NCBI RefSeq assembly: GCF_030268965.1
Contig: NZ_BSSE01000002.1
Span: 124,001 to 188,000 of the forward strand
Length of the DNA: 64,000 bases
Origin: Microtetraspora sp. NBRC 16547
GTDB taxonomy: Bacteria; Actinomycetota; Actinomycetes; Streptosporangiales; Streptosporangiaceae
Reading direction: 5' to 3'
Shown here: positions 1-64,000 of the stretch, one piece after another
Position numbering within the stretch: position 1 is the first letter of the stretch
How the letters are laid out: each line of letters begins with the position of its first letter
Notes under the pieces: generated by a model
What the model was told of the DNA's origin: nothing
Database searches by the model: none
The model's input: only the letters and a program-made list of their open reading frames with translations
Position numbers and translations under genes: made by a program

Positions 1-1215
<1,215 letters not shown>

Positions 1216-1217
<2 letters not shown>

Positions 1218-1278
1218 CGGTCAGGGCCTGCCGAGAGTCAGAGCCTGCTGAGAGTCAGAGCCTGCTGAGAGTCAGAGC
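1216..1278. repeat. 17-nt tandem repeat between convergent gene ends
   Basis: Two exact 17-nt units (1233-1249 and 1250-1266, core GAGAGTCAGAGCCTGCT) are preceded by a degenerate unit that begins inside the otsA stop codon and followed by a partial unit. The last units run into the 3' end of the convergent DUF4235 gene, whose stop codon (TCA on the plus strand, 1272-1274) lies in the repeated motif. This looks like slippage duplication of a gene terminus; the same pattern recurs at three other places in the window. Confidence 0.85.
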
Positions 1279-1583
1279 TTGGCCTCGGCGTCGGACTTCC
1301 ACGAATGCCACTTCTTGGCGGCCGCGCGGACCGCGACGATGCGGGCGACCTCCATGCCCAAACCCATCACCACGGCGTACGCGATGGCCTCGCCGAGGCT
1401 GATCTCCAGCGAGTCCGCGCTGGCCGGGGGCTTCTTCCCGGTCGTCTTCTGCCACGCGAACGAGAGCACCTTGCGCGAGGCGAAGCCCACGCCGAGGCCC
1501 ACCAAGCCGCCAACGATCCGCCACGTCATATCGGTTTTGTCCGCCGCGCCTGATTCCTGCCCGGCATGCGTGATTTCCGCCAT
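1272..1583 (-). CDS. DUF4235 family small membrane protein
   Basis: A 103-residue protein with a hydrophobic, Gly-rich segment after about residue 20 (WRIVGGLVGLGVGFASRKVL), a central KTTGKKPP turn and a second hydrophobic stretch around AIAYAVVMGLGMEVARI. That layout matches the actinobacterial DUF4235 family, whose function is unknown. The start at 1583 leaves only a short gap to the divergent valS. The C-terminal codons lie in a short tandem repeat. The role is not known; a peripheral membrane or envelope-stress part is possible but not shown here. Confidence 0.75.
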   Translation of the reverse strand: MAEITHAGQESGAADKTDMTWRIVGGLVGLGVGFASRKVLSFAWQKTTGKKPPASADSLEISLGEAIAYAVVMGLGMEVARIVAVRAAAKKWHSWKSDAEAKL

Positions 1584-1652
1584 GATTCCTCCTCGGTAAC
1601 GACCCTAGTCTCTTCGCACGGTAGAGCCGCCGACGCCATACCATTAGGCGGC

Positions 1653-4253
1653 ATGACCGAACAGCCGCTGCGCACCGCCGCCATGCCCGAGAAGCCCACT
1701 CTGGATGGACTTGAGGCGGTATGGGTAGCGCGCTGGGAGTCGGACGCCACCTACCGCTTCGACCGGTCCCGCACCCGCGACGAGATCTACTCGATCGACA
1801 CGCCGCCGCCCACGGTCTCCGGCTCGCTTCACGTCGGACATGTCTTCTCCTACACCCACACCGACGCGGTCGCCCGCTACCAGCGGATGCGCGGGCGCGA
1901 GGTCTTCTACCCCATGGGCTGGGACGACAACGGCCTCCCCACCGAGCGTCGCGTGCAGAACCACTTCGGCGTCCGCTGCGACCCCTCGCTGCCGTACGAC
2001 CCGGACTTCCAGCCGCCGGCGAGCGGGGGCAAGGCCGCCAAGGCACAGGTCCCGGTGTCCAGGAAGAACTTCATCGAGCTGTGCGAGCGGCTCACCGCCG
2101 AGGACGAGAAGGCGTTCGAGGAGCTGTGGCGCCGCCTCGGCCTGTCCGTGGACTGGTCCCTGACCTACGCCACGATCGGCGAGCGGGCGCGGGTCGCCTC
2201 CCAGCGGGCGTTCCTGCGCAACCTCGCCCGCGGCGAGGCCTACCTGTCCGAGGCGCCCACGCTGTGGGACGTGACGTTCCGCACCGCCGTGGCCCAGGCC
2301 GAGCTGGAGGACCGGGAGTGGCCCGGCGCCTTCCACCGCATCGGGTTCGAGCTGTCCCCTGAGCAGCGCGAGCAGGGCTTCGGCGACCGGGTGTGGATCG
2401 AGACGACCCGGCCCGAGCTGATCCCCGCCTGCGTCGCCCTGGTCGCCCATCCCGACGACGAGCGGTACCGCCCGCTGTTCGGCACGACCGTGCGCACGCC
2501 GATCTTCGGCGTTGAGGTGCCGGTCCTCGGCCACCACCTCGCCGAGCCGGACAAGGGCTCGGGCATCGCCATGATCTGCACCTTCGGCGACGTCACCGAC
2601 GTCACCTGGTGGCGCGAGCTGGACCTGCCGACCCGCCCGGTGATCGGCTGGGACGGCCGCCTGCTGACCGACCCGCCGGACGGCGTGCCCGCCGAGCCGT
2701 ACAAGGAGCTGGCGGGCAAGACCGTGCACGGCGCCCGCGAGCGGATCGTGGAGATGCTCGCCGAGGCCGGCGACCTGGACGGCGACCCGCGCAAGATCCA
2801 GCGACCGGTGAAGTTCTACGAGAAGGGCGACCGGCCGCTGGAGATCGTCACCACCCGCCAGTGGTACATCCGCAACGGTGGCCGTGACGTCGAGCTGCGC
2901 CTCGCCCTGCTCGACCAGGGAACCGAGCTGCGCTGGCACCCGCCGCACATGCGGGTGAGGTACGACAACTGGGTCGAGGGCCTGGCCGGCGACTGGCTCA
3001 TCTCCCGCCAGCGGTTCTTCGGCGTGCCGATCCCCGTCTGGTACCCCCTGGACAGCGACGGCCGGCCGGTCTACGACGCGCCGATCCCGGCCGACGAGTC
3101 GTCCCTGCCGGTCGACCCGTCCACGGACGTGCCGCCGGGCTTCACCGAGGACATGCGCGGCAGGCCGCTGGGCTTCATCGGTGACCCCGACGTGATGGAC
3201 ACCTGGGCGACGTCGTCCCTGACGCCACAGGTCGCGGCCGGCTGGGAGCGTGACGACGACCTGTTCCGCCGGGTCTACCCGATGGACCTGCGTCCGCAGG
3301 CCCACGAGATCATCCGGACCTGGCTGTTCTCCACGGTCGTCCGGGCGCACCTGGAGCACGGCGGCCTTCCCTGGAAGCACGCCGCGATCTCCGGTTGGAT
3401 TCTCGACCCGGACCGCAAGAAGATGTCCAAGTCCAAGGGCAACGTGGTCACGCCCCTCGGCCTGCTGGAGCAGTACGGCTCCGACGCCGTGCGCTACTGG
3501 GCGGCGAGCGGGCGGCCTGGTACGGACACGGCGTTCGACACCGGGCAGATCAAGATCGGCCGCCGGCTGGCCATCAAGATCCTGAACGCCTCCCGCTTCG
3601 TGCTCGGCTTCGGCGAGGTCCCGGCGGGCGAGGAGCGGGTCACCGAGGCCCTCGACCTGTCGATGCTGGCCGCGCTGCGCGCGGTCGTGGCCGAGGCCAC
3701 CGAGGCGTTCGAGGAGTACGACTACACCCGGGCGCTCGAACGCACGGAGCGCTTCTTCTGGGAGCTGTGCGACGACTACCTGGAGCTGGTCAAGGCCCGT
3801 GCCTACGACGGGAACGCATCGGCCGTCACGGCGCTGCGCCGGGCGCTCGACGTGCTCCTGCGGCTCTTCGCGCCGTTCCTGCCGTTCGTGACCGAGGAGG
3901 TCTGGTCGTGGTGGCGCGCCGGTTCGGTGCACCGCGCCGCCTGGCCGTCCACCGCCGAGTTCGACGCCGATCTCGGTACGGGCGCCGGTGACAGTCGCGG
4001 TGATCGGCGCGGCGATAAGGGCGACCCGGCGGTGCTCGGCGCGGTGGCCGAGGTTCTGCGCCAGGTGCGCAAGGCCAAGTCCGAGGCCAGGCTGTCCATG
4101 CGGGCCGAGATCTCGCGGCTCACCGTGTCCGGCCCCCACACCGGGCTCGTACGGCAGGCGCAGGACGACCTGTGCGCGGCGGGCAACGTCGAGGAGTTCG
4201 TCCTCGACCCCACGGGCGATGAGCAGGTGGTGTCCGTCACACTCGCCGAGTGA
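1653..4253 (+). CDS. valS: valine--tRNA ligase, archaeal-type
   Basis: Class Ia aminoacyl-tRNA synthetase charging tRNA-Val. The ATP-binding HIGH motif is HVGH within PPPTVSGSLHVGHVFSYT, and the KMSKS loop appears as KKMSKSKGN. An inserted editing domain and a C-terminal anticodon-binding domain follow in order. The catalytic core reads PMGWDDNGLPTERR, the form found in archaeal and rickettsial ValRS, where the common bacterial enzyme has a GTDHAG-like sequence. The protein is 866 aa. I chose ATG 1653 over the upstream 1566, because the longer form would overlap the divergent gene. ATG 1683 is a further possibility. Confidence 0.95.
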   Translation: MTEQPLRTAAMPEKPTLDGLEAVWVARWESDATYRFDRSRTRDEIYSIDTPPPTVSGSLHVGHVFSYTHTDAVARYQRMRGREVFYPMGWDDNGLPTERRVQNHFGVRCDPSLPYDPDFQPPASGGKAAKAQVPVSRKNFIELCERLTAEDEKAFEELWRRLGLSVDWSLTYATIGERARVASQRAFLRNLARGEAYLSEAPTLWDVTFRTAVAQAELEDREWPGAFHRIGFELSPEQREQGFGDRVWIETTRPELIPACVALVAHPDDERYRPLFGTTVRTPIFGVEVPVLGHHLAEPDKGSGIAMICTFGDVTDVTWWRELDLPTRPVIGWDGRLLTDPPDGVPAEPYKELAGKTVHGARERIVEMLAEAGDLDGDPRKIQRPVKFYEKGDRPLEIVTTRQWYIRNGGRDVELRLALLDQGTELRWHPPHMRVRYDNWVEGLAGDWLISRQRFFGVPIPVWYPLDSDGRPVYDAPIPADESSLPVDPSTDVPPGFTEDMRGRPLGFIGDPDVMDTWATSSLTPQVAAGWERDDDLFRRVYPMDLRPQAHEIIRTWLFSTVVRAHLEHGGLPWKHAAISGWILDPDRKKMSKSKGNVVTPLGLLEQYGSDAVRYWAASGRPGTDTAFDTGQIKIGRRLAIKILNASRFVLGFGEVPAGEERVTEALDLSMLAALRAVVAEATEAFEEYDYTRALERTERFFWELCDDYLELVKARAYDGNASAVTALRRALDVLLRLFAPFLPFVTEEVWSWWRAGSVHRAAWPSTAEFDADLGTGAGDSRGDRRGDKGDPAVLGAVAEVLRQVRKAKSEARLSMRAEISRLTVSGPHTGLVRQAQDDLCAAGNVEEFVLDPTGDEQVVSVTLAE

Positions 4254-4324
4254 TAGGGCGATGTTCGTCACCGGATGAATAATCAGGTGCGCACGTTGGG
4301 GGGCGACGTGCCAGGCTGGACGTT

Positions 4325-5497
4325 GTGATCCCGGAAAAGCAACGTCGAACGCTTAACGTGCCCCCCACACTGCTCACACTCGCCGTGTGGGGCGCCTGTC
4401 TGATCGTTCTCGGTGTGGTGATCTACTTCTTCTGGCAGATCATCGGTCGCGTCGCCATCGTGGCGCTGCCGGTCGCCGTGGCGTTCCTGCTGACCGCCCT
4501 GCTCTATCCGGTGACCGGCAGGCTGCGTAGACGGATGCGGCCCATCTACGCCACCTGGCTCACCATGCTGCTCTTCTTCGCGGTCATCGTCGGCATGGGA
4601 TTCCTGATCGGTGTCAGGGCCAACGCGGAGTACCCGCGTCTCGTCGACCAGATCGAGAAGACATCGCGCGAGGTGCAGAACTGGCTGATCAACGGCCCGA
4701 TCCACCTGAAGGAGTCCCAGATCACCGGTGCCATGGACGAGCTGATGAAGCAGCTCTCCGAACAGCGCGGGCAGATCACTGGAACGGTCCTCACCGGCGC
4801 GACGGCGGTCATCGAGGTGCTCGCCGGCATCGTGCTGCTGCTCTTCGTGACGTTCTTCTTCCTCAAGGACGGCGACCGCATCTGGGCCTGGTTCCTGCGC
4901 GCGTTCGGCGGCGCGGCGCCCCGCGTCGACCGGGCGGGACGCGCTGCCTGGCGGACGCTCTCGCACTACGTGCAGGGCACCGTCGCGGTGGCCGCGATCC
5001 ACGGTGTGGTGATCGGCGCCACCCTCGCCGTCCTGCAGGTGCCGCTGTGGGCGCCCCTCGCGGTGCTGGTCTTCATGGCGAGCTTCATCCCGATCGTCGG
5101 CATCCTCTTCGCCGGAACCGTCGCGACCCTCGTGACGTTCGGCTCGCAGGGCTGGCTGCCCGCGGTGATCTTCGTCGGTGTCCTCATCGTCGAGCAGCAG
5201 CTGGAGAACCACGTCCTGCAGCCGCTCATCGTCGGCAGGGCGCTGGAGTTCCACCCGCTGGCGATCATCCTCGTGCTCGGCGTGGGCGGTGTGATCGCGG
5301 GGATCGCCGGAGCCGCGGTGGCGGTGCCGATCAGTGCGGTCATCTACCGCGCGCTGCCCGAGCTGCGGAGGAACCCGCCGCCCGTCGAGCCGCCGCCCTC
5401 CACCCCGCCGCCGGAGCCTCCGCCTCCGCCGGCGTCGTCGCCCGAACTGGAAGCGGTGCCGGCGGACTCGTCCACGCCGCCATCGTCGGGCTCCTGA
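4325..5497 (+). CDS. AI-2E family (PerM/YdiK-type) transporter
   Basis: A 390-residue polytopic membrane protein with about eight hydrophobic segments and the hallmark pattern of PF01594: paired N-terminal helices, a charged soluble middle (residues about 95-150), and a C-terminal helix pack with PIVGILFAG and QQLENHVLQPLIVG. The last 45 residues are a Pro-rich cytosolic or extracellular tail (PPPVEPPPSTPPPEPPPPP). Family members export small molecules or act as ion antiporters; autoinducer-2 transport should not be assumed in an actinomycete. It starts with GTG, 71 bp after valS. Confidence 0.88.
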   Translation: MIPEKQRRTLNVPPTLLTLAVWGACLIVLGVVIYFFWQIIGRVAIVALPVAVAFLLTALLYPVTGRLRRRMRPIYATWLTMLLFFAVIVGMGFLIGVRANAEYPRLVDQIEKTSREVQNWLINGPIHLKESQITGAMDELMKQLSEQRGQITGTVLTGATAVIEVLAGIVLLLFVTFFFLKDGDRIWAWFLRAFGGAAPRVDRAGRAAWRTLSHYVQGTVAVAAIHGVVIGATLAVLQVPLWAPLAVLVFMASFIPIVGILFAGTVATLVTFGSQGWLPAVIFVGVLIVEQQLENHVLQPLIVGRALEFHPLAIILVLGVGGVIAGIAGAAVAVPISAVIYRALPELRRNPPPVEPPPSTPPPEPPPPPASSPELEAVPADSSTPPSSGS

Positions 5498-5538
5498 GAG
5501 GCGGTATCTCCCCAGCGCAACGGGTAGTGTCTTGGCTC

Positions 5539-5976
5539 ATGGATGTTGAGGTGCTGATCCACCGTCTCGACACGGGGCTTCCGCTCCCCGGCTACGCGCA
5601 TCCCGGTGACGCCGGGGCCGATCTGTACGCCGTGACGGACGTCGAGTTGCTGCCGGGGGAGCGGGCCGTGGTCGGCACCGGGGTGGCCATCGCCCTTCCG
5701 GACGGGTACGCCGCGTTCGTGCACCCCCGGTCGGGGCTCGCGTCCAAGTTCGGCGTCACCCTGGTGAACGCGCCGGGAACGGTCGACGCGGGCTACCGCG
5801 GCGAGATCAAGGTGACCCTCCTCAACACCGACACCAAGGACGCCGCGCGGCTGAAGCGTGGCGACCGCATCGCCCAGCTGGTCATCCAGCGAGTGGAGAA
5901 GGCGTCGTTCCACGAGGTGGACCGGCTGCCCGGCTCCGTACGCGGCGCGAACGGGTTCGGCTCCACAGGTCGATGA
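5539..5976 (+). CDS. dut: dUTP diphosphatase
   Basis: Trimeric dUTPase that converts dUTP to dUMP and pyrophosphate, keeping uracil out of DNA and feeding dTMP synthesis. All five conserved motifs are readable: AGADLYA, PRSGLA, NAPGTVDAGYRGE, RGDRIAQLVIQ and the C-terminal GANGFGSTG that closes over the active site. The product is 145 aa, normal for the family. The frame is open far upstream inside the previous gene, but ATG 5539 gives the conserved N-terminus. It lies directly before DUF3710, the usual actinobacterial arrangement. Confidence 0.97.
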   Translation: MDVEVLIHRLDTGLPLPGYAHPGDAGADLYAVTDVELLPGERAVVGTGVAIALPDGYAAFVHPRSGLASKFGVTLVNAPGTVDAGYRGEIKVTLLNTDTKDAARLKRGDRIAQLVIQRVEKASFHEVDRLPGSVRGANGFGSTGR

Positions 5977-6013
5977 TCATAGGCGAGCACAGGTCTTAAG
6001 GAGTGTGAACGAC

Positions 6014-6682
6014 GTGTTCGGACGCCGCCGGCGCGCGGATGAGGAGACCCCGCAGGCCGTTGCTGAGGGGGAGCCCGCCGCTCCTACGCGCGAATCAGGT
6101 CCATGGGACGGGGACGAGGGCTATCCCGAGGGCGAGCGGGTGGATCTGGGAGGCCTGCTCCTGCCCGTCGGTCCCGGTTTCGAGGTCCAGCTGACGATGT
6201 CCGGTGACAGCATCGTCGGCGCGGTCGTCCTCGTCGAGGAAAGCGCCCTGCAGGTGCAGGCGTTCGCCGCGCCGAAACGCGGCGGCATCTGGGACGAGGT
6301 CCGTGCCGAGCTGTCCCGTGAGGTGGCCGCCCTGGGCGGCACCGCCGAGGAGCGGGAGGGCCCGTTCGGGACGGAGCTGGCCGCGAAGGTCCCGGCGCAG
6401 GGGCAGGGGCCGCAGCCGGTCCGCTACATCGGGGTGGACGGCCCGCGCTGGCTCCTGCGGGCGGCCTTCAGCGGCCGGGCCGCGCTCGACTCGGCCGCGT
6501 CCGCGACCCTCGAAGGGGTCGTCCGCGACATCGTCGTCGTCCGCGGTGACGAGCCGATGGCTCCGCGCGAGCCCATCGAGCTGCGCCTGCCCGCGGAGGC
6601 CAGGCAGGCGATGGAGCAGGAGCCCGAGCACGAGGAGTTCAAGCCGTTCGAACGGGGCCCGGAGATCTCCGAGATCCGGTGA
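6014..6682 (+). CDS. DUF3710 domain protein
   Basis: A 222-residue soluble protein with an Arg-rich start (FGRRRRADEE), an acidic linker, and the conserved DUF3710 core containing PKRGGIWDEVRAEL and a central RYIGVDGPRWLLRAAFSG. The family is almost confined to actinobacteria and sits next to dut; its function is unknown. GTG 6014 is preferred because the AAGGAG ribosome site (5998-6003) is well spaced from it, whereas GTG 6005 would be only one base away. Likely part of one transcript with dut, the OB-fold gene and DUF3159. Confidence 0.85.
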   Translation: MFGRRRRADEETPQAVAEGEPAAPTRESGPWDGDEGYPEGERVDLGGLLLPVGPGFEVQLTMSGDSIVGAVVLVEESALQVQAFAAPKRGGIWDEVRAELSREVAALGGTAEEREGPFGTELAAKVPAQGQGPQPVRYIGVDGPRWLLRAAFSGRAALDSAASATLEGVVRDIVVVRGDEPMAPREPIELRLPAEARQAMEQEPEHEEFKPFERGPEISEIR

Positions 6683-6843
6683 AGCCTGGCCTGCGCTCCG
6701 CCGCCCCCCATCGCCTACGCTTGGGATGCATGTACACGGAGCGGGCTCGGTGAGCACGCGGAGTGGTCGGCCGGCACTTCCTCGGGGAGCGTCGCCGGCG
6801 GCGACGCGGCCCGTACGGCCCGCGAGGAGACGGTGAGCGAGTG

Positions 6844-7236
6844 ATGAGCACGGCGGAGCCGGTGAAGAAAGGCCGTCTGCGCGGCTTCTTCCAGCGGCTG
6901 ACGAGCACCCAGGCCGAGTTGGAGGCCGAAGAACTCCGCGAGGACCTTGGGCGGCACGGCGCCACGCCCATCGCCTCCTGCGCGGAGCGGCAACGCTCCT
7001 GCGTGGCCGGCACGCTACGGACCGTGACGCTCCGGCCTCGGGGCGGAGCGCCCGCCCTGGAGGCGGAGCTCTACGACGGTTCCGATGTGATCGACCTGGT
7101 GTGGCTCGGCCGACGAAAGATCGTCGGCATCGAGCCGGGCCGCGTGGTCCGCGCCGAGGGCCTGGTCAGCGTCCAGGACGGCCGTAAGGTCATGTTCAAC
7201 CCACGTTACGAGCTCCGCCCCGCCGGTGGCCAGTGA
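6844..7236 (+). CDS. OB-fold nucleic-acid-binding domain protein
   Basis: A 130-residue protein. After a basic N-terminus (VKKGRLRGFFQRLTS) it carries an OB-fold-like beta pattern: AGTLRTVTLRP, ALEAELYDGSDVIDLVWLGRRKIVGIEPGRVVRAEG and a final strand FNPRYEL. This is the small OB-fold protein found between DUF3710 and DUF3159 in actinomycetes, probably a nucleic-acid binder; no target can be inferred. ATG 6844 is the conserved start; GTG 6841 immediately precedes it. The 160 bp upstream holds no other gene. Confidence 0.8.
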   Translation: MSTAEPVKKGRLRGFFQRLTSTQAELEAEELREDLGRHGATPIASCAERQRSCVAGTLRTVTLRPRGGAPALEAELYDGSDVIDLVWLGRRKIVGIEPGRVVRAEGLVSVQDGRKVMFNPRYELRPAGGQ

Positions 7237-7332
7237 TCGTCGGGGAGCGCGCGTGAGTGCGTTCGCCGGGCGGATCGGCGCGAGCGACGCGCCACGCGGC
7301 CGGGCGAGCCGGTCGCGACGCGAGGAGGAATC

Positions 7333-7992
7333 ATGAGTGCAGCGGACGTAACGGCGACGCACGCCGCACACGACACCGTCGAGGCCGCCCTCAGGGCCCA
7401 GCTCGGCAAGGCGCTGGGCGGCACGCGGGGGATCGTCGAGGCGGCGGTGCCCACGATCGCCTTCACCGCCATGTGGGTGGGCACCAGCGAGCTCAAGCTC
7501 TCGCTGATCGTCAGCATCGCCACCGCTGTGGCGCTGCTGCTGGTGCGGCTCGTACAGCGCAGCACGCCACAGTTCGTGATCAACAGCCTCATCGGCATCG
7601 CCATCGGCGCGTTCTTCGCCACCCGCAGCGGCGACGCGAAGGACTATTTCCTGCCGGGCATCCTCTACAACGCGGCGTACGCCGCGGCCATGCTGCTGTC
7701 GATCGTGACCCGTTGGCCGGTGATGGGCTTCCTCATCGGCTCGGTGACAGGGGATCCCACTGCCTGGCACAAGGACGCCGGCGTGGTCCGGCTCTGCTCC
7801 CGGCTCACGTGGCTGCTGATGCTGCCGTGCCTGGTGCGCGTGCTGGTGCAGCTGCCTCTCTACATGTTCGACCAGGTGGTCACGCTCGGCCTCACCAAGA
7901 TCGCGCTGGGCTGGCCGCTCCAGGTCGCGGCTCTCGGTGCCATGGTCTGGATGCTCGCCCGCGGCCGCACCCCGATCCAGAACGCCGGCTGA
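7333..7992 (+). CDS. DUF3159 family membrane protein
   Basis: A 219-residue integral membrane protein with about five to six hydrophobic helices and the family signatures GGTRGIVEAAVPTIAF, TRWPVMGFLIG and CSRLTWLLMLPCLVRV. DUF3159 proteins are resistance-/transport-like membrane proteins of unknown substrate, regularly adjacent to the TrkA pair. A strong GAGGAGGAA ribosome site lies at 7321-7329. The last codons and the stop belong to a 27-nt unit repeated twice more downstream. A role in ion homeostasis alongside the neighbouring potassium genes is only inference. Confidence 0.82.
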   Translation: MSAADVTATHAAHDTVEAALRAQLGKALGGTRGIVEAAVPTIAFTAMWVGTSELKLSLIVSIATAVALLLVRLVQRSTPQFVINSLIGIAIGAFFATRSGDAKDYFLPGILYNAAYAAAMLLSIVTRWPVMGFLIGSVTGDPTAWHKDAGVVRLCSRLTWLLMLPCLVRVLVQLPLYMFDQVVTLGLTKIALGWPLQVAALGAMVWMLARGRTPIQNAG

Positions 7993-8054
7993 GCGGCGGC
8001 GATCCAGAACACCGGCTGAGCGGCGGCGATCCCGAGCACCGGCTGAGCGGCGGT
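7974..8054 (+). repeat. 3 x 27-nt tandem repeat of the DUF3159 gene end
   Basis: Three consecutive 27-nt units (7974-8000, 8001-8027, 8028-8054) begin GATCCAGAAC or GATCCCGAGC and end GAGCGGCGG. The first unit encodes the last residues (IQNAG) and the TGA stop of the DUF3159 gene. Because 27 is divisible by three, each later copy repeats an in-frame TGA. The units differ at only a few positions, pointing to recent slippage or unequal exchange. Confidence 0.95.
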
Positions 8055-8080
8055 CGCCCCGCTCCGGGCGGGGGCGACCG
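8051..8080. terminator. bidirectional hairpin terminator
   Basis: A perfect 10-bp inverted repeat, CGGTCGCCCC (8051-8060) and GGGGCGACCG (8071-8080), with a 10-nt loop. It lies between the convergent DUF3159 and TrkA genes. There is no T-tract, as is usual for high-GC actinomycete terminators. Confidence 0.7.
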
Positions 8081-8100
8081 CGTCGCGGCGTCGCCGGGGC

Positions 8101-8760
8101 TCAGCGGCCCGACAGCAGCTCGGCGAGCTCGTGCTCCACGTCCTGGTTGGCCACGAAGAGCAGTTCGTCTCCGGCCTCGAGCGGGTCGTCGGCCGACGGC
8201 ACCAGGACCCGGCCCTCGCGCAGGATCGCGACCAGCGCCGCGTCCACCGGCCACGGCACCGCACCGGCCCGCTGGCCCACCACCGGCGCGTCCTCGGCCA
8301 GAGTGAGCTCGACGAGGTTCGCCTGGCCTTGCCGGAAGGTCATCAGCCGGACGAGATCGCCCACACTGACGGCCTCCTCGACCAGCGCCGAGAGCAGGCG
8401 CGGCGTCGAGACCGCCACGTCGACGCCCCACGATTCGTTGAACAACCACTCGTTCTTGGGGTGGTTGATGCGGGCGACGACGCGGGGCACACCGTACTCG
8501 GTCTTCGCCAGGAGGGAGACCACCAGGTTGACCTTGTCGTCTCCGGAGGCGGCGATCACGACCTGGCAGCTGTTCAGCCCGGCCTCGTCGAGTGAGGAGA
8601 TCTCGCAGGCGTCGGCGAGGAGCCACTCCGCACGGGGAACGCTGTCGATCTTGATGGCTCGGGGATCGACGTCGATGAGAAGGACCTCGTGGCCGTTCTC
8701 CAGGAGTTCGACGGCGATGGAGCGCCCCACGGCGCCCGCGCCCGCGATGGTGACGCGCAT
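8101..8760 (-). CDS. TrkA-type NAD-binding potassium regulator, second of pair
   Basis: A 219-residue RCK protein: an N-terminal Rossmann fold with GAGAVGRSIAVEL, acidic LLIDVD at the end of strand 2, and a C-terminal RCK_C/TrkA-C ligand domain (GDELLFVANQ). Such subunits gate K+ channels or transporters in response to nucleotides. The start ATG overlaps the stop of the upstream trkA paralogue by one base, so the two are translated together and may form a heteromer, as for the CeoB/CeoC pair of actinobacteria. The divergent KimA-like permease is the likely partner. Confidence 0.9.
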   Translation of the reverse strand: MRVTIAGAGAVGRSIAVELLENGHEVLLIDVDPRAIKIDSVPRAEWLLADACEISSLDEAGLNSCQVVIAASGDDKVNLVVSLLAKTEYGVPRVVARINHPKNEWLFNESWGVDVAVSTPRLLSALVEEAVSVGDLVRLMTFRQGQANLVELTLAEDAPVVGQRAGAVPWPVDAALVAILREGRVLVPSADDPLEAGDELLFVANQDVEHELAELLSGR

Positions 8761-9425
8761 CAGTGCTCCTCGGAAGGTGCGCCGGACAGCACCTTGTTGA
8801 TCCGGTCCATGTCGTTGTCCGCGGCGATGACGTGCAGGATGTCGCCGTCCTGGATGACGGTGTCGTCCTTGGGCACGAGGGCCTCGCCCATCCGGTTGAC
8901 GAAGGCGACCTTGCCGCCCGTCACCTCCTCGACCTTGCGGGTCCGGGTCCCGATCCAGCCGGGGTGGAACGCCATCTCGGCGAGGGTCACGGTTCCCGTG
9001 GGGTCGCGCCACAGTGGTTCCGTCCCCTCCGGGAGCACCCGGCGCAGGACCTGGTCGGCGGTCCAGCGGACCGTCGCCACGGTCGGGATGCCGAGGCGCT
9101 GGTAGACCTCGGCCCGTCGGGGGTCGTAGATGCGGGCCACCACGTTGTCCACGCCGAAGGTCTCGCGGGCCACGCGGGCGGAGATGATGTTGGAGTTGTC
9201 TCCGCTGCTCACCGCGACGAAGGCGGATGCCGTCGCCAGTCCTGCCTCCTCCAGGACGTCGCGGTCGAAGCCGACCCCGGTGACCCGCCGGCCGCGGAAC
9301 CCCGCGCGCAGCCTGCGGAAGGCCTGCGGGTCACGGTCGATGATCGCGACCGAGTGGCCGCTGTCCTCGAGGATGTGGGCGAGCGTCGAGCCGACCCGCC
9401 CGCATCCCATGATCACGATATGCAT
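8760..9425 (-). CDS. TrkA-type NAD-binding potassium regulator, first of pair
   Basis: A 221-residue RCK protein with the dinucleotide-binding GCGRVGSTLAHIL, strand-2 acid AIIDRD, and a C-terminal TrkA-C domain (VIQDGDILHVIAAD). It is the promoter-proximal gene of the pair and runs divergently from the permease at 9532; the 106-bp gap must hold both promoters. The gap is too short for a typical c-di-AMP (ydaO) riboswitch and none was recognised. Distinct from its neighbour in its positively charged helix (RRLRAGFRGRRV). Confidence 0.9.
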   Translation of the reverse strand: MHIVIMGCGRVGSTLAHILEDSGHSVAIIDRDPQAFRRLRAGFRGRRVTGVGFDRDVLEEAGLATASAFVAVSSGDNSNIISARVARETFGVDNVVARIYDPRRAEVYQRLGIPTVATVRWTADQVLRRVLPEGTEPLWRDPTGTVTLAEMAFHPGWIGTRTRKVEEVTGGKVAFVNRMGEALVPKDDTVIQDGDILHVIAADNDMDRINKVLSGAPSEEH

Positions 9426-9531
9426 GCTCTCCCGCCGTTGGGTTGAGGCGGTCTCCTCTGAGCACAGTATGTCGCTCGTCGTGGATGCCGGGTGAGCGGG
9501 GAGGCAAGGTGAAGGACTAGCATCGACAGTC

Positions 9532-11568
9532 GTGTCAAAGGTGACGGACCTCGTCAAGCGGCTCCTCGTGGGGCGTGCGCTTCGCAGCACGCAACTCCAC
9601 GATCAGCTGCTGCCCAAACGCATCGCACTTCCGGTTTTCGCCAGCGACGCACTCTCCTCCGTGGCGTACGCGCCGCAGGAAATCCTGGTGATCCTCTCGC
9701 TGGGCGGCGCCGCGTTCTACAGCTACAGCCCGTGGGTCGCCCTGGGCGTCGTCATGGTCATGCTGACCGTGGTCGCGTCCTACCGGCAGAACGTGCACGC
9801 CTATCCGAGCGGCGGCGGCGACTACGAGGTGGCGACCACCAACCTGGGACCGAGCGCCGGGCTCACCGTGGCGAGTGCGCTCCTGGTGGACTATGTGCTG
9901 ACGGTGGCCGTGTCTGTCGCCAACGGCGCCGACTACGTGGGTGCCACGGTGCCGTTCGTCGCGGAGAACCGGCCGCTGGTGGCGGTCGCGATCGTCGTGC
10001 TGCTGACGATCATGAACCTGCGCGGCATCCGTGAGTCGGGTACGGCCTTCGCGGTTCCGACGTACGCGTTCATGTTCGCCGTGATCGGCATGGTCCTGTG
10101 GGGCCTCTTCCGGCTGCTCGTGCTGGGCGACACGCTGCGTGCCCCGACGGCCGACTATCAGATCGTGGCGGAACAGGCCGACATCGCCGGGTTCGCGATG
10201 GCCTTCCTGGTGCTGCGCGCGTTCTCCTCCGGCTGCGCCGCGCTGACCGGCGTCGAGGCGATCAGCAACGGCGTGCCGGCGTTCCGGAAGCCCAAGAGCA
10301 AGAACGCCGCGACGACGCTGCTCATGATGGGTGTCATCGCGGTCGTCATGTTCAGCGGCATCATCTTCCTCGGCCTCAAGTCCGGGGTGAAGCTGACCGA
10401 GCCCTCGAACGTCGCCACGCACGTCCTCATCAACGGACAGCCGGCCGGGTCGGACTACTACCAGCAGCCGATCATCGCGCAGGTCGCGTCGGCCGTGTTC
10501 GGCGACGGGTCGATCTTCTTCGTCGCGATCGCCGCGGTGACCGCGCTCATCCTGTTCCTGGCCGCGAACACGGCGTTCAACGGCTTCCCCGTGCTCGCCT
10601 CGATCCTGGCCCAGGACCGCTACCTGCCGCGCCAGCTCCACACCCGCGGCGACCGGCTGGCGTTCAGCAACGGCATCATCCTGCTCGCAACGGGCGCCTG
10701 CCTGCTCATCTGGACGTTCCAGGCCGACGTGAGCAAGCTGCTCAACCTCTACATCCTCGGCGTGTTCGTGTCGTTCACGCTCAGCCAGATCGGCATGGTG
10801 CGGCACTGGACGCGGCACCTGAAGACCGAGACCGATCCCAAGACGCGCTTCCGCATGATGCGCTCCCGCGTCATCAACGGCTTCGGCGGCGTGATGACGG
10901 GCGTCGTCCTCGTCGTCGTCCTGATCACGAAGTTCACCCACGGCGCGTACATCGTCTGCATCGCCATGCCGGTGCTCTTCCTGATGATGAAGGCCATCCG
11001 GCACCACTACGACCGGGTCGCCGAGGAACTCGCCGCGCCCGAGGGCGAGATCGACGAGACGATGCTGCCCGCGCGCAACCACTCCATCGTGCTGGTGTCC
11101 AAGATCCACAAGCCGACGCTGCGCGCCCTCGCGTACGCCAGGGCCACCCGGCCGTCCACCCTGGAGGCCGTCACGGTGAGTGTGGACGCCGACGAGGCGG
11201 CCAAGCTCCAGGAGGAGTGGGACCAACGGGGCATCCCGGTGCCGTTGAAGATCCTCGACTCGCCCTACCGGGAGATCACCGGGCCGGTGCTCGACTACGT
11301 CAAGTCGCTGCGCCGTAGGTCGCCGCGTGACGTCGTGACCGTGTACATCCCCGAGTACGTCGTCGGCCGCTGGTGGGAGCATCTGCTCCACAACCAGAGC
11401 GCGCTGCGGCTCAAGGGGCGTCTGCTGTTCAAGCCCGGGGTCATGGTCACCAGCGTGCCGTGGCAGCTCGCCTCGTCCGACCGGCTCAAGGGCCGTCCGG
11501 AGGCGTTCGCGCCCGGCGCGGTCCGGCGGTCACACGCCGAGGTCAAGAACGACGAGATCAAAGCATGA
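9532..11568 (+). CDS. APC-superfamily permease, KimA-like potassium transporter
   Basis: A 678-residue membrane protein with about 12 helices and a C-terminal soluble domain of roughly 170 residues. The N-terminal signature LPVFASDALSSVAYAPQEIL and helix 3 PSGGGDYEVATTNLG are those of the KimA/YdaO branch of the APC superfamily, high-affinity K+/H+ symporters that bind c-di-AMP through their cytosolic tail in Bacillus. GTG start at 9532. Adjacency to two TrkA genes supports a potassium role; amino-acid transport is the alternative default annotation. The stop codon overlaps an upstream alternative ATG of the next gene. Confidence 0.85.
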   Translation: MSKVTDLVKRLLVGRALRSTQLHDQLLPKRIALPVFASDALSSVAYAPQEILVILSLGGAAFYSYSPWVALGVVMVMLTVVASYRQNVHAYPSGGGDYEVATTNLGPSAGLTVASALLVDYVLTVAVSVANGADYVGATVPFVAENRPLVAVAIVVLLTIMNLRGIRESGTAFAVPTYAFMFAVIGMVLWGLFRLLVLGDTLRAPTADYQIVAEQADIAGFAMAFLVLRAFSSGCAALTGVEAISNGVPAFRKPKSKNAATTLLMMGVIAVVMFSGIIFLGLKSGVKLTEPSNVATHVLINGQPAGSDYYQQPIIAQVASAVFGDGSIFFVAIAAVTALILFLAANTAFNGFPVLASILAQDRYLPRQLHTRGDRLAFSNGIILLATGACLLIWTFQADVSKLLNLYILGVFVSFTLSQIGMVRHWTRHLKTETDPKTRFRMMRSRVINGFGGVMTGVVLVVVLITKFTHGAYIVCIAMPVLFLMMKAIRHHYDRVAEELAAPEGEIDETMLPARNHSIVLVSKIHKPTLRALAYARATRPSTLEAVTVSVDADEAAKLQEEWDQRGIPVPLKILDSPYREITGPVLDYVKSLRRRSPRDVVTVYIPEYVVGRWWEHLLHNQSALRLKGRLLFKPGVMVTSVPWQLASSDRLKGRPEAFAPGAVRRSHAEVKNDEIKA

Positions 11569-11597
11569 TGCAGAACGAGAGCCGCGAGGGGAACACG

Positions 11598-12836
11598 ATG
11601 GCGATCGAGTTGACGGTGGGGCCGGTCGCGAACGGCGGCTGGTGCGTGGCCAGGCACGAGGGACGCGTCGTGTTCGTACGGCACGCGCTTCCCGGTGAGC
11701 GCGTGCTCGCGAAGATCACCGAGGAGACCGCGCGGTTCCTGCGCGCGGACGCGGTCGAGATTCTGGAGGCGTCGCCGGACCGGGTGACGCCGCCCTGCCC
11801 GTTCAGCGGCCCGGGGCGGTGCGGCGGCTGCGACTGGCAGCACGCGTCGCCCGAGGCCCAGCGCCGGCTGAAGGCGTCCGTCGTCGAGGAGCAGCTGCGC
11901 CGCCTCGCCGGCGTCGAACGCGAGGTGACCGTCGAGGAGGTGCCCGGCTCCGCCGGGGGCGGGCTCGGCTGGCGGACGCGGGTGCAGTTCGCCGCGGACC
12001 GGGACGGCTCCATCGGCCTGCGCCGCCACCGCTCGCACGACATCGAGCACGTCGACTGGTGCCCGATCGCCCATCCCGCGGTCGAGGAGGTCGGCGTGGA
12101 GGCGCTCACCTGGCCGGGGGCCGCCGCCGTCGAGGTCGTGGCGTCTTCGGGCGGTGACCGGGTCGTCATCGTCACCCCGAAGCCCGGCAGGAGGGTGTCC
12201 CTGCCCGACGTGGACGCCTCGATCCTGATCGACGAGGGCAAGCGCGGCACGCGCGCCGTGCGAGGCCAGGCGTCGATGACCGAACGCGTCGGCGACCGGG
12301 ACTTCCGGGTCACCGCCAGCGGCTTCTGGCAGGTGCATCCAGGCGCGGCCGCGACCCTGCTCGACACGGTGCTCGACTTCGCGCGGCCGAAGGCGGGGGA
12401 GTGGGCGCTCGACCTTTACTGCGGTGTCGGCCTGTTCGCCGCGGGTCTCGCCGAGGCGGTGGGCCCCGATGGTGCGGTGCTGGGCATCGAGTCGGATCCG
12501 CAGGCTGTGCAGGACGCGCGGTGGAATCTGCGGGACCTGCCGCAGGCCGGCGTCGAGCGGGGCAAGGTCGAGGAGGCGCTCGACCGGCTGGAGATCGAGC
12601 GGGCCGACCTTGTCGTGGTCGACCCGCCGAGGGCCGGACTCGGACGCTCTGTGGTGGACCGGGTGGCCACGCTGGACGCGCCTCGGATCGTCTACGTCTC
12701 CTGCGATCCCGCCACCATGTCGCGGGACATCGCGTGGTTCGCCCCGTACGGCTACCGCCTGGCGGACCTGAGGGCGTTCGACCAGTACCCCATGACCCAC
12801 CACGTGGAGTGCGTCGCGCTCCTGATCAAGGACTGA
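11598..12836 (+). CDS. TrmA/RlmD-family RNA m5U methyltransferase
   Basis: SAM-dependent methyltransferase forming 5-methyluridine in rRNA or tRNA. An N-terminal TRAM-like OB domain is followed by the iron-sulphur cluster cysteines C67, C75 and C78 (CPFSGPGRCGGCDWQH), the SAM motif ALDLYCGVGLFAAGLA, and the catalytic Cys369 in YVSCDPATM. The 412-aa start at 11598 has a GAGGGG ribosome site at 11586-11592. ATG 11565 overlaps the permease stop as ATGA and is an alternative, so the two genes are probably cotranscribed. Whether the substrate is 23S rRNA or tRNA cannot be decided from sequence. Confidence 0.92.
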   Translation: MAIELTVGPVANGGWCVARHEGRVVFVRHALPGERVLAKITEETARFLRADAVEILEASPDRVTPPCPFSGPGRCGGCDWQHASPEAQRRLKASVVEEQLRRLAGVEREVTVEEVPGSAGGGLGWRTRVQFAADRDGSIGLRRHRSHDIEHVDWCPIAHPAVEEVGVEALTWPGAAAVEVVASSGGDRVVIVTPKPGRRVSLPDVDASILIDEGKRGTRAVRGQASMTERVGDRDFRVTASGFWQVHPGAAATLLDTVLDFARPKAGEWALDLYCGVGLFAAGLAEAVGPDGAVLGIESDPQAVQDARWNLRDLPQAGVERGKVEEALDRLEIERADLVVVDPPRAGLGRSVVDRVATLDAPRIVYVSCDPATMSRDIAWFAPYGYRLADLRAFDQYPMTHHVECVALLIKD

Positions 12837-12854
12837 TCGATCGGCCGATGATCT

Positions 12855-12930
12855 TCGCGCGCTATTCCGCAAAGATCGCGAAATTTATAAACCAACCGCA
12901 AACAGTGATCAAAGTAGTGAAATAGGGACA
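12855..12930 (+). promoter_or_regulatory. AT-rich promoter region of the copper-storage gene
   Basis: In a genome this GC-rich, the stretch around AAATTTATAAACC and GTAGTGAAATAGGGAC stands out as AT-rich and lies 90-160 bp upstream of the cysteine-rich gene. A weak dyad TTCCGC...GCGAA (12869-12886 region) precedes it. No clear CsoR or CueR box was recognised. Promoter identity is inferred from composition only. Confidence 0.4.
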
Positions 12931-13017
12931 TCTCGGCACCTGAGACGGGGAATCCAATCTCCTGCACGCCATCCGACGCGGCCCGGCGACCGGGCGGTCA
13001 CGACCACGGGGGGAAGC

Positions 13018-13377
13018 ATGAAGCAGGAGAAGAAGATCACGCCTGAGATGCAGAAATGCATCGACAGGTGCATGGAGGTCCACAGCATCTGCGAGCAGAC
13101 CATGACGCACTGTCTCCAGCAGGGCGGCAAGCACGCCGACATGGCGATGATGGGCGCCCTGATGGACTGCTCCGACATGACCCGCATGTGCGGCGACATG
13201 ATGATGCGCCAGTCGCCGATGGCCATGGACCTGGCCGCGATGTGCGCCCAGGCCGCGGACAGGTGTGCCGAGATGGCCACGAGCGTGGGCGGCGGTGACC
13301 CCATGATGAAGAAGTGCGCGGACGCGTGCCGCGAGTTCTCGCGGACGGCCCGCGCGGTGGCCCCGGCCCGCGCCTGA
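13018..13377 (+). CDS. four-helix-bundle copper-storage protein (Csp-like)
   Basis: A 119-residue protein with ten cysteines (C14, 18, 25, 32, 51, 58, 76, 83, 100, 104) arranged in CxxxC/CxxxxxxC spacing along predicted helices, plus 19 methionines. This is the Csp/DUF326 pattern, in which cysteines lining a four-helix bundle store many Cu(I) ions. There is no signal peptide or Tat motif, so it resembles cytosolic Csp3 rather than exported Csp1. A GGGGGGAAG ribosome site precedes the ATG. No copper ATPase or CsoR gene is adjacent. The stop codon sits one base from a mobile repeat. Confidence 0.88.
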   Translation: MKQEKKITPEMQKCIDRCMEVHSICEQTMTHCLQQGGKHADMAMMGALMDCSDMTRMCGDMMMRQSPMAMDLAAMCAQAADRCAEMATSVGGGDPMMKKCADACREFSRTARAVAPARA

Positions 13378-13378
13378 C

Positions 13379-13537
13379 CTAGCGCCGTGACCGGCAAGGT
13401 TTGCCCGGAAGGAGCGGTGTCCAGGGCGGTGCATCGCAAGGCGGAGGAGGAGCTCGTAGCGGAGCAGCCGATCCCGCCGGGGGCGGAGGTGCCGTCCTGG
13501 GCGACGCGACGGGGCAAAGATTGACGGGAGGGGCTAG
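13379..13537. mobile_element. MITE-like inverted-repeat element, copy 1
   Basis: A 159-bp non-coding element bounded by CTAG at both ends. Its near-terminal arms are CCGGCAAGGTTTGCCC (13391-13406) and GGGCAAAGATTGACGG (13512-13527), inverted repeats matching at 13 of 16 positions. Long blocks are shared with the second copy at 24972, notably from GAAGGAGCGG through GCATCGCAAGGCGGAGGAGG, and the right-hand TGGGCGACGCGACGG. No transposase is encoded. The CTAG edges could be a target duplication of the IS5 YTAR type. It abuts the stop codon of the copper-storage gene. Confidence 0.75.
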
Positions 13538-13540
13538 CCA

Positions 13541-13575
13541 CGACACCCCGCTCCGCCGTCCGGAGCGGGGTGTCG
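13541..13575. terminator. strong hairpin terminator
   Basis: A perfect 15-bp stem, CGACACCCCGCTCCG (13541-13555) with CGGAGCGGGGTGTCG (13561-13575), around a 5-nt loop. It lies between the copper-storage gene with its MITE and the convergent PPOX gene, and can serve both. Confidence 0.85.
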
Positions 13576-13613
13576 CTCGTTCCGGGATGGGGGCCGCGTG
13601 GGTCAGGAGCGGG

Positions 13614-14015
13614 TCAGGAGGACGACCAGGAACGCCAGGCGGTGACCTGAATCAGGATGACGGGGCCGGTGGGCGGCCGCTCCCGATACTGGGCGTACTT
13701 CCCGGCCAGCGCGGCCAGCGCGGGGGCGCGCTCCCCGTCGTTCTCGACGATCGTGGCGTACCCGTCCGCCCGGACCCACCACAGCTCGTCCCAGTCGTCG
13801 GCGTAGTGGTCGGCCAGCACGCACACGTTCGGGTTCTCCCGGATGTCGCGGATCCGGCGCAGGTTCGTGGTGGTCTTCGGCTTGTGGTCGACGGCCGTGG
13901 CGATGGTGTCGCCGTAGAGGGCGAACGTGACGGGCACGAGATGGGGGATCCCGGCCCCGCTCACCGTGGCGAGCCTGGCCACCCGCGCATCGCCCAGCAA
14001 CCGCCGTGCGTCCAT
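13614..14015 (-). CDS. PPOX-class F420-dependent oxidoreductase
   Basis: A 133-residue split-barrel flavin/deazaflavin protein of the TIGR03668 type: N-terminal LGDARVARLATVSGAGIPHLVPVTFAL, the central KPKTTTNLRRIRDIRENPNVCVLADHY and a closing WWVRADGYATIVENDGER. Members bind coenzyme F420 (or FMN) and reduce small metabolites; the substrate is unknown. It ends 38 bp from a strong bidirectional hairpin. The next gene, on the same strand, is 27 bp upstream, so they may share a transcript. A second F420-type enzyme lies 1.2 kb away. Confidence 0.88.
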   Translation of the reverse strand: MDARRLLGDARVARLATVSGAGIPHLVPVTFALYGDTIATAVDHKPKTTTNLRRIRDIRENPNVCVLADHYADDWDELWWVRADGYATIVENDGERAPALAALAGKYAQYRERPPTGPVILIQVTAWRSWSSS

Positions 14016-14042
14016 ATCCTCATTGAAGCAGCGGCGGAACGA

Positions 14043-15131
14043 TCACGGCCGGGTGGCGCCCAGGATCCGGCTGACCTCGTCGCTGGGCGGGGCGCCGCGG
14101 ACCGACACCCAGGCCAGGCCGTTCCGCATGCGGAAGGCGGCCAGCCGCCGCGCCTGGCCGGGGCCGAGGTCCTGCGGGGCGGCCAGCACCGGCGTGAGCC
14201 CCATCCGCTGCCAGGCCGGCCCGTCGGCCACGCCCAGCGCGTACGGGAACTGGGCATGGGCGGCCCTGGCCGCGGTCGCCAGCCGGTGCAGGTTGCCGGG
14301 CACGCCCGGCTGGAAGGGGACGAGTAGGTTGACCGCGCGGATGTCGACGCCCGCGGCGCGTACGGTGCGCAGCATGGCGCTGTCGGATGCGGAGAGGCCG
14401 GACTCCGAGGCGGGGAGGGTGAAGGTGACGGTGAGCGCGCGGCCGCTCGCCGCGGCCTCCCGCTGCAGCACGCTGAGCGCGGCAGCGCGTCGCCCGGTCG
14501 CCGCCGGATCGGTCGAGTCGCGGATCTCGAAGTCGATGACGGCGGGGGCGAAGGAGCCGATCACCCGTCGGTAGGCCGCCAGCAGACGGTCAAGGTCCGG
14601 GCAGGTGGCCGCCAGCTCGCGGGCCGAGGGCCCGCCGAACGCGAGGCCGGCGTCCCCGCCCCGCGCCCGGAGGGAACCGATGCGGTTGGCGATGGGGTTC
14701 CTGCCCTGCTCGGTGATCCCGCCCCAGCGTGGGGTGCAGCCGTCCGGCCCGGCGGCGAGGTGGCCGATGGTGTACCAGCCGGCGCCGGTGCGGCGGGCGG
14801 TCCCGGCCAGGTCGAACTCGGGATCCCGCACGGCGTCCACGAAGACGACGTAACCGGAGGGGCTGCCGCTCCGCACTGCCACCGGGACCGGCCCGGACGG
14901 CTCCGGCGTGCGCAACGCGACCGGGGATCCGGCGATCACACCCGGCCTGGGGGACGTCGCGCTCGGTTCCGGGGATGGTGCGGAGGTGGTGGCGGACCAG
15001 TCCGGGCGCACCTGCGCGGGCAGCAGGCAGAGGGCGTATCCGGTGGCGGCGATCAAGGCGGTCGCGGCCAGGGCCACCAGGGACCGCGGAGGTGTTCCAG
15101 GCTCGCGCTCCCGCCGTGCAGAATCCACCAC
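14043..15131 (-). CDS. putative exported GH18-like (chitinase-fold) protein
   Basis: A 362-residue protein with an N-terminal membrane anchor or signal (SLVALAATALIAATGYALCLL), a Ser/Pro-rich linker (residues about 45-85) and a TIM-barrel-like domain. AVIDFEIRDS resembles the catalytic strand of GH18 chitinase-like proteins, but a full DxxDxDxE is not present, so activity is doubtful. Other barrel elements are GYVVFVDAVRDPEFDL and VDIRAVNLLVPFQPG. The GTG start at 15131 faces the divergent LLM gene. Function is unknown; a carbohydrate-binding or degenerate hydrolase role is my inference. Confidence 0.6.
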   Translation of the reverse strand: MVDSARREREPGTPPRSLVALAATALIAATGYALCLLPAQVRPDWSATTSAPSPEPSATSPRPGVIAGSPVALRTPEPSGPVPVAVRSGSPSGYVVFVDAVRDPEFDLAGTARRTGAGWYTIGHLAAGPDGCTPRWGGITEQGRNPIANRIGSLRARGGDAGLAFGGPSARELAATCPDLDRLLAAYRRVIGSFAPAVIDFEIRDSTDPAATGRRAAALSVLQREAAASGRALTVTFTLPASESGLSASDSAMLRTVRAAGVDIRAVNLLVPFQPGVPGNLHRLATAARAAHAQFPYALGVADGPAWQRMGLTPVLAAPQDLGPGQARRLAAFRMRNGLAWVSVRGAPPSDEVSRILGATRP

Positions 15132-15222
15132 TCACCACCCTGAGTCATTCCGTGGCTACATTGCGCGCATGATGCATGGACTTTATCAACCGCACCCGGA
15201 TGGCCGGGGAGATAATGACCGG

Positions 15223-16140
15223 ATGAAGCTGAGGATCTTCACCGAGCCGCAAGAGGGCGCCACGTACGATGATCTGCTCGCGGTGGCGCAGGCCACGGAG
15301 AGGCTGGGATTCGACGCGTTCTTCCGCTCCGACCACTACCTGCGGATCGGCGCCGGCGACCCCGGCCCCGGTTCGACGGACGCCTGGGTGACCCTCGCGG
15401 GCCTGGCCAGGGAGACGTCGCGCATCCGGCTGGGCACTCTGGTCACGCCGGTGACCTTCCGGCTCCCGGGCCCGCTCGCCATCAGCGTCGCGCAGGTCGA
15501 CCAGATGAGCGGCGGCAGGGTCGAGCTCGGTCTGGGCACGGGCTGGTTCGACGCCGAGCACAGCGCCTACGGCATCCCGTTCCCGCCGGTGGGCGAGCGG
15601 TTCGAGCGGCTCGAGGAGCAGCTTGAGATCATCACCGGTCTCTGGGAAACGGCCAAGCCGTACTCGTTCGCGGGCGCGCACTACCGGGTGCAGGAGTCTC
15701 CGGCGCTTCCCAAGCCGGTCCAGCGGCCCCGGCCGCCGATCATCATCGGCGGTGGCGGCCCCCGCCGTACGCCCAGGCTGGCCGCGCGGTTCGCGGACGA
15801 GTTCAACCTGCCGTTCGGGACGCTGGACGCGACCCGGCAGGCATTCGGGCGGGTGCGCGAGGCGTGCGAGGCCGCCGGGCGGGAGTCGATGGTGTACTCC
15901 GCCGCGCAGACCGTGTGCGTGGGCAGGGACGAGGCCGAGATCGCCCGTCGCGCCGCGACGATCGGCCAGGATGTCGCGTCGTTGCGTGCGGGCGGCCTCG
16001 CCGGAACGCCCGCCGAGGTCATGGAGAAGATCGGCAGGTTCGCGGAGATCGGCGCGGAGCGGATCTACCTCCAGGTCATGGATCTGGCCGACCTCGACCA
16101 CCTCGAACTGATCGCCGCAGAGGTCATGCCGCACGTGTGA
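15223..16140 (+). CDS. LLM-class F420-dependent oxidoreductase
   Basis: A 305-residue luciferase-like TIM barrel. The visible family sequence includes RLGFDAFFRSDHYL, IRLGTLVTPVTFRLPGPLA, GRVELGLGTGWFDAEH and the loop RPPIIIGGGGPRRTPRLAARFADEFN. It is expected to use reduced F420 to oxidise or reduce an unknown small molecule. The frame is open well upstream, but ATG 15223 (MKLRIFTEP) is the conserved start. Transcribed divergently from the GH18-like gene. No substrate clue exists in the neighbourhood. Confidence 0.9.
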   Translation: MKLRIFTEPQEGATYDDLLAVAQATERLGFDAFFRSDHYLRIGAGDPGPGSTDAWVTLAGLARETSRIRLGTLVTPVTFRLPGPLAISVAQVDQMSGGRVELGLGTGWFDAEHSAYGIPFPPVGERFERLEEQLEIITGLWETAKPYSFAGAHYRVQESPALPKPVQRPRPPIIIGGGGPRRTPRLAARFADEFNLPFGTLDATRQAFGRVREACEAAGRESMVYSAAQTVCVGRDEAEIARRAATIGQDVASLRAGGLAGTPAEVMEKIGRFAEIGAERIYLQVMDLADLDHLELIAAEVMPHV

Positions 16141-16267
16141 GCGTCACCGAGGTCGTGCTTCGCGTGTGATCGCCGTCGGCCCCGGTCGGCGTCGGCAGAG
16201 GGCGTGGGCGTCGCGGTTCGCCGGGAATTGGGTGGAAGGTCGGGAGACCGTGCGGAATGCTTGATCC

Positions 16268-17809
16268 GTGCTTCTCGCGATCTCTACCGTTTCCTCCGTG
16301 ACGTCCCGTCCGGCGACCGATCTCGGCTTCCTCCTGCACAAGCACCCCGAACGGGTGCAGGAGTTCGCCCAGTCGTTCGGCACGGCGCGCGTCTTCTACC
16401 CGGAGGCGACGGAGCGGCGCTGCACGGCGGCCCTGCTGCTGGACGTCGATCCGGTCCGGCTCGCGCGTTCGCGCGGCAAGACCTCGCCGGACTTCAGCCT
16501 GGGGCAGTACGTCAACGATCGACCCTACGCGGCGTCGTCGCTGCTCGCCGTGGCGCTCGCGGACGTCTTCCGGACGGCCAGGACGGGGCGCTGCGACGCC
16601 CGGCCCGAGCTGGCGGCGGGACCGATGCCCCTGGAGATCCTCCTGCCCGCGCTGCCGTGCCGCGGCGGCGCCGCGCTCGCCCACCGGCTGTTCGAGCCGC
16701 TCGGATGGGAGGTGGAGGCGACCGCCGTCCCCCTCGACGAGGGATTCCCCGAGTGGGGCGACTCCCGGTACGTACGGCTGTCGCTGCGGGGTGAGGTGCG
16801 GCTCGCCGACGCGCTCAACCAGCTGTACGTGCTGCTGCCGGTGCTGGACGACGCCAAGCACTACTGGCTGGCGGGCGACGAGGTGGACAAGCTCGTCCGC
16901 GCGGGTGAGGGCTGGCTGGCCGTGCATCCCGAGAAGGGCCTGATCACCCGGCGGTACCTCGGCCGTCGCAGGGCGCTGGAGCGGACGGCCTTCGCCCGGC
17001 TGGCCGAGCTGGGTGACGACGTCGAGGAGGCCCTGGAGCCGCCCGTGGAGGAGGAGCTCACTCCCGACCAGCCTGCCGGGTCCGGGTCCGGGTCCGGGTC
17101 CGGGTCCGGGTCTGAGCCCGCGGTCACGCCTGTGTCCGACCCCGCGACTGGGCCGGAGGGCGGTCGCGTCCCCCTCAACGTGCTGCGGAGGGACGCCGTC
17201 GTCGCCGTTCTCGAGGAACTCGGCGCGCGTACGGTGATCGACCTCGGGTGCGGGTCCGGCCAACTGCTCTCCGCGCTGCTGGTCCGGCCGTCCTTCGCCA
17301 GGATCGCGGGCACCGACGTGTCCACGCAGGCGCTCGCCATCGCCGCGCGCAAGCTCAAGCTGGACCGGATGCCGGACGCGAAACGGGCCCGCCTGGAGCT
17401 GTTCCAGGGCGCGCTGACCTACGCCGACCCACGGTTCGCGGGGTACGACGCCGCGGTTCTCATGGAGGTGATCGAGCACGTCGATCCGCCCCGGCTGCGC
17501 GCGCTGGAACGGGTCGTCTTCGGTACGGCCAAGCCCGCGCACGTCGTCGTGACCACGCCCAACTCGGAGTACAACGTGCGCTACGACTTCCTGGGCGAAG
17601 CCCATGGCAGGGGCCGGGCGATGCGCCACCCGGACCACCGGTTCGAGTGGACCCGGGCCGAGTTCGCCGCCTGGGCCTCGGCGGTGGCAGGCCGGTACGG
17701 ATATCACGTCGCGCTCAGGCCGGTGGGGGAGGACGACTCGGAGATCGGGCCGCCCACCCAGATGGCGGTGTTCAGCGTGACGGCGGAGAGGAGCGAGGGC
17801 GATGGTTGA
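16268..17809 (+). CDS. hen1: Hen1 RNA 3'-terminal ribose 2'-O-methyltransferase
   Basis: A 513-residue bacterial Hen1. The N-terminal domain (residues 1-250) is the Pnkp-partner domain that activates the ligase, and the C-terminal half is the Mn2+-dependent methyltransferase. Methyltransferase landmarks are VIDLGCGSGQLLSALL for SAM, and the metal ligands in MEVIEHVDPPRLRALE with a following MRHPDHRFEW. It marks the 3' end of the 5' RNA fragment at a break so that a repaired RNA resists re-cleavage. The two halves are joined by a Gly-Ser repeat linker. GTG start; overlaps pnkp by 8 nt. Confidence 0.96.
   Translation: MLLAISTVSSVTSRPATDLGFLLHKHPERVQEFAQSFGTARVFYPEATERRCTAALLLDVDPVRLARSRGKTSPDFSLGQYVNDRPYAASSLLAVALADVFRTARTGRCDARPELAAGPMPLEILLPALPCRGGAALAHRLFEPLGWEVEATAVPLDEGFPEWGDSRYVRLSLRGEVRLADALNQLYVLLPVLDDAKHYWLAGDEVDKLVRAGEGWLAVHPEKGLITRRYLGRRRALERTAFARLAELGDDVEEALEPPVEEELTPDQPAGSGSGSGSGSGSEPAVTPVSDPATGPEGGRVPLNVLRRDAVVAVLEELGARTVIDLGCGSGQLLSALLVRPSFARIAGTDVSTQALAIAARKLKLDRMPDAKRARLELFQGALTYADPRFAGYDAAVLMEVIEHVDPPRLRALERVVFGTAKPAHVVVTTPNSEYNVRYDFLGEAHGRGRAMRHPDHRFEWTRAEFAAWASAVAGRYGYHVALRPVGEDDSEIGPPTQMAVFSVTAERSEGDG
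17078..17113 (+). repeat. hexanucleotide repeat encoding the Hen1 Gly-Ser linker
   Basis: Six GGGTCC-type hexamers in a row (the last is GGGTCT) encode GSGSGSGSGSGS between the N- and C-terminal halves of Hen1. As an in-frame microsatellite it can change linker length by slippage without breaking the frame. Confidence 0.9.
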
Positions 17810-20357
17810 GGTCAAGGTTCCGGAGGCCGGGCTGGTGGTGCTCGTCGGCGTCTCCGGGAGCGGGAAGTCGACCTTCGCGTCCCGGCACTTCGCGCCCACG
17901 CAGGTGATCTCGTCGGACTTCTGCCGGGGCCTGGTCTCCGACGACGAGAACGACCAGTCCGCCACGCCGGACGCGTTCGACGTGCTGCACTACATCGTCG
18001 GGACCCGTCTGCGGCGCGGCCTTCTCACGGTCGTGGACGCCACCAACGTGCAGTGGGACGCCCGCAAGAAGCTGATCGAGCTGGCCAGGAGCCATGACGT
18101 GCTCGCCGACGCCATCGTGCTCGACGTCGCGGAGCGGGTGGCCGTCGAGCGCAACGCCGTACGGCCGGACCGGAACTTCGGGCCGCGCGTGATCACCCGG
18201 CAGAGCAAGGAGCTGCGCCGCTCGCTTGGCCGGATGTCCAAGGACGGCTTCCGCCGCGTCCACGTCCTGCGCGGGGACGAGATCGACGAGGCGGTGATCT
18301 CTTACGAGAAGTCGTGGACCGACAAGACGGAGCTGACCGGTCCGTTCGACATCATCGGCGACGTGCACGGATGCCGGTCGGAGCTGGAGACGCTGCTGCG
18401 CTCCCTCGGCTGGGAGGTCACCCCCGGGGGCGCGGTCCACCCCGAGGGACGTACGGCCGTGTTCGTCGGCGACCTGGTCGACCGCGGCCCCGACACCCCG
18501 GGCGTGCTGCGCCTCGTCATGGGCATGGTCGCGGCCGGGACCGCCCTCTGCGTGTCCGGGAACCACGAGCAGAAGCTCGTCCGCGCGCTCAACGGGCGCA
18601 AGGTCAGGGTCGCGCACGGCCTCAAGGAGTCCCTGGAGCAGCTCGCCGCCGAGCCGGAGGAGTTCCAGCGGGAGGCCAGGGCGTTCATGGACGGCCTCAT
18701 CAGCCACTACCGGCTCGACGGAGGACGGCTCGTCGTCGCGCACGCCGGACTCAAGGAGGCCTACCACGGGCGGGCCAGCGGCCGCGTGCGCGCGTTCGCG
18801 CTGTACGGCGACACGACGGGGGAGACCGACGAGTACGGCCTGCCCGTCCGCTACCCGTGGGCGGAGGAGTACCGGGGCCACGCGATGGTGGTCTACGGCC
18901 ACACGCCGGTCCCCAAGCCGGAGTGGATCAACAACACGATCTGCCTGGACACCGGGGTCGTCTTCGGCGGGAAGCTGACCGCCCTGCGCTACCCCGAGCG
19001 CGAGCTGGTCTCCGTGCCGGCGGAGCGGGTCTGGTACGAGTCGGTCCGGCCGCTCGGGGCGCCGGCCGGCCGTGACCCGGGCGCGCTGCGGATCGGCGAC
19101 GTCACCGGAACCCGGTACGTGGACACGCGGCTCGGTGGCCGGATCAAGGTCAGGGAGGAGAACGCCGCCGCCGCTCTGGAGATCATGAGCCGGTTCGCGG
19201 TGGACCCCCACTGGCTGGTCTACCTGCCGCCGACCATGGCGCCGCCGGAGACGTCCACACTCGACGGCTTCCTGGAGCATCCGGCGGAGGCGTTCGAGGA
19301 GTTCGCCCAGGCGGGTGTCACCCGCGTCGTGTGCGAGGAGAAGCACATGGGGTCGCGGGCGATAGCCGTACTGGCCCGGACCCCCGAGGTAGCGGCCAAG
19401 CGGTTCGGGGTCACCGACGGGAGCGCGGGCGCGGTCTACACGCGCACCGGTCGGCCGTTCTTCGGCGACGGCCGGATGGGCGAGCTGGTCGACCGGCTGC
19501 GCGAGGAGGTGCGTCCGCTCTGGGACGAGCTGGTCTCGGACTGGGTGGTGCTCGACTGCGAGCTGCTGCCCTGGTCGGCGAAGGCGGAGGAGCTGATCCG
19601 CGGCCAGTACGCCTCGGTCGGGGCGGCGGCGCGGGCCGCGCTGCCGGACGCGGTCGCGGCGCTCTCGGCGGCGGCGGGGCGCGGCCTGGACGTCGGCGAC
19701 CTGCTTGAGCGCACCCGGCGCCGCCAGGACAACGCCGCCCGCTTCCGCGACGCGTACGCGCGATACTGCTGGCCGGTGTCCGGCCTCGACGGTGTACGGC
19801 TCGCGCCGTTCCAGATCCTCGCGTGCGAGGGGCGGGCGACGGCCGTGAGCGAGCCGCACTCCTGGCATCTGGACGTGCTGTCGCGGGTGTCCTCCGAGAC
19901 CTCCGCGTCTTTGCGCGCGCCCGAGTCCGGCGCGTCTTTGCGCGTGCCTGAGTCCGGCGCGACTGGGCTGATCGCGCCGACCCGGCACGCGTTCGTGTCG
20001 CTGGACTCCGAGCAGGAGCGGGCGAACGCGATCGAGTGGTGGTCGGAGCTGACCGCCGCGGGTGGCGAGGGCATGGTGGTGAAACCGGTGGACCACACGC
20101 CCGGCCGGATCCAGCCAGGGATCAAGGTCCGCGGCCGCGAGTACCTCCGGATCATCTACGGGCCGGACTACACCGAGTCCCTGGACGTGTTGCGGCGCCG
20201 GTTCCTCGGCAGGAAGCGCTCGCTGGCGCTGCGGGAGCACGCGCTCGGACTGGAGGCGCTCACCCGTCTCGCCGAGGGCGAACCGCTGTGGCGCGTCCAC
20301 GAGCCGGTCTTCGCCGTACTGGCCCTGGAGTCCGAGCCCGTGGACCCGCGCCTGTGA
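17802..20357 (+). CDS. pnkp: polynucleotide kinase-phosphatase-ligase Pnkp
   Basis: An 851-residue, three-domain RNA end-healing and sealing enzyme. The 5'-OH kinase has P-loop GVSGSGKST (residues 16-24). The 2',3'-phosphatase is a binuclear metallophosphoesterase with GDVHG (186-190), GDLVDRG (223-229) and GNHE (253-256). The C-terminal adenylyltransferase has the likely nucleotidyl-lysine K514 in EEKHMGSRA. Bacterial Pnkp seals only when its ligase is activated by Hen1, which is encoded directly upstream with an 8-nt overlap. The GTG of the next gene overlaps its stop. A direct repeat encoding SASLR(A/V)PESGA occurs near residue 705. Confidence 0.97.
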   Translation: MVEVKVPEAGLVVLVGVSGSGKSTFASRHFAPTQVISSDFCRGLVSDDENDQSATPDAFDVLHYIVGTRLRRGLLTVVDATNVQWDARKKLIELARSHDVLADAIVLDVAERVAVERNAVRPDRNFGPRVITRQSKELRRSLGRMSKDGFRRVHVLRGDEIDEAVISYEKSWTDKTELTGPFDIIGDVHGCRSELETLLRSLGWEVTPGGAVHPEGRTAVFVGDLVDRGPDTPGVLRLVMGMVAAGTALCVSGNHEQKLVRALNGRKVRVAHGLKESLEQLAAEPEEFQREARAFMDGLISHYRLDGGRLVVAHAGLKEAYHGRASGRVRAFALYGDTTGETDEYGLPVRYPWAEEYRGHAMVVYGHTPVPKPEWINNTICLDTGVVFGGKLTALRYPERELVSVPAERVWYESVRPLGAPAGRDPGALRIGDVTGTRYVDTRLGGRIKVREENAAAALEIMSRFAVDPHWLVYLPPTMAPPETSTLDGFLEHPAEAFEEFAQAGVTRVVCEEKHMGSRAIAVLARTPEVAAKRFGVTDGSAGAVYTRTGRPFFGDGRMGELVDRLREEVRPLWDELVSDWVVLDCELLPWSAKAEELIRGQYASVGAAARAALPDAVAALSAAAGRGLDVGDLLERTRRRQDNAARFRDAYARYCWPVSGLDGVRLAPFQILACEGRATAVSEPHSWHLDVLSRVSSETSASLRAPESGASLRVPESGATGLIAPTRHAFVSLDSEQERANAIEWWSELTAAGGEGMVVKPVDHTPGRIQPGIKVRGREYLRIIYGPDYTESLDVLRRRFLGRKRSLALREHALGLEALTRLAEGEPLWRVHEPVFAVLALESEPVDPRL

Positions 20358-21064
20358 CGTCCTCGGGGGAGCGGTCGGGGCCGGGGGCAGGGGGAGCCGC
20401 GACGGGCGTCGAGGACCTGGTGCCCCGGCACATCGTCCTGTCCGTGGTCGTCGGTTCGCGCGCGTACGGCCTGGCCACCGCGGACAGCGACGTGGATCGG
20501 CGGGGCGTCTTCGTGCCGCCCACGCCCATGTTCTGGCGCCTGGACAAGCCGCCCACCCACGTGGAGGGGCCGCGCCCCGAGGAGTTCTCCTGGGAGGTCG
20601 AGCGGTTCTGCGTGCTCGCGCTCGGGGCCAATCCCACGGTCCTGGAGTGCCTCTGGTCGCCGCTCGTCGAGCACGTCACCGAAACCGGCGCGCGGCTGCG
20701 CGCGATCAGGCAGGCGTTTCTCTCGGTCCGGGCCGAGGAGACCTTCCTCCGGTACGCCGACGCCCAGTTCCGCCGGCTCAGCCCGGAACGGCCGAAATGG
20801 AAGCAGGTCATGCACATGATCAGGCTGCTGATCAGCGGCCGCCACCTGGTGCGCGCGGGCGAACCGCTGCTGGACATGTCCGAGCACCGGGACCGGCTGC
20901 TCGCCGTCCGCCGCGGCGAGGTGCCCTGGCCCGAGGTGGTGCGGTGGCGCGCCGACCTGGTCGCGGGCCTCTCCGGAGGCGGCGGCCCCGCCGCGCTGCC
21001 CGCCGAGCCGGACCGGGCCGCGGTCGAGGCGTTCCTGATCGACGTGCGGAGGAGCGCGCTGTGA
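20354..21064 (+). CDS. pol-beta-type nucleotidyltransferase (YcgL/COG3541-like), paralogue 1
   Basis: A 236-residue protein with a minimal nucleotidyltransferase core: VVGSRAYGLATADSDVDRRG, that is G34-S35 followed by the metal-binding D-x-D at 44-48. An acidic strand SWEVERF may supply the third carboxylate, and the helical part contains ALGANPTVLECLWSP. It matches the uncharacterised YcgL/COG3541 family. Its GTG start overlaps the pnkp stop by 4 nt (GTGA), so it belongs to the RNA-repair operon. Possible activities are nucleotide addition to RNA ends or nucleotidylation of a protein; neither is shown. Confidence 0.85.
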   Translation: MTSSGERSGPGAGGAATGVEDLVPRHIVLSVVVGSRAYGLATADSDVDRRGVFVPPTPMFWRLDKPPTHVEGPRPEEFSWEVERFCVLALGANPTVLECLWSPLVEHVTETGARLRAIRQAFLSVRAEETFLRYADAQFRRLSPERPKWKQVMHMIRLLISGRHLVRAGEPLLDMSEHRDRLLAVRRGEVPWPEVVRWRADLVAGLSGGGGPAALPAEPDRAAVEAFLIDVRRSAL

Positions 21065-21819
21065 CCGCCGTCCCTCCCGCCTGGCTCGCCGACGTCTGCG
21101 CCGACGAGCCCTATCCGCTGCTCTTCGCGACCGTCAGCGGCGCCCACCTGTACGGCTTCCCCTCGCGTGACTCGGACGTGGACCTGCGCGGGATGCACGC
21201 GCTCCCGGCCGAGGAGGTGGTCGGCCTGCGGACCGGCGAGGAGACGATCTCCCGGTCGTGGGAACGCGACGGCGTCGAGGTCGATCTCGTCACCCACGAC
21301 CTGCTCAAGTTCTGCCGCCTCCTGCTGACCAGGAACGGCTACGTGCTGGAGCAGCTCCTGTCGCCGCTGGTGGTGGCGTCGTCAGCCGTCCACGAGGAGC
21401 TGGTCGCGCTCGCGCCCGCCTGCCTGACCCGGCACCACGCGCACCACTACCTCGGCTTCGCCCGGACCCAGTGGCGGCTCTTCGAGCGCACCGGCGAGCT
21501 CAAACCCCTGCTCTACACCTTCCGGGTGCTGCTGACCGGTGCGCATCTCATGCGCACCGGCCGGGTCGTCGCCGATCTGACCCGCCTGCTGCCGTACGGC
21601 CCGCCGTACCTGCCGGAGCTAGTGGAGGCCAAGCGCGGGGCCGAGCACGGCGCGCTGCCCGGGGACGGCCCGGGCCGTGAGCGGCTCGCCCGGGACGTGC
21701 TCGAGCTGACGGCGGCCCTGGAGGAGGCGAGGGAGGCGTCGGCGCTGCCGGACGCCCCCACCGCGGGCGCGGCCGTACACGATCTCGTGGTCCGCGTACG
21801 GCTCGGCCGGGCGGGGTGA
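21061..21819 (+). CDS. pol-beta-type nucleotidyltransferase (YcgL/COG3541-like), paralogue 2
   Basis: A 252-residue paralogue of the gene before it: VSGAHLYGFPSRDSDVDLRG with D37-S-D39-V-D41 and a clear third acid in VEVDL (D75), then a helical region NGYVLEQLLSPLVV that parallels NPTVLECLWSPLVE in paralogue 1. The usual G-S helix cap is G-A here. Start GTG 21061 overlaps the previous stop by 4 nt. The pair may work as a heterodimer or on two substrates. It is the last gene of the hen1-pnkp operon; a secreted ParB-like gene converges on it. Confidence 0.85.
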   Translation: MTAVPPAWLADVCADEPYPLLFATVSGAHLYGFPSRDSDVDLRGMHALPAEEVVGLRTGEETISRSWERDGVEVDLVTHDLLKFCRLLLTRNGYVLEQLLSPLVVASSAVHEELVALAPACLTRHHAHHYLGFARTQWRLFERTGELKPLLYTFRVLLTGAHLMRTGRVVADLTRLLPYGPPYLPELVEAKRGAEHGALPGDGPGRERLARDVLELTAALEEAREASALPDAPTAGAAVHDLVVRVRLGRAG

Positions 21820-21883
21820 CCGCGGGAAGGGGTGGGGAGGGGCAGCCCATCTCCTCCAGGGCGCGTGGCGTGTCCCGGAGGCC

Positions 21884-22960
21884 TCAGCGCAGGTTGTGGA
21901 CCCGCTTGTACTCCAGCGTGTAGGCCAGCTTGCCGGGCTTGGCGTCGGAGTACGGCTTGCTCAGCTTGTCGAACTCGCCCTTGTCGGCGGCCTTGCCGCC
22001 GTTCCACCGGTCCAGCGCGCCGAGCTCGGCGGCGGTGAAGCCGTTGTCGACGGTGGTGTTCTTGGGCAACGCGGTCATCGTCTCCGTCAGCGCCTTGACG
22101 GTGGCCAGGTAGCTGCCGTGGTCGTTCTGGTTCCAGTTGGCCAGGTTGATCGGCTTGGCGTCGCGGGCCCAGCTGCCCCAGTAGAACTCCTGGAACGGCA
22201 GCCCGTTCTGCGAGTAGCCGATGTCGCGGCCGAAGTAGAGCAGGCTGCGGTACTTGTCGTCGGCGAAGTTGGCCAGCCCCACGCCGGTCGGCAACTTGTT
22301 CACGGTGACCGGCTTGCCGTTGGGGTCACGCAGCCACACCCACTTGTGCGCCCGCATCTGGTTCCAGAAGTCCTGACGGGTGAGGGTGCTCAGGTTGGCC
22401 TGTACCCGCAGCCGCACGTGCAGGCCGGCACCGCCATCGGGGGTCTCGATGAAGGAGGTGAGCGTGTGGTGCCCATCGGTGAGGAACGGCTCGCCACCGG
22501 GACCGATGACGACGGTCTTCATGGCGGCGATGCTGTCCGCCGTCTCCGCGCCGACCGCGAGCTGACACGTGAACGAGGACGGGTCGTCCAGCCGCGCGCC
22601 GGGCGACACCGACGCCGCCGCTACCCGGCCATCGGCCTCGCACCAGTCGTCGAACTTCTTGTTGATCGCGTCCTTGCCGAGGGTGTAGCGGCCGAGCTTG
22701 TAGTACACCTCGTCAAAACCCAGTGACGGCTGGGTTGGGTGCACGTCACCGATGCGGACATCGAGCAGGTCACCGGGCTCAGCACACAGGTACTGCGCGA
22801 ACGGCGTGCTGCGATTGTCGTGGTGGCAGAACGACGGCCGGGTACCCGGCGCACCGGGTGCGGCGAGTGCGACCGGCGCCACGGCGGCACCGGCCCCGAC
22901 GGAGACGGCGAGGGCCGCCCCAAGCACGGAGGCTCGGCGGTACGGAGATCTGAAGCGCAT
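21884..22960 (-). CDS. secreted ParB/Srx-fold protein (ParBc_2-like)
   Basis: A 358-residue protein with a Sec signal peptide (basic start, hydrophobic core, ending PVALAAP) and a ParB/sulfiredoxin-like domain: LDVRIGDVHPTQPSLG, then FLTDGHHTLTSF, equivalent to the DGHHR nuclease/ATPase loop of ParB. This corresponds to the putative ParB-like nuclease family PF08857, whose members are often exported; its biochemical role is not settled. Start 22960 has GAGGAG eight bases upstream; the longer frame to 23023 lacks one. An extracellular nucleotide- or DNA-directed activity is a guess. Confidence 0.8.
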   Translation of the reverse strand: MRFRSPYRRASVLGAALAVSVGAGAAVAPVALAAPGAPGTRPSFCHHDNRSTPFAQYLCAEPGDLLDVRIGDVHPTQPSLGFDEVYYKLGRYTLGKDAINKKFDDWCEADGRVAAASVSPGARLDDPSSFTCQLAVGAETADSIAAMKTVVIGPGGEPFLTDGHHTLTSFIETPDGGAGLHVRLRVQANLSTLTRQDFWNQMRAHKWVWLRDPNGKPVTVNKLPTGVGLANFADDKYRSLLYFGRDIGYSQNGLPFQEFYWGSWARDAKPINLANWNQNDHGSYLATVKALTETMTALPKNTTVDNGFTAAELGALDRWNGGKAADKGEFDKLSKPYSDAKPGKLAYTLEYKRVHNLR

Positions 22961-23255
22961 GACACGTGCTCCTCGTCGGCAATGCGTATGTCGACGGTGA
23001 GAGTGCCGGTAGCGGACCAACACGCGAGATCATGATCCTGACATCCAGGAGAACCAGGGACGAACATCGTTCATCCTGGGGGATTTGTGGGCACACTCTC
23101 GGTCGCACCGGCCTGTATCACCGGTTCGACGGGCGGCGACGACATGCGCAAGCTGCCCGCGCTCCTGGAGGAGCAGTGAGCGGGCAGCGGATCCCGGGAA
23201 TCGCGGGATATCGCAACGAGGCGGAAGCATCGGCCTGCGTACCGTTCACCGGGGC
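22961..23255. other. intergenic region without recognisable gene
   Basis: The upstream region of the secreted ParB-like gene followed by about 200 bp of eroded sequence. A short open stretch ending DDMRKLPALLEEQ and a stop (about 23130-23179) is seen, but nothing that I recognise. It borders the transposase remnant at 23256. Confidence 0.4.
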
Positions 23256-23393
23256 AGCCGCCCGGACCTCGTCGCAACCAATGACGGGAAGCTCGGCGTC
23301 CAGCAAGAGATCTACGCCCTGCTCATCACCTACCAGATCCTGCGGACGGCGATAGCAGACGCCACCGCCGCCCTTGAGATCAAAGTACCTACC
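23256..23393 (+). pseudogene. IS4-family transposase 3'-end remnant
   Basis: About 45 codons read RPDLVATNDGKLGVQQEI followed by YALLITYQILRTAIADAT. This closely resembles the C-terminal end of IS4-type DDE transposases, where a (V)xQELWGLLLTYQALRxAM motif follows the last catalytic acid. No upstream catalytic region, start or terminal repeat survives, so it is a decayed fragment. It lies just outside the 3' end of the cystathionine-type gene on the opposite strand. Recognition is by motif only. Confidence 0.55.
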
Positions 23394-23438
23394 CTAAGGA
23401 GCGCGATGCTCGGCCTGCCGCTGCGGTGGTGTCTGGGG

Positions 23439-24623
23439 TCAGGCGGGGTCGAGGGCTTGGGCGAGGTCGGCGATGAGGTCGTCGGCGTCTTCCAGGCCGA
23501 TGGACAGGCGGATCATGCTGTCGGCGATGCCGCGCTTGGCGCGCTCGTCGGAGGGGAGGCCGTGGTGGGTGGTGGTGATCGGCTGGGTGATGAGGCTTTC
23601 CACGCCGCCGAGGCTGGGGGCGATGGCGAACAGGCGTAGCCGGTCCACGACCGCGGCGGTCTGCTCGGCGGTGGCGTCCAGGACGGCGCTGAGCATGCCG
23701 CCGCCTGCGCGCATCTGGGCGTCCACGATCTGCTTGGCTGTCCCGGTGGCCAGGCCCGGGTAGTGCACGCGGCTGATGCGCGGATGCGTGGTCAGGAAGG
23801 AGGCGACGGCGGCCGCGGTGGCGTTCTGCGCTCGCACCCGTACAGGCAGGGACCGGATGGAGCGGGCCAGCAGGGAGGCGGTCTCCGGGGCGATCATCTG
23901 GCCGAGGTTCTTGCGCCACATCGCCACAGGAGCCAGCAGGTCGGCCCGGCCGATCAGGGCGCCGGCGGTCAGGTCGGAGTGGCCGCCCAGGTATTTGGTA
24001 GCGGAGTGGATGACCAGGTCCGCGCCGTGTTGGAGCGGGTTCTGGTTGACCGGGGTGGCGAAGGTGTTGTCCACCACCGTCAGGGCTCCGGCCGCGCGGG
24101 CCTTCTCGGACAGCGCCGCGATGTCGAAGACTTCCAGCGTCGGGTTGGACGGCGTCTCGAAGAACACGATCCGGGTACGGTCGGTCAGTGCCTCGGGCAG
24201 GCGGGCGGCTTCGTCGGCGCGCAGGAAGGTGGTGGTGATGCCGACCTGCGGCAGGTTGGCGCCGAGCAGTTCGAAGGTGCCGCCGTAGACGTCGCCGAGG
24301 CACACGATGTGCTCGCCGGTGCGGGTGTGGGCCAGGAAGGTGGCGGCTTCGGCGGCCATGCCGGAGGAGAAGGCGAGCGCCTGCTCGCCGCCTTCCAGGT
24401 CGGCGAGCTTGGCCTCCACGGAGCGGATGGTGGGGTTGAGGCCGTAACGGGTGTAGAGGTTGCCCGGCTTGCGGCCTTCGACGACATCCAGCAGGTCGGC
24501 GGTGGAGGCGAACGCGAAAGTGGAATGGGCGTACAGCGGGGGGTGGATCGCTCCCTCGGCATCTCGGCTCTCGCCGGCGTGCACGCTGCGGGTGGACAGT
24601 CCCTGCGCGAAGGTGTCGCTCAT
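23439..24623 (-). CDS. cystathionine gamma-synthase/lyase-type PLP enzyme
   Basis: A 394-residue fold-type I PLP enzyme of the Cys/Met metabolism family. Visible are YTRYGLNPT at the neighbouring-subunit phosphate site, ALAFSSGMAA, the PLP-stacking region ETPSNPTLEVFDI, VVDNTFATP, the Schiff-base lysine in HSATKYLGGHSD, and the C-terminal SLGGVESLI. It could act as cystathionine gamma-synthase, gamma-lyase or a methionine gamma-lyase relative; sequence alone does not decide. AGGAGAG lies just before the ATG. No SAM riboswitch was found upstream. IS remnants and a MITE flank it, suggesting acquisition. Confidence 0.88.
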   Translation of the reverse strand: MSDTFAQGLSTRSVHAGESRDAEGAIHPPLYAHSTFAFASTADLLDVVEGRKPGNLYTRYGLNPTIRSVEAKLADLEGGEQALAFSSGMAAEAATFLAHTRTGEHIVCLGDVYGGTFELLGANLPQVGITTTFLRADEAARLPEALTDRTRIVFFETPSNPTLEVFDIAALSEKARAAGALTVVDNTFATPVNQNPLQHGADLVIHSATKYLGGHSDLTAGALIGRADLLAPVAMWRKNLGQMIAPETASLLARSIRSLPVRVRAQNATAAAVASFLTTHPRISRVHYPGLATGTAKQIVDAQMRAGGGMLSAVLDATAEQTAAVVDRLRLFAIAPSLGGVESLITQPITTTHHGLPSDERAKRGIADSMIRLSIGLEDADDLIADLAQALDPA

Positions 24624-24739
24624 GCCTCTCCTGACTGTTCGTCGGTTCTTGCGGACGCAGTTACGGGACGGCGGGCGCGTGAATCCGTGCTGCCGCCTTG
24701 ATCAGCGCGGCCGGTGTCGTTGAGGGCGAACTCGCGCAG

Positions 24740-24910
24740 CGCGGTGAAGCTGCGCAGATAGCGGCAGAGCTCCAGGAACTCGCCGCGTCGCTTGCGCTTC
24801 TTGATGTGCCCGTACATCTTGTTCTTACCCAGGTTCATAGCGGCGAACAGGTGCCGTACGCCCTGGGTGCGGGTGTAGGTGGCGCGGTGACCTGTGGCGA
24901 TCACGCCGTC
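24740..24910 (-). pseudogene. IS630-family transposase fragment
   Basis: Within a chimeric minus-strand frame, about 57 codons read YTRTQGVRHLFAAMNLG then GHIKKRKRRGEFLELCRYLR. This parallels the YxRTHGxxHFFAxYD...RKRxxDLLxxFRxLR segment of IS630/Tc1-type DDE transposases, just before the second catalytic aspartate. The sequence diverges before that residue, and neither N-terminus nor ends remain. It sits 116 bp upstream of the PLP enzyme start, mirroring the IS4 remnant on the other side. Confidence 0.6.
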
Positions 24911-24971
24911 CGTAGTGGGACCTTGATCGGCATGTCCCCACGAAACAGGGCAAACCCAAGCTGGTGCGGCA

Positions 24972-25137
24972 CTAGTGCCCCAACCGGCAAGGTTTGCCCG
25001 GAAGGAGCGGTGTCCAGGGTGGTGCATCGCAAGGCGGAGGAGGAGGTCGTAGCGGAGCCTACGGCCGACGACGACAACGCGGCGAGGTGCCGCCCTGGGC
25101 GACGCGACGGGGCAAAGATTGACGGGCGGGGCACTAG
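24972..25137. mobile_element. MITE-like inverted-repeat element, copy 2
   Basis: A 166-bp element, the better-preserved copy. Its 28-bp terminal inverted repeats (24972-24999 and 25110-25137) start with CTAGTGCCCC on each side and end with TTTGCCC inside, matching at about 23 of 28 positions. The interior shares long blocks with copy 1 at 13379 but has a diverged centre (25053-25088). No transposase gene fits inside, so mobilisation would need one in trans. The right edge is 13 bp before the mug start. Confidence 0.82.
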
Positions 25138-25150
25138 CTAGCATCGGAGG

Positions 25151-25699
25151 GTGCCTCCCGTTCCGCCGCCCACGCCCGCCGATCTCGAAGCGGCGAGGGA
25201 CGCCGTGATCGACGACGTGCTCGGGCCCGATCTCGACGTGCTCTTCTGCGGGATCAACCCCAGCCTCTACTCGGCGGCCACGGGACACCACTTCGCCCGG
25301 CCCGGAAACCGGTTCTGGCCCGCGCTCCACCTGTCCGGTCTCGTGCCGCGCAGGCTCGCGCCGTACGAGCAGCACCTGCTCCCCGGTTACGGCCTTGGCA
25401 TCACCAACCTGGCGCCCCGGGCGACCGCACGCGCCGAGGAGCTCACGGCCGAGGAACTGCGCCAGGGCGCCGAGCGGCTCGCCCGCCTGGTCGCGGAGAT
25501 CCGCCCGAGGGTCCTGGCCGTCGCCGGGGTCTCCGCGTACCGGCTCGCGTTCGGGCGGCGCAGGGCCGCGATCGGCCCGCAGGACGAGGAGATCGCGGGC
25601 AGCGAGGTGTGGGTGCTGCCCAACCCGAGCGGGCTGAACGCGCACTGGACTCTGGACGGCATCGCGGCCCAGATGCGCCTGCTGCGCCGGCCTTCCTGA
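25151..25699 (+). CDS. mug: G/U mismatch-specific DNA glycosylase
   Basis: A 182-residue uracil-DNA glycosylase family 2 enzyme that removes uracil or thymine opposite guanine. The active-site loop GINPSLYSAATGHHFARPGNRFW and the minor-groove intercalation loop LPNPSGLNAHW are both intact, as is ITNLAPRATARA. GTG 25151 is directly preceded by GGAGG with no spacing, which is unfavourable, but no better in-frame start exists. The gene lies immediately beyond MITE copy 2, whose insertion may have altered its promoter or leader. The 3' end is duplicated in a tandem repeat. Confidence 0.92.
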   Translation: MPPVPPPTPADLEAARDAVIDDVLGPDLDVLFCGINPSLYSAATGHHFARPGNRFWPALHLSGLVPRRLAPYEQHLLPGYGLGITNLAPRATARAEELTAEELRQGAERLARLVAEIRPRVLAVAGVSAYRLAFGRRRAAIGPQDEEIAGSEVWVLPNPSGLNAHWTLDGIAAQMRLLRRPS

Positions 25700-25758
25700 C
25701 CCTGCGCCGGCCAACACCCCTGCGCCGGCCTTTCTGACGCTGCGCCGGCCAACACCCC
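25683..25758 (+). repeat. 2 x 38-nt tandem repeat at the mug 3' end
   Basis: Two 38-nt units (25683-25720 and 25721-25758), each made of two TGCGCCGGCC-headed half units, one with TTCCTGAC or TTTCTGAC and one with AACACCCC. The first half unit contains the final codons and the TGA of mug, so the stop is repeated. A degenerate extra half unit (TGCGTCGGCGG) follows. Confidence 0.9.
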
Positions 25759-25849
25759 TGCGTCGGCGGTCACCCCTGTCGTCCGGCCTCCGATGTTGAT
25801 CCCGTACCGGATCCTCGCGTCTCTGCCCGGCATACAGGCTGAGGGGGAG

Positions 25850-26089
25850 ATGACAGATCCGCTGGGTCGGCGCGGGCAGGCGCTCAGCTATCAGGAGGAA
25901 ATAGAGCCGGGCCTGTTCACCCAGGTTCGGACCGTGGTCGATCCCAGCACCGGCCTGCTTCTTGCCCAGGTGAGGACGAACACAACCACGCTCGCGAACG
26001 GGCGGCAGGCGGAGCTTCGTGTCTCCACCTCGTACCAGGTGGTCGACTGGACCGACGAACGCCCAGAACTGCCCGCGCGCCGGGACTGA
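25850..26089 (+). CDS. small hypothetical protein
   Basis: A 79-residue soluble protein (MTDPLGRRGQALSYQ... to ...PELPARRD), acidic with a beta-rich look (GLFTQVRTVVDPSTGLLLAQVRT, STSYQVVDWTDE). I recognise no family. A purine-rich GAGGGGGA lies just before ATG 25850; a longer frame starts at ATG 25793. A strong hairpin terminator lies about 145 bp downstream. It may be a real orphan gene, but evidence is limited to coding-like composition and the ribosome site. Confidence 0.45.
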   Translation: MTDPLGRRGQALSYQEEIEPGLFTQVRTVVDPSTGLLLAQVRTNTTTLANGRQAELRVSTSYQVVDWTDERPELPARRD

Positions 26090-26233
26090 ACCACTCGTCA
26101 GCAGGCACGCGTGCCCGCCGCGGCCGGTGCCCGGGGCACTGACCGGTTGTCTGGGAACTCAAACATGCGGAGCGACGCGGGCGGGGAGGGGCCGTGTGAA
26201 CGGCTCATGCGGCTTGGGCTGACACTGTCCGAT

Positions 26234-26270
26234 GCCCCTGTCACCTCTGCTCAGGGAGGTGACAGGGGCT
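26234..26270. terminator. hairpin terminator
   Basis: A perfect 14-bp stem GCCCCTGTCACCTC (26234-26247) / GAGGTGACAGGGGC (26256-26269), 8-nt loop, followed by TTTCGTC. It separates the small hypothetical gene from the convergent DUF5996 gene. A smaller GCCGT-GTGA-ACGGC hairpin lies at 26191-26204. Confidence 0.9.
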
Positions 26271-26274
26271 TTCG

Positions 26275-27237
26275 TCATGCCGGGCGTTGCGGCGGGGCCT
26301 GACCTTCAGCGCGCAGCGCGACCGGATCGGTGACGCCTCCGGGGCAGTAGGTGGTCGCGACGTCCCATCCGGCCCGCCGGGCGCCCGCCTCGTACGCGCT
26401 GCGGAGGAAGTCGAGCACGGTCCCGCGCGGGTCGGCGGCGGCGCGGGCGTCCGCGTAGGTCAGGATCGCCAGGTGGCTGCCCCGCAGCGGCATCCACCGC
26501 GCCTCGGGCGGGCGGAGCGGCTCCTGCTCCAGGCCCGGCGGCTCCGGCGCGGTGTAGGAGTAGAAGGCCGGTTCGGGCAGGTTCGGGTCGCCGAACCAGA
26601 ATCCCGCGCTGATCACCTCTCGTGAGTACGCCTCACGGGTCACCACGTCGACCTCCGGCCCCTCGTCCACGCGGCGCTCGGAGAATCGGGTGACCGCGAT
26701 GTCGAAGGTGTGCCAGAAATGGTGGACCGGGCTGATCTTCCCGGAGAAGTCCGCCGAGAAGCGTTCGAGCACCTGCGCGACCTGGCTGAGGACCTGCCAG
26801 TAGCGGGTGACCATGGTCGTGTCGTAGGCCCGGTGGACGGTGTCCTCGGCGAAGGGGATGTGGTCCTCAAGATCGAACGGCGTCGCTCGGATGGACACGT
26901 CGATGCCGAGCCGGTCCAACTCGCCGAACAGCTCGTGGTAGAACGACGCGACCGAATGGCCGGGCATCGAGAACGAGGCGGTGCGGCCGTCGATCGTGTT
27001 CACCACGAGTCTGTGGTCGACGAAGTCGAAGTCGATGGCGAACACGGGGGAGTCGCCCAGCCCGCCCATCGGGCGCGTGGTGACGCCCCGCCCGGTCAGG
27101 TGGAAGGGGACGTTCCACCAGTGGTTGCGGCGGACGCCCGCGGCCAGCCGTATCTTGCCCACGATCTGGGCGAACCTGTGGACCGTCGCCTTGCTGTCGG
27201 CCCAGGCCTCCAGCGGGATGTCCGGGAAGATCTCCAT
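26275..27237 (-). CDS. DUF5996 family protein
   Basis: A 320-residue soluble protein of unknown function. Family landmarks are RFAQIVGKIRLAAGVRRNHWWNVP, FAIDFDFVDHRLVVNT, a central IPFAEDTVHRAYDTTMVTRYW and SPVHHFWHTFDIAVTRFSERR, rich in His and Trp. DUF5996 proteins are widespread in soil bacteria without known activity. ATG 27237 has AGGAG six bases upstream; GTG 27246 would overlap that site. The gene ends five bases after a bidirectional terminator. No neighbour hints at its role. Confidence 0.85.
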   Translation of the reverse strand: MEIFPDIPLEAWADSKATVHRFAQIVGKIRLAAGVRRNHWWNVPFHLTGRGVTTRPMGGLGDSPVFAIDFDFVDHRLVVNTIDGRTASFSMPGHSVASFYHELFGELDRLGIDVSIRATPFDLEDHIPFAEDTVHRAYDTTMVTRYWQVLSQVAQVLERFSADFSGKISPVHHFWHTFDIAVTRFSERRVDEGPEVDVVTREAYSREVISAGFWFGDPNLPEPAFYSYTAPEPPGLEQEPLRPPEARWMPLRGSHLAILTYADARAAADPRGTVLDFLRSAYEAGARRAGWDVATTYCPGGVTDPVALRAEGQAPPQRPA

Positions 27238-27579
27238 GGGGCGCACTCCTTCACCCGGTTAAACCACACTCGGGGCATCCCCTGGAGTGTGCCACGGCAA
27301 GGCCATCGCAGGGGACCGCGATGTTCTACTGCTGTGGGTTTCCGCCTCGTGCCGGTGACCGGGCGGGGGGAGTTGGTGCGAAACGACCGATCTTCATCGC
27401 ATGTTCGCGCTGTTGACGGGCTGCATTTCGGGGCGCTTGGCAGTGCGGCCGTAGCCGGAGGAGTGGCCTTGGATACGGCGGAGCTTCGGGAGCCCTGGGC
27501 CGTCAGCGGCGCGGGATCCTACTTTCGTCAGGGGTGGTTGTGGCGGATCGCCAGATCTTTCGGAGGCTGCCGATTTCTA
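27238..27579. other. intergenic region, divergent promoters
   Basis: About 340 bp separating the divergent DUF5996 and serine-hydrolase genes. A frame is open through it, but composition and lack of homology argue against coding. I see no repeat, RNA or clear operator; promoters for both neighbours must lie here. Confidence 0.4.
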
Positions 27580-29109
27580 GTGTCTCCTTCCGTGAATCGG
27601 AAGCTCATCACCTTTGCCCGGCGGACCGGCCTGGCTGTGTCTCTCGCCGTGTCTCTCGCCGTGTCCCCCTTGACCTTGTCCCTCGCCGTGGCCCCCACCG
27701 CGGCCACCGCCGTATCTCGGCCGGTCTCGGCGGCCGTGCCCTCCGACGGTGAGCCGTCCCCGGCCGCCATCGACGCCTACCTCGCCAAGGCCATGGAATC
27801 CATGGCTCTGCCCGGGATGTCCGTCGTCGTGACCCACAACGGGAAGATCGTGCACGCCGCCGGGTACGGGCACGATTCGGCGGGCGAGCCCGTCACCGAG
27901 AACACCCCGATGCGCGTCGCCTCGGTCAGCAAGTCGTTCACCGCCATGGCCGTCATGACCCTGGTCGACGACGGCAGGCTCTCGCTGGACGAGCCGGTAG
28001 CCGAGCAACTGCCCGAGTTCCGCCTGGCCGACCCGCGCGCCCGCGGCATCACGCTGCGGCACCTGCTGAACCAGACCTCGGGCCTCTCCGACGGCACCGT
28101 CGACATCCGCGCGGCGGAGTCCGCGACGACCCTCGCCGGCTACGTGGCCGCGCTGCGCGGCGGCACCCTGGCCGCCGCCCCCGGCACCCGCTGGGCGTAC
28201 TGCAACGTCAACTACGAGGTGGCCGCCCGGCTGGTCGAGGTCGCGGGCGGCATGAGCTTCGGCGAGTACATGAAGCAGCGGGTCTTCGGGCCGCTCGGCA
28301 TGACCGGCAGCGCCGTCGGCGATCAGGAGATCACGCCGTCCAAGGGGTTCAACTCGTTGTTCGGGGCGTGGGTGCCGCGGCCGGAGCTGCGCGACTTCCT
28401 CTACGGCGGCGGCGCGGGCGGCGTCGTCACCGACGCGGCCGACATGGGCAAGTGGCTGATCAGCCAGACCGGCGACGGCACCCAACTGGTGCAGCCGGAC
28501 AGCCTGAAGACCATGCACACCTCCTCCGGCGTACGCGACTACGGCATGGGCTGGGGCCGGGAGACGGTGGACGGCGCCGACCTGCTCGTGCACTCGGGCA
28601 ACCTGTTCACGTACACCGCCGTGGAGGCGATCGCCCCGGACACGGGGTACGGCTTCGCCGTCATGACCAACGGCGCCGGCCTCTACGACGACGTCTACGA
28701 CGTGCTCACCGGGCTCGTGGCGATGAGCCGGGGCGGGACTCCGGAGGTGCCGGGCGGCAGTCGGCAGCAGGTCGAACTGGTCCTGGGGCTGATCGCGCTG
28801 GCCGCGGCGGGGCTGGGGGTGCTCGGCGTGCTGCGGTCGCGCCGCTGGGCGAGTCGGCGCATGGGGAGTCCCGCCTGGCGGGTCGGGCTCCGCCTGGTCC
28901 CGGCGCTGCTGCCGGTGCTGCTGTTCGCGCTGTACCGGGATCTGATCTCGTTCCTGATGAACGGCCGGACCGTCACGTGGGAGCAGCTCACCTACTCCGC
29001 CGCGCCCATGACGATCACCTTCGCCGTCGCGGCCGCGGCGGGCGCGGCCACCGTCGTGACGCGGCTGCTCAGACTGCGCGAATCGCGATCGGTAGTCTCA
29101 TCGCGGTGA
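27580..29109 (+). CDS. membrane-anchored serine hydrolase (class C beta-lactamase/PBP-like)
   Basis: A 509-residue protein: Sec signal peptide (about residues 1-50), a serine beta-lactamase-family domain, then three C-terminal hydrophobic helices (from about residue 395). Catalytic motifs are S115-V-S-K118 (SxxK), Y-C-N in the YxN position and HSGN as the third motif. Family members are D-Ala-D-Ala peptidases, esterases or beta-lactamases; the exact activity is unclear. A 12-nt direct repeat (27637-27660) encodes part of the signal peptide. GTG 27580 is preferred; GTG 27592 is possible. Its stop overlaps the kinase start, so it heads a two-component operon. Confidence 0.88.
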   Translation: MSPSVNRKLITFARRTGLAVSLAVSLAVSPLTLSLAVAPTAATAVSRPVSAAVPSDGEPSPAAIDAYLAKAMESMALPGMSVVVTHNGKIVHAAGYGHDSAGEPVTENTPMRVASVSKSFTAMAVMTLVDDGRLSLDEPVAEQLPEFRLADPRARGITLRHLLNQTSGLSDGTVDIRAAESATTLAGYVAALRGGTLAAAPGTRWAYCNVNYEVAARLVEVAGGMSFGEYMKQRVFGPLGMTGSAVGDQEITPSKGFNSLFGAWVPRPELRDFLYGGGAGGVVTDAADMGKWLISQTGDGTQLVQPDSLKTMHTSSGVRDYGMGWGRETVDGADLLVHSGNLFTYTAVEAIAPDTGYGFAVMTNGAGLYDDVYDVLTGLVAMSRGGTPEVPGGSRQQVELVLGLIALAAAGLGVLGVLRSRRWASRRMGSPAWRVGLRLVPALLPVLLFALYRDLISFLMNGRTVTWEQLTYSAAPMTITFAVAAAAGAATVVTRLLRLRESRSVVSSR

Positions 29110-30137
29110 GAAACCGTGTGATCCTGGCGGTGATCGCCGAGATCAGCGTCGTCAACGGGCTGCGCCTCGACGACGTCCCGCCGTGGCGGCAGCTTCTGTT
29201 CGCCGTGCTGGCCGTCGCCGCCTACCTCCATGGACGTCACCTGCCCGAACGGCGCGACTGGCTGCTGCTTGCCGTCGCCGCGACGCCCGGGGCGGTCTTC
29301 GTCGTGCTGGACTTCTGGGAGGGCGTCACGGCACTGATGGCCCTCGGCCTCTTCGTGGTGCTGCCGTGGCTCGCCGGACGCTTCCGGCGGCAGCAGGCCG
29401 AACTGGTGCTGGCGGGCCGGGAACGGGTGGCCCGGCTCGAACGCGAGCAGGAGCTGATCGCCGAACGCGCCCGGCTCCGGGAACGCGCCCGCATCGCCGC
29501 CGACATGCACGACTCGCTCGGTCACGAACTGGCGCTGATCGCGCTGCGCGCCGGAGCGCTGGAACTCGCCGCCGACATGACCGAGCCGAACCGGGAGGCG
29601 GTGGCACGACTGCGGGCGTCCGCGGTCACCGCGACCGACCGGCTCCGCCGTACGGTCGGAGTGCTGCGGGAGACCGGCGCCGCCCCCGCGGACGTGACCG
29701 GAGGGGCGGGCGACGTGGCGAGCCGGACGCCGACTCAGCCGCCGGACGAGACCGTCGAGGCACTGGTGGATCGCGCGCGAGACGCCGGGATGGCGGTCGA
29801 GTTCCGGCACGACGGGGAGCCGGCGGCGCTGCCTCCCCTGGTGGACAGGGCCGTCCACCGGGTGGTGCAGGAGTCGCTGACCAACGCCGCCCGGCACGCG
29901 CCCGGCGCGGACGTGCTCGTCCATGTCGAGCGGTCCGCCCAGGCGGTCGCGGTCACGGTGCGCAACTCCGCGGCTCGCGACGAGCCCGGGCCGTCCGGCG
30001 GCGGCAGCGGCCTAGCGGGTCTGCGCGAGCGGGTACGGCTGCTCGGCGGCACGCTGCGCGCGGGACCGCACGAGGGCGGATTCGCCGTGACGGCACGGTT
30101 TCCAAGCGGCCAGGGAGAAAGCGAGGTGAGCCGGTGA
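29106..30137 (+). CDS. NarL-type sensor histidine kinase
   Basis: A 343-residue kinase with three or four N-terminal membrane helices, a charged coiled-coil linker (RRQQAELVLAGRERVARLER...) and the HisKA_3 dimerisation helix, phospho-acceptor H135 in ARIAADMHDSLGHEL. The ATPase domain shows VVQESLTNAARHAPGA (N-box) and GGGSGLAGLRERV (G-box). No large sensor domain, so it probably senses a membrane-associated cue. Its GTG start overlaps the hydrolase stop by 4 nt and its end overlaps the regulator by 4 nt. Confidence 0.93.
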   Translation: MRNRVILAVIAEISVVNGLRLDDVPPWRQLLFAVLAVAAYLHGRHLPERRDWLLLAVAATPGAVFVVLDFWEGVTALMALGLFVVLPWLAGRFRRQQAELVLAGRERVARLEREQELIAERARLRERARIAADMHDSLGHELALIALRAGALELAADMTEPNREAVARLRASAVTATDRLRRTVGVLRETGAAPADVTGGAGDVASRTPTQPPDETVEALVDRARDAGMAVEFRHDGEPAALPPLVDRAVHRVVQESLTNAARHAPGADVLVHVERSAQAVAVTVRNSAARDEPGPSGGGSGLAGLRERVRLLGGTLRAGPHEGGFAVTARFPSGQGESEVSR

Positions 30138-30796
30138 TCCGGGTGGTGCTGGCCGACGACGAGCCCATGATCCGGGTGGGGGTGCGGTCGATCCTGACCA
30201 CGGACCCGGAGATCGAAGTGGTCGCCGAGGCCGCGGACGGGCGCGAGGCGGTCGAGCTGGTGCGCGCGCACCGGCCCGACATCGCGATGCTCGACATCCG
30301 CATGCCCCGGCTCGACGGGCTGTCCGCCGTCGCCGAGCTGCGCGCCGCCGTACCCGACGTCGCGATCATCGTGCTGACCACGTTCGACGAGGACGAGTAC
30401 GTCTCCCGAGCGCTCGCCGAGGGCGCCGCCGGTTTCCTGCTCAAGGCCGCCGACCCGCGCGAGCTGATCATCGGGGTGCGGGCGGTCGCCGACGGCGCGG
30501 CGTACCTGTCGCCGAGGATCGCGCAGAAGGTCATCGCACGCCTGGGCGGCGGCCGGCTCTCCAGGGCGGACACCGCGCGCAGGCACGCGGAGACGCTGAC
30601 GCCGCGCGAGCGCGAGGTGCTCGCCCTCGTCGGCCGGGGCCTGTCCAACCAGGACATCGGCCGCGAGCTCTTCCTCTCGGAGGGCACCGTCAAGTCCCAC
30701 GTCAGCGCGATCCTGCTCCGGCTCGGTCTGAACAACCGCGTCCAGGCCGCGATCGTCGCCTACGAGGCCGGCCTGGCACACGCCGACCCGGGCTGA
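30134..30796 (+). CDS. NarL/LuxR-family response regulator
   Basis: A 220-residue regulator: receiver domain with acidic pocket ADDE (residues 7-10), phospho-acceptor D54 in AMLDIRMPRLDG, the conserved switch Thr in VLTTFDEDEY and Lys in FLLKAADP, followed by a GerE/LuxR helix-turn-helix (LTPREREVLALVGRGLSNQDIGRELFLSEGTVKSH). It is the cognate partner of the kinase with which it overlaps. Targets unknown; autoregulation of the hydrolase operon is plausible. Confidence 0.95.
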   Translation: MIRVVLADDEPMIRVGVRSILTTDPEIEVVAEAADGREAVELVRAHRPDIAMLDIRMPRLDGLSAVAELRAAVPDVAIIVLTTFDEDEYVSRALAEGAAGFLLKAADPRELIIGVRAVADGAAYLSPRIAQKVIARLGGGRLSRADTARRHAETLTPREREVLALVGRGLSNQDIGRELFLSEGTVKSHVSAILLRLGLNNRVQAAIVAYEAGLAHADPG

Positions 30797-30826
30797 CCGC
30801 CGCGACGATCAAGCGACCTGATCGGT

Positions 30827-31543
30827 TCAGGATCGGCCGCTGTGCCGGTGCTGCCGGGGATAGCGGCGGTGGTGGGCGAAGCCGAGCACGGCCATCGCGA
30901 TCCAGGCGAAGAAGAGCAGCTTGAGCGCGGCGAACAGCGGCCAGGTCACCCCGGACACCAGCGCCGCGGTGACGAGGCCCGCGACGATCAGGAAGGCGAC
31001 CGGCGGCGGGCCGCCGCGGCGCCTGCCGTATGGTCCGCGTCGTGCCTCGGCCGCGTGGCGGCTCCACAGGAAGGGGCCGTGGCCCCACGGGCCGGGCCTG
31101 TGCCCCGGTCCACGGGCCGCCCACGGGGCGAGGCCGGGGCCGCCCAGGGTCCACGGGCGGTGGCCGGTCCCGGCGTCCCGCGGGCCGTGTTCCGGCTGGT
31201 CGGCGGCCCAGGGAAGGTGACCCGCCCCGCCGGGGCGCCCCCGGTGGCCGGGAGCCCAGCGGGCTCCCTCCTGTCCGCCGCCCGGCTCCCGGCCGTACCC
31301 GCCGGGCAGGTCGGCGGTCACCCGGCGCAGGTCGCCCTCGGTTTTCGCGGCGAGCGTGGCGTCGAGGCGCTCGTCCAGCTCCTCGCGGGTGATGCGGCCC
31401 TGGGCGAACGCGTCGTGCAGCGCTCCGGTCACCTCGTCGCGCTCGCGGTCCCCGATGCGGAGTCCGTCACGCGGTGCCGGCTCCGGCTGGGACGTCGAAG
31501 GCCTTTCCGGCCGCGAAGAAGACGGCTGCTCGGAGAAAGACAT
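30827..31543 (-). CDS. DUF1707 (SHOCT-like) membrane protein
   Basis: A 238-residue protein: disordered Ser/Pro start, a DUF1707 domain (LRIGDRERDEVTGALHDAFAQGRITREELDERLDATLAAKTEGDL), a long Gly/Pro/His/Trp-rich low-complexity segment (about residues 85-170), then two membrane helices (PPVAFLIVAGLVTAALVSGVTW and LKLLFFAWIAMAVLGFA). DUF1707 proteins often sit beside envelope-stress regulators. It follows the PadR gene on the same strand after 68 bp, so the regulator probably controls it. The low-complexity composition is like that of the PadR N-terminus. Confidence 0.82.
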   Translation of the reverse strand: MSFSEQPSSSRPERPSTSQPEPAPRDGLRIGDRERDEVTGALHDAFAQGRITREELDERLDATLAAKTEGDLRRVTADLPGGYGREPGGGQEGARWAPGHRGRPGGAGHLPWAADQPEHGPRDAGTGHRPWTLGGPGLAPWAARGPGHRPGPWGHGPFLWSRHAAEARRGPYGRRRGGPPPVAFLIVAGLVTAALVSGVTWPLFAALKLLFFAWIAMAVLGFAHHRRYPRQHRHSGRS

Positions 31544-31611
31544 GTCGATCACCTCACCTCGTCGTGCGGGAAACCCGCGGTGCGGTCCTGGGAGGAAGGG
31601 GACACCGCGCG

Positions 31612-32361
31612 TCACTCGTCCTCGGTGTCGCCGTCGGCCAGGATGTGGTAGAGCTTGCGGCGGGTCTCGACGAGCACCTGCCTGGCCTTGCTGACCTGGC
31701 TCTCGCTGCCGCTGTGCGCGATCTGGAACAGCGCCGAGGCGGCCTGGCGGGACAGGTCGAACAGCTCGTGCACGTCCTCCCCGATGTCCGGCGTCATCTC
31801 CTCCCAGGGAGCCCGGACCTCGTCCTGGTGCTCGGCGATGTAGGCCAGCCCGGCCTCGGTCAGGCGGAACGTCTTGCGCCCTTCGGCCTCGTCGGCGCGG
31901 ACCAGGCCCTCGTCGGTGAGCTGCTGGAGCGCGGGGTAGACCGCGCCGGGGCTGGGCTTCCAGCCGCCCTGGCTGCGCTGGGCGATCTCCTGGATGATCT
32001 GGTACCCGTTGCGGGGCTCCTCCGCGAGCAGGGCGAGGATCGCGGCGCGGACGTCGCCGCGCTTGGCCTTGCGCCCCCGGCCGAAGCCGCGCCCGCCGAA
32101 CGGGAAGCCCGGGCCGCCGAAGGGGCCGCCGGGACCGAAGCCGCCGCCGAAGGGGCCGCGCCCCCACGGTCCTCCGCGGTGCCGGCGCTCGTGCGCCCCT
32201 CCCTCGTCGTGCGGGCCGTGGTGGCCGTGCGGCGCTCCGCCGTGGTGGCCGGGGTTCCAGGTCGCGGCGCCGTGGCGCGCGGCCTCGCGGAGGGCTTCCC
32301 GCATCCCGTGGCCGATGTGGTGGAGGGCCCATGGCCCCCTCATCGCATGCGTGTGGTTCAC
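31612..32361 (-). CDS. PadR-family regulator with His/Gly-rich N-terminal extension
   Basis: A 249-residue regulator. The winged-helix PadR domain begins near residue 100: KRGDVRAAILALLAEEPRNGYQIIQEIAQRSQGGWKPSPGAVYPALQQLTDEGLV, followed by the C-terminal dimer helices. Ordinary PadR proteins start near this point. Here about 100 residues precede it, with 14 histidines in the first 61 residues and then a GGPWGRGPFGGGFGPGG run. GTG 32361 has AGGAG seven or eight bases upstream, so the extension is probably translated. Metal sensing is possible but unproven. TCGAT-type dyads lie in its promoter. Confidence 0.88.
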   Translation of the reverse strand: MNHTHAMRGPWALHHIGHGMREALREAARHGAATWNPGHHGGAPHGHHGPHDEGGAHERRHRGGPWGRGPFGGGFGPGGPFGGPGFPFGGRGFGRGRKAKRGDVRAAILALLAEEPRNGYQIIQEIAQRSQGGWKPSPGAVYPALQQLTDEGLVRADEAEGRKTFRLTEAGLAYIAEHQDEVRAPWEEMTPDIGEDVHELFDLSRQAASALFQIAHSGSESQVSKARQVLVETRRKLYHILADGDTEDE

Positions 32362-32380
32362 GTTCGTCTCCTGACGTTCT

Positions 32381-32420
32381 TTCGATTGTTCTTCGATGCT
32401 TCAACGATATATCGAGAACA
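32381..32420 (-). promoter_or_regulatory. probable PadR autoregulatory operator
   Basis: An AT-rich island with the palindrome CGATATATCG (32405-32414), nested in TCGAT...ATCGA half-sites (32382-32386, 32393-32397, 32411-32415) and an outer GTTCTTCGAT / ATCGAGAAC dyad. It lies just upstream of the padR GTG. Several PadR proteins bind such AT-centred palindromes at their own promoters. Confidence 0.5.
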
Positions 32421-32537
32421 TTACTGGAGCAATCCCTTAAATGCGACAGGCCGGTCCCGGGTGGGGGGGCGAAGTGGATCGACCCGGCGGGGCGAGGTCG
32501 CTATGCTGACACCATCTAAACGATTTTGGTGGTGTTG

Positions 32538-33902
32538 ATGATCGAGGATGGCGCGGTTGCCACCGGTACGGACGAAGTCGGGGCATCTGGCACGGGGAAC
32601 GGCGGTGCGAACCGGACGCACTCAGAGGCGCGGGAGCCGGTCGCCGGGCTGGGCGGACCGTCCCGGGCCCGCAGGAACGAGGTCGTGCTCGTCGCGTTCA
32701 CCGCGATGACCAACCTGGCGGACGGGGTCCTGAAGATCGTGTTGCCGCTGCTCGCCGTGCGGCTGGGCGGCTCGCCGGGCCAGGTCGCGCTGGTCGGCCT
32801 CACGCTCACGCTTCCGTGGCTGGTCGTGTCGCTGCCGGTGGGCGTGCTCGCCGACCGCGCGGACCGGCGCGTACTCGCCATCGGGGCCGACCTCGTCCGG
32901 CTCGCGGCCGCCGCGGGCCTGCTCGCCGCCGTCGCGGCCGACGCGAACTCGCTGCCCGTGCTGTACGCGTGCGGGCTGGTCGTCGGGGTCGCCGAGGTCG
33001 TCGCCAACACGGCGAGCGGAGCCCTGGTGCCCGCGGCCGTACCGGCGGAACGGCGGAGCCGGACCAACGCCTGGATCGCCGGGGCCGAGACGCTGGCCAA
33101 CGAGTTCTGCGGTCCCGCGGTGGGCGGGCTCCTCGTGGGTCTGGGAGCCGCGGTTGCGCTGGGCTCCGTGGTGGCGGCGTTCGCCATGGGTGCCGTGCTC
33201 ATCGCCATGCTGGTCGGCCGATTCCGCCCCGTCCCCGCCTCGCCGGGCTGTACCGGGGAAGGGGGCGGCGCGCCGTCCGGCGCCGGTGGCGTGGTCGCGG
33301 AGATCCGGGAGGGGCTCGCTTTCGTGTGGGGGCATCGCCTGCTGCGCACCCTCACGTTGACGATCGCCGTGCTCGCCGCGTCCTGGAGCGCGTGGCTGGC
33401 GCTGCTGCCGTCCTACGCCGCCTCGGTGCTGGAGGCGGACGCCGCCGGGTACGGATTCCTGATCAGTGCGATTGGACTGGGCGGGCTGGCGGGCGCGGGG
33501 CTGGTCACCGTGATCAACCGCCTGCTGGGTGTCCGGTGGGCGCTCTTCGCCGACCTCGTCGGGACGTTCCTCATGATGGGCGTGCCCGCGATCTTCCCGG
33601 CGGCCTGGGCGGTGGCGGCCGGGGCCTTCGCCGGGGGGATGGGCGGCACACTCTGGACGGTCAACTCCCGCACGATCGCGCAGGCGCTCGTGCCCGACCG
33701 CCTCCTCGGCAGGTACGGCGCGGCGGCCCGGTTGCTCGGCTGGGGAACGCTCCCGCTGGGCGCAGGCCTCGGCGGGCTACTCGCGGAGATCTTCGGGCTC
33801 CGGACGGCCTTCGCGCTGTTCGCCGTGACGGTGGCGATGCTTCCGATCCCGTTCCTGCGGACCGTTACAACGGTGGAACTGGCCAGGTCATCAGGGTCGT
33901 GA
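32538..33902 (+). CDS. MFS transporter (EntS/MFS_3-like)
   Basis: A 454-residue major facilitator protein with about 11-12 helices. It shows the MFS motif A-like loop VGVLADRADRRVL after helix 2, and the second half begins WGHRLLRTLTLTIAV. The closest type is the MFS_3/enterobactin-exporter-like group, which exports siderophores, macrolides or unknown compounds. The preferred start is ATG 32538; TTG/GTG codons at 32526-32535 are possible. It is divergent from padR with about 175 bp between, so PadR could also regulate it. Confidence 0.88.
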   Translation: MIEDGAVATGTDEVGASGTGNGGANRTHSEAREPVAGLGGPSRARRNEVVLVAFTAMTNLADGVLKIVLPLLAVRLGGSPGQVALVGLTLTLPWLVVSLPVGVLADRADRRVLAIGADLVRLAAAAGLLAAVAADANSLPVLYACGLVVGVAEVVANTASGALVPAAVPAERRSRTNAWIAGAETLANEFCGPAVGGLLVGLGAAVALGSVVAAFAMGAVLIAMLVGRFRPVPASPGCTGEGGGAPSGAGGVVAEIREGLAFVWGHRLLRTLTLTIAVLAASWSAWLALLPSYAASVLEADAAGYGFLISAIGLGGLAGAGLVTVINRLLGVRWALFADLVGTFLMMGVPAIFPAAWAVAAGAFAGGMGGTLWTVNSRTIAQALVPDRLLGRYGAAARLLGWGTLPLGAGLGGLLAEIFGLRTAFALFAVTVAMLPIPFLRTVTTVELARSSGS

Positions 33903-34225
33903 CCTAGATCACAAGAAATCAGTGCGGAACGCGGGAACACGACCCGAGACCGAAGCGTTGCGACCAATAGACGGGATTGTTCTGCTCTGAGAGGGCTGGG
34001 GGGTGCTCTTGGAGCGGAACGATCCCGTCTTCATTTTCCGCTCCTTCTGAGGGGCTCGCTCGGGAGGCCGGCGGGCGTTGTCCCGTGCTCCTGAGAGTGC
34101 GGGCCCGAGAAGTCCCGGTCTGGTGCGCTCCCGGCCCATCGGATCCGCCGCATGGAACGCGCCACGCGCGATAAAGATCGATTTTGTCGGTGCTTTCCCG
34201 TAGCATTACCAGGCGTGATCTGGAC
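33903..34225. other. intergenic region holding a long imperfect hairpin
   Basis: A 323-bp gap. The only structure is an inverted repeat, GACGGGATTGTTCTGCTCT (33970-33988) and GGAGCGGAACGATCCCGTC (34011-34029). It pairs over 19 positions, three of them G-U wobbles in RNA, with a 22-nt loop and a TTCATTTT tract behind it. It probably ends the MFS transcript. The remaining 190 bp up to the YdjM gene shows no gene. Confidence 0.6.
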
Positions 34226-34948
34226 ATGATGGGACACTCGCACTCCCTGAGCGGGGCGGTCGTGTGGCTCGGGGTCGCTCCCGGCCTGGCCGCGCTCCCG
34301 GCCGCCATCGCGCCGGAGCTCGCGCCCGTGACCGCCAACGTGCTCAGCCCGACGGAGCTGATCGCTGGGGCACTGGTCTGCGCGGGTGCCGCCATGTTGC
34401 CGGACCTCGACCACCCCAGCGCCACGATCGCCCAGACCTTCGGACCGGTCACCCACTGGCTGAGCAAGGCCGTCAACGTCGTCAGCGGCGGCCACCGGCA
34501 CGCCACCCACTCGCTGCTGTTCGCCATCGCCATGGGTCTGGGCACGCACTTCCTGGCCGACAACTACCCGATCGGGCGCGACATCGTCGTGGTCCTCATG
34601 ATCGGCCTGGCGCTGCGCGCGATCGGCATCGGCGTGCCGGGGAAGACGCTCACGTCCGCCGTGGTCAACATCTTCCTCACCGCCGGCGTCTTCACGACCT
34701 TCCACCTGCTGGGGGTGCAGTACGCCTGGCTCGGGGTCGCCATCGCCGTCGGTTGCCTGACGCACGTCGTCGGCGACTGCCTGACAGAGCACGGCTGTCC
34801 CGTGCTGTGGCCGATCAAGGGGCGCTGGGTCCTGCCATACAAGATCGGCTTCAAGACCGGGAAGGCGTTCGAGCAGAAGGTCCTCGCTCCCGCGCTCTCC
34901 CTGGCCGTCGTCGCCCTGCTCTGCCTGCGGCTCATGCCCGCCGTCTGA
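34226..34948 (+). CDS. YdjM-type membrane-bound metal-dependent hydrolase
   Basis: A 240-residue integral membrane protein of the PF04307 (LexA-binding-inner-membrane/YdjM) family: MGHSHSLSGAVVWLG, PDLDHPSATIAQTFG and the histidine loop GGHRHATHSLLF, then FLADNY and a C-terminal VVGDCLTEHGCPVLWP. The conserved His/Asp residues suggest metal binding. ATG 34226 or 34229 gives the conserved N-terminus; no strong ribosome site precedes either. A long frame extends to 34184. Substrate unknown. Confidence 0.85.
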   Translation: MMGHSHSLSGAVVWLGVAPGLAALPAAIAPELAPVTANVLSPTELIAGALVCAGAAMLPDLDHPSATIAQTFGPVTHWLSKAVNVVSGGHRHATHSLLFAIAMGLGTHFLADNYPIGRDIVVVLMIGLALRAIGIGVPGKTLTSAVVNIFLTAGVFTTFHLLGVQYAWLGVAIAVGCLTHVVGDCLTEHGCPVLWPIKGRWVLPYKIGFKTGKAFEQKVLAPALSLAVVALLCLRLMPAV

Positions 34949-34982
34949 CTCCATCCACCACATGGCCGTGCGTCAGCGCGGC

Positions 34983-35029
34983 GCCGCCGCTGGCACCCGG
35001 CCCCAGAGGGGCTGGGACCCTGCGGCGGC
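34983..35029 (+). terminator. hairpin terminator
   Basis: Nested stems GCCGCCGC (34983-34990) / GCGGCGGC (35022-35029) and inner GCCCC-AGA-GGGGC (35000-35012), 35 bp after the YdjM-type gene. Fold and position suggest transcription termination. Confidence 0.55.
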
Positions 35030-35089
35030 AGGGTCACCCGTACGCTTTGGGGGCTGCCGAGCCGGTCATCAGCGGGAGATCATGGCGGC

Positions 35090-36226
35090 ATGGACAAAGC
35101 CACCAGGACCGCGGCCACGATCCTGCTCGCCGCCGCGACGCTCGCCGGTTGCGGGACCGGAGCCGCTCCCGCGCCGTCCCCCGCCGGGCGGGTCGCGCCG
35201 TCCCTGACGGGCGACGCGGCGCAGGCTCCGTTCCTATCTGCGCCCCCACCCGCGTCCCCGTCCACTTCCGGGTCCACTTCCGGGTCCACTTCCGGGTCCA
35301 CTTCCGGGCCCGCGGCCGGTCGGGAGTCCCTGTCCCGCGACCAGGACGCAACGCTGGCGAGCCTCCGCAAGGTCGACGACCACCCGCTGTGGACCATGAC
35401 CTACAAGGGCGGATACGACCGCCTTATGTCGATCGCACCCGCACTGACGCCGGCCACCTTCGGATGCTCGTTGTTCGCCGCGCACGGCGACCCGGCGCAC
35501 CCCGTGTTCGGCCGGAACTTCGACTTCGCCCACCAGCCCGCGCTGCTGCTGTTCACCTCCCCGCCGGACGGGCACGCGTCGGTGTCCATGGTGGACGTGT
35601 CGTACCTCGGACTGCGGTCGGGCGCCGACTTCATCACCGACGCCGGGAGGAAGGCCCTGCTGCGGGCGCCGCTGCTGCCGTTCGATGGGATGAACTCCAA
35701 GGGACTGGTCGTGGGCATGGCCACCGTGCCGGAGGCGAAACCGAGCTTCGACGCCCGGAAGCGCACCGTCGGAAGCGTCCGCGTCATGCGGCTGGTGCTG
35801 GACGAGGCATCGACGGTGGATGAGGCGATCGCGGTGTTCGGCCGGTACAACGTCGACTTCACCGACAGCCCGCCGCTGCATTACATGGTCGCCGACGCGG
35901 AGGGCCGGTCGGCGATCGTCGAGTTCGACGACGGCGAGATTGTGGTGCGGCGCGGGCAGGGGCCCTGGCAGGCCATGACGAACTTCGCCTTCGTGGGCTC
36001 CACCGAGGAGAGCCGGCAGGCGGACTGGCGCTACCGCACCGCGGCCGAAACCTTGGGCGGCGCCGGGGGCGGGCTCTCGGCCGTCCAGGCCATGGATCTG
36101 CTCGCCCGCCTCAAGCAGGGCCACACCCAGTGGTCGATCGTCTACGGCCAGAAGAGCGGGGAGGTGCGGCTGGCCACCGGTCAGAGGTACGGCGCCGTGC
36201 ACGAGTTCCGCCTTGCGATGGACTGA
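35090..36226 (+). CDS. lipoprotein Ntn-type amidohydrolase (choloylglycine/C45-like)
   Basis: A 378-residue exported enzyme. The lipobox LAGC places the lipidated Cys at residue 21. A low-complexity Ser-Thr-Gly linker follows, then an Ntn hydrolase fold with candidate nucleophile C126 (ATFGCSLFAAHG), GRNFDFAHQP, PFDGMNSKGLVVG, and ADAEGRSAIVEF. The pattern fits linear amide C-N hydrolases and acyltransferases related to penicillin acylase and bile-salt hydrolase. The substrate could be an N-acyl signal or a peptide amide; unknown. Lipidation should hold it on the outer face of the membrane. Confidence 0.85.
   Translation: MDKATRTAATILLAAATLAGCGTGAAPAPSPAGRVAPSLTGDAAQAPFLSAPPPASPSTSGSTSGSTSGSTSGPAAGRESLSRDQDATLASLRKVDDHPLWTMTYKGGYDRLMSIAPALTPATFGCSLFAAHGDPAHPVFGRNFDFAHQPALLLFTSPPDGHASVSMVDVSYLGLRSGADFITDAGRKALLRAPLLPFDGMNSKGLVVGMATVPEAKPSFDARKRTVGSVRVMRLVLDEASTVDEAIAVFGRYNVDFTDSPPLHYMVADAEGRSAIVEFDDGEIVVRRGQGPWQAMTNFAFVGSTEESRQADWRYRTAAETLGGAGGGLSAVQAMDLLARLKQGHTQWSIVYGQKSGEVRLATGQRYGAVHEFRLAMD
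35261..35308 (+). repeat. 4 x 12-nt repeat encoding an STSG linker
   Basis: Four identical units of TCCACTTCCGGG encode STSGSTSGSTSGSTSG between the lipobox and the hydrolase domain. In-frame slippage here would change tether length only. Confidence 0.95.
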
Positions 36227-36290
36227 GCGTGCCGCCGAGGGCGTCCCGTGGCACTCCATCCGGCCCGGACGGTGCCCGCCGGGCAGTTAA

Positions 36291-36331
36291 TTTGATATCA
36301 AGATATCTACCGAGATATCTTGATATCGAGA
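36291..36331 (+). promoter_or_regulatory. twin MarR/TamR-like palindromic operator of acnA
   Basis: Perfect inverted arms GATATCAAGATATC (36294-36307) and GATATCTTGATATC (36314-36327), 6-nt spacer. They can also be read as two TCTTGATATCAAGA-like sites, at 36291-36304 and 36318-36331, with centres 27 bp apart. It is one of the most AT-rich points in the window and lies about 110-145 bp before acnA. In Streptomyces the MarR protein TamR acts at palindromes in front of the aconitase gene; assignment here is by analogy. Confidence 0.75.
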
Positions 36332-36437
36332 GACTCCCGAGGCCGGTTAGGTAGACCTAACTGTCGGACGCGATCCGAGGTGCGGGAGGATGCGTAGGCG
36401 AATTGTGACAGCCCGGAACCTGGGGAGGCGAAACGTC

Positions 36438-39242
<2,805 letters not shown>

Positions 39243-39258
39243 GCGGCCGGACGCGGAC

Positions 39259-39283
39259 CCCGGCCGCCTTCTCGGCGGCCGGG
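39259..39283 (+). terminator. acnA terminator, first hairpin
   Basis: CCCGGCCGCC (39259-39268) and GGCGGCCGGG (39274-39283), a perfect 10-bp stem with a TTCTC loop, 16 bp beyond the acnA stop. Confidence 0.8.
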
Positions 39284-39337
39284 ACGTGCCCCCACCATCT
39301 CTCTTGGGCACGTGACCGGGGGCATCCAACCTCGAAC

Positions 39338-39394
39338 ACACCGGAGCCGTCCGGGCAGGGACAACCTCCCTCCCCGGACGGCTCCGGTGTTTTC
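39338..39394. terminator. acnA/mazF bidirectional terminator, second hairpin
   Basis: An 18-bp perfect stem, ACACCGGAGCCGTCCGGG (39338-39355) and CCCGGACGGCTCCGGTGT (39373-39390), then TTTT. It touches the stop codon of the convergent mazF-like gene at 39394 and can end both transcripts. Confidence 0.92.
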
Positions 39395-39729
39395 TAGACC
39401 ATCCGCCCCAGTACGCCGAGGACCTCTTCGACCTTCTCAGGGGGCACCTCGCCGAGCCTCGTCGACAAACGCAGGGGAGAGAGCGACCTGACCTGCTGGA
39501 CCATCGCCCAGCTCGTCTTGCGCAGGCCGGAATCACCTGGGGGGATCTCCACATGGTGGTTCCATCCGCGCTCCCTGGTCGTGAGGGGAACAACGATGAC
39601 GAGTTCGAAGCCCGCCGTGTTGTAATCGTCGTTGCTGATCACGAGAGCGGGACGCGGGTACGCCTGCTCCCGTCCGACCGGCGAGCCGAAGTCGGCGAAC
39701 CAGATCTCGCCCTGGGAAATCTTCTTCAC
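39394..39729 (-). CDS. MazF/PemK-family endoribonuclease toxin
   Basis: A 111-residue type II toxin. GEIWFADFGSPVGREQAYPRPALVISND is the MazF core with its catalytic Arg; PLTTRERGWNHHVEI and SWAMVQQVRSLSPLRL are the following conserved strands with the catalytic Ser/Thr region. MazF enzymes cut mRNA or tRNA at short motifs. GTG 39729 overlaps the antitoxin stop as GTGA. A longer frame starts at 39837 inside the antitoxin and is not credible. Its cleavage products have 5'-OH and 2',3'-cyclic phosphate ends, the substrates of Pnkp encoded 18 kb away. Confidence 0.92.
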   Translation of the reverse strand: MKKISQGEIWFADFGSPVGREQAYPRPALVISNDDYNTAGFELVIVVPLTTRERGWNHHVEIPPGDSGLRKTSWAMVQQVRSLSPLRLSTRLGEVPPEKVEEVLGVLGRMV

Positions 39730-40031
39730 CGGTCTCCTTCGGGCAGCTCGACGAGCCCTTCCCACTCGGGGGCGATCTTCACGGAAGTGGATCGCGCACC
39801 ATCGATCTGCTGAACCTCCGTCAGGTAGTCCTCCCATGCCTCCGGGTCCTCTTGCTTGGTCTGCTCGATCTGCGCCCGCACCTTCGTCCAGAACTGCTTC
39901 CTCTCGTACTGCCGGATGGCCTGTTCCACCACTGCCGTCATGGACTTTCCTTCCTGTTCGGCGAGTTTCGCGATCTCGTCGCGTGTGACGAAGCTGACCC
40001 GGATCGTCGTCGTCTTGGGTTCGGTGCTCAT
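39726..40031 (-). CDS. ribbon-helix-helix antitoxin (MazE-like)
   Basis: A 101-residue antitoxin. The N-terminal half TTTIRVSFVTRDEIAKLAEQEGKSMTAVVEQAIRQYERKQFW is a ribbon-helix-helix DNA-binding domain, and the acidic C-terminus (EDPEAWEDYLTEVQQ...) is expected to wrap the toxin. It precedes mazF on the same strand with 4-nt overlap. It should repress its own promoter upstream of 40031; no palindrome is obvious there. Confidence 0.9.
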   Translation of the reverse strand: MSTEPKTTTIRVSFVTRDEIAKLAEQEGKSMTAVVEQAIRQYERKQFWTKVRAQIEQTKQEDPEAWEDYLTEVQQIDGARSTSVKIAPEWEGLVELPEGDR

Positions 40032-40217
40032 ACCGTTGAGGCTACGGCGATATCTACATGCTGGTCTACCGCTCCGTCTAAAGCCGATTTTAGTGACCGT
40101 CCGATTACTCTCGCAAGAGGATTCGATTACTGTCAGTGATTGTCTGGGTATGTCACTTATGGCGGAGGGGCGTGCCGGGCGGAGCCGGGTTTCGGACGGT
40201 GGTTAGCCTCTGCTGGC

Positions 40218-40952
40218 ATGGATCATGATGTTCATCTCCTGCTCCTCGCCGGCCTGGCGGTGTGCGCGGGCGCGATCGTCCAGGGCGGCGTGGGTTTCGG
40301 TCTGGGTCTGGTGGCCGCTCCGTTGCTGACACTGCTCGACCCGACCGTCATGCCGGGCGCCGTCCAGGTGGTCAACGTGACGCTTCCGCTGTTCACGCTG
40401 GCCGTCGAGTGGCGCAGGGTTGACTGGCGCGGGCTCGGCTTCGCCGTTCTCGGCCGTCTCCCCGGCACGTTCGCCGGGGCGTTCGTGGTCGTCCATGTCA
40501 GCGCGGGGACGCTGGGCGTGCTGGTCGGCGTGATGGTGGTGATCGCGGTCGTGCTCAGCGCGCGGGCGGTGAGCGTGCCGCGCAATGCCGCCACGCTGGC
40601 CGGCGCGGGCTTCTGCTCGGGCGTGACCGGTACGGCCACGGGCATCGGCGGCCCGCCGATGGGGCTGGTCTACCAGAGCGCCAAGGGACCGCAGATCCGG
40701 GCGACGCTGGCCATGTTCTTCTTCCTGAGTGCCCTGCAGTCCCTGGTCGCCCTGCGGGTGGTCGGGAAGCTGCCCGAGAGGGCCGTCGTGGCCGGACTCT
40801 CGCTCATCCCGTTCCTGGTCGTCGGATTCCTCGTCTCCGGGCCGCTGCGGCGCTACCTCGACGGAGGGCGGGCCCGCGCGGCCGTCCTCGCCGTGGCCGC
40901 CGTCTCCGCGTGCGCCCTGATCGTGCAGAGCCTGGCCGGTCAGGCTCATTGA
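40218..40952 (+). CDS. TauE/SafE-family anion permease
   Basis: A 244-residue membrane protein with eight hydrophobic helices and the two TauE signature loops, AIVQGGVGFGLGLVAAPLLTLLDP near the start and FCSGVTGTATGIGGPPMGLVYQ in the middle. The family exports sulfite, sulfoacetate or related organosulfonates. ATG 40218; the frame is open to 40140. It is divergent from the toxin-antitoxin operon and has no sulfur gene next to it. Confidence 0.9.
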   Translation: MDHDVHLLLLAGLAVCAGAIVQGGVGFGLGLVAAPLLTLLDPTVMPGAVQVVNVTLPLFTLAVEWRRVDWRGLGFAVLGRLPGTFAGAFVVVHVSAGTLGVLVGVMVVIAVVLSARAVSVPRNAATLAGAGFCSGVTGTATGIGGPPMGLVYQSAKGPQIRATLAMFFFLSALQSLVALRVVGKLPERAVVAGLSLIPFLVVGFLVSGPLRRYLDGGRARAAVLAVAAVSACALIVQSLAGQAH

Positions 40953-40967
40953 CCGCGCGTTTCGTGA

Positions 40968-41045
40968 TTGTTACTCCGAACAACAAACGTTACATTCCTG
41001 TGTCTTTCAACAGCATTGGGTCTGAATTACGTTGTGCCAAACAAC
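40968..41045 (+). promoter_or_regulatory. candidate promoter/operators of the sugar ABC operon
   Basis: The 200 bp before the binding-protein gene is AT-rich and holds two dyads: TTGTT-ACTCCG-AACAA (40968-40983) and GTTGT-GCCAA-ACAAC (41031-41045). Paired TTGTT/AACAA half-sites are reasonable ROK operators, and the operon ends with a ROK gene. No experimental site is known here. Confidence 0.5.
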
Positions 41046-41150
41046 ATTCACCCGGATCGGTGTCCGCCGTGACCCGGCGTCGCCGTACCGGCTCGGCGCA
41101 GAGCTCGGCCCAGCCCAGACCCCCAGTGTCAGAGAAAGGACCCAGGCAGT

Positions 41151-42269
41151 ATGCGCAAAGGGATCCTCAGCATCGCCGCCGCGACCGCGGCGCTTTCCCT
41201 CGGTCTCACCGCCTGCGGGGGCGATAGCGGTGACACCACCGCCGCGCAGGGCGGCGACGCGCCCTCCGCCTCCACGGCCACGACCGGAAAGATCGGCGTC
41301 ATCCTCCCCGACAGCAAGTCCTCGGCCCGGTGGGAGACCGCCGACCGCAAGTACCTCGAAGAGGCGTTCAAGGCCGCGGGCGTCGCCTACGAGATCCAGA
41401 ACGCGCAGGGCGACAAGAACGCCTTCCAGACCATCGCCGACCAGATGATCACGAACAACGTCACCGTCCTGGCGATCGTCAACCTCGACAGCGGCACCGG
41501 CAAGGCCGTCCTCGACAAGGCGAAGTCGCAGGGCGTCGCCACCATCGACTACGACCGGCTCACCCTGGGCGGCAACGCCGACTACTACGTGAGCTTCGAC
41601 AACACCGCTGTCGGCAAGCTCCAGGGCGAGGGCCTGGTCCAGTGCCTGACCGAGAAGAAGGCCGACAAGCCGATCATCGCCGAGCTGAACGGCTCGCCCA
41701 CGGACAACAACGCCACCCTGTTCAAGGAGGGCTACGACGGCGTCCTCAAGCCCAAGTACGACGCCGGTGACTATGTCAAGGGTCCCGACCAGTCCGTGCC
41801 CGACTGGGACAACACCCAGGCCGGCACCATCTTCGAGCAGATGCTGACCAGCACGCCCAAGATCGCCGGTGTCCTCGCGGCCAACGACGGCCTCGGCAAC
41901 GCCGCCATCTCGGTGCTGAAGAAGAACAAGCTCAACGGCAAGGTGCCGGTCACCGGCCAGGACGCCACCGTCCAGGGCCTGCAGAACATCCTCGCCGGCG
42001 ACCAGTGCATGACGGTCTACAAGGCGGTCAAGCAGGAGGCGGACGCGACCGCGCAGCTCGCGATCGCCCTCGCTCAGGGCCAGAAGCCGGCCGCGAACGG
42101 CAGCGTCAAGGACACCGAGACCGGCAAGGACGTCGCCGCGGTCCTGCTCACCCCGAAGGCCATCTTCTTCGACAGCGTCAAGGACGTCGTGGCCGACGGA
42201 TACGTCAGCAAGGACGAGCTGTGCACCGGTGACTTCGCCGCCAAGTGCACCGAGGCCGGAATCAGCTAG
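41151..42269 (+). CDS. monosaccharide ABC transporter substrate-binding lipoprotein (XylF-like)
   Basis: A 372-residue periplasmic-binding-protein-like lipoprotein: signal ending LGLTAC (lipidated C22), a Thr/Ala-rich tether, then the type I fold with KIGVILPDSKSSARWETADRKY, TIADQMITNNVTVLAIVNLDSG and PVTGQDATVQGLQNILAGDQCMTVYK. That last block is typical of xylose-binding XylF and related pentose/hexose receptors. A GAAAGGA site precedes the ATG. It is the first gene of a receptor - ATPase - permease - ROK operon; xylose is the likely sugar, not proven. Confidence 0.92.
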   Translation: MRKGILSIAAATAALSLGLTACGGDSGDTTAAQGGDAPSASTATTGKIGVILPDSKSSARWETADRKYLEEAFKAAGVAYEIQNAQGDKNAFQTIADQMITNNVTVLAIVNLDSGTGKAVLDKAKSQGVATIDYDRLTLGGNADYYVSFDNTAVGKLQGEGLVQCLTEKKADKPIIAELNGSPTDNNATLFKEGYDGVLKPKYDAGDYVKGPDQSVPDWDNTQAGTIFEQMLTSTPKIAGVLAANDGLGNAAISVLKKNKLNGKVPVTGQDATVQGLQNILAGDQCMTVYKAVKQEADATAQLAIALAQGQKPAANGSVKDTETGKDVAAVLLTPKAIFFDSVKDVVADGYVSKDELCTGDFAAKCTEAGIS

Positions 42270-42309
42270 TCACCTTCCCTCCCGGCCGTGTACGGCTCGC
42301 GCTCCGGCG

Positions 42310-42350
42310 GCCGGGCGCGGGACGCGCCGCGAGGCGCTCCCGCGCCCGGC
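42310..42350 (+). promoter_or_regulatory. intercistronic stem-loop between receptor and ATPase genes
   Basis: A 12-bp stem GCCGGGCGCGGG (42310-42321) / CCCGCGCCCGGC (42339-42350), capped by a GCGCC-GCGA-GGCGC hairpin with a GNRA tetraloop. Placed 41 bp after the receptor stop, it can block 3' decay and part of the read-through, so the receptor is made in excess over the membrane components. Confidence 0.8.
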
Positions 42351-42391
42351 CCGCGGGCGGTGCCGGCCCCCGAGCAACGGAGTAGTCCATC

Positions 42392-43168
42392 GTGTCCCAG
42401 GCACCTGTCCTGGAGCTGCGCGGCATCGACAAGAGCTTCGGTCCCGTGCAGGTCCTTCACGACGTCGCCTTTTCGGTGTACCCCGGAGAGGTGACCGCGC
42501 TCGTCGGCGACAACGGAGCGGGGAAGTCCACGCTGGTGAAGTGCATCGGCGGCATCCACCCGATCGACTCCGGCGAGTACTTCTTCGAAGGCGCGAAGGT
42601 CCACGTCGGCGGGCCCAGGGACGCGGCCGCCCTGGGCGTCGAGATCGTCTACCAGGACCTCGCGCTCTGCGACAACCTCGACATCGTGCAGAACATGTTC
42701 CTCGGACGGGAACGCAGGAGCGGCCTGATCCTGGACGAGGCCACGATGGAGGAGCTGGCGGCCAAGACCCTGGAGGGCCTCTCAGTCCGCACGGTCAAGT
42801 CGCTCCGCCAGCGGGTCTCCAGCCTCTCCGGAGGTCAGCGGCAGACCGTCGCCATCGCCAAGGCCGTCCTCTGGAACAGCAAGGTCGTCATCCTCGACGA
42901 GCCGACCGCGGCCCTCGGCGTCGCGCAGACCGCGCAGGTCCTCGACCTGGTGCGCCGCCTGGCCGACAAGGGGCTCGCCGTGGTGCTCATCTCGCACAAC
43001 ATGAACGACGTGTTCGCCGTGTCCGACCGGATCGCGGCGCTCTACCTTGGCCGGATGGCCGCCCAGGTGAAGACCTCCGAGGTCACGCACTCGCAGGTCG
43101 TGGAACTCATCACGGCCGGACGCAGCGGCGAGCTCGGCCTGCAGAACGGCAACGGAGCTACGTCATGA
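42392..43168 (+). CDS. sugar ABC transporter ATP-binding protein
   Basis: A 258-residue single ABC domain: Walker A GDNGAGKST, Q-loop EIVYQDLALCDNLD, signature LSGGQRQTVAIAKAVL, Walker B KVVILDEPTAALG and switch His in LISHNM. Unlike the fused XylG/RbsA type it has one nucleotide-binding domain (FrcA-like), so it acts as a dimer. GTG start after a 122-bp gap with a strong hairpin; its stop overlaps the permease ATG by 4 nt. Confidence 0.95.
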   Translation: MSQAPVLELRGIDKSFGPVQVLHDVAFSVYPGEVTALVGDNGAGKSTLVKCIGGIHPIDSGEYFFEGAKVHVGGPRDAAALGVEIVYQDLALCDNLDIVQNMFLGRERRSGLILDEATMEELAAKTLEGLSVRTVKSLRQRVSSLSGGQRQTVAIAKAVLWNSKVVILDEPTAALGVAQTAQVLDLVRRLADKGLAVVLISHNMNDVFAVSDRIAALYLGRMAAQVKTSEVTHSQVVELITAGRSGELGLQNGNGATS

Positions 43169-44415
43169 CGACCACCACGGTTCCGGAGAAGGGCACCACC
43201 GGCGCCCCGGCCATCGGCAGGCACGTCCGCGACTACCTGGAACGCGTCCGCGGCGGCGACCTCGGCGCGCTGCCGGCGGTGATCGGGCTGGTCGTGCTCT
43301 GCGCGGTGTTCTCCATCCTGCGCCCGGCGTTCCTCTCGCCCATCAACTTCGCCAACCTGTTCACCCAGGGCGCGGCGGTCGCGGTCATCGCGATGGGCCT
43401 GATCTTCGTGCTGCTGCTCGGCGAGATCGACCTGTCGGCCGGCTTCGCCAGCGGCGTCTGCGCGGCGGTCCTCGGAGTGCTGCTCACCAACGAGGGCTGG
43501 CCCTGGTACGCGGCCGCCCTCGCCGCGATGGCGACCGGCGCCGCCATCGGCCTGGTGATCGGCACACTGGTGGCCAAGCTCGGCATCCCCTCCTTCGTGG
43601 TCACGCTGGCCGCGTTCCTGGCCTTCCAGGGCGTCGTCCTGCTGCTGCTCAAGGAGGGAACCAACATCTCGATCCGGGACCAGACGATCCTGGCGATCGC
43701 CAACAAGAACATGCCTCCCGTGCTGGGGTGGGCGTGCGTCGTGGCGGGCGTGCTCGTCTACGCGGTGCTCCAGGTGCTGCAGTCCCGCCGCCGGACGGCC
43801 AGGGGCCTGTCCGCCAGTCCCATGTCGCTGATCGCGTTCCGCGTGGGCTCGCTCGCGGTGATCTCGGGCGCCGCCGTCTTCGTGCTCAACCTGGAGCGCA
43901 GCCGCAACGCCGTCATCGTCTCGCTCAAGGGCGTGCCGATCGTGGTGCCCGTGATCGTCGTCCTGCTGCTCCTGTGGACGTTCGTGCTGCATCGCACCGC
44001 GTACGGCAGGCACATCTACGCGGTGGGCGGCAACGCGGAGGCGGCGCGCCGCGCCGGCATCGACGTGGACCGGATCCGCATCTCGGCGTTCGTCATCTGC
44101 TCGTTCATGGCGTCGATCGGCGGCATCATCGCGGCCTCCCGGGCCAACTCGGTCGATCCGAACACGGGCGGCAGTAACGTTCTGCTGTTCGCCGTGGGCG
44201 CCGCGGTGATCGGCGGCACCAGCCTCTTCGGCGGCAAGGGCCGGGCGCTGGACGCGCTCCTGGGCGGCGCCGTGGTGGCGGTGATCGAGAACGGCATGGG
44301 CCTGATGGGCTACACCTCGGGCGTCAAGTTCGCGGTCACCGGCTGCGTGCTGCTGCTCGCCGCGGGTGTGGACGCCCTGTCCCGCAAGAGGGCGGCGGCC
44401 ACCGGCAGGAGATGA
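43165..44415 (+). CDS. sugar ABC transporter permease (XylH/RbsC-type)
   Basis: A 416-residue BPD_transp_2 permease with about 11 helices. Landmarks are ILRPAFLSPINFANLFTQGA, MGLIFVLLLGEIDLSAG, GIPSFVVTLAAFLAFQG, and the EAA-like cytosolic loop YGRHIYAVGGNAEAARRAGIDVDRI. It works with the receptor and ATPase upstream. An extra pair of helices with the cytosolic stretch QSRRRTARGLSASPM in the middle is typical of XylH. The frame is open far upstream, but ATG 43165 in the ATGA overlap is the natural start. Confidence 0.95.
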   Translation: MTTTTVPEKGTTGAPAIGRHVRDYLERVRGGDLGALPAVIGLVVLCAVFSILRPAFLSPINFANLFTQGAAVAVIAMGLIFVLLLGEIDLSAGFASGVCAAVLGVLLTNEGWPWYAAALAAMATGAAIGLVIGTLVAKLGIPSFVVTLAAFLAFQGVVLLLLKEGTNISIRDQTILAIANKNMPPVLGWACVVAGVLVYAVLQVLQSRRRTARGLSASPMSLIAFRVGSLAVISGAAVFVLNLERSRNAVIVSLKGVPIVVPVIVVLLLLWTFVLHRTAYGRHIYAVGGNAEAARRAGIDVDRIRISAFVICSFMASIGGIIAASRANSVDPNTGGSNVLLFAVGAAVIGGTSLFGGKGRALDALLGGAVVAVIENGMGLMGYTSGVKFAVTGCVLLLAAGVDALSRKRAAATGRR

Positions 44416-44465
44416 CCCCGCTAAGGTGGTCCCCGAGCCATGAACCCCCGACGAAGCCCGGACGA

Positions 44466-45668
44466 ATGATGCGCGCAGGTCCCTCACAGGAGGAGATCCG
44501 CAGGCACAACCTGGGCACCCTGCTCCGCCATGTCCATCTCGGCGGGCCGACGTCCCGGGCCGAGCTGACCAACCGCATGGGGCTGAACCGCAGCACCATC
44601 ATGGCGCTCACCGCCGACCTGACGGCGGCGGGGCTGGTGCGCGAGGAACTGCCGCGCGAGACCGGGCGGGCCGGACGGCCCTCCCTGGTCGTCCGGCCCG
44701 AGTCCGCCCGGGTCTACGTCCTCGCCTTCGACGTTGGCGTCGACCGGCTGGTCGCTGCCCGGGTCGGCCTCGGCGGCGTGATCCTCGACCGCCGCGAGAC
44801 GGTGCGCCCGCGCGGCGGCTTCGAGATGCCGGAGGTCGTCGCGGCGCTGGCGGGCTTCGCGCGGCAGATGCACCGCAAGACCCGCCCGGACACGGTCTGC
44901 GTCGGGGTGGCGGCGGCGATCTGCGGTTCGGTCGGCCGGACGGACGGCGTCGTCAGGTTCGGGCCCAACATCGGGTTCAAGGACGCGCCGTTCGGCGAGG
45001 AGCTGTCCAAGAAGCTGGCCCTGGGCCTGCCGGTCACGGTCGGCAACGACGGCAACGTGGGCGCGATCGCCGAGCAGTCGCGCGGTGTCGGCCTCGGCTG
45101 CCGCGACCTCGTCTACCTGCACGGTGACGTGGGCATCGGCGGCGGCATCGTGGTGAACGGCCAGCTGCTCGGCGGCCTGGCCGGTTACGGCGGCGAGGTC
45201 GGCCACATGGTCGTCAACCCCGGTGGGCGTCCCTGCGCCTGCGGATCCCGCGGCTGCCTGGAGGCCGAGGTCGGGGAACGCGCGCTCATCGAGCTGGCCG
45301 GCCGCAGCACCGAGGTCACCGGCAGGGAGGCCGTGCGCGCCGTCGTCGACGCGGCCGACCGGGGGGACGTACGGGCGCAGGACGCGTTGCACAGGGTCGG
45401 CGACTGGCTCGGTCTCGGCGTGGCGAATCTGATCAACATCTTCAACCCGGAGATGGTCGTCTTCGGGGGAGTGCTGAGGGAGCTGTATCTCGGCGCGGCC
45501 GCCCAGGTCAGGACCCGGATCAACACCTCGACGCTGGTGGCGTCGCGTGAGCGGCTGCGGCTGCGCATCTCGGCGCTCGGTGACGACGCCACGGTGGTGG
45601 GGGCCGCCGAGCTGGCCTTCGCCCAGGTGCTCGCCGACCCCATCGAGGTGCTGTCACGCCTCGGCTGA
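44466..45668 (+). CDS. ROK-family transcriptional regulator
   Basis: A 400-residue repressor/activator: N-terminal winged helix (RHNLGTLLRHVHLGGPTSRAELTNRMGLNRSTIMALTADL) and a C-terminal ROK sugar-kinase-like domain with VGNDGNVGAIAEQ, DVGIGGGIVVNG, and the zinc motif GRPCACGSRGCLEAEVG. It resembles XylR/NagC-type regulators. ATG 44466 (or 44469) gives the conserved start; an ATG at 44412 overlaps the permease stop and cannot be excluded. As last gene of the sugar operon it should respond to the imported sugar. Confidence 0.92.
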   Translation: MMRAGPSQEEIRRHNLGTLLRHVHLGGPTSRAELTNRMGLNRSTIMALTADLTAAGLVREELPRETGRAGRPSLVVRPESARVYVLAFDVGVDRLVAARVGLGGVILDRRETVRPRGGFEMPEVVAALAGFARQMHRKTRPDTVCVGVAAAICGSVGRTDGVVRFGPNIGFKDAPFGEELSKKLALGLPVTVGNDGNVGAIAEQSRGVGLGCRDLVYLHGDVGIGGGIVVNGQLLGGLAGYGGEVGHMVVNPGGRPCACGSRGCLEAEVGERALIELAGRSTEVTGREAVRAVVDAADRGDVRAQDALHRVGDWLGLGVANLINIFNPEMVVFGGVLRELYLGAAAQVRTRINTSTLVASRERLRLRISALGDDATVVGAAELAFAQVLADPIEVLSRLG

Positions 45669-45678
45669 GGCGACCGGC

Positions 45679-46476
45679 TCAGGCGACCCGCGCGTTGGGC
45701 GCCGCCCAGGTGTTGCAGGCGGCGGGCGACGTCGAGTTGAAGCCGCGCTCCAGCCACCAGACCTGGTTGCGGCCCGTGCCGTGGACCGCGTCGGAGGCGT
45801 TCTTCACGGTCCAGTCCACGATGTAGTCGTACTCGCGGGGAACGACCGGCAGATGGTCCTCGGTGGCGCGGAGGAAGACGCCGGAGAAGCACTCCGCCTG
45901 CAGCTCCAGACGGTGGTTCAGCAGGTTCCGCGCGGTCCGGCTCCGCGACCGGCTGTAGTCGCTCCAGTAGGTGCCGAAGATCCCGGTCTGCTGCTGGACG
46001 TGGTGACCGTACTCGTGCGCCATGGTCTTGGCCAGGACGAGCGGGAACGGGTCCTTGATCTGGGACTGGAGCAGGCGGAAGTAGATCGTCCGCGAGGCCG
46101 GGCAGTAGTGGGCCGGGGACCACCTCGTGAACCTGCCGCAGGGCGACTTCGTGCCGGTCGTCATCACGACGACCCGCGGCGGGCTGAACCGCCAGCCGAC
46201 GGCCGTGAACTGCCGGGTCCACAGCACGTCGTTGCACCTCGCGACGAGCCGCAGGTACTGCTTGATCGAGGCGGCGCTGCCCTTACGGGGCTGCGTGGGG
46301 GAGCAGGCGATCTTCTGCGCCGAGCTCGAGCGGTAGATCTCGTTCTGGGTCAGGGTCGCGGACCCCGACGGCGCGCTCCCGGCGGCCGTACCGATCGTGG
46401 CCGACGAGGGGGCGGCGCCGGTGAGAACGATGCCGGCGACCACTCCTGCGGCCACTGCGATGAGGGGGATTCGCAT
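45679..46476 (-). CDS. secreted neutral zinc metallopeptidase, copy A
   Basis: A 265-residue exported protein: signal peptide (VAAGVVAGIVLTGAAPSSA), then the YpfJ-like zinc peptidase domain with HEYGHHVQQQTG as the HExxH site and the later NHRLELQAECFSGVF giving the third ligand. Several cysteines (SPC..., HYCPAS, ARCND) suggest disulfides. ATG 46476; a TTG at 46482 is less likely. It converges on the ROK gene with a 10-bp gap and is a diverged tandem paralogue of the next gene. Confidence 0.88.
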   Translation of the reverse strand: MRIPLIAVAAGVVAGIVLTGAAPSSATIGTAAGSAPSGSATLTQNEIYRSSSAQKIACSPTQPRKGSAASIKQYLRLVARCNDVLWTRQFTAVGWRFSPPRVVVMTTGTKSPCGRFTRWSPAHYCPASRTIYFRLLQSQIKDPFPLVLAKTMAHEYGHHVQQQTGIFGTYWSDYSRSRSRTARNLLNHRLELQAECFSGVFLRATEDHLPVVPREYDYIVDWTVKNASDAVHGTGRNQVWWLERGFNSTSPAACNTWAAPNARVA

Positions 46477-46561
46477 GGTCAAGTGAGCTTATTGCACCTG
46501 ACTGAAACGAAGTGATTGATCATGCTTTTTTCGACATGTCGTGACGCGATGGGCGCGATGG

Positions 46562-46590
46562 GTACGACCGGCCGGGCGGGCCGGCCGTAC
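46562..46590 (-). terminator. hairpin terminator after metallopeptidase B
   Basis: GTACGACCGGCC (46562-46573) and GGCCGGCCGTAC (46579-46590): a 12-bp stem with one mismatch and a 5-nt loop, directly after the stop of the second metallopeptidase on the minus strand. Confidence 0.6.
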
Positions 46591-46601
46591 GCCGCGGCAG
46601 G

Positions 46602-47378
46602 TCAGGCGACCTTCGACGCCGGGGCGGTGAAGGTGTTGCACACGCCCGGGCCGTTGCCGTTCCAGCCGCGCTTGAGCCAGTAACGGATGCTCTTGGCCTT
46701 CCCGTGGAGCACGTCGCCGTACTTCATGTCCAGCAGGTCGTCCCAGTCGAACTGGTCGCGGCCGAGCGAGTGCCACACGCTTCCGATGAACGCGCCGGAG
46801 AAGCACTCCGCCTGCAGCTCGATGCGCCGGCTCCAGGCGAAGTACGTGGCCTTGCTCGCCTTACGGGTGATCTTGTCCACCGCGGGCAGAATGCCGACCC
46901 GGTCCTGGACGAAGTGGCCGTACTCGTGCGCGATCACCTGGAACAGCTCGAACTCGGAGGGGTCGGCGAGCTGGTTCTTGTAGATGAGGATCCACATGGT
47001 CTTGTCGACCGGACAGTAGACGCCCGCGGCGTACGGGGCGGGGTACTTGCCGCAGCCCGTCTTGACGGCCGAGGTGATGAACCGCACCTTCGGCTTCGCG
47101 AACGGCAGACCCGCCTGCTTGAACTCCTCCCCCCAGGAGAGGTTGAGGCAGTCCATCAGATGGTCGAGATAGATCTTGTAAGAGTCGACGTCGTCGGGCC
47201 GGCGGTCCAGCTCCTTGCACTCCGTGAAGTCGAACTCGCCCGTCGTGTAGATCGGGTTCTTGGTCAGCGCGGCTTTGCCGGAGGGCACAGGTCGTGCAGA
47301 ACCGGAGGCGGCGGCCGTACCGGATAGGGGGAGGCTTACGATCAGCCCCATGAGCAGCGCGATAAGGGATTTCCGCAT
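46602..47378 (-). CDS. secreted neutral zinc metallopeptidase, copy B
   Basis: A 258-residue exported paralogue of copy A: signal peptide (KSLIALLMGLIVSLPLSGTAAA), zinc site HEYGHFVQDRVG, third ligand region RRIELQAECFSGAF, and the shared C-terminal pattern RYWLKRGWNGNGPGVCNTF versus WWLERGFNSTSPAACNTW in copy A. Both start the mature part with an (A)LT(K/Q)N(P/E)IY motif. The target is unknown. Divergent from dxs; an AT-rich TATATT (47423-47428, minus) may be its -10 box. Confidence 0.88.
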   Translation of the reverse strand: MRKSLIALLMGLIVSLPLSGTAAASGSARPVPSGKAALTKNPIYTTGEFDFTECKELDRRPDDVDSYKIYLDHLMDCLNLSWGEEFKQAGLPFAKPKVRFITSAVKTGCGKYPAPYAAGVYCPVDKTMWILIYKNQLADPSEFELFQVIAHEYGHFVQDRVGILPAVDKITRKASKATYFAWSRRIELQAECFSGAFIGSVWHSLGRDQFDWDDLLDMKYGDVLHGKAKSIRYWLKRGWNGNGPGVCNTFTAPASKVA

Positions 47379-47534
47379 GAGATCAACAGCGTAGGGGAAA
47401 GGTCAAGCCCCGGTAAAGCGCAAATATACCGATTCTGCTTGAAATAGTGTGAAGCTTCGATGCAGCCCATGGAAGCGTCACGGTGTTCTCGAACTAGACT
47501 CGCTCTGTTCGACGGCGAGCGGGAAGGAAGATTC

Positions 47535-49436
47535 GTGGGGATTCTGGAGACGGTGAAGGGCCCGCGGGATCTCAGGCGCCTGGACGCCGGAGAACTGTCA
47601 CGGCTCGCCGCGGAGATCCGCGAACTGCTGGTCTCGTCGGTCGCGAAGACGGGCGGGCACCTCGGCCCCAACCTCGGCGTCGTCGAGCTCACCATCGCCC
47701 TGCACCGGGTCTTCGAATCGCCGCGCGACCCCATCCTCTTCGACACCGGACACCAGGCGTACGTGCACAAGATGCTCACCGGCAGGGCCGGCGACTTCGG
47801 CACGCTGCGCCAGGAGGGCGGCCTGTCGGGATATCCCAGCCAGGCCGAGTCCGAGCACGACGTGATCGAGAACTCGCACGCCTCCACCGCCCTCTCCTAC
47901 GCCGACGGCCTGGCCAAGGCGTTCACGCTGCGCGGCGAGACCGGCCGCACGGCCGTCGCGGTCATCGGCGACGGCGCGCTGACCGGCGGCATGGCGTGGG
48001 AGGCGCTCAACAACATCGCGGGACGCAAGGACCTCCCGCTGATCATCGTCGTCAACGACAACGGCCGGTCGTACTCCCCGACCATCGGCGGCCTCGCTTC
48101 GCACCTGTCCTCTCTGCGGATGACGCAGAAGTACGAGGACGCCCTGGGGTTCGTCAAGGAGAACCTCTCCAAGGTCCCCGTCGTGGGGGCGCCCTTCTAC
48201 GACGCGCTGCACGGCGTCAAGAAGGGGATCAAGGACATCCTCGCCCCGCAGGCGATGTTCGAGGACCTCGGCCTGAAGTACGTCGGCCCGATCGACGGCC
48301 ACGACCAGGAGGCCGTGGAGGCCGCCCTGCGCAAGGCCAAGGGCTTCGGCGGGCCCGTAATCGTGCACGTCCTCACCCGCAAGGGCCAGGGCTACTCGCC
48401 CGCGGAGAACCACGACGAGGACAACTTCCACGGTCCCGGCCCGTTCGACCCCGTCACGGGCGAGGAGCGCCCCAAACCGCACAGCTGGACGAACGTGTTC
48501 AGCGACGAGATCGTCCGGCTCGGCGCCGAGCGCCCGGACATCGTCGCGATCACCGCGGCGATGCTGCACCCCGTCGGGCTGGCTCCGTTCGCCGAGGCGT
48601 ACCCCGACCGCATCTACGACGTCGGCATCGCCGAGCAGCACGCCCTGACCTCCGCGGCCGGGCTCGCGCTGGGCGGGATGCGCCCCGTGGTCGCGCTCTA
48701 CGCCACCTTCCTCAACCGGGCCTTCGACCAGCTCCTGATGGACGTCGCCCTGCACCGGCTGCCCGTCGTCGTCACGCTCGACCGCTCCGGCGTCACCGGT
48801 GACGACGGCGCCAGCCACAACGGCATGTGGGACCTGTCGATCCTCCAGGTCATCCCCGGCCTGTCGATCGCCGCGCCGCGCGACGCCGTACGGCTGCGCG
48901 AGCTGCTCGGCGAGGCCGTCTCGATCGGCGACGGGCCGTCCGTGGTCCGCTACCCCAAGGGCGCGGTCGCCAAGGACACCGAGGCCGTCGGCAAGATCGG
49001 CACGATGGACGTGCTCCGCTCCGGAGAGCCCGACGTGCTGCTGGTCGCGGTCGGCTCGATGGCCGAGATCTGCCTCGACGCCGCGGCGCTGCTGGACGCC
49101 CAGGGCATCTCCGCCACGGTGGTGGACCCGCGCTGGGTGAAGCCGCTCGACGAGGCGCTGGTCCCGGCCGCCGCCGAGCACAAGCTCGTGGTCGTCGTCG
49201 AGGACAACGGCCGGGTCGGCGGCGTGGGCGACGCGGTCGCCCGCATGCTGCGCGACGCCGACGTGGACGTGCCGGTGCGCACCTACGGCATCCCGCAGCG
49301 GTTCCTCGACCACGCCAAGCGGCCGAAGATCCTCGCCGAGATCGGCCTCACCGGGCAGGACCTCGCCCGCGAGATCACCGAGGCGGTCGCGCGGCGCTCG
49401 CCCGTCCTGGAGGACGACCCGGCCAGCCAGGTGTGA
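47535..49436 (+). CDS. dxs: 1-deoxy-D-xylulose-5-phosphate synthase
   Basis: A 633-residue TPP enzyme that condenses pyruvate and glyceraldehyde 3-phosphate, the first step of the MEP isoprenoid pathway. TPP/Mg motif [16 protein letters not shown], substrate His in [10 protein letters not shown], pyrimidine domain with [10 protein letters not shown], and C-terminal transketolase domain. GTG 47535 with GGAAGGA a few bases before gives the conserved [16 protein letters not shown] start; ATG 47460 would add 25 atypical residues. Downstream hairpin ends the transcript. In actinomycetes dxs commonly lies near acnA as here. Confidence 0.97.
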
Positions 49437-49446
49437 CGCCGGCCCC

Positions 49447-49493
49447 GTTCCCGGAAACGCGGAAACGCGCGTGATCTGCGCGTTTCCGGGAAC
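49447..49493 (+). terminator. dxs terminator with alternative pairing
   Basis: Perfect 15-bp arms GTTCCCGGAAACGCG (49447-49461) and CGCGTTTCCGGGAAC (49479-49493). A competing inner hairpin, GGAAACGCGC (49461-49470) / GCGCGTTTCC (49478-49487), shares the right arm. The stem begins 10 bp after the dxs stop. Confidence 0.85.
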
Positions 49494-49525
49494 TCTGCAG
49501 GTCATCGGGGATCGGGGGCCTGCGG

Positions 49526-51580
49526 ATGAGTCGGATGAGCATATTTCGCACGAAGTCGGTTGAAGAGTCCATCCAGGACACGCAGGGCGGGCACTACCGG
49601 CTCGTCCGCACCCTGAACGCCCTCGATCTGACCGTCTTCGGTGTCGGCGTCATCATCGGCACCGGCATCTTTGTGCTCACCGGCGTCGCGGCCAAGACCG
49701 CGGCGGGCCCGGCGGTCGCGGTCTCCTTCGTCGTCGCGGCGATCGCGTGCGGCCTGGCCGCCCTGTGCTACGCGGAGTTCGCGGCCACCGTGCCGGTCGC
49801 GGGCTCCGCCTACACCTTCGCGTATGCGACGATCGGCGAGCTCCCGGCCTGGATCATCGGCTGGGACCTGACGCTCGAACTCACCCTCGCCGCCGCCGTG
49901 GTCGCCTCCGGCTGGTCGGGCTACTTCACCTCGCTGCTGCGGAGCGTCGGCGTCAACCTGCCCCCCTCCATCGCGGGGGACACCGCCGTGGTGAACGTCC
50001 CCGCCGCGGCCATCGTGCTGCTGCTCACCGCCATCCTGATCGCGGGCATCAAGACGTCCGCCCGGTTCAACGCCGCCATGGTGGCGATCAAGATCAGCGT
50101 CGTGCTGCTCGTCATCGTGGCCGGCCTGTTCTTCCTCAAGGCGGAGAACTACCAGCCGTTCATCCCCCCGTCCCAGGAGATCGCGACCAGGGGAGGGCTC
50201 GCCGCGCCGCTCATCCAGGTGCTGTTCGGGGTGACGCCCGTCGCGTTCGGCATCTCCGGCATCTTCACCGCCGCCGCGCTGGTCTTCTTCGCCTACATCG
50301 GATTCGACGTGGTCGCCACCGCCGCCGAGGAGACCCGCGACCCGCAGCGCAACCTGCCGATCGGCATCCTCGCCTCCCTGGGGATCTGCACGTTCCTGTA
50401 CGTCGCGGTCTCCCTGGTGGTCGTCGGCATGCAGCCGTACACGGAGCTGAGCGAGACGGCGCCGCTCGCCGACGCGTTCCTCTCGGTCGGGCAGGCGTGG
50501 CTGGCCACGGTGATCAGCCTCGGCGGCATCGCCGGGCTCACCACCGTGGTGATGATTCTCATGCTCGGCCAGAGCCGGGTCCTGTTCGCCATGTGCCGCG
50601 ACAGCCTCCTGCCGCGCGGGCTCGCCCGTGTCCACCAGCGGTTCCACACGCCGTACGTGATCACCATCCTGATCGGCGTGACGACCGCGATCCTCGCCGC
50701 GCTGATCCCGCTGGCCGCGATCGCCCAGCTGGTCAACATCGGGACGCTCTTCGCGTTCGTGCTGGTCTCGATCGGCGTGGTCATCCTGCGCCGGACCCGG
50801 CCCGACCTGCCCCGCGCCTTCCGCGCGCCCTGGGTCCCCGTACTGCCGATCCTGTCCGTGCTCGCCTGTCTCTACCTGATGATCAACCTTCCGGTGGAGA
50901 CCTGGCTGCGGTTCGTCGTGTGGATGGCCGTCGGCGTCGTGCTCTACTTCGCGTACGGCGCTCGCCACAGCAGGCTCCGGCTAGCCGGTGACGCCCCGGA
51001 CCAGCAGCAGCAGCCCGGTGACGGCCAGCAGCACGGCGCTCCCGGCGAGCAGAACGCGGTAGCCGCGCACCCCGAGGCGATGCCGTCCCGCGCCGATCAG
51101 TGCCGCCAGGACCACCTTGGAACCGACCAGCACCAGGTAGAAGCCGCCGGTGAAGGCCAGGGCGGCGGTCGGGGCCCTCTCCCAGGCGGTGGCGAAGATC
51201 GGAGCGCCGACGGCGATCCAGAAGAGCCATGGGTGCGGATTAAGCATGTTGACCGCGACGCCGCGCAGCAGCTCCCTGGCGGAGGAGGGCGCCGTGACGC
51301 CGGGCTCGGGCGGCCGGGCCGTACGGACCTCGCGGGTCGAGGAGATCGCCAGGTAGATGACGTAGAGGCCGCCCACGACGGACAGGACGCGCAGGAACGC
51401 CTCGGGCAGCGCGCCGACGGCGGTGACGGAGAGCAGCACGGCCGGGAAGTCGGAGAGAAGGGGGACGCAGGCCAGCCTCAGCCCGGCCCGGAAGCCGCCC
51501 CGCAGGCTCGCCGTGATCACCAGACCGAGCAGCGCCCCCGGCGCGACCCCGGCGCCCAGCCCGAGGCTCAGCCCCAGTAA
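49526..51580 (+). CDS. APC-family amino-acid permease with antisense-derived C-terminal tail
   Basis: The first 488 residues are a standard YfnA/CAT-type amino-acid permease with about 12-14 helices: VFGVGVIIGTGIFVLTG, AGSAYTFAYATIGELPAWIIGWDL, YIGFDVVATAAEETRDPQRNLP and GARHSRLRLAG at the usual end. There the frame has no stop but runs a further 195 codons exactly opposite lysE, giving a Gln/Gly/Arg/Pro-rich tail without homology. Either the natural stop was lost or it is a sequencing error near 50985-51000. ATG 49526 or 49535 start. Amino-acid/H+ symport is expected. Confidence 0.85.
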   Translation: MSRMSIFRTKSVEESIQDTQGGHYRLVRTLNALDLTVFGVGVIIGTGIFVLTGVAAKTAAGPAVAVSFVVAAIACGLAALCYAEFAATVPVAGSAYTFAYATIGELPAWIIGWDLTLELTLAAAVVASGWSGYFTSLLRSVGVNLPPSIAGDTAVVNVPAAAIVLLLTAILIAGIKTSARFNAAMVAIKISVVLLVIVAGLFFLKAENYQPFIPPSQEIATRGGLAAPLIQVLFGVTPVAFGISGIFTAAALVFFAYIGFDVVATAAEETRDPQRNLPIGILASLGICTFLYVAVSLVVVGMQPYTELSETAPLADAFLSVGQAWLATVISLGGIAGLTTVVMILMLGQSRVLFAMCRDSLLPRGLARVHQRFHTPYVITILIGVTTAILAALIPLAAIAQLVNIGTLFAFVLVSIGVVILRRTRPDLPRAFRAPWVPVLPILSVLACLYLMINLPVETWLRFVVWMAVGVVLYFAYGARHSRLRLAGDAPDQQQQPGDGQQHGAPGEQNAVAAHPEAMPSRADQCRQDHLGTDQHQVEAAGEGQGGGRGPLPGGGEDRSADGDPEEPWVRIKHVDRDAAQQLPGGGGRRDAGLGRPGRTDLAGRGDRQVDDVEAAHDGQDAQERLGQRADGGDGEQHGREVGEKGDAGQPQPGPEAAPQARRDHQTEQRPRRDPGAQPEAQPQ

Positions 51581-51592
51581 CAACTCCCGCAA
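50981..51592 (-). CDS. LysE/RhtB-family exporter
   Basis: A 203-residue membrane protein with six helices: N-terminal GLGAGVAPGALLGLVITASLRGGFRAGLRLACVPLLSDFP, where the P-G and SD motifs are typical of LysE, and VNMLNPHPWLFWIAVGAP in the second repeat. It exports an amino acid or its derivative. The start is TTG 51592. The whole gene lies antisense to the extended 3' part of the permease frame, and both cannot be under strong coding selection there; lysE has the homology. Confidence 0.9.
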   Translation of the reverse strand: MRELLLGLSLGLGAGVAPGALLGLVITASLRGGFRAGLRLACVPLLSDFPAVLLSVTAVGALPEAFLRVLSVVGGLYVIYLAISSTREVRTARPPEPGVTAPSSARELLRGVAVNMLNPHPWLFWIAVGAPIFATAWERAPTAALAFTGGFYLVLVGSKVVLAALIGAGRHRLGVRGYRVLLAGSAVLLAVTGLLLLVRGVTG

Positions 51593-51638
51593 CCAAAACC
51601 CTCCGAATCCGCGCAGAAGGGTATCGGGACCGCTTGGG

Positions 51639-51887
51639 TCAGTCGAGCCAGGTTATGTGCACGATCGTTATCGTTCGGCGTCGTTCGCTGACATGGAAGA
51701 CGGCCAGGCCTGAGCTGCAGAAGAACGCGGCCCGGAGATCGGGGAATTCAGCGATGTTGTACTGCGGGTAGTGCCAAGGATCTTGCCGGATGCGTTCAAG
51801 GAGGAGGGCCAACGGGGCCGCAGACTCGATCGGCAGGTCATCGGCCTGGGCTCCGGCCTCTTTCGAATACCTGATCACATAGCTCAT
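51639..51887 (-). CDS. RelE/ParE-like small protein, putative toxin
   Basis: An 82-residue protein: MSYVIRYSKEAGAQADDLP, PLALLLERIRQDPWHYPQYN, then FFCSSGLAVFHVSERRRTITIVHITWLD. The helix-helix-beta-sheet layout and closing strands match RelE/ParE-superfamily toxins (compare ...IVYRVDDEERVVVILRVWHR), but catalytic residues are not evident. Its ATG overlaps the upstream gene's stop as ATGA, the usual toxin-antitoxin architecture. Moderately sure of fold, less of activity. Confidence 0.65.
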   Translation of the reverse strand: MSYVIRYSKEAGAQADDLPIESAAPLALLLERIRQDPWHYPQYNIAEFPDLRAAFFCSSGLAVFHVSERRRTITIVHITWLD

Positions 51888-52198
51888 GTCCGGCGGCGCA
51901 ACTCGTCGAGATCGGCGGGGACGGTATCGACCTCCTCGCCCGCCCGGAGCCGGTGGACGACATCCATCGTCTCCGCGCTGAGCCTGTGATTGGCCAGCAC
52001 GGCTCGTCGCCACCACTTCTCGATGATTTCGTTCACAGGATCGAGCCGGAGGCTCTCGCCCGCTTCCCGGAGCCCCTGCCGGTACTCGCTAAGGAACCGG
52101 TCCTTGAGATCGCGAGGTAGGGCTGACCAGATGGACTCGGGGACCTTCTCGATCCGAGGGGCTGAGTCGGTCCGGATGGCTTGTCCGGTCACCGTCAC
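51884..52198 (-). CDS. DUF6247-like protein, putative antitoxin
   Basis: A 104-residue, helix-rich protein. LPRDLKDRFLSEYRQGLREAGESLRLDPVNEIIEKWWRRAVLANH matches the DUF6247 pattern (an FxxEYxxAL helix followed by a LxPVxxxxxxWW helix), a family often coded just before RelE-like proteins in actinomycetes. The C-terminus (AGEEVDTVPADLDELRRR) is acidic. With the overlapping downstream gene it forms a probable type II module; DNA binding is not evident. Confidence 0.7.
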   Translation of the reverse strand: MTVTGQAIRTDSAPRIEKVPESIWSALPRDLKDRFLSEYRQGLREAGESLRLDPVNEIIEKWWRRAVLANHRLSAETMDVVHRLRAGEEVDTVPADLDELRRRT

Positions 52199-52290
52199 TC
52201 TCCTTCACGGCCGGGCCGGTTCGGGTGAGGACAGCTTAAGCCTCGCGCCCGCGGCCCGCCGTTCCCACTGTGTCGGGAGGGGAGAGAATT

Positions 52291-52324
52291 CCACCCGGAG
52301 CCACTGTTCCGTGACCCCGGGTGG
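52291..52324. terminator. possible hairpin terminator
   Basis: CCACCCGG (52291-52298) and CCGGGTGG (52317-52324), 8-bp stem, 18-nt loop, 35 bp beyond the end of the fadB operon on the minus strand. Weak but well placed. Confidence 0.4.
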
Positions 52325-52358
52325 ACGACGACCATAAGGCAGGCGCTGGGTGTGTCGC

Positions 52359-54461
52359 CTAGACCGGGACGGAGGCCACGCCGGGGGCGAGGAACCGGGA
52401 GCCGGTCACCGCCTCGGAGATGCCCTCACGGTCCAGGTACGGCGTGATGCCGCCGGTGTGGAACGGCCATCCCGCGCCCAGGATCATGCACAGGTCGATG
52501 TCCTGGGCCGCCGCCACCACGCCCTCGTCGAGCATCAGGCGGATCTCCTCGGCGAGCGCACTGAGCGCGCGGAGCCGTACCTCCTCGCCGGTGGACGGGG
52601 AGGAGCCGCCTTCGAACAGCGCGCGCACCTCGGGGTCGATCTGGAAGTCGGCGCCGTAGACGCCCGGCTTGCCTGCGGCGACCAGCTTGGCCAGGTTGCC
52701 GGACACGGCGAACCGCTCCGGGAAGGCGGCGTGCATGGTCTCCGCGACGTGCAGCGCCACGGCCGGCCCGACGAGCTGGAGCAGCGTGAACGGCGTCATG
52801 GGCAGCCCCAGACCGTCCAGCGCGTGGTCGGCGACCTCCAGCGGCGTACCCTCGTCGGCGGCGGCGGTGATCTCGCCCATGAACCGGGTCAGCAGCCGGT
52901 TCACCACGAACGCCGGGGCGTCCTTGACCAGCACGGACGACTTCTTCAGCGTCTTGGCGACCGAGAACGCCGTGGCCAGCGTGGCGTCGTCGGTGGCGTC
53001 GCCCCGGACGATCTCCAGGAGCGGCATCACCGCCACCGGGTTGAAGAAGTGGAAGCCGACGACCCGCTCCGGACGCCGCAGCCCGGACGCCATGGCGGTG
53101 ATCGAGAGCGAGGAGGTGTTGGTGGCCAGGACGCACTCGTCCGAGACGACCGCCTCGACCTCGGCCAGCACCGTGCGCTTGACGTCGAGGTCCTCGAAGA
53201 CGGCCTCGATGACGAAGTCGGCATCGGCGAACGCGTCCTTGGTCAGCGACCCGGTGACCAGGGCCTTGAGCCGGCCCGCCTGGTCGGCCGAGACCCGGCC
53301 CTTGGCGAGTAGCTTGTCCACCTCGGTGTGGACGTAGCCGACGCCCTTGTCCAGGCGCGTCTGGTCGAGGTCGGTCAGCACGACCGGCACCTCCAGCCGC
53401 CGCGCGAACAGCAGCGCGAGCTGGGACGCCATCAGCCCGGCGCCCACCACGCCGACCTTGGTGACCTTGCGGGCCAGCGCCCTGTCCGGCGCGCCGGCCG
53501 GCTTCTTGGCCCGGCGCTGCACCAGGTCGAACGCGTACAGCCCGGCGCGCAGCTCGTCGCCCATCAGCAGGTCGGCGAGCGCCCGGTCCTCGGCGGCGAA
53601 GCCCTCGTCCCTGGAGGCGGTCTTCGCCAGCGCGATCAGGTCGAGCGCGCGGTAGGGCGCGGGCGAGGCGCCGCGCAGCTTCAGGTCCACCAGGACGCGC
53701 GCGTCCGCGACCGCCTTGTCCCAGTCGCCCTCGTACGGCGCGCGCGTCACGGTCTCCTCGCCGCGCAGCACCCGGGCGGCCCAGCGGATCGACTCCTCCA
53801 GGAAGTCGGCCGGTTCGAACATCGCGTCGGCGACGCCCAGCTCGTAGGCGTCCCTCCCCTTGATCATGCGGTTCTGCGAGAGCGGGTTCTCGATGATCAG
53901 CTTGATGGCCTTCTCCGGGCCGATCAGCCGGGGGAGGAGCTGGGTGCCGCCCCAGCCGGGGACCAGGCCGAGGAAGCACTCGGGGAGCGCGATGGCCGGC
54001 ACGCCGGACGACACCGTCCGGTAGGCGCAGTGCAGGGCGATCTCCAGGCCGCCGCCCATGGCCGCGCCGTTGACGAACGCGAACGTCGGGACGCCCAGCT
54101 CGCCGAGGCGGCGGAAGACGTGGTGGCCGAGCGCGCCGATGGCGGTGGCCTCCTCGTGCGTCGCGACCGCCGCCGCCCCCTTGAGGTCGGCGCCGACGGC
54201 GAAGATGAACGGCTTGCCGGTGACGCCGACGGCCGCGACGTCGCCCCGCGCCTCGATGGCGTCCAGGGCGTCGTTCAGCGCGAGGAGGCCCTGCGGCCCG
54301 AACGTGTTGGGCTTGGTGTGGTCGAGCCCGTTGTCCAGCGTGATCAGCGCCATGGTGCCCGCGCCGTACGGCAGCTCGACGTCGCGCGCCAGGGCCCTGG
54401 TGACGACCTCGCCGGTGTCCTTGCCCGAGAGCAGGCTCTTGTACGTCTCGATGTCGCTCAT
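52359..54461 (-). CDS. fadB: fatty-oxidation enzyme: enoyl-CoA hydratase / 3-hydroxyacyl-CoA dehydrogenase
   Basis: A 700-residue bifunctional beta-oxidation protein. N-terminal crotonase domain: FIFAVGADLKGAA (oxyanion) and FLGLVPGWGGTQLLPRLIG. The 3-hydroxyacyl-CoA dehydrogenase follows from about residue 315: NAD-binding GVVGAGLMASQLALLFA, VIEAVFEDLDVKR, GFHFFNPVAVMPLLEIV and VNRLLTRFMGE. It partners with the thiolase encoded upstream, whose stop overlaps its ATG as ATGA. The frame is open to 55361, but the conserved start is 54461. Could equally be named fadJ. Confidence 0.95.
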   Translation of the reverse strand: MSDIETYKSLLSGKDTGEVVTRALARDVELPYGAGTMALITLDNGLDHTKPNTFGPQGLLALNDALDAIEARGDVAAVGVTGKPFIFAVGADLKGAAAVATHEEATAIGALGHHVFRRLGELGVPTFAFVNGAAMGGGLEIALHCAYRTVSSGVPAIALPECFLGLVPGWGGTQLLPRLIGPEKAIKLIIENPLSQNRMIKGRDAYELGVADAMFEPADFLEESIRWAARVLRGEETVTRAPYEGDWDKAVADARVLVDLKLRGASPAPYRALDLIALAKTASRDEGFAAEDRALADLLMGDELRAGLYAFDLVQRRAKKPAGAPDRALARKVTKVGVVGAGLMASQLALLFARRLEVPVVLTDLDQTRLDKGVGYVHTEVDKLLAKGRVSADQAGRLKALVTGSLTKDAFADADFVIEAVFEDLDVKRTVLAEVEAVVSDECVLATNTSSLSITAMASGLRRPERVVGFHFFNPVAVMPLLEIVRGDATDDATLATAFSVAKTLKKSSVLVKDAPAFVVNRLLTRFMGEITAAADEGTPLEVADHALDGLGLPMTPFTLLQLVGPAVALHVAETMHAAFPERFAVSGNLAKLVAAGKPGVYGADFQIDPEVRALFEGGSSPSTGEEVRLRALSALAEEIRLMLDEGVVAAAQDIDLCMILGAGWPFHTGGITPYLDREGISEAVTGSRFLAPGVASVPV

Positions 54462-55642
54462 GCGAGGTTCTCCCAGATGACCGTGCCGCCCATGCCCATG
54501 CCGACGCACATCGTGGTGATGCCGTACCGGACGTCCGGCCGTTCGGCGAACTCGCGCGAGAGCTGGATCATGAGCCGTACGCCGGAGGAGGCGAGAGGGT
54601 GGCCGAAGGCGATCGCGCCGCCGTACGGGTTCACCCGGGGGTCGTCGTCGGCGATGCCGAAGTGCTCGAGGAACGCGAGCACCTGCACGGCGAACGCCTC
54701 GTTGATCTCGAAGAGGCCGATGTCGTCGATGGACAGCCCGGCCAGGCGCAGCGCCCGCTCGGTCGAGGGGATCGGGCCGATGCCCATGACCTCGGGGTCC
54801 ACGCCCGCGAACGCGTAGGAGACCAGCCGCATGCGCGCGGGGAGCCCCAGCTCCTCGGCGACGTCCTGCGCGGCGACGAGGCAACCGGTGGCGCCGTCGT
54901 TGATGCCGGAGGCGTTCCCGGCGGTGACCCTGCCGTGCGGCCGGAACGGCGTCTTCAGGCCGCGCAGCGCCTCCATGGTCGTCCCGGGGCGCGGTGCCTC
55001 GTCGGCGGTGGCCAGGCCCCAGCCCTCGGCCGCCTTGCGCGCCGCCATCGGGACCAGGTCCGGCTGGATCTTGCCATCGGCGTACGCCTTGGCGGCCTTC
55101 TCCTGGGAGGCCACGGCGAACGCGTCGGCCCGCTCCTTGGTGACGGACGGGTGGCGGTCGTGCAGGTTCTCCGCCGTCATGCCCATGATCAGGGCGGATC
55201 CGTCGACCAGCCGCTCGGACAGGAATCGGGGGTTGGGGTCGACGCCCTCGCCCATCGGGTGGCGGCCCATGTGCTCGACGCCGCCGGCGATGGCCACGTC
55301 GTAGGCGCCGAAGGAGATGCCGCCCGCCACGGTGGTGACGGCGGTCATCGCGCCGGCGCACATCCGGTCGATGGCATAGCCGGGGACCGACTTGGGCAGC
55401 CCGGCCAGCACCGCGGCCGAGCGGCCGATGGTCAGGCCCTGGTCGCCGATCTGGGTGGTGGCCGCGATGGCCACCTCGTCCACCCGCTCGGGCGGGAGGC
55501 CGGGATTGCGGCGCATGAGCTCGCGGATGACGCGGACAACCATGTCGTCGGCACGCGTTTCGGCGTACAGGCCCTTGGGGCCCGACCTGCCGAAAGGCGT
55601 GCGCACGCCGTCGACGAAGACGACTTCACGGGACGCAGGCAC
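54458..55642 (-). CDS. fadA: acetyl-CoA C-acyltransferase (thiolase)
   Basis: A 394-residue thiolase that cleaves 3-ketoacyl-CoA to acetyl-CoA. Nucleophile C95 (DRMCAGAMTAV), EINEAF with the active-site Asn/Glu loop, the GHPLASSG His, and the second Cys in TTMCVGMGMGG. GTG start at 55642 with AGGAG (minus, 55651-55655) upstream. First gene of the two-gene beta-oxidation operon. Palindromic sites overlap and flank its ribosome-site region, suggesting TetR/FadR-type control by acyl-CoA. Confidence 0.95.
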   Translation of the reverse strand: MPASREVVFVDGVRTPFGRSGPKGLYAETRADDMVVRVIRELMRRNPGLPPERVDEVAIAATTQIGDQGLTIGRSAAVLAGLPKSVPGYAIDRMCAGAMTAVTTVAGGISFGAYDVAIAGGVEHMGRHPMGEGVDPNPRFLSERLVDGSALIMGMTAENLHDRHPSVTKERADAFAVASQEKAAKAYADGKIQPDLVPMAARKAAEGWGLATADEAPRPGTTMEALRGLKTPFRPHGRVTAGNASGINDGATGCLVAAQDVAEELGLPARMRLVSYAFAGVDPEVMGIGPIPSTERALRLAGLSIDDIGLFEINEAFAVQVLAFLEHFGIADDDPRVNPYGGAIAFGHPLASSGVRLMIQLSREFAERPDVRYGITTMCVGMGMGGTVIWENLA

Positions 55643-55653
55643 GAGGTTCGCTC

Positions 55654-55696
55654 CTACTGATCGGTAGCTTCTCGGACCAATGCTACTTATCGGTAA
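55654..55696 (-). promoter_or_regulatory. FadR/TetR-type operators of the fadA-fadB operon
   Basis: Two related sites: CTACTGATCGGTAG (55654-55667), a near-perfect palindrome, and CTACTTATCGGTAA (55683-55696). TACYNATCGGTA palindromes are the usual operators of TetR-type fatty-acid-degradation repressors in actinobacteria. The first abuts the ribosome site; the second overlaps the end of the next gene. Confidence 0.65.
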
Positions 55697-56476
55697 CTAC
55701 TCCTGGGAGCGGGGTGTCCGGCTGGGCGCGCCGAGTACGGCCACGACGCAGGCCGCCAGTGCCACCGCGGCCAGGGCGAGCACCGTCACGGTGTGCGGGG
55801 CCCACAGGTGCGCGCGGGCGGAGATCAGCGCGAGGGCCAGCGTGATCGCCGCAGTCGACGGCAACCGGCGTGCCCGTGGCCGGGATGGCGCGGCGTCGTT
55901 CCAGGGATCCGGGGGCGGCTGCCTTCTCGCCGCCGCGACGATCACGTCCCTGCCCCACCACAGGAGGAACGCCATCCCGCCCATGTAGCAGGTCATCGCC
56001 AGCGTCTCGGCGGCGGACCCCAGCCGGTCCGCCGCGCCGTACAGACCGGCGTCGGTGAACAGGCGGGGCAAGGTGAGCCCGAGCAGGACCACCACCGCCC
56101 AGCAGGCCGCGACCGCCAGTCGAGTGAGCAGGCGCCGGGTGTCCGGGCGGCTCCTGGTCGCGAACACCTCGCGCTCGCCGCTCCTGGCCTCCTGCTCCCG
56201 GATGCCCCACAGCACCTGGCTGGCCGTCAGCGCGGGCAGCGTCACGGCGAACAGCACGAGCGCCGCCACGGCGTACGGCGCGGCGGCCCGGCCGGTGTCG
56301 GCCCGCTCGGCCAGGAGTTGGACGGTGACGAGGAGGGTCGTCGAGATTCCGAGTGTGAGGAGCGCGGAGCGCCGGGCTCCGGCCGCCCGCTCGCGAAGGA
56401 GGGTGAGCCGTGCGGATCCGGGGGACGCGGGAAGCCCGTCGGGGGCGGGACGACGCCGCGGTGTCAGGGCGGACAT
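55697..56476 (-). CDS. uncharacterised multi-helix membrane protein
   Basis: A 259-residue protein with about six hydrophobic helices (RRSALLTLGISTTLLVTVQLL, APYAVAALVLFAVTLPAL, LAVAACWAVVVLLGLTLP, TLAMTCYMGGMAFLLWWG, TAAITLALALISARAH, TVTVLALAAVALAACVVAVLG). No family recognised. A basic cytosolic N-terminus and inside-positive loops are evident. It reads toward fadA with 54 bp between, so its transcript could extend into the beta-oxidation operon. Function unknown. Confidence 0.75.
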   Translation of the reverse strand: MSALTPRRRPAPDGLPASPGSARLTLLRERAAGARRSALLTLGISTTLLVTVQLLAERADTGRAAAPYAVAALVLFAVTLPALTASQVLWGIREQEARSGEREVFATRSRPDTRRLLTRLAVAACWAVVVLLGLTLPRLFTDAGLYGAADRLGSAAETLAMTCYMGGMAFLLWWGRDVIVAAARRQPPPDPWNDAAPSRPRARRLPSTAAITLALALISARAHLWAPHTVTVLALAAVALAACVVAVLGAPSRTPRSQE

Positions 56477-56689
56477 CTCGTAATGATGCCGTTACCGTAC
56501 GCGATCGTGGGCCAAAACGCGGATATCTCCCGGGAACCGCTTCTCTCTCCCCTGTTTTGTCGCGGCCGAAACCGGGATCCGAGAGTTCCACATCACTGCG
56601 GCGAGACGGTAAACCCTCACGCCCGGCTCGACAACGTATAGGTCATCAGGCTCGGTTCGTGAACGTTTCGCCCTCCAGGAGGAGATTCC

Positions 56690-57193
56690 GTGGAAAAGTC
56701 ACACCGGGGTCATCGGCTCGGCCGGAGCCGAGGAACGCTCGCCGCGCTCGCGGCGGCACTGGCACTCGTAGTCGCGAGCGGCACATGGGCGGTGGCCGAC
56801 GCCCACGCTCGGCACAAGGCCGTCTCCACGCCCGACGCGCCGGCCGCGATCGGCCCCTACTCGCAGGGCATCTCGACCGGCCAGCTTCTCTTCGTCTCGG
56901 GCCAGCTCCCCATCGATCCCAGGACCGGCACGCTGCCGGCCGAGGCGTCCATCGAAGACCAGACCCGGCAGGTCCTGCGCAACGTCGAGGCCGTGCTCAA
57001 GGCGGACCGCATGACACTCGCGAACGTGGTGTCCACGACCGTCTACCTCGCCGATCTCGATGATTTCGCCCGGTTCAACACCGCCTACGCCGAGTTCTTC
57101 GGCACCGACTCCCCACCGGCCAGAGCGACCGTCGAGGTCGCGCGCGTGCCGCGCGACGCGAAGGTCGAGATCTCCGCCATCGCCGTCCGATAA
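56690..57193 (+). CDS. exported RidA/YjgF-family protein
   Basis: A 167-residue protein: basic start and hydrophobic segment (TLAALAAALALVVASGTWAVADAHA) forming a signal peptide, then a RidA domain with IGPYSQGISTGQLLFVSGQLPIDP, QTRQVLRNVEAVLKADRM, FNTAYAEFFG and PARATVEVARVPRDAKVEISAIA, including the catalytic Arg of active deaminases. Ordinary RidA is cytosolic and hydrolyses reactive enamine/imines from PLP enzymes. Here it appears to be exported, as does the PLP enzyme that follows. GTG start with AGGAGGA seven bases upstream. Confidence 0.88.
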   Translation: MEKSHRGHRLGRSRGTLAALAAALALVVASGTWAVADAHARHKAVSTPDAPAAIGPYSQGISTGQLLFVSGQLPIDPRTGTLPAEASIEDQTRQVLRNVEAVLKADRMTLANVVSTTVYLADLDDFARFNTAYAEFFGTDSPPARATVEVARVPRDAKVEISAIAVR

Positions 57194-57211
57194 GTCGCCG
57201 TCCGACAAGTC
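57182..57211 (+). repeat. 2 x 15-nt repeat of the RidA gene end
   Basis: GCCGTCCGATAAGTC (57182-57196) contains the last codons and TAA of the RidA gene; GCCGTCCGACAAGTC (57197-57211) repeats it with one change that removes the stop. It is the fourth gene terminus in this window duplicated in tandem. Confidence 0.9.
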
Positions 57212-57231
57212 ACAGCTGAAGGGACATCGCA

Positions 57232-58683
57232 GTGTCGAATCTTCGTCAGCCGAATCTTCGTCAGCCGAATCTTCACCAAGCGCCTTCGTCCGACGTCTCC
57301 CGGCGCGGCTTCGTCCGCTTCCTCGGGCTCGGAGCGGGAGTGGCGGTGGCCGGTGCCGGCGGTGTGGGGCTCGCCCCACGCGCGCACGCGGCAGCACCGG
57401 CGGCCTCCCTGCCTGCCCTTTCTTCACCGGCGGACCGCAACTACTGGCGCGCGGTGCAGCGCCTGTTCATGCTCGACAAGAAGGTGCTCTTCATGAACGT
57501 GGGCACCGTCGGCTCGCCGCCGGAGGAGGTGGTCGCCACCGTCGACCGGGTCCACCGTGAGGTCGCGATCGGCGCCAAGTCCGGCTACAGCGACTTCGCC
57601 GATGTCCGCGCGGTCCTGGCCGGCGGCTACGGGTGCGACCCCGACGAGGTCGTGGTCACGCACAACACCAGCGACGGGATGTCGAAGGTCCTGGCAGGTC
57701 TCGGACTGCGCGAGGGCGACGAGATCCTCACCACCAATCATGAGCACGCCGGTGGAAACGCGCCGATGGCCATGGCGCGTGACCGCTACGGAGTGGTGAT
57801 CAAGCGGGTCGAGGTGCCGGTCGGCAACGACCAGCGGGCCGAGGACTACGTGGCCCTGTTCCGGGCGGCCATCACATCGCGCACCAAGGTGATGCTGTTC
57901 TCGGCCCCGACCTACAAGACCGGGACCATGCTCCCCATCGCCATGCTCGCGAAGCTCGCCCAGGAACACGGGCTGACCACCCTCGTCGACGGCGCTCACA
58001 TCCCGGGCATGATGGCCTACAACTTCCACGAACTGGGCGTGGACTTCCTCGCCGGATCGGCCGCGAAGTGGCAGTGCGGGCCCGGCGGGACAGGCGTCCT
58101 CTACATCCGCAACAAGGTGCTTTCGCAGTACAACCCGAATCCGCTGCCGGAGTTCTGGCCGATGATCTCCAGCAGCTACCCGGCTGAGGGCGGGTTGCCG
58201 CCGCGGTCGAGCGGCAGCAAGGAAAGCTACGACATCGCCAAATACCTGCAGTCCGTCGGCAACGGCAGTATCGCGGTGATGGCCGGGGTCAAGAACGTGT
58301 GCGAGGTGTGGGACCGCATCGGCCGCGGGCGCATCCAGGACTACGTCCTGGGCCTCTCGAGCCATCTCAAGGATCTCATCGTGGAGCGGTGGGGGGTGCA
58401 GTCCCTGTACTCACCCAAGGACGACCCTCGGCTCGTCTGCGCGCTCACCTCGTTCAACCCGTTCCGCGACGTGAACGACGTTCTTGACGCGAAGAAGTCG
58501 GCGGCCTTCGTCGCGCGGCTCAAGGACGAGTACGGGATCGTCATCCGCAACAGCAACTTCCCGGTGATCGGTTCCTCGGCCGAGCACGTCCCGGTACGGG
58601 TGTCCACCCACCTGTTCCACCAGAGTGAGGACGTCGACCGCGTCGTCGACGCGATGTGGGAGCTGTCGGGCAAGATGGCCTGA
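57232..58683 (+). CDS. Tat-exported class V aminotransferase-fold PLP enzyme
   Basis: A 483-residue protein with a Tat signal (SRRGFVRFLGLGAGVAVAGAGG ... AHAAA) and a class V aminotransferase/cysteine-desulfurase-like domain: MNVGTVGSPPEEV, VVVTHNTSDGMSKVLAGLG, LTTNHEH, LVDGAHIPGM and the PLP lysine in AGSAAKWQCGPGGTGVLYIRN. The N-terminus has a NLRQP repeat coded by 15-nt units (57238-57276). Isopenicillin-N epimerase-like proteins are the nearest general group. Tat export fits folding with PLP in the cytosol. GTG start 38 bp after RidA, so one operon. Confidence 0.9.
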   Translation: MSNLRQPNLRQPNLHQAPSSDVSRRGFVRFLGLGAGVAVAGAGGVGLAPRAHAAAPAASLPALSSPADRNYWRAVQRLFMLDKKVLFMNVGTVGSPPEEVVATVDRVHREVAIGAKSGYSDFADVRAVLAGGYGCDPDEVVVTHNTSDGMSKVLAGLGLREGDEILTTNHEHAGGNAPMAMARDRYGVVIKRVEVPVGNDQRAEDYVALFRAAITSRTKVMLFSAPTYKTGTMLPIAMLAKLAQEHGLTTLVDGAHIPGMMAYNFHELGVDFLAGSAAKWQCGPGGTGVLYIRNKVLSQYNPNPLPEFWPMISSSYPAEGGLPPRSSGSKESYDIAKYLQSVGNGSIAVMAGVKNVCEVWDRIGRGRIQDYVLGLSSHLKDLIVERWGVQSLYSPKDDPRLVCALTSFNPFRDVNDVLDAKKSAAFVARLKDEYGIVIRNSNFPVIGSSAEHVPVRVSTHLFHQSEDVDRVVDAMWELSGKMA

Positions 58684-58723
58684 CCATCGCTCGGCCGCAC
58701 CGCCGGCTGACCGCTCGGATGAA

Positions 58724-58761
58724 GGGAAGGGTCCGCGGAGTTCGCTCCGCGGGCCCTTCCC
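58724..58761. terminator. 17-bp hairpin with UUCG loop, bidirectional
   Basis: GGGAAGGGTCCGCGGAG (58724-58740) and CTCCGCGGGCCCTTCCC (58745-58761) pair over 17 positions with one U-G, closing a TTCG tetraloop. It lies between the aminotransferase and the convergent sigma-factor operon. Confidence 0.92.
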
Positions 58762-58770
58762 GCACGACTG

Positions 58771-59031
58771 TCAGGGCTGGATCACCACGTCGATCCGGGT
58801 CCTCTCCGTGGGAGGAACGGGGTCGGAGAAGGAGTTGAGAGCCCAGAGCCCCACGACATCCGCGACCACGACGATCACCAGAGCCAGCACCAGCATGACC
58901 AGGCGGCGGCGCCGTTCCCTGCGCTGCCACTCCGAACGCGCCTTGGCGTAGGCGTCAGGGGATGCCACCACTGTCGTGGCGAGGGTGTCGAGGGTTTCGC
59001 GCAGCCGCGCCTCGGGGTCGCCCGCTTTCAC
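58771..59031 (-). CDS. small single-helix membrane protein, possible anti-sigma partner
   Basis: An 86-residue protein: acidic/helical N-terminus (KAGDPEARLRETLDTLATTVVASPDAYAKARSEWQRRERRRR), one membrane helix (LVMLVLALVIVVVADVVGLWAL) and a short outer tail (PTERTRIDVVIQP). The GTG start overlaps the TAG stop of the sigma-factor gene. Size, topology and coupling suggest a minimal anti-sigma factor, but no zinc HxxxCxxC motif is present, so this is inferred from context. Confidence 0.75.
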   Translation of the reverse strand: MKAGDPEARLRETLDTLATTVVASPDAYAKARSEWQRRERRRRLVMLVLALVIVVVADVVGLWALNSFSDPVPPTERTRIDVVIQP

Positions 59032-59630
59032 TAGTGAGCTCCCATGGCCCGGGTCAGGGCTCCCATACCGCGGGAGATGTGCGACTTCACCGCCCCGCTG
59101 CTGATTCCCATCGCTTCAGCAATCTCCTTCTCCTTGAGGTCCATCCAGTATCTGAGCACCAGCGCCTCGCGCTGCCGGTCGGGCAGACTCTTCAACGCGT
59201 CGACGACCTTCCGCTGGTCCTCGCGCAGCAACACCGCCGACTCGGCGGACTCGATGCTGCGCTCTTCGACACGCGAGTGCTTGCGCGACACCTTGATGTG
59301 CCGGATCCGCATCCGCACGAGGTTGCAGACCACAGAACGAAGATACCTAGGTCCGGCCTCGGGGTCGCGAAGGCGATACCAGCGGCGATGCAGCTCGCAG
59401 AACGCCTCGGCCACGATGTCCTCGGCGTCCTGTTCCGCGCCGAGCAGGACGGCCAGGCGCACCAGTTGGGCGTGGTGCCCGTCGAACAGCCGGATCAGTG
59501 CCGTCTCCCGTTCGACGTCGCGTAGATCCAGGCCGGGCTCCATGCCGGCGGGTGGCGGCGTCGCGGGGGCGGCCGCGGGCCGTGCGTCACTGACGGGAGG
59601 GGCCGGCCGGTGCGTGTCCCTGGCAGTCAT
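59031..59630 (-). CDS. SigE-family (ECF-type) RNA polymerase sigma factor
   Basis: A 199-residue sigma-70 protein. Pro/Ala-rich start (about 30 residues), region 2 (HHAQLVRLAVLLGAEQDAEDIVAEAFCELHRRW...YLRSVVCNLVRMRIRH) and region 4 (LKSLPDRQREALVLRYWMDLKEKEIAEAMGISSGAVKSHISRGM). ATG overlaps the symporter stop as ATGA. It lies between a transporter and a small membrane protein in one operon, a setting suggesting its release is tied to membrane or substrate signals. Confidence 0.92.
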   Translation of the reverse strand: MTARDTHRPAPPVSDARPAAAPATPPPAGMEPGLDLRDVERETALIRLFDGHHAQLVRLAVLLGAEQDAEDIVAEAFCELHRRWYRLRDPEAGPRYLRSVVCNLVRMRIRHIKVSRKHSRVEERSIESAESAVLLREDQRKVVDALKSLPDRQREALVLRYWMDLKEKEIAEAMGISSGAVKSHISRGMGALTRAMGAH

Positions 59631-61195
59631 GACCGCACCCCGTCGTCGATTCCGGCGCCTGTAGCCGTGCTGCGGGCGCGGGCGACGCGGACGACCGTGG
59701 CGAGTCCACGGGGGACCCGCAGCCGGTCGAGCAGCGGACTGGTCACCGCGACGGCGACGAGGTTCACCGCCAGCCCGACCACCCCGGCGTACAGCTGGAC
59801 GTGCACGGGGCCGATGTCCAGTGGCACCACCGGTGAGAACCCGCCCGCGTGGACCAGAGCGGTGCCGATGACCATGCCCAGCAGCCATCCCATGAGTAGG
59901 GAGAGGTGGTGCGGCGCCCGGCGCAGCAGCCCCAGAGTGATCGCCGGCAAGGTCTGCAACACCCAGACGGCCCCGAGCAGGTGGAGGTTGATGGCGGCCT
60001 GATCGCGCAGGCTCAGCGCGAAGGCGAGCGCGCCCACCTTGACGAAGAGCGACATCAGCTTGGCCATCCGGGTCTCCTGTGCCGCGGTCGCCACGGGATT
60101 GACGAACTCCACGTAGACGTTGCGCGCGAAGAGGGTCGCGGCACCGATGGACATGACCGCGGCGGGCACGAGCGCCGTCACGACGAGGGCGCCGAGCAAG
60201 AGGCCCGTCAGCCAGTCCGGTGCGAGACCCCGTACGAGCAGGGGTATGGCGAGTTCGGCGCGCCCCGGCGGCGGATCGACGGCCGAGGCGATCGCCGCGA
60301 CGCCGAACAGCGCGAACGCGCCGAGCGCTGTCGTCCAGCCGAGCAGGTTGATCGACGTCCGCCGCAGGGTGTCCGAACCGCGCGCGGAGAAGACCACCAG
60401 CAGGACGTGCGGGAACGCGAACAGCGCGAGCGCGGAGCCCAGCGCCAGTGACACATAGGCCGGCCCGAGGCCGGGGGCGAGCACCAGCGGAGGGCCGGAC
60501 ACCGCCTCGGCGCGGGCGAACACGGTGGCCGGCGAGCCCAGTTCCGCGGTGATCAGCATGGCGATGACGATCGTGGAAATCACCACGAGCACCGCCTTCA
60601 CCACCGCGACCCGGGTCGGGGCGCGTAGCCCGTGACGGAAGGTCGACACGGCGAGTACGGCGAAGACCGCCGTGAGCGCGGCGTCGCCGAGGAAACCCCG
60701 GGGATAGAGCCCCAGAGCACCGAGGACCGCGCGGATGCCGAGCAACTGCAGTGCGACATAGGGCATCGTCGCGAAGATGCCGGTGAGTGACACCGCGAGC
60801 GAGAGCAGCGGCGATCCGTAACGTCCGCGCACGAAGTCGGCGACCGTGACGTAGCCGTGTGAGCGCGCGATCGACGCCAGCGGCGGCAGCAGGACGAACG
60901 CGATCGCGCAGATGACGATCGTGTATGGCAGGGCGTAGAACCCGATGCCCCCAGAACTGAATATCGCCCCCGGTACCGCCATGAACGTGTACGCCGTGTA
61001 CACGGTGCCGCCGAGCAGACAGCACATGAGCACCCCGCCGTACCCCCGGCCGGCCAGCGCCCAGTCCTCGATACCCCCGCCTACGCCCCCCTCTGCCCGG
61101 CTCCGGCCTGACGCGCCGCGGGCGGCCAGTAGCGCACTGAGCGAGGCCACCAGTACGACGGCCGCGCAGGTGATCATCGGGATGAGGTCACGCAT
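59627..61195 (-). CDS. sodium:solute symporter family protein
   Basis: A 522-residue SSS-family transporter with about 13 helices: WALAGRGYGGVLMCCLLGGTVYTAYTFMAVPG (sodium-binding helix 1 region), GYVTVADFVRGRYGSPLLSL and LLLGALVVTALVPAAVMSIGAATLFARNVYVEFVNP. It is a likely monocarboxylate, amino-acid or polyol symporter. ATG 61195 with GGAGGAG just upstream. First gene of an operon with the sigma factor and small membrane protein. A DUF3311 subunit, often the partner of such symporters, is coded divergently at 61555. Confidence 0.9.
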   Translation of the reverse strand: MRDLIPMITCAAVVLVASLSALLAARGASGRSRAEGGVGGGIEDWALAGRGYGGVLMCCLLGGTVYTAYTFMAVPGAIFSSGGIGFYALPYTIVICAIAFVLLPPLASIARSHGYVTVADFVRGRYGSPLLSLAVSLTGIFATMPYVALQLLGIRAVLGALGLYPRGFLGDAALTAVFAVLAVSTFRHGLRAPTRVAVVKAVLVVISTIVIAMLITAELGSPATVFARAEAVSGPPLVLAPGLGPAYVSLALGSALALFAFPHVLLVVFSARGSDTLRRTSINLLGWTTALGAFALFGVAAIASAVDPPPGRAELAIPLLVRGLAPDWLTGLLLGALVVTALVPAAVMSIGAATLFARNVYVEFVNPVATAAQETRMAKLMSLFVKVGALAFALSLRDQAAINLHLLGAVWVLQTLPAITLGLLRRAPHHLSLLMGWLLGMVIGTALVHAGGFSPVVPLDIGPVHVQLYAGVVGLAVNLVAVAVTSPLLDRLRVPRGLATVVRVARARSTATGAGIDDGVRS

Positions 61196-61554
61196 GACTC
61201 CTCCGTACTCGTTGGCGGTTCGGGAACCGCCGTCCGACCTTCCGACCCCACAGCCCGGCGTCACGGCGGTACAGCCGTCAGCCGGATGGAGTCCGACCAA
61301 GTCGCGGTAAGTCGCGGTAAACCGTCTGGGCTTTCGCGCAACTGATCGGGCAGAGGAGACACATCGGAAAGCCGCGGAGCGCATCACCTGCAAGGAGGAG
61401 TGATGGTTAGAAATTGAATCATCTGTCCGTCCCAGAAGATAGGGGCTCTCCGGCATGCGCAACGCGGCGCGGAGCCGGACATCGCCCTGCCTTCACCGGC
61501 TCCGCACCATGACCCCGCCAATACCCCACCGATGCGGCGAGAGGCTGCTCCCCG
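61196..61554 (+). promoter_or_regulatory. divergent promoter region with leader mini-ORF and hairpin
   Basis: A 359-bp gap. It has a 2 x 10-nt GTCGCGGTAA repeat (61301-61320). A consensus AAGGAGG site (61392-61398) precedes a 4-codon frame ATG-GTT-AGA-AAT-TGA (61403-61417). A 10-bp hairpin follows, GCGGAGCCGG (61469-61478) / CCGGCTCCGC (61496-61505), 50 bp before the DUF3311 start. The last two could form a translational attenuator; no known riboswitch was recognised. Confidence 0.45.
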
Positions 61555-61800
61555 ATGCATGAACACCGTTCACCACGCCGGTCCACCCTCACCAGGGTGG
61601 TCATCTGGACCTGCCTGCTCGCCGCGTTCCTCGGGCCCCTGCTGGTGCCCCTGTACGTGCGGGAGCAGCCGCGCCTCGGTGGTTTGCCGCTTTTCTACTG
61701 GTCCCAGCTGATCTGGATTCCCCTCAGTGCATTCTTGCTGGTCAGCGCGTACTTTCTCGCGCGGCGGAGGGAGCGGGCCGGCCAGGTGGGAAGGCAGTGA
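61555..61800 (+). CDS. DUF3311 small membrane protein
   Basis: An 81-residue protein with two helices: VVIWTCLLAAFLGPLLVPLYVREQPRLGGLPLFYWSQLIWIPLSAFLLVSAYFLARRRER. The WxPLY...FYWxQLxWIPL pattern is DUF3311, a small subunit usually coded immediately before a sodium:solute symporter. Here the symporter is on the other strand and a cstA gene follows, so the pairing has been rearranged or it may serve either transporter. ATG 61555; GAGAGG lies 11 bases upstream. Confidence 0.85.
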   Translation: MHEHRSPRRSTLTRVVIWTCLLAAFLGPLLVPLYVREQPRLGGLPLFYWSQLIWIPLSAFLLVSAYFLARRRERAGQVGRQ

Positions 61801-61963
61801 GAGTGGCCGTCGGGCCTGAGCACCGGCCGTCACCCGTCTGCCGCCACACGTAGTTCTCAGCACATTCCCAGCACACGAGATCCCCACTGGTACCCGGCAC
61901 ACGAGATTCCCGAGCGCGTCACGCGGCGCGCCGGTTCATGATCCCCGGAGGATACGAGCACAC

Positions 61964-64000
61964 ATGGGCACGGTCGAGTTGCAGCCACCGCCGGTCGAGG
62001 CGGAACACAAAACGCGCTGGACACCACCACGGGTGGCCGTCTGGGTGGCGATCGCGCTGCTGGGCGGGATCGCCTGGTCGGTTCTGGCGTTGGGACGCGG
62101 TGAGCATGTCAACGCCGTGTGGTTCATCTTCGCTGCGCTGAGTTCTTACGCCATCGCCTACCGGTTCTACGCCCGGTTCATCGTCACGAAGGTCCTGCGC
62201 GCCGACGACAAACGGGCGACACCGGCCGAGCGGATGGAGAACGGCCTCGACTTCACCCGCACCGACCGCCGAGTGGTCTACGGCCACCACTTCGCCGCGA
62301 TCGCGGGGGCGGGACCACTGGTGGGCCCGGTGCTGGCGGCCCAGATGGGCTACCTCCCCGGCACGATCTGGATCATCGTCGGGGTCATCTTCGCCGGTGC
62401 GGTGCAGGACCTCGTCGTGCTGTTCTTCTCGATGCGCCGGAACGGGCGTTCGCTCGGCCAGATGGCCCGCGACGAGATCGGCCCGCTCGGCGGCGTCGCC
62501 GCGCTGATCGCGGTGCTCGCCATCATGGTCATCATTTTGGCGGTGCTGGCGCTCGTCGTGGTCAACTCCCTGGCGGCGTCGCCGTGGGGCGTCTTCTCCA
62601 TCGCGATGACCATCCCGATCGCCCTGTTCATGGGCTTCTACCTCCGCTATTTGCGCCCCGGCCGGGTCTCGGAGGTCAGCCTCATCGGCTGCGCGCTGCT
62701 GATCCTGGCGATCGTCGCCGGCGGCTGGGTGGCCGACTCGGCGCTGGCGGACGTGTTCACCCTCGACAAGGTCACCCTCGTCTGGTGCCTGATCATCTAC
62801 GGGTTCCTCGCCTCGGTGCTCCCGGTGTGGATGTTGCTGGCGCCGCGCGACTATCTGTCGACCTTCATGAAGGTGGGCACGATCGCGTTGCTCGCCCTGG
62901 GCATCCTGATCGCCATGCCGGCCACGACCATGCCGGCGTTCACCGACTTCGCCTTCAACGGCAAGGGACCGGCGTTCGCCGGGTCGATGTTCCCGTTCGT
63001 CTTCATCACCATCGCGTGCGGCGCCTTGTCCGGATTCCACGCGCTGATCTCCTCGGGTACGACCCCGAAGATGGTGGAGAAGGAGCGTCAGGTCAAGCTC
63101 ATCGGCTACGGCGGTATGCTCACCGAATCGTTCGTGGCGATCATGGCGCTGGTGGCGGCCTGCACCATCGACCAGGGTCTCTACTTCGCGATGAACTCCG
63201 CAGCCGGCATGACCGGCGGAACCGCCGAAGGTGCGGCGACCTTCGTGAACGGGCTGGGCCTGGCCGGGGTGTCGACGACCCCCGACGCGCTCAACCAGGC
63301 GGCCGCGGCGGTGCAGGAGCAGACACTGGTCTCCCGGACCGGCGGCGCGCCGACCCTGGCGATCGGCATCTCGGAGATCCTCGGTGCGATCTTCGGCGGG
63401 GCTACGGCCAAGGCCTTCTGGTACCACTTCGCGATCATGTTCGAGGCGCTGTTCATCCTGACCACGGTCGATGCCGGCACGAGGGTCGGACGCTTCATGC
63501 TGCAGGACACGCTGGGGAACGTGATCCCGAAGTTCAAGGACACCTCGTGGAAGGCCGGCTCGATCATCGCCAGCGCGGTCATCGTCGCCGGGTGGGGGTC
63601 GATCCTGCTGATGGGCGTCAGCGACCCGCTGGGCGGCATCAACACGCTGTTCCCGCTGTTCGGCATCGCCAACCAGCTGCTCGCCGCGGTCGCGCTCGCC
63701 GTCTGCGTCACCATCCTGTGCAAGACCGGCCGGGTCCGCTACGCCTGGGTGCCGGGGATCCCACTGGTCTGGGACGCCGTCGTCACCCTCACCGCGAGCT
63801 GGCAGAAGATCTTCAGCAGCGAGCCGTCCATCGGCTACTGGGCGCAGCACCAGACGTACAAGGCGGCGATCGCCGCAGGCAAGACCTCGCTCGGAGCGGC
63901 CAAGGACCCCGACCAGATGGAGCAGGTGGTCCGCAACACGTTTGTCCAGGGCACCCTGTCCGTCATCTTCGCCGTACTCATCATCATCGTCCTCGTCGAC
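61964..64000 (+). CDS. cstA: carbon starvation protein CstA (3' partial)
   Basis: A membrane transporter of the CstA family, which imports pyruvate or peptides under starvation. About 679 codons are present and the frame is open at the window end. Family features: YGHHFAAIAGAGPLVGPVLAAQMGYLPG, a long run of helices, FHALISSGTTPKMVEKE, and TTVDAGTRVGRFMLQD. ATG 61964 has CGGAGGA 11 bases upstream. Usual length is about 690-760 residues, so little is missing. It lies 163 bp after the DUF3311 gene. Confidence 0.95.
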   Translation, partial: MGTVELQPPPVEAEHKTRWTPPRVAVWVAIALLGGIAWSVLALGRGEHVNAVWFIFAALSSYAIAYRFYARFIVTKVLRADDKRATPAERMENGLDFTRTDRRVVYGHHFAAIAGAGPLVGPVLAAQMGYLPGTIWIIVGVIFAGAVQDLVVLFFSMRRNGRSLGQMARDEIGPLGGVAALIAVLAIMVIILAVLALVVVNSLAASPWGVFSIAMTIPIALFMGFYLRYLRPGRVSEVSLIGCALLILAIVAGGWVADSALADVFTLDKVTLVWCLIIYGFLASVLPVWMLLAPRDYLSTFMKVGTIALLALGILIAMPATTMPAFTDFAFNGKGPAFAGSMFPFVFITIACGALSGFHALISSGTTPKMVEKERQVKLIGYGGMLTESFVAIMALVAACTIDQGLYFAMNSAAGMTGGTAEGAATFVNGLGLAGVSTTPDALNQAAAAVQEQTLVSRTGGAPTLAIGISEILGAIFGGATAKAFWYHFAIMFEALFILTTVDAGTRVGRFMLQDTLGNVIPKFKDTSWKAGSIIASAVIVAGWGSILLMGVSDPLGGINTLFPLFGIANQLLAAVALAVCVTILCKTGRVRYAWVPGIPLVWDAVVTLTASWQKIFSSEPSIGYWAQHQTYKAAIAAGKTSLGAAKDPDQMEQVVRNTFVQGTLSVIFAVLIIIVLVD

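What the first reader, a model, noticed from the sequence alone, without database searches (positions are those of the whole stretch)
16268..21819. Four-gene RNA-repair operon: Hen1, Pnkp and two nucleotidyltransferases
Seen: hen1, pnkp and two genes with GS/GA...DxD nucleotidyltransferase cores follow each other with 8-, 4- and 4-nt overlaps, so they are translationally coupled. Known: bacterial Pnkp/Hen1 heals, methylates and seals RNAs cut by ribotoxins. Inference: the added transferases extend the pathway, for example by restoring 3'-terminal nucleotides of trimmed tRNA before sealing, or by switching repair on or off through nucleotidylation. A system that heals, rebuilds, marks and seals RNA from one transcript would be new in detail.
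Basis: partly seen in the sequence, partly recalled or inferred. Interest (0 to 1): 0.85.

Follow-up and report, generated by a model that had tools for sequence, protein, structure and literature searches.

The report
RNA-repair operon with paired RNA nucleotidyltransferases
A soil bacterium carries one operon for mending broken RNA in which a known repair-and-seal enzyme pair is followed by two different enzymes of a family already predicted to put lost letters back on RNA ends; the operon is local to one genus, but the two added enzymes travel as a pair in several actinobacterial families.

Summary
The operon belongs to Microtetraspora: hen1-pnkp-RlaP1 in 5 of 5 genomes seen, RlaP2 next in 3 of 5. 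Elsewhere in the order RlaP rarely adjoins pnkp (2 of 104 RlaP genomes), yet the families co-occur (class: Pnkp in 42 of 49 genomes with RlaP, 15 of 148 without; Ku control much weaker). New here: RlaP1 and RlaP2 are two separate, strictly conserved subfamilies that stay neighbours in three gene arrangements and several families. Best reading: two RNA 3'-end nucleotidyltransferases added to Pnkp/Hen1. Activity is untested. New variant of a known kind.

The parts
16268..17809 (+). hen1: 3'-terminal RNA ribose 2'-O-methyltransferase with N-terminal Hen1_L region (513 aa)
   Evidence: TIGR04074 669 bits, PF12623 Hen1_L 5.6e-116
17802..20357 (+). pnkp: polynucleotide kinase-phosphatase-ligase (851 aa)
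   Evidence: TIGR04075 1320 bits; PF16542, PF13671, PF00149
20354..21064 (+). rlaP1: RlaP nucleotidyltransferase, subfamily with GSRAYGL...SDxDRRG and E76 in the third-acid column (236 aa)
   Evidence: PF10127 115.5 bits; invariant residues; model pLDDT 83
21061..21819 (+). rlaP2: RlaP nucleotidyltransferase, subfamily with GAHLYGF...SDxDLRG and D75 in the third-acid column (252 aa)
   Evidence: PF10127 155.6 bits; invariant residues; model pLDDT 91
17802..17809 (+). 8-nt overlap hen1/pnkp, same in the 4 other Microtetraspora genomes
20354..20357 (+). 4-nt GTGA overlap pnkp/rlaP1, same in the 4 other Microtetraspora genomes (start codon in M. glauca is a choice)
21061..21064 (+). 4-nt GTGA overlap rlaP1/rlaP2, same in the 2 other Microtetraspora genomes that have rlaP2 here

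Best explanation
An RNA-repair operon of the Pnkp/Hen1 kind to which two RlaP nucleotidyltransferases have been joined. A ribotoxin cuts an RNA, probably a tRNA. Pnkp heals the ends, Hen1 methylates the new 3' end's 2'-OH and activates the ligase, and Pnkp seals (shown elsewhere for Pnkp/Hen1, not here). Between healing and methylation, RlaP1 and RlaP2 add back nucleotides lost from the 3' end (inferred; published prediction for RlaP in general). My addition: the two RlaPs belong to different subfamilies kept together, so they probably split the work, either by nucleotide or end specificity or as a heteromer. Outside Microtetraspora the same pair is made from its own locus and probably serves Pnkp/Hen1 in trans.
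For: Family identity of all four. Conserved order and overlaps in Microtetraspora. Co-occurrence of RlaP with Pnkp: class level 42 both / 7 RlaP only / 15 Pnkp only / 133 neither of 197, odds ratio 53; outside the order 27/6/15/129; among 76 genomes with listed size of 5 Mb or more 38/5/9/24, odds ratio 20, while the Ku control gives 2.7 over all 197 and 0.3 at 5 Mb; Hen1_L gives 40/9/12/136. RlaP lies within 100 kb of pnkp in 14 of 104 RlaP-bearing order genomes (30 of the 104 have both on one contig), and in 5 of the 11 single-contig genomes with RlaP and a Pnkp over the cut-off. Phage RlaPs: 8 of 10 records opened, of 33 hit, have an annotated polynucleotide kinase, RNA ligase or tRNA nucleotidyltransferase gene within about 3 kb. 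In G079 RlaP lies 1.8 kb before RtcB. Acid triad columns invariant in 33 of 33 RlaP1 and 32 of 32 RlaP2 proteins. Both models resemble Pol-beta transferases, HalB among the nearest solved structures.
Against: The pair is usually not linked to pnkp, and the nearby positions may all derive from one ancestral linkage. RlaP without Pnkp exists (order: G016, G078, G079, G094; class outside the order: G140, G207, G236, G274, G281, G285) and Pnkp without RlaP exists (15 class genomes, 8 order genomes), so neither needs the other. At 7 Mb or more the association is no longer significant (28/1/6/2, p 0.11). RlaP2 is not seen next to RlaP1 in 2 of 5 Microtetraspora genomes. Protein-AMPylating enzymes score almost as high as HalB for the RlaP2 fold. 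No activity of any RlaP is shown here, and I saw none in the papers that I could search.
Confidence: 0.55

Rival explanations
1. The RlaP pair repairs RNA 3' ends (for example tRNA acceptor ends) as a free-standing system that does not depend on Pnkp/Hen1; joining their operon in Microtetraspora is convenience.
For: Pair mostly encoded away from pnkp with no neighbour family common to most of 20 stretches; two RlaPs present without a Pnkp match (or with a weak one only) in G078 and G016; viral locus L110 and an Alishewanella phage place RlaP beside a CCA-type enzyme.
Against: Strong genome-level co-occurrence with Pnkp and Hen1 that the Ku control lacks.
Confidence: 0.2
2. The RlaPs nucleotidylate a protein (Pnkp, Hen1 or a toxin) and so switch repair on or off, as MNT antitoxins or GlnE do.
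Against: No HEPN or other toxin gene directly beside the operon; Pfam finds only PF10127 in both; of 10 phage records opened, 8 show repair genes near RlaP and none an annotated toxin, though many neighbours are hypothetical.
Confidence: 0.08
3. One or both RlaPs make an oligonucleotide signal, as HalB of Hailong makes oligodeoxyadenylate, that reports RNA damage.
Against: No effector candidate seen beside the pair; shared fold shows no function; 11-14% identity; Foldseek ranks an aminoglycoside transferase first for RlaP2.
Confidence: 0.07
4. Fortuitous neighbourhood: the RlaPs modify a small molecule and have nothing to do with RNA repair.
For: Aminoglycoside nucleotidyltransferases are among the best fold matches; direct operon linkage seen in one genus only.
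Against: Independent links with RNA-repair genes in phages and co-occurrence with Pnkp/Hen1.
Confidence: 0.1

Closest known systems
[quoted passage not shown]
   Same: Hen1 and Pnkp equivalog matches, in one operon as PMC4411300 says they always are (abstract and passages)
   Different: Two RlaP genes overlap downstream; the passages that I saw of that paper do not mention them
[quoted passage not shown] Burroughs and Aravind 2016, not held; described in PMC7824862 section 3.4.9 and PMC6514570 passages)
   Same: Profile match, acid triad, association with RNA repair genes, predicted restoration of lost nucleotides
   Different: Here two subfamilies are used together as a conserved neighbour pair; I saw no statement of this in the sections, passages and listings that I read
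HalB of the Hailong anti-phage system
   Same: Among the nearest solved folds for both RlaPs
   Different: 11-14% identity; not found by profile search of PDB sequences with the RlaP alignment; no effector candidate seen beside the pair
CCA-adding enzymes, including split CC- and A-adding pairs (recalled)
   Same: Pol-beta transferases acting on RNA 3' ends; a two-enzyme division of labour exists there
   Different: No PolyA_pol, HD or tRNA_NucTran domain match in RlaP1 or RlaP2

Membership tests
RlaP (PF10127) | Profile match over the gathering score | tested here: met
   115.5 and 155.6 bits against 23
RlaP (PF10127) | Pol-beta G[SA] motif, DxD and third acid | tested here: met
   In 33 RlaP1 and 32 RlaP2 proteins picked by BLAST best hit, with no motif required: G, DxD and the third-acid column (E76 in RlaP1, D75 in RlaP2) all invariant. 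In the larger sets of 64 and 48 rows the third acid is again invariant; those rows were picked by a pattern that includes DxD, so their DxD count is no test. That E76 is the third acid rests on alignment, not on checked geometry
RlaP (PF10127) | Association with RNA repair genes | tested here: met
   Operon with hen1-pnkp in Microtetraspora; phage neighbours; co-occurrence
RlaP (PF10127) | Nucleotide transfer to RNA 3' ends | not testable with these tools
   Prediction only in the papers read
Pnkp-Hen1 system | Equivalog Pnkp with kinase, phosphatase and ligase domains | tested here: met
   TIGR04075 1320 bits over residues 3-851; PF13671, PF00149, PF16542
Pnkp-Hen1 system | Equivalog Hen1 with Hen1_L region, in one operon with pnkp | tested here: met
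   TIGR04074 669 bits; 8-nt overlap
Pnkp-Hen1 system | Heal-methylate-seal activity | not testable with these tools
   Shown for other members (PMC4411300 passages)
CCA-adding enzyme | PolyA_pol head and tRNA nucleotidyltransferase domains | tested here: not met
   Only PF10127 matched at E 0.001
MNT-HEPN toxin-antitoxin | HEPN partner gene next to the transferase | tested here: not met
   Neighbours are pnkp, and a ParBc_2 gene on the other strand
Hailong | HalB fold | tested here: inconclusive
Hailong | HalA effector neighbour | tested here: inconclusive
   No candidate seen in the neighbourhoods called, but no HalA profile was run; the PADLOC library is of 2023, the HalB structures of 2025

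The most novel reading that the evidence does not exclude
RlaP1 and RlaP2 are a two-part repair polymerase, for example each adding different nucleotides in turn as split CC- and A-adding enzymes do, or a heteromer with two active sites, that docks on Pnkp/Hen1 so that one complex heals, rebuilds, methylates and seals broken RNA.
Probability: 0.17. Interest if true: 0.75.

Novelty: new variant of a known kind. Interest (0 to 1): 0.45.

Why it matters
In the papers that I could read, RlaP's role is a prediction from gene context. An operon that couples two RlaPs to the well-studied bacterial repair-and-seal pair gives one expression construct in which that prediction can be tested, and the paired, separately conserved active sites say that a test with a single RlaP could miss the activity. 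If the pair rebuilds trimmed ends, it explains how cells can repair RNA after nucleases that both cut and remove a nucleotide.

Tried and rejected
Non-sister origin of RlaP1 and RlaP2: the first tree (84 rows) put RlaP2 with a phage group (SH-aLRT 96), but after seven long-branched or short rows were taken out (77 rows) holding RlaP1 and RlaP2 together is not rejected (p-AU 0.58), so an old duplication remains possible. I make no claim of separate origins; each is one side of a branch (SH-aLRT 98 and 98).

Rows dropped before counts: 158 RlaP rows were found; 12 had no match to my motif pattern and were left out, at least two of them pieces of these subfamilies (L142, RlaP1-like; L145, RlaP2-like); 146 were thinned at 82% identity to 84 for the tree.

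Common neighbours of the pair outside Microtetraspora: gene calls in 20 stretches of 16-19.5 kb show no family common to most of them; a few recur in three or four stretches, and in one stretch (L040) no RlaP was called.

RtcB or RNA_ligase as the partner in Pnkp-less genomes: RtcB is present in 8 of 10 RlaP-positive Pnkp-negative genomes but also in 4 of 4 Pnkp-positive ones, so it does not discriminate. RNA_ligase matches over the cut-off occur in 1 of those 10 and 3 of those 4.

Promoter and terminator scan: 0 promoter-like and 1 terminator-like site (1.2 expected), uninformative at this G+C.

Search of PDB sequences with the alignment headed by RlaP2 gave one chance-level hit (E 0.11). PADLOC gave no hit for the RlaPs; Hen1 and Pnkp hit mads_2 (1.1e-10) and mads_3 (0.0011) over part of their length, which I take for shared domains.

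Full report
WHAT IS THERE. Four genes on the + strand overlap by 8, 4 and 4 nt: hen1, pnkp and two RlaP genes. Upstream, 127 bp away, is a luciferase-like monooxygenase gene on the same strand; downstream a ParBc_2 gene on the other strand closes the unit. The own genome has these two PF10127 matches and no other at E 0.001.

IS THE OPERON CONSERVED. All five have hen1-pnkp-RlaP1 with the 8- and 4-nt overlaps (in M. glauca the RlaP1 start is a choice between two codons); RlaP2 follows directly in three (window, G121, G122) and is not seen within the stretch held for the other two. Outside the genus: of 38 close RlaP1 loci in genome contigs, 3 have hen1-pnkp beside RlaP1, all Microtetraspora. 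Of 121 genomes of the order, 104 have PF10127; Pnkp is directly adjacent in 2 (G000, G082), within 6 kb in 3 more (G025, G039, G055), and within 100 kb in 14 altogether; 30 of the 104 have RlaP and an over-cut-off Pnkp on one contig, so the distance is unknown for the rest (using the 102 Pnkp genomes over the cut-off). Of the 11 single-contig genomes with both, 5 are within 100 kb; these five come from two genera (g12, g19), so one ancestral linkage would explain them.

DO THEY GO TOGETHER. Class level, 197 genomes: both 42, RlaP only 7, Pnkp (E 1e-60 or better, partial ones included) only 15, neither 133. Outside the order: 27, 6, 15, 129. Hen1_L: 40, 9, 12, 136. Genome size could cause this, so I used Ku as a control: 43/6/108/40, odds ratio 2.7, p 0.03 over all 197. 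Sizes were listed for 171 of the 197. Among the 76 of these of 5 Mb or more RlaP x Pnkp is 38/5/9/24 (odds ratio 20, p 5e-8) and RlaP x Ku 39/4/32/1 (odds ratio 0.3, p 0.38); at 6 Mb or more (53) RlaP x Pnkp is 33/2/8/10 (p 1e-4); at 7 Mb or more (37) 28/1/6/2 (p 0.11). Order level: 100, 4, 8, 9 (G001, with only the kinase part, counted as lacking Pnkp, other partial Pnkps as having it). Within genera the pattern is mixed: G037 (g3) and G111 (g7) lack RlaP and a convincing Pnkp, but G016 and G078 (g2) and G079 (g17) keep RlaP without Pnkp, and G054 and G075 (g13) the reverse. The p-values ignore kinship.

TWO RlaPs, NOT ONE TWICE. RlaP1 and RlaP2 are 29% identical. RlaP1 proteins carry GSRAYGL (GSRAFGL in family f20), SDxDxRG and an invariant Glu in the third-acid column; RlaP2 proteins carry GAHLYGF, SDxDxRG and an invariant Asp there (33 and 32 proteins picked without a motif; third acid again invariant in 64 and 48 rows picked by motif). 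A Glu in that place fits the [D/E]h[D/E]..h[D/E]h motif quoted for related enzymes (PMC12265719 passage). Each set is one side of a branch with SH-aLRT 98 and holds members from Streptosporangiaceae, Micromonosporaceae and the unnamed family f20, which I guess to be Streptomycetaceae. Whether they arose from one old duplication is open (p-AU 0.58).

THE PAIR IS KEPT. Of 38 RlaP1 loci, 28 have RlaP2 within about 1 kb, one of them (L060) only as a fragment. The arrangement varies: same strand with RlaP1 first (27 of the 28), same strand with RlaP2 first (L066, Thermoactinospora), and tail to tail in five f20 genomes (G159, G176, G217, G246, G273; all but G246 confirmed by tblastn; RlaP2 is matched in two pieces in G217 and over a short stretch only in G246, so it may be broken there). 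One or two called genes separate them in G025, G033 and G041; they lie on different contigs in G060 and G091. RlaP1 without a second RlaP occurs (G007, G055, G082). Staying close through such reshuffling suggests that the two act together.

INDEPENDENT LINKS OF RlaP TO RNA REPAIR. tblastn of RlaP2 finds 33 phage records; I opened 10, chosen by me. Eight have an annotated repair gene within about 3 kb: polynucleotide kinase in Streptomyces phages BRock, pSt2308 and GiJojo; RNA ligase in Gordonia phages Daredevil and Bantam, CcrColossus and BcepSaruman; tRNA nucleotidyltransferase in Alishewanella phage Slickus01. JustBecause and Papperlapapp show none annotated. Several are close kin, so perhaps five independent cases. 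Of ten IMG/VR loci I scanned ten neighbouring proteins from six: a ligase in L115 and a CCA-type enzyme in L110; the other eight gave no such match. In a G079 stretch that looks prophage-like to me (not tested), RlaP, one called gene, then RtcB.

HOW IT PROBABLY WORKS. Shown elsewhere (PMC4411300 abstract and passages): Pnkp heals and seals, Hen1 methylates the 2'-OH during repair and its N-terminal part activates the ligase, and the repaired RNA resists the same toxin. Published prediction (PMC7824862 section 3.4.9, that section read whole; PMC6514570 passages): RlaP restores nucleotides lost by trimming, for example after RloC, before ligation. Shown here: RlaP1 and RlaP2 are co-encoded with Pnkp/Hen1 in one genus, RlaP co-occurs with them in the class, and the two form a conserved pair with two distinct conserved active sites. 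Inferred: both act on the 3' end before methylation, and they divide the work.

NOVELTY. I did not see the operon with two RlaPs, or the two-subfamily pair, described in the listings of seven library searches; these list at most 30 papers each (one search showed 20 of 102 papers that hold the word RlaP, one search showed 30 of 96), and the founding paper (Burroughs and Aravind 2016) is not held, so priority is uncertain.

Noticed in passing
window 39394-40031, - strand: A PemK/MazF-like toxin gene with a ribbon-helix-helix antitoxin gene: an RNA-cutting toxin type in the same window as the RNA repair operon, about 18 kb away.
   Followed up: no
window 17078-17113: hen1 holds a run of GGGTCC hexamers coding (GS)n, apparently a linker between the Hen1_L and methyltransferase regions.
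   Followed up: no
G011, G017, G073 (genus g5), G056, G068: Pnkp matches that cover only the kinase-phosphatase half (about residues 3-430); G011 and G017 also have no Hen1_L match (the other three not tested): possible healing-only forms.
   Followed up: partly
L099, L100, L101, L106, L107 (same family; genomes G019, G008, G012, G017, G018): A third RlaP type with GS[GR]VHG instead of GSRAYG, the only RlaP in these five genomes, and not on the contig of an over-cut-off Pnkp.
   Followed up: partly
G247, G265, G283 (family f21, genus g69): A weak RlaP match (28-32 bits) lies 22-26 kb from pnkp in all three.
   Followed up: no
L109 5151-5990: In a viral contig the gene just before RlaP matches anti-Pycsar Apyc1.
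   Followed up: no
window 21884-22927, - strand: A ParBc_2 (putative ParB-like nuclease) gene lies directly downstream, on the other strand.
   Followed up: no
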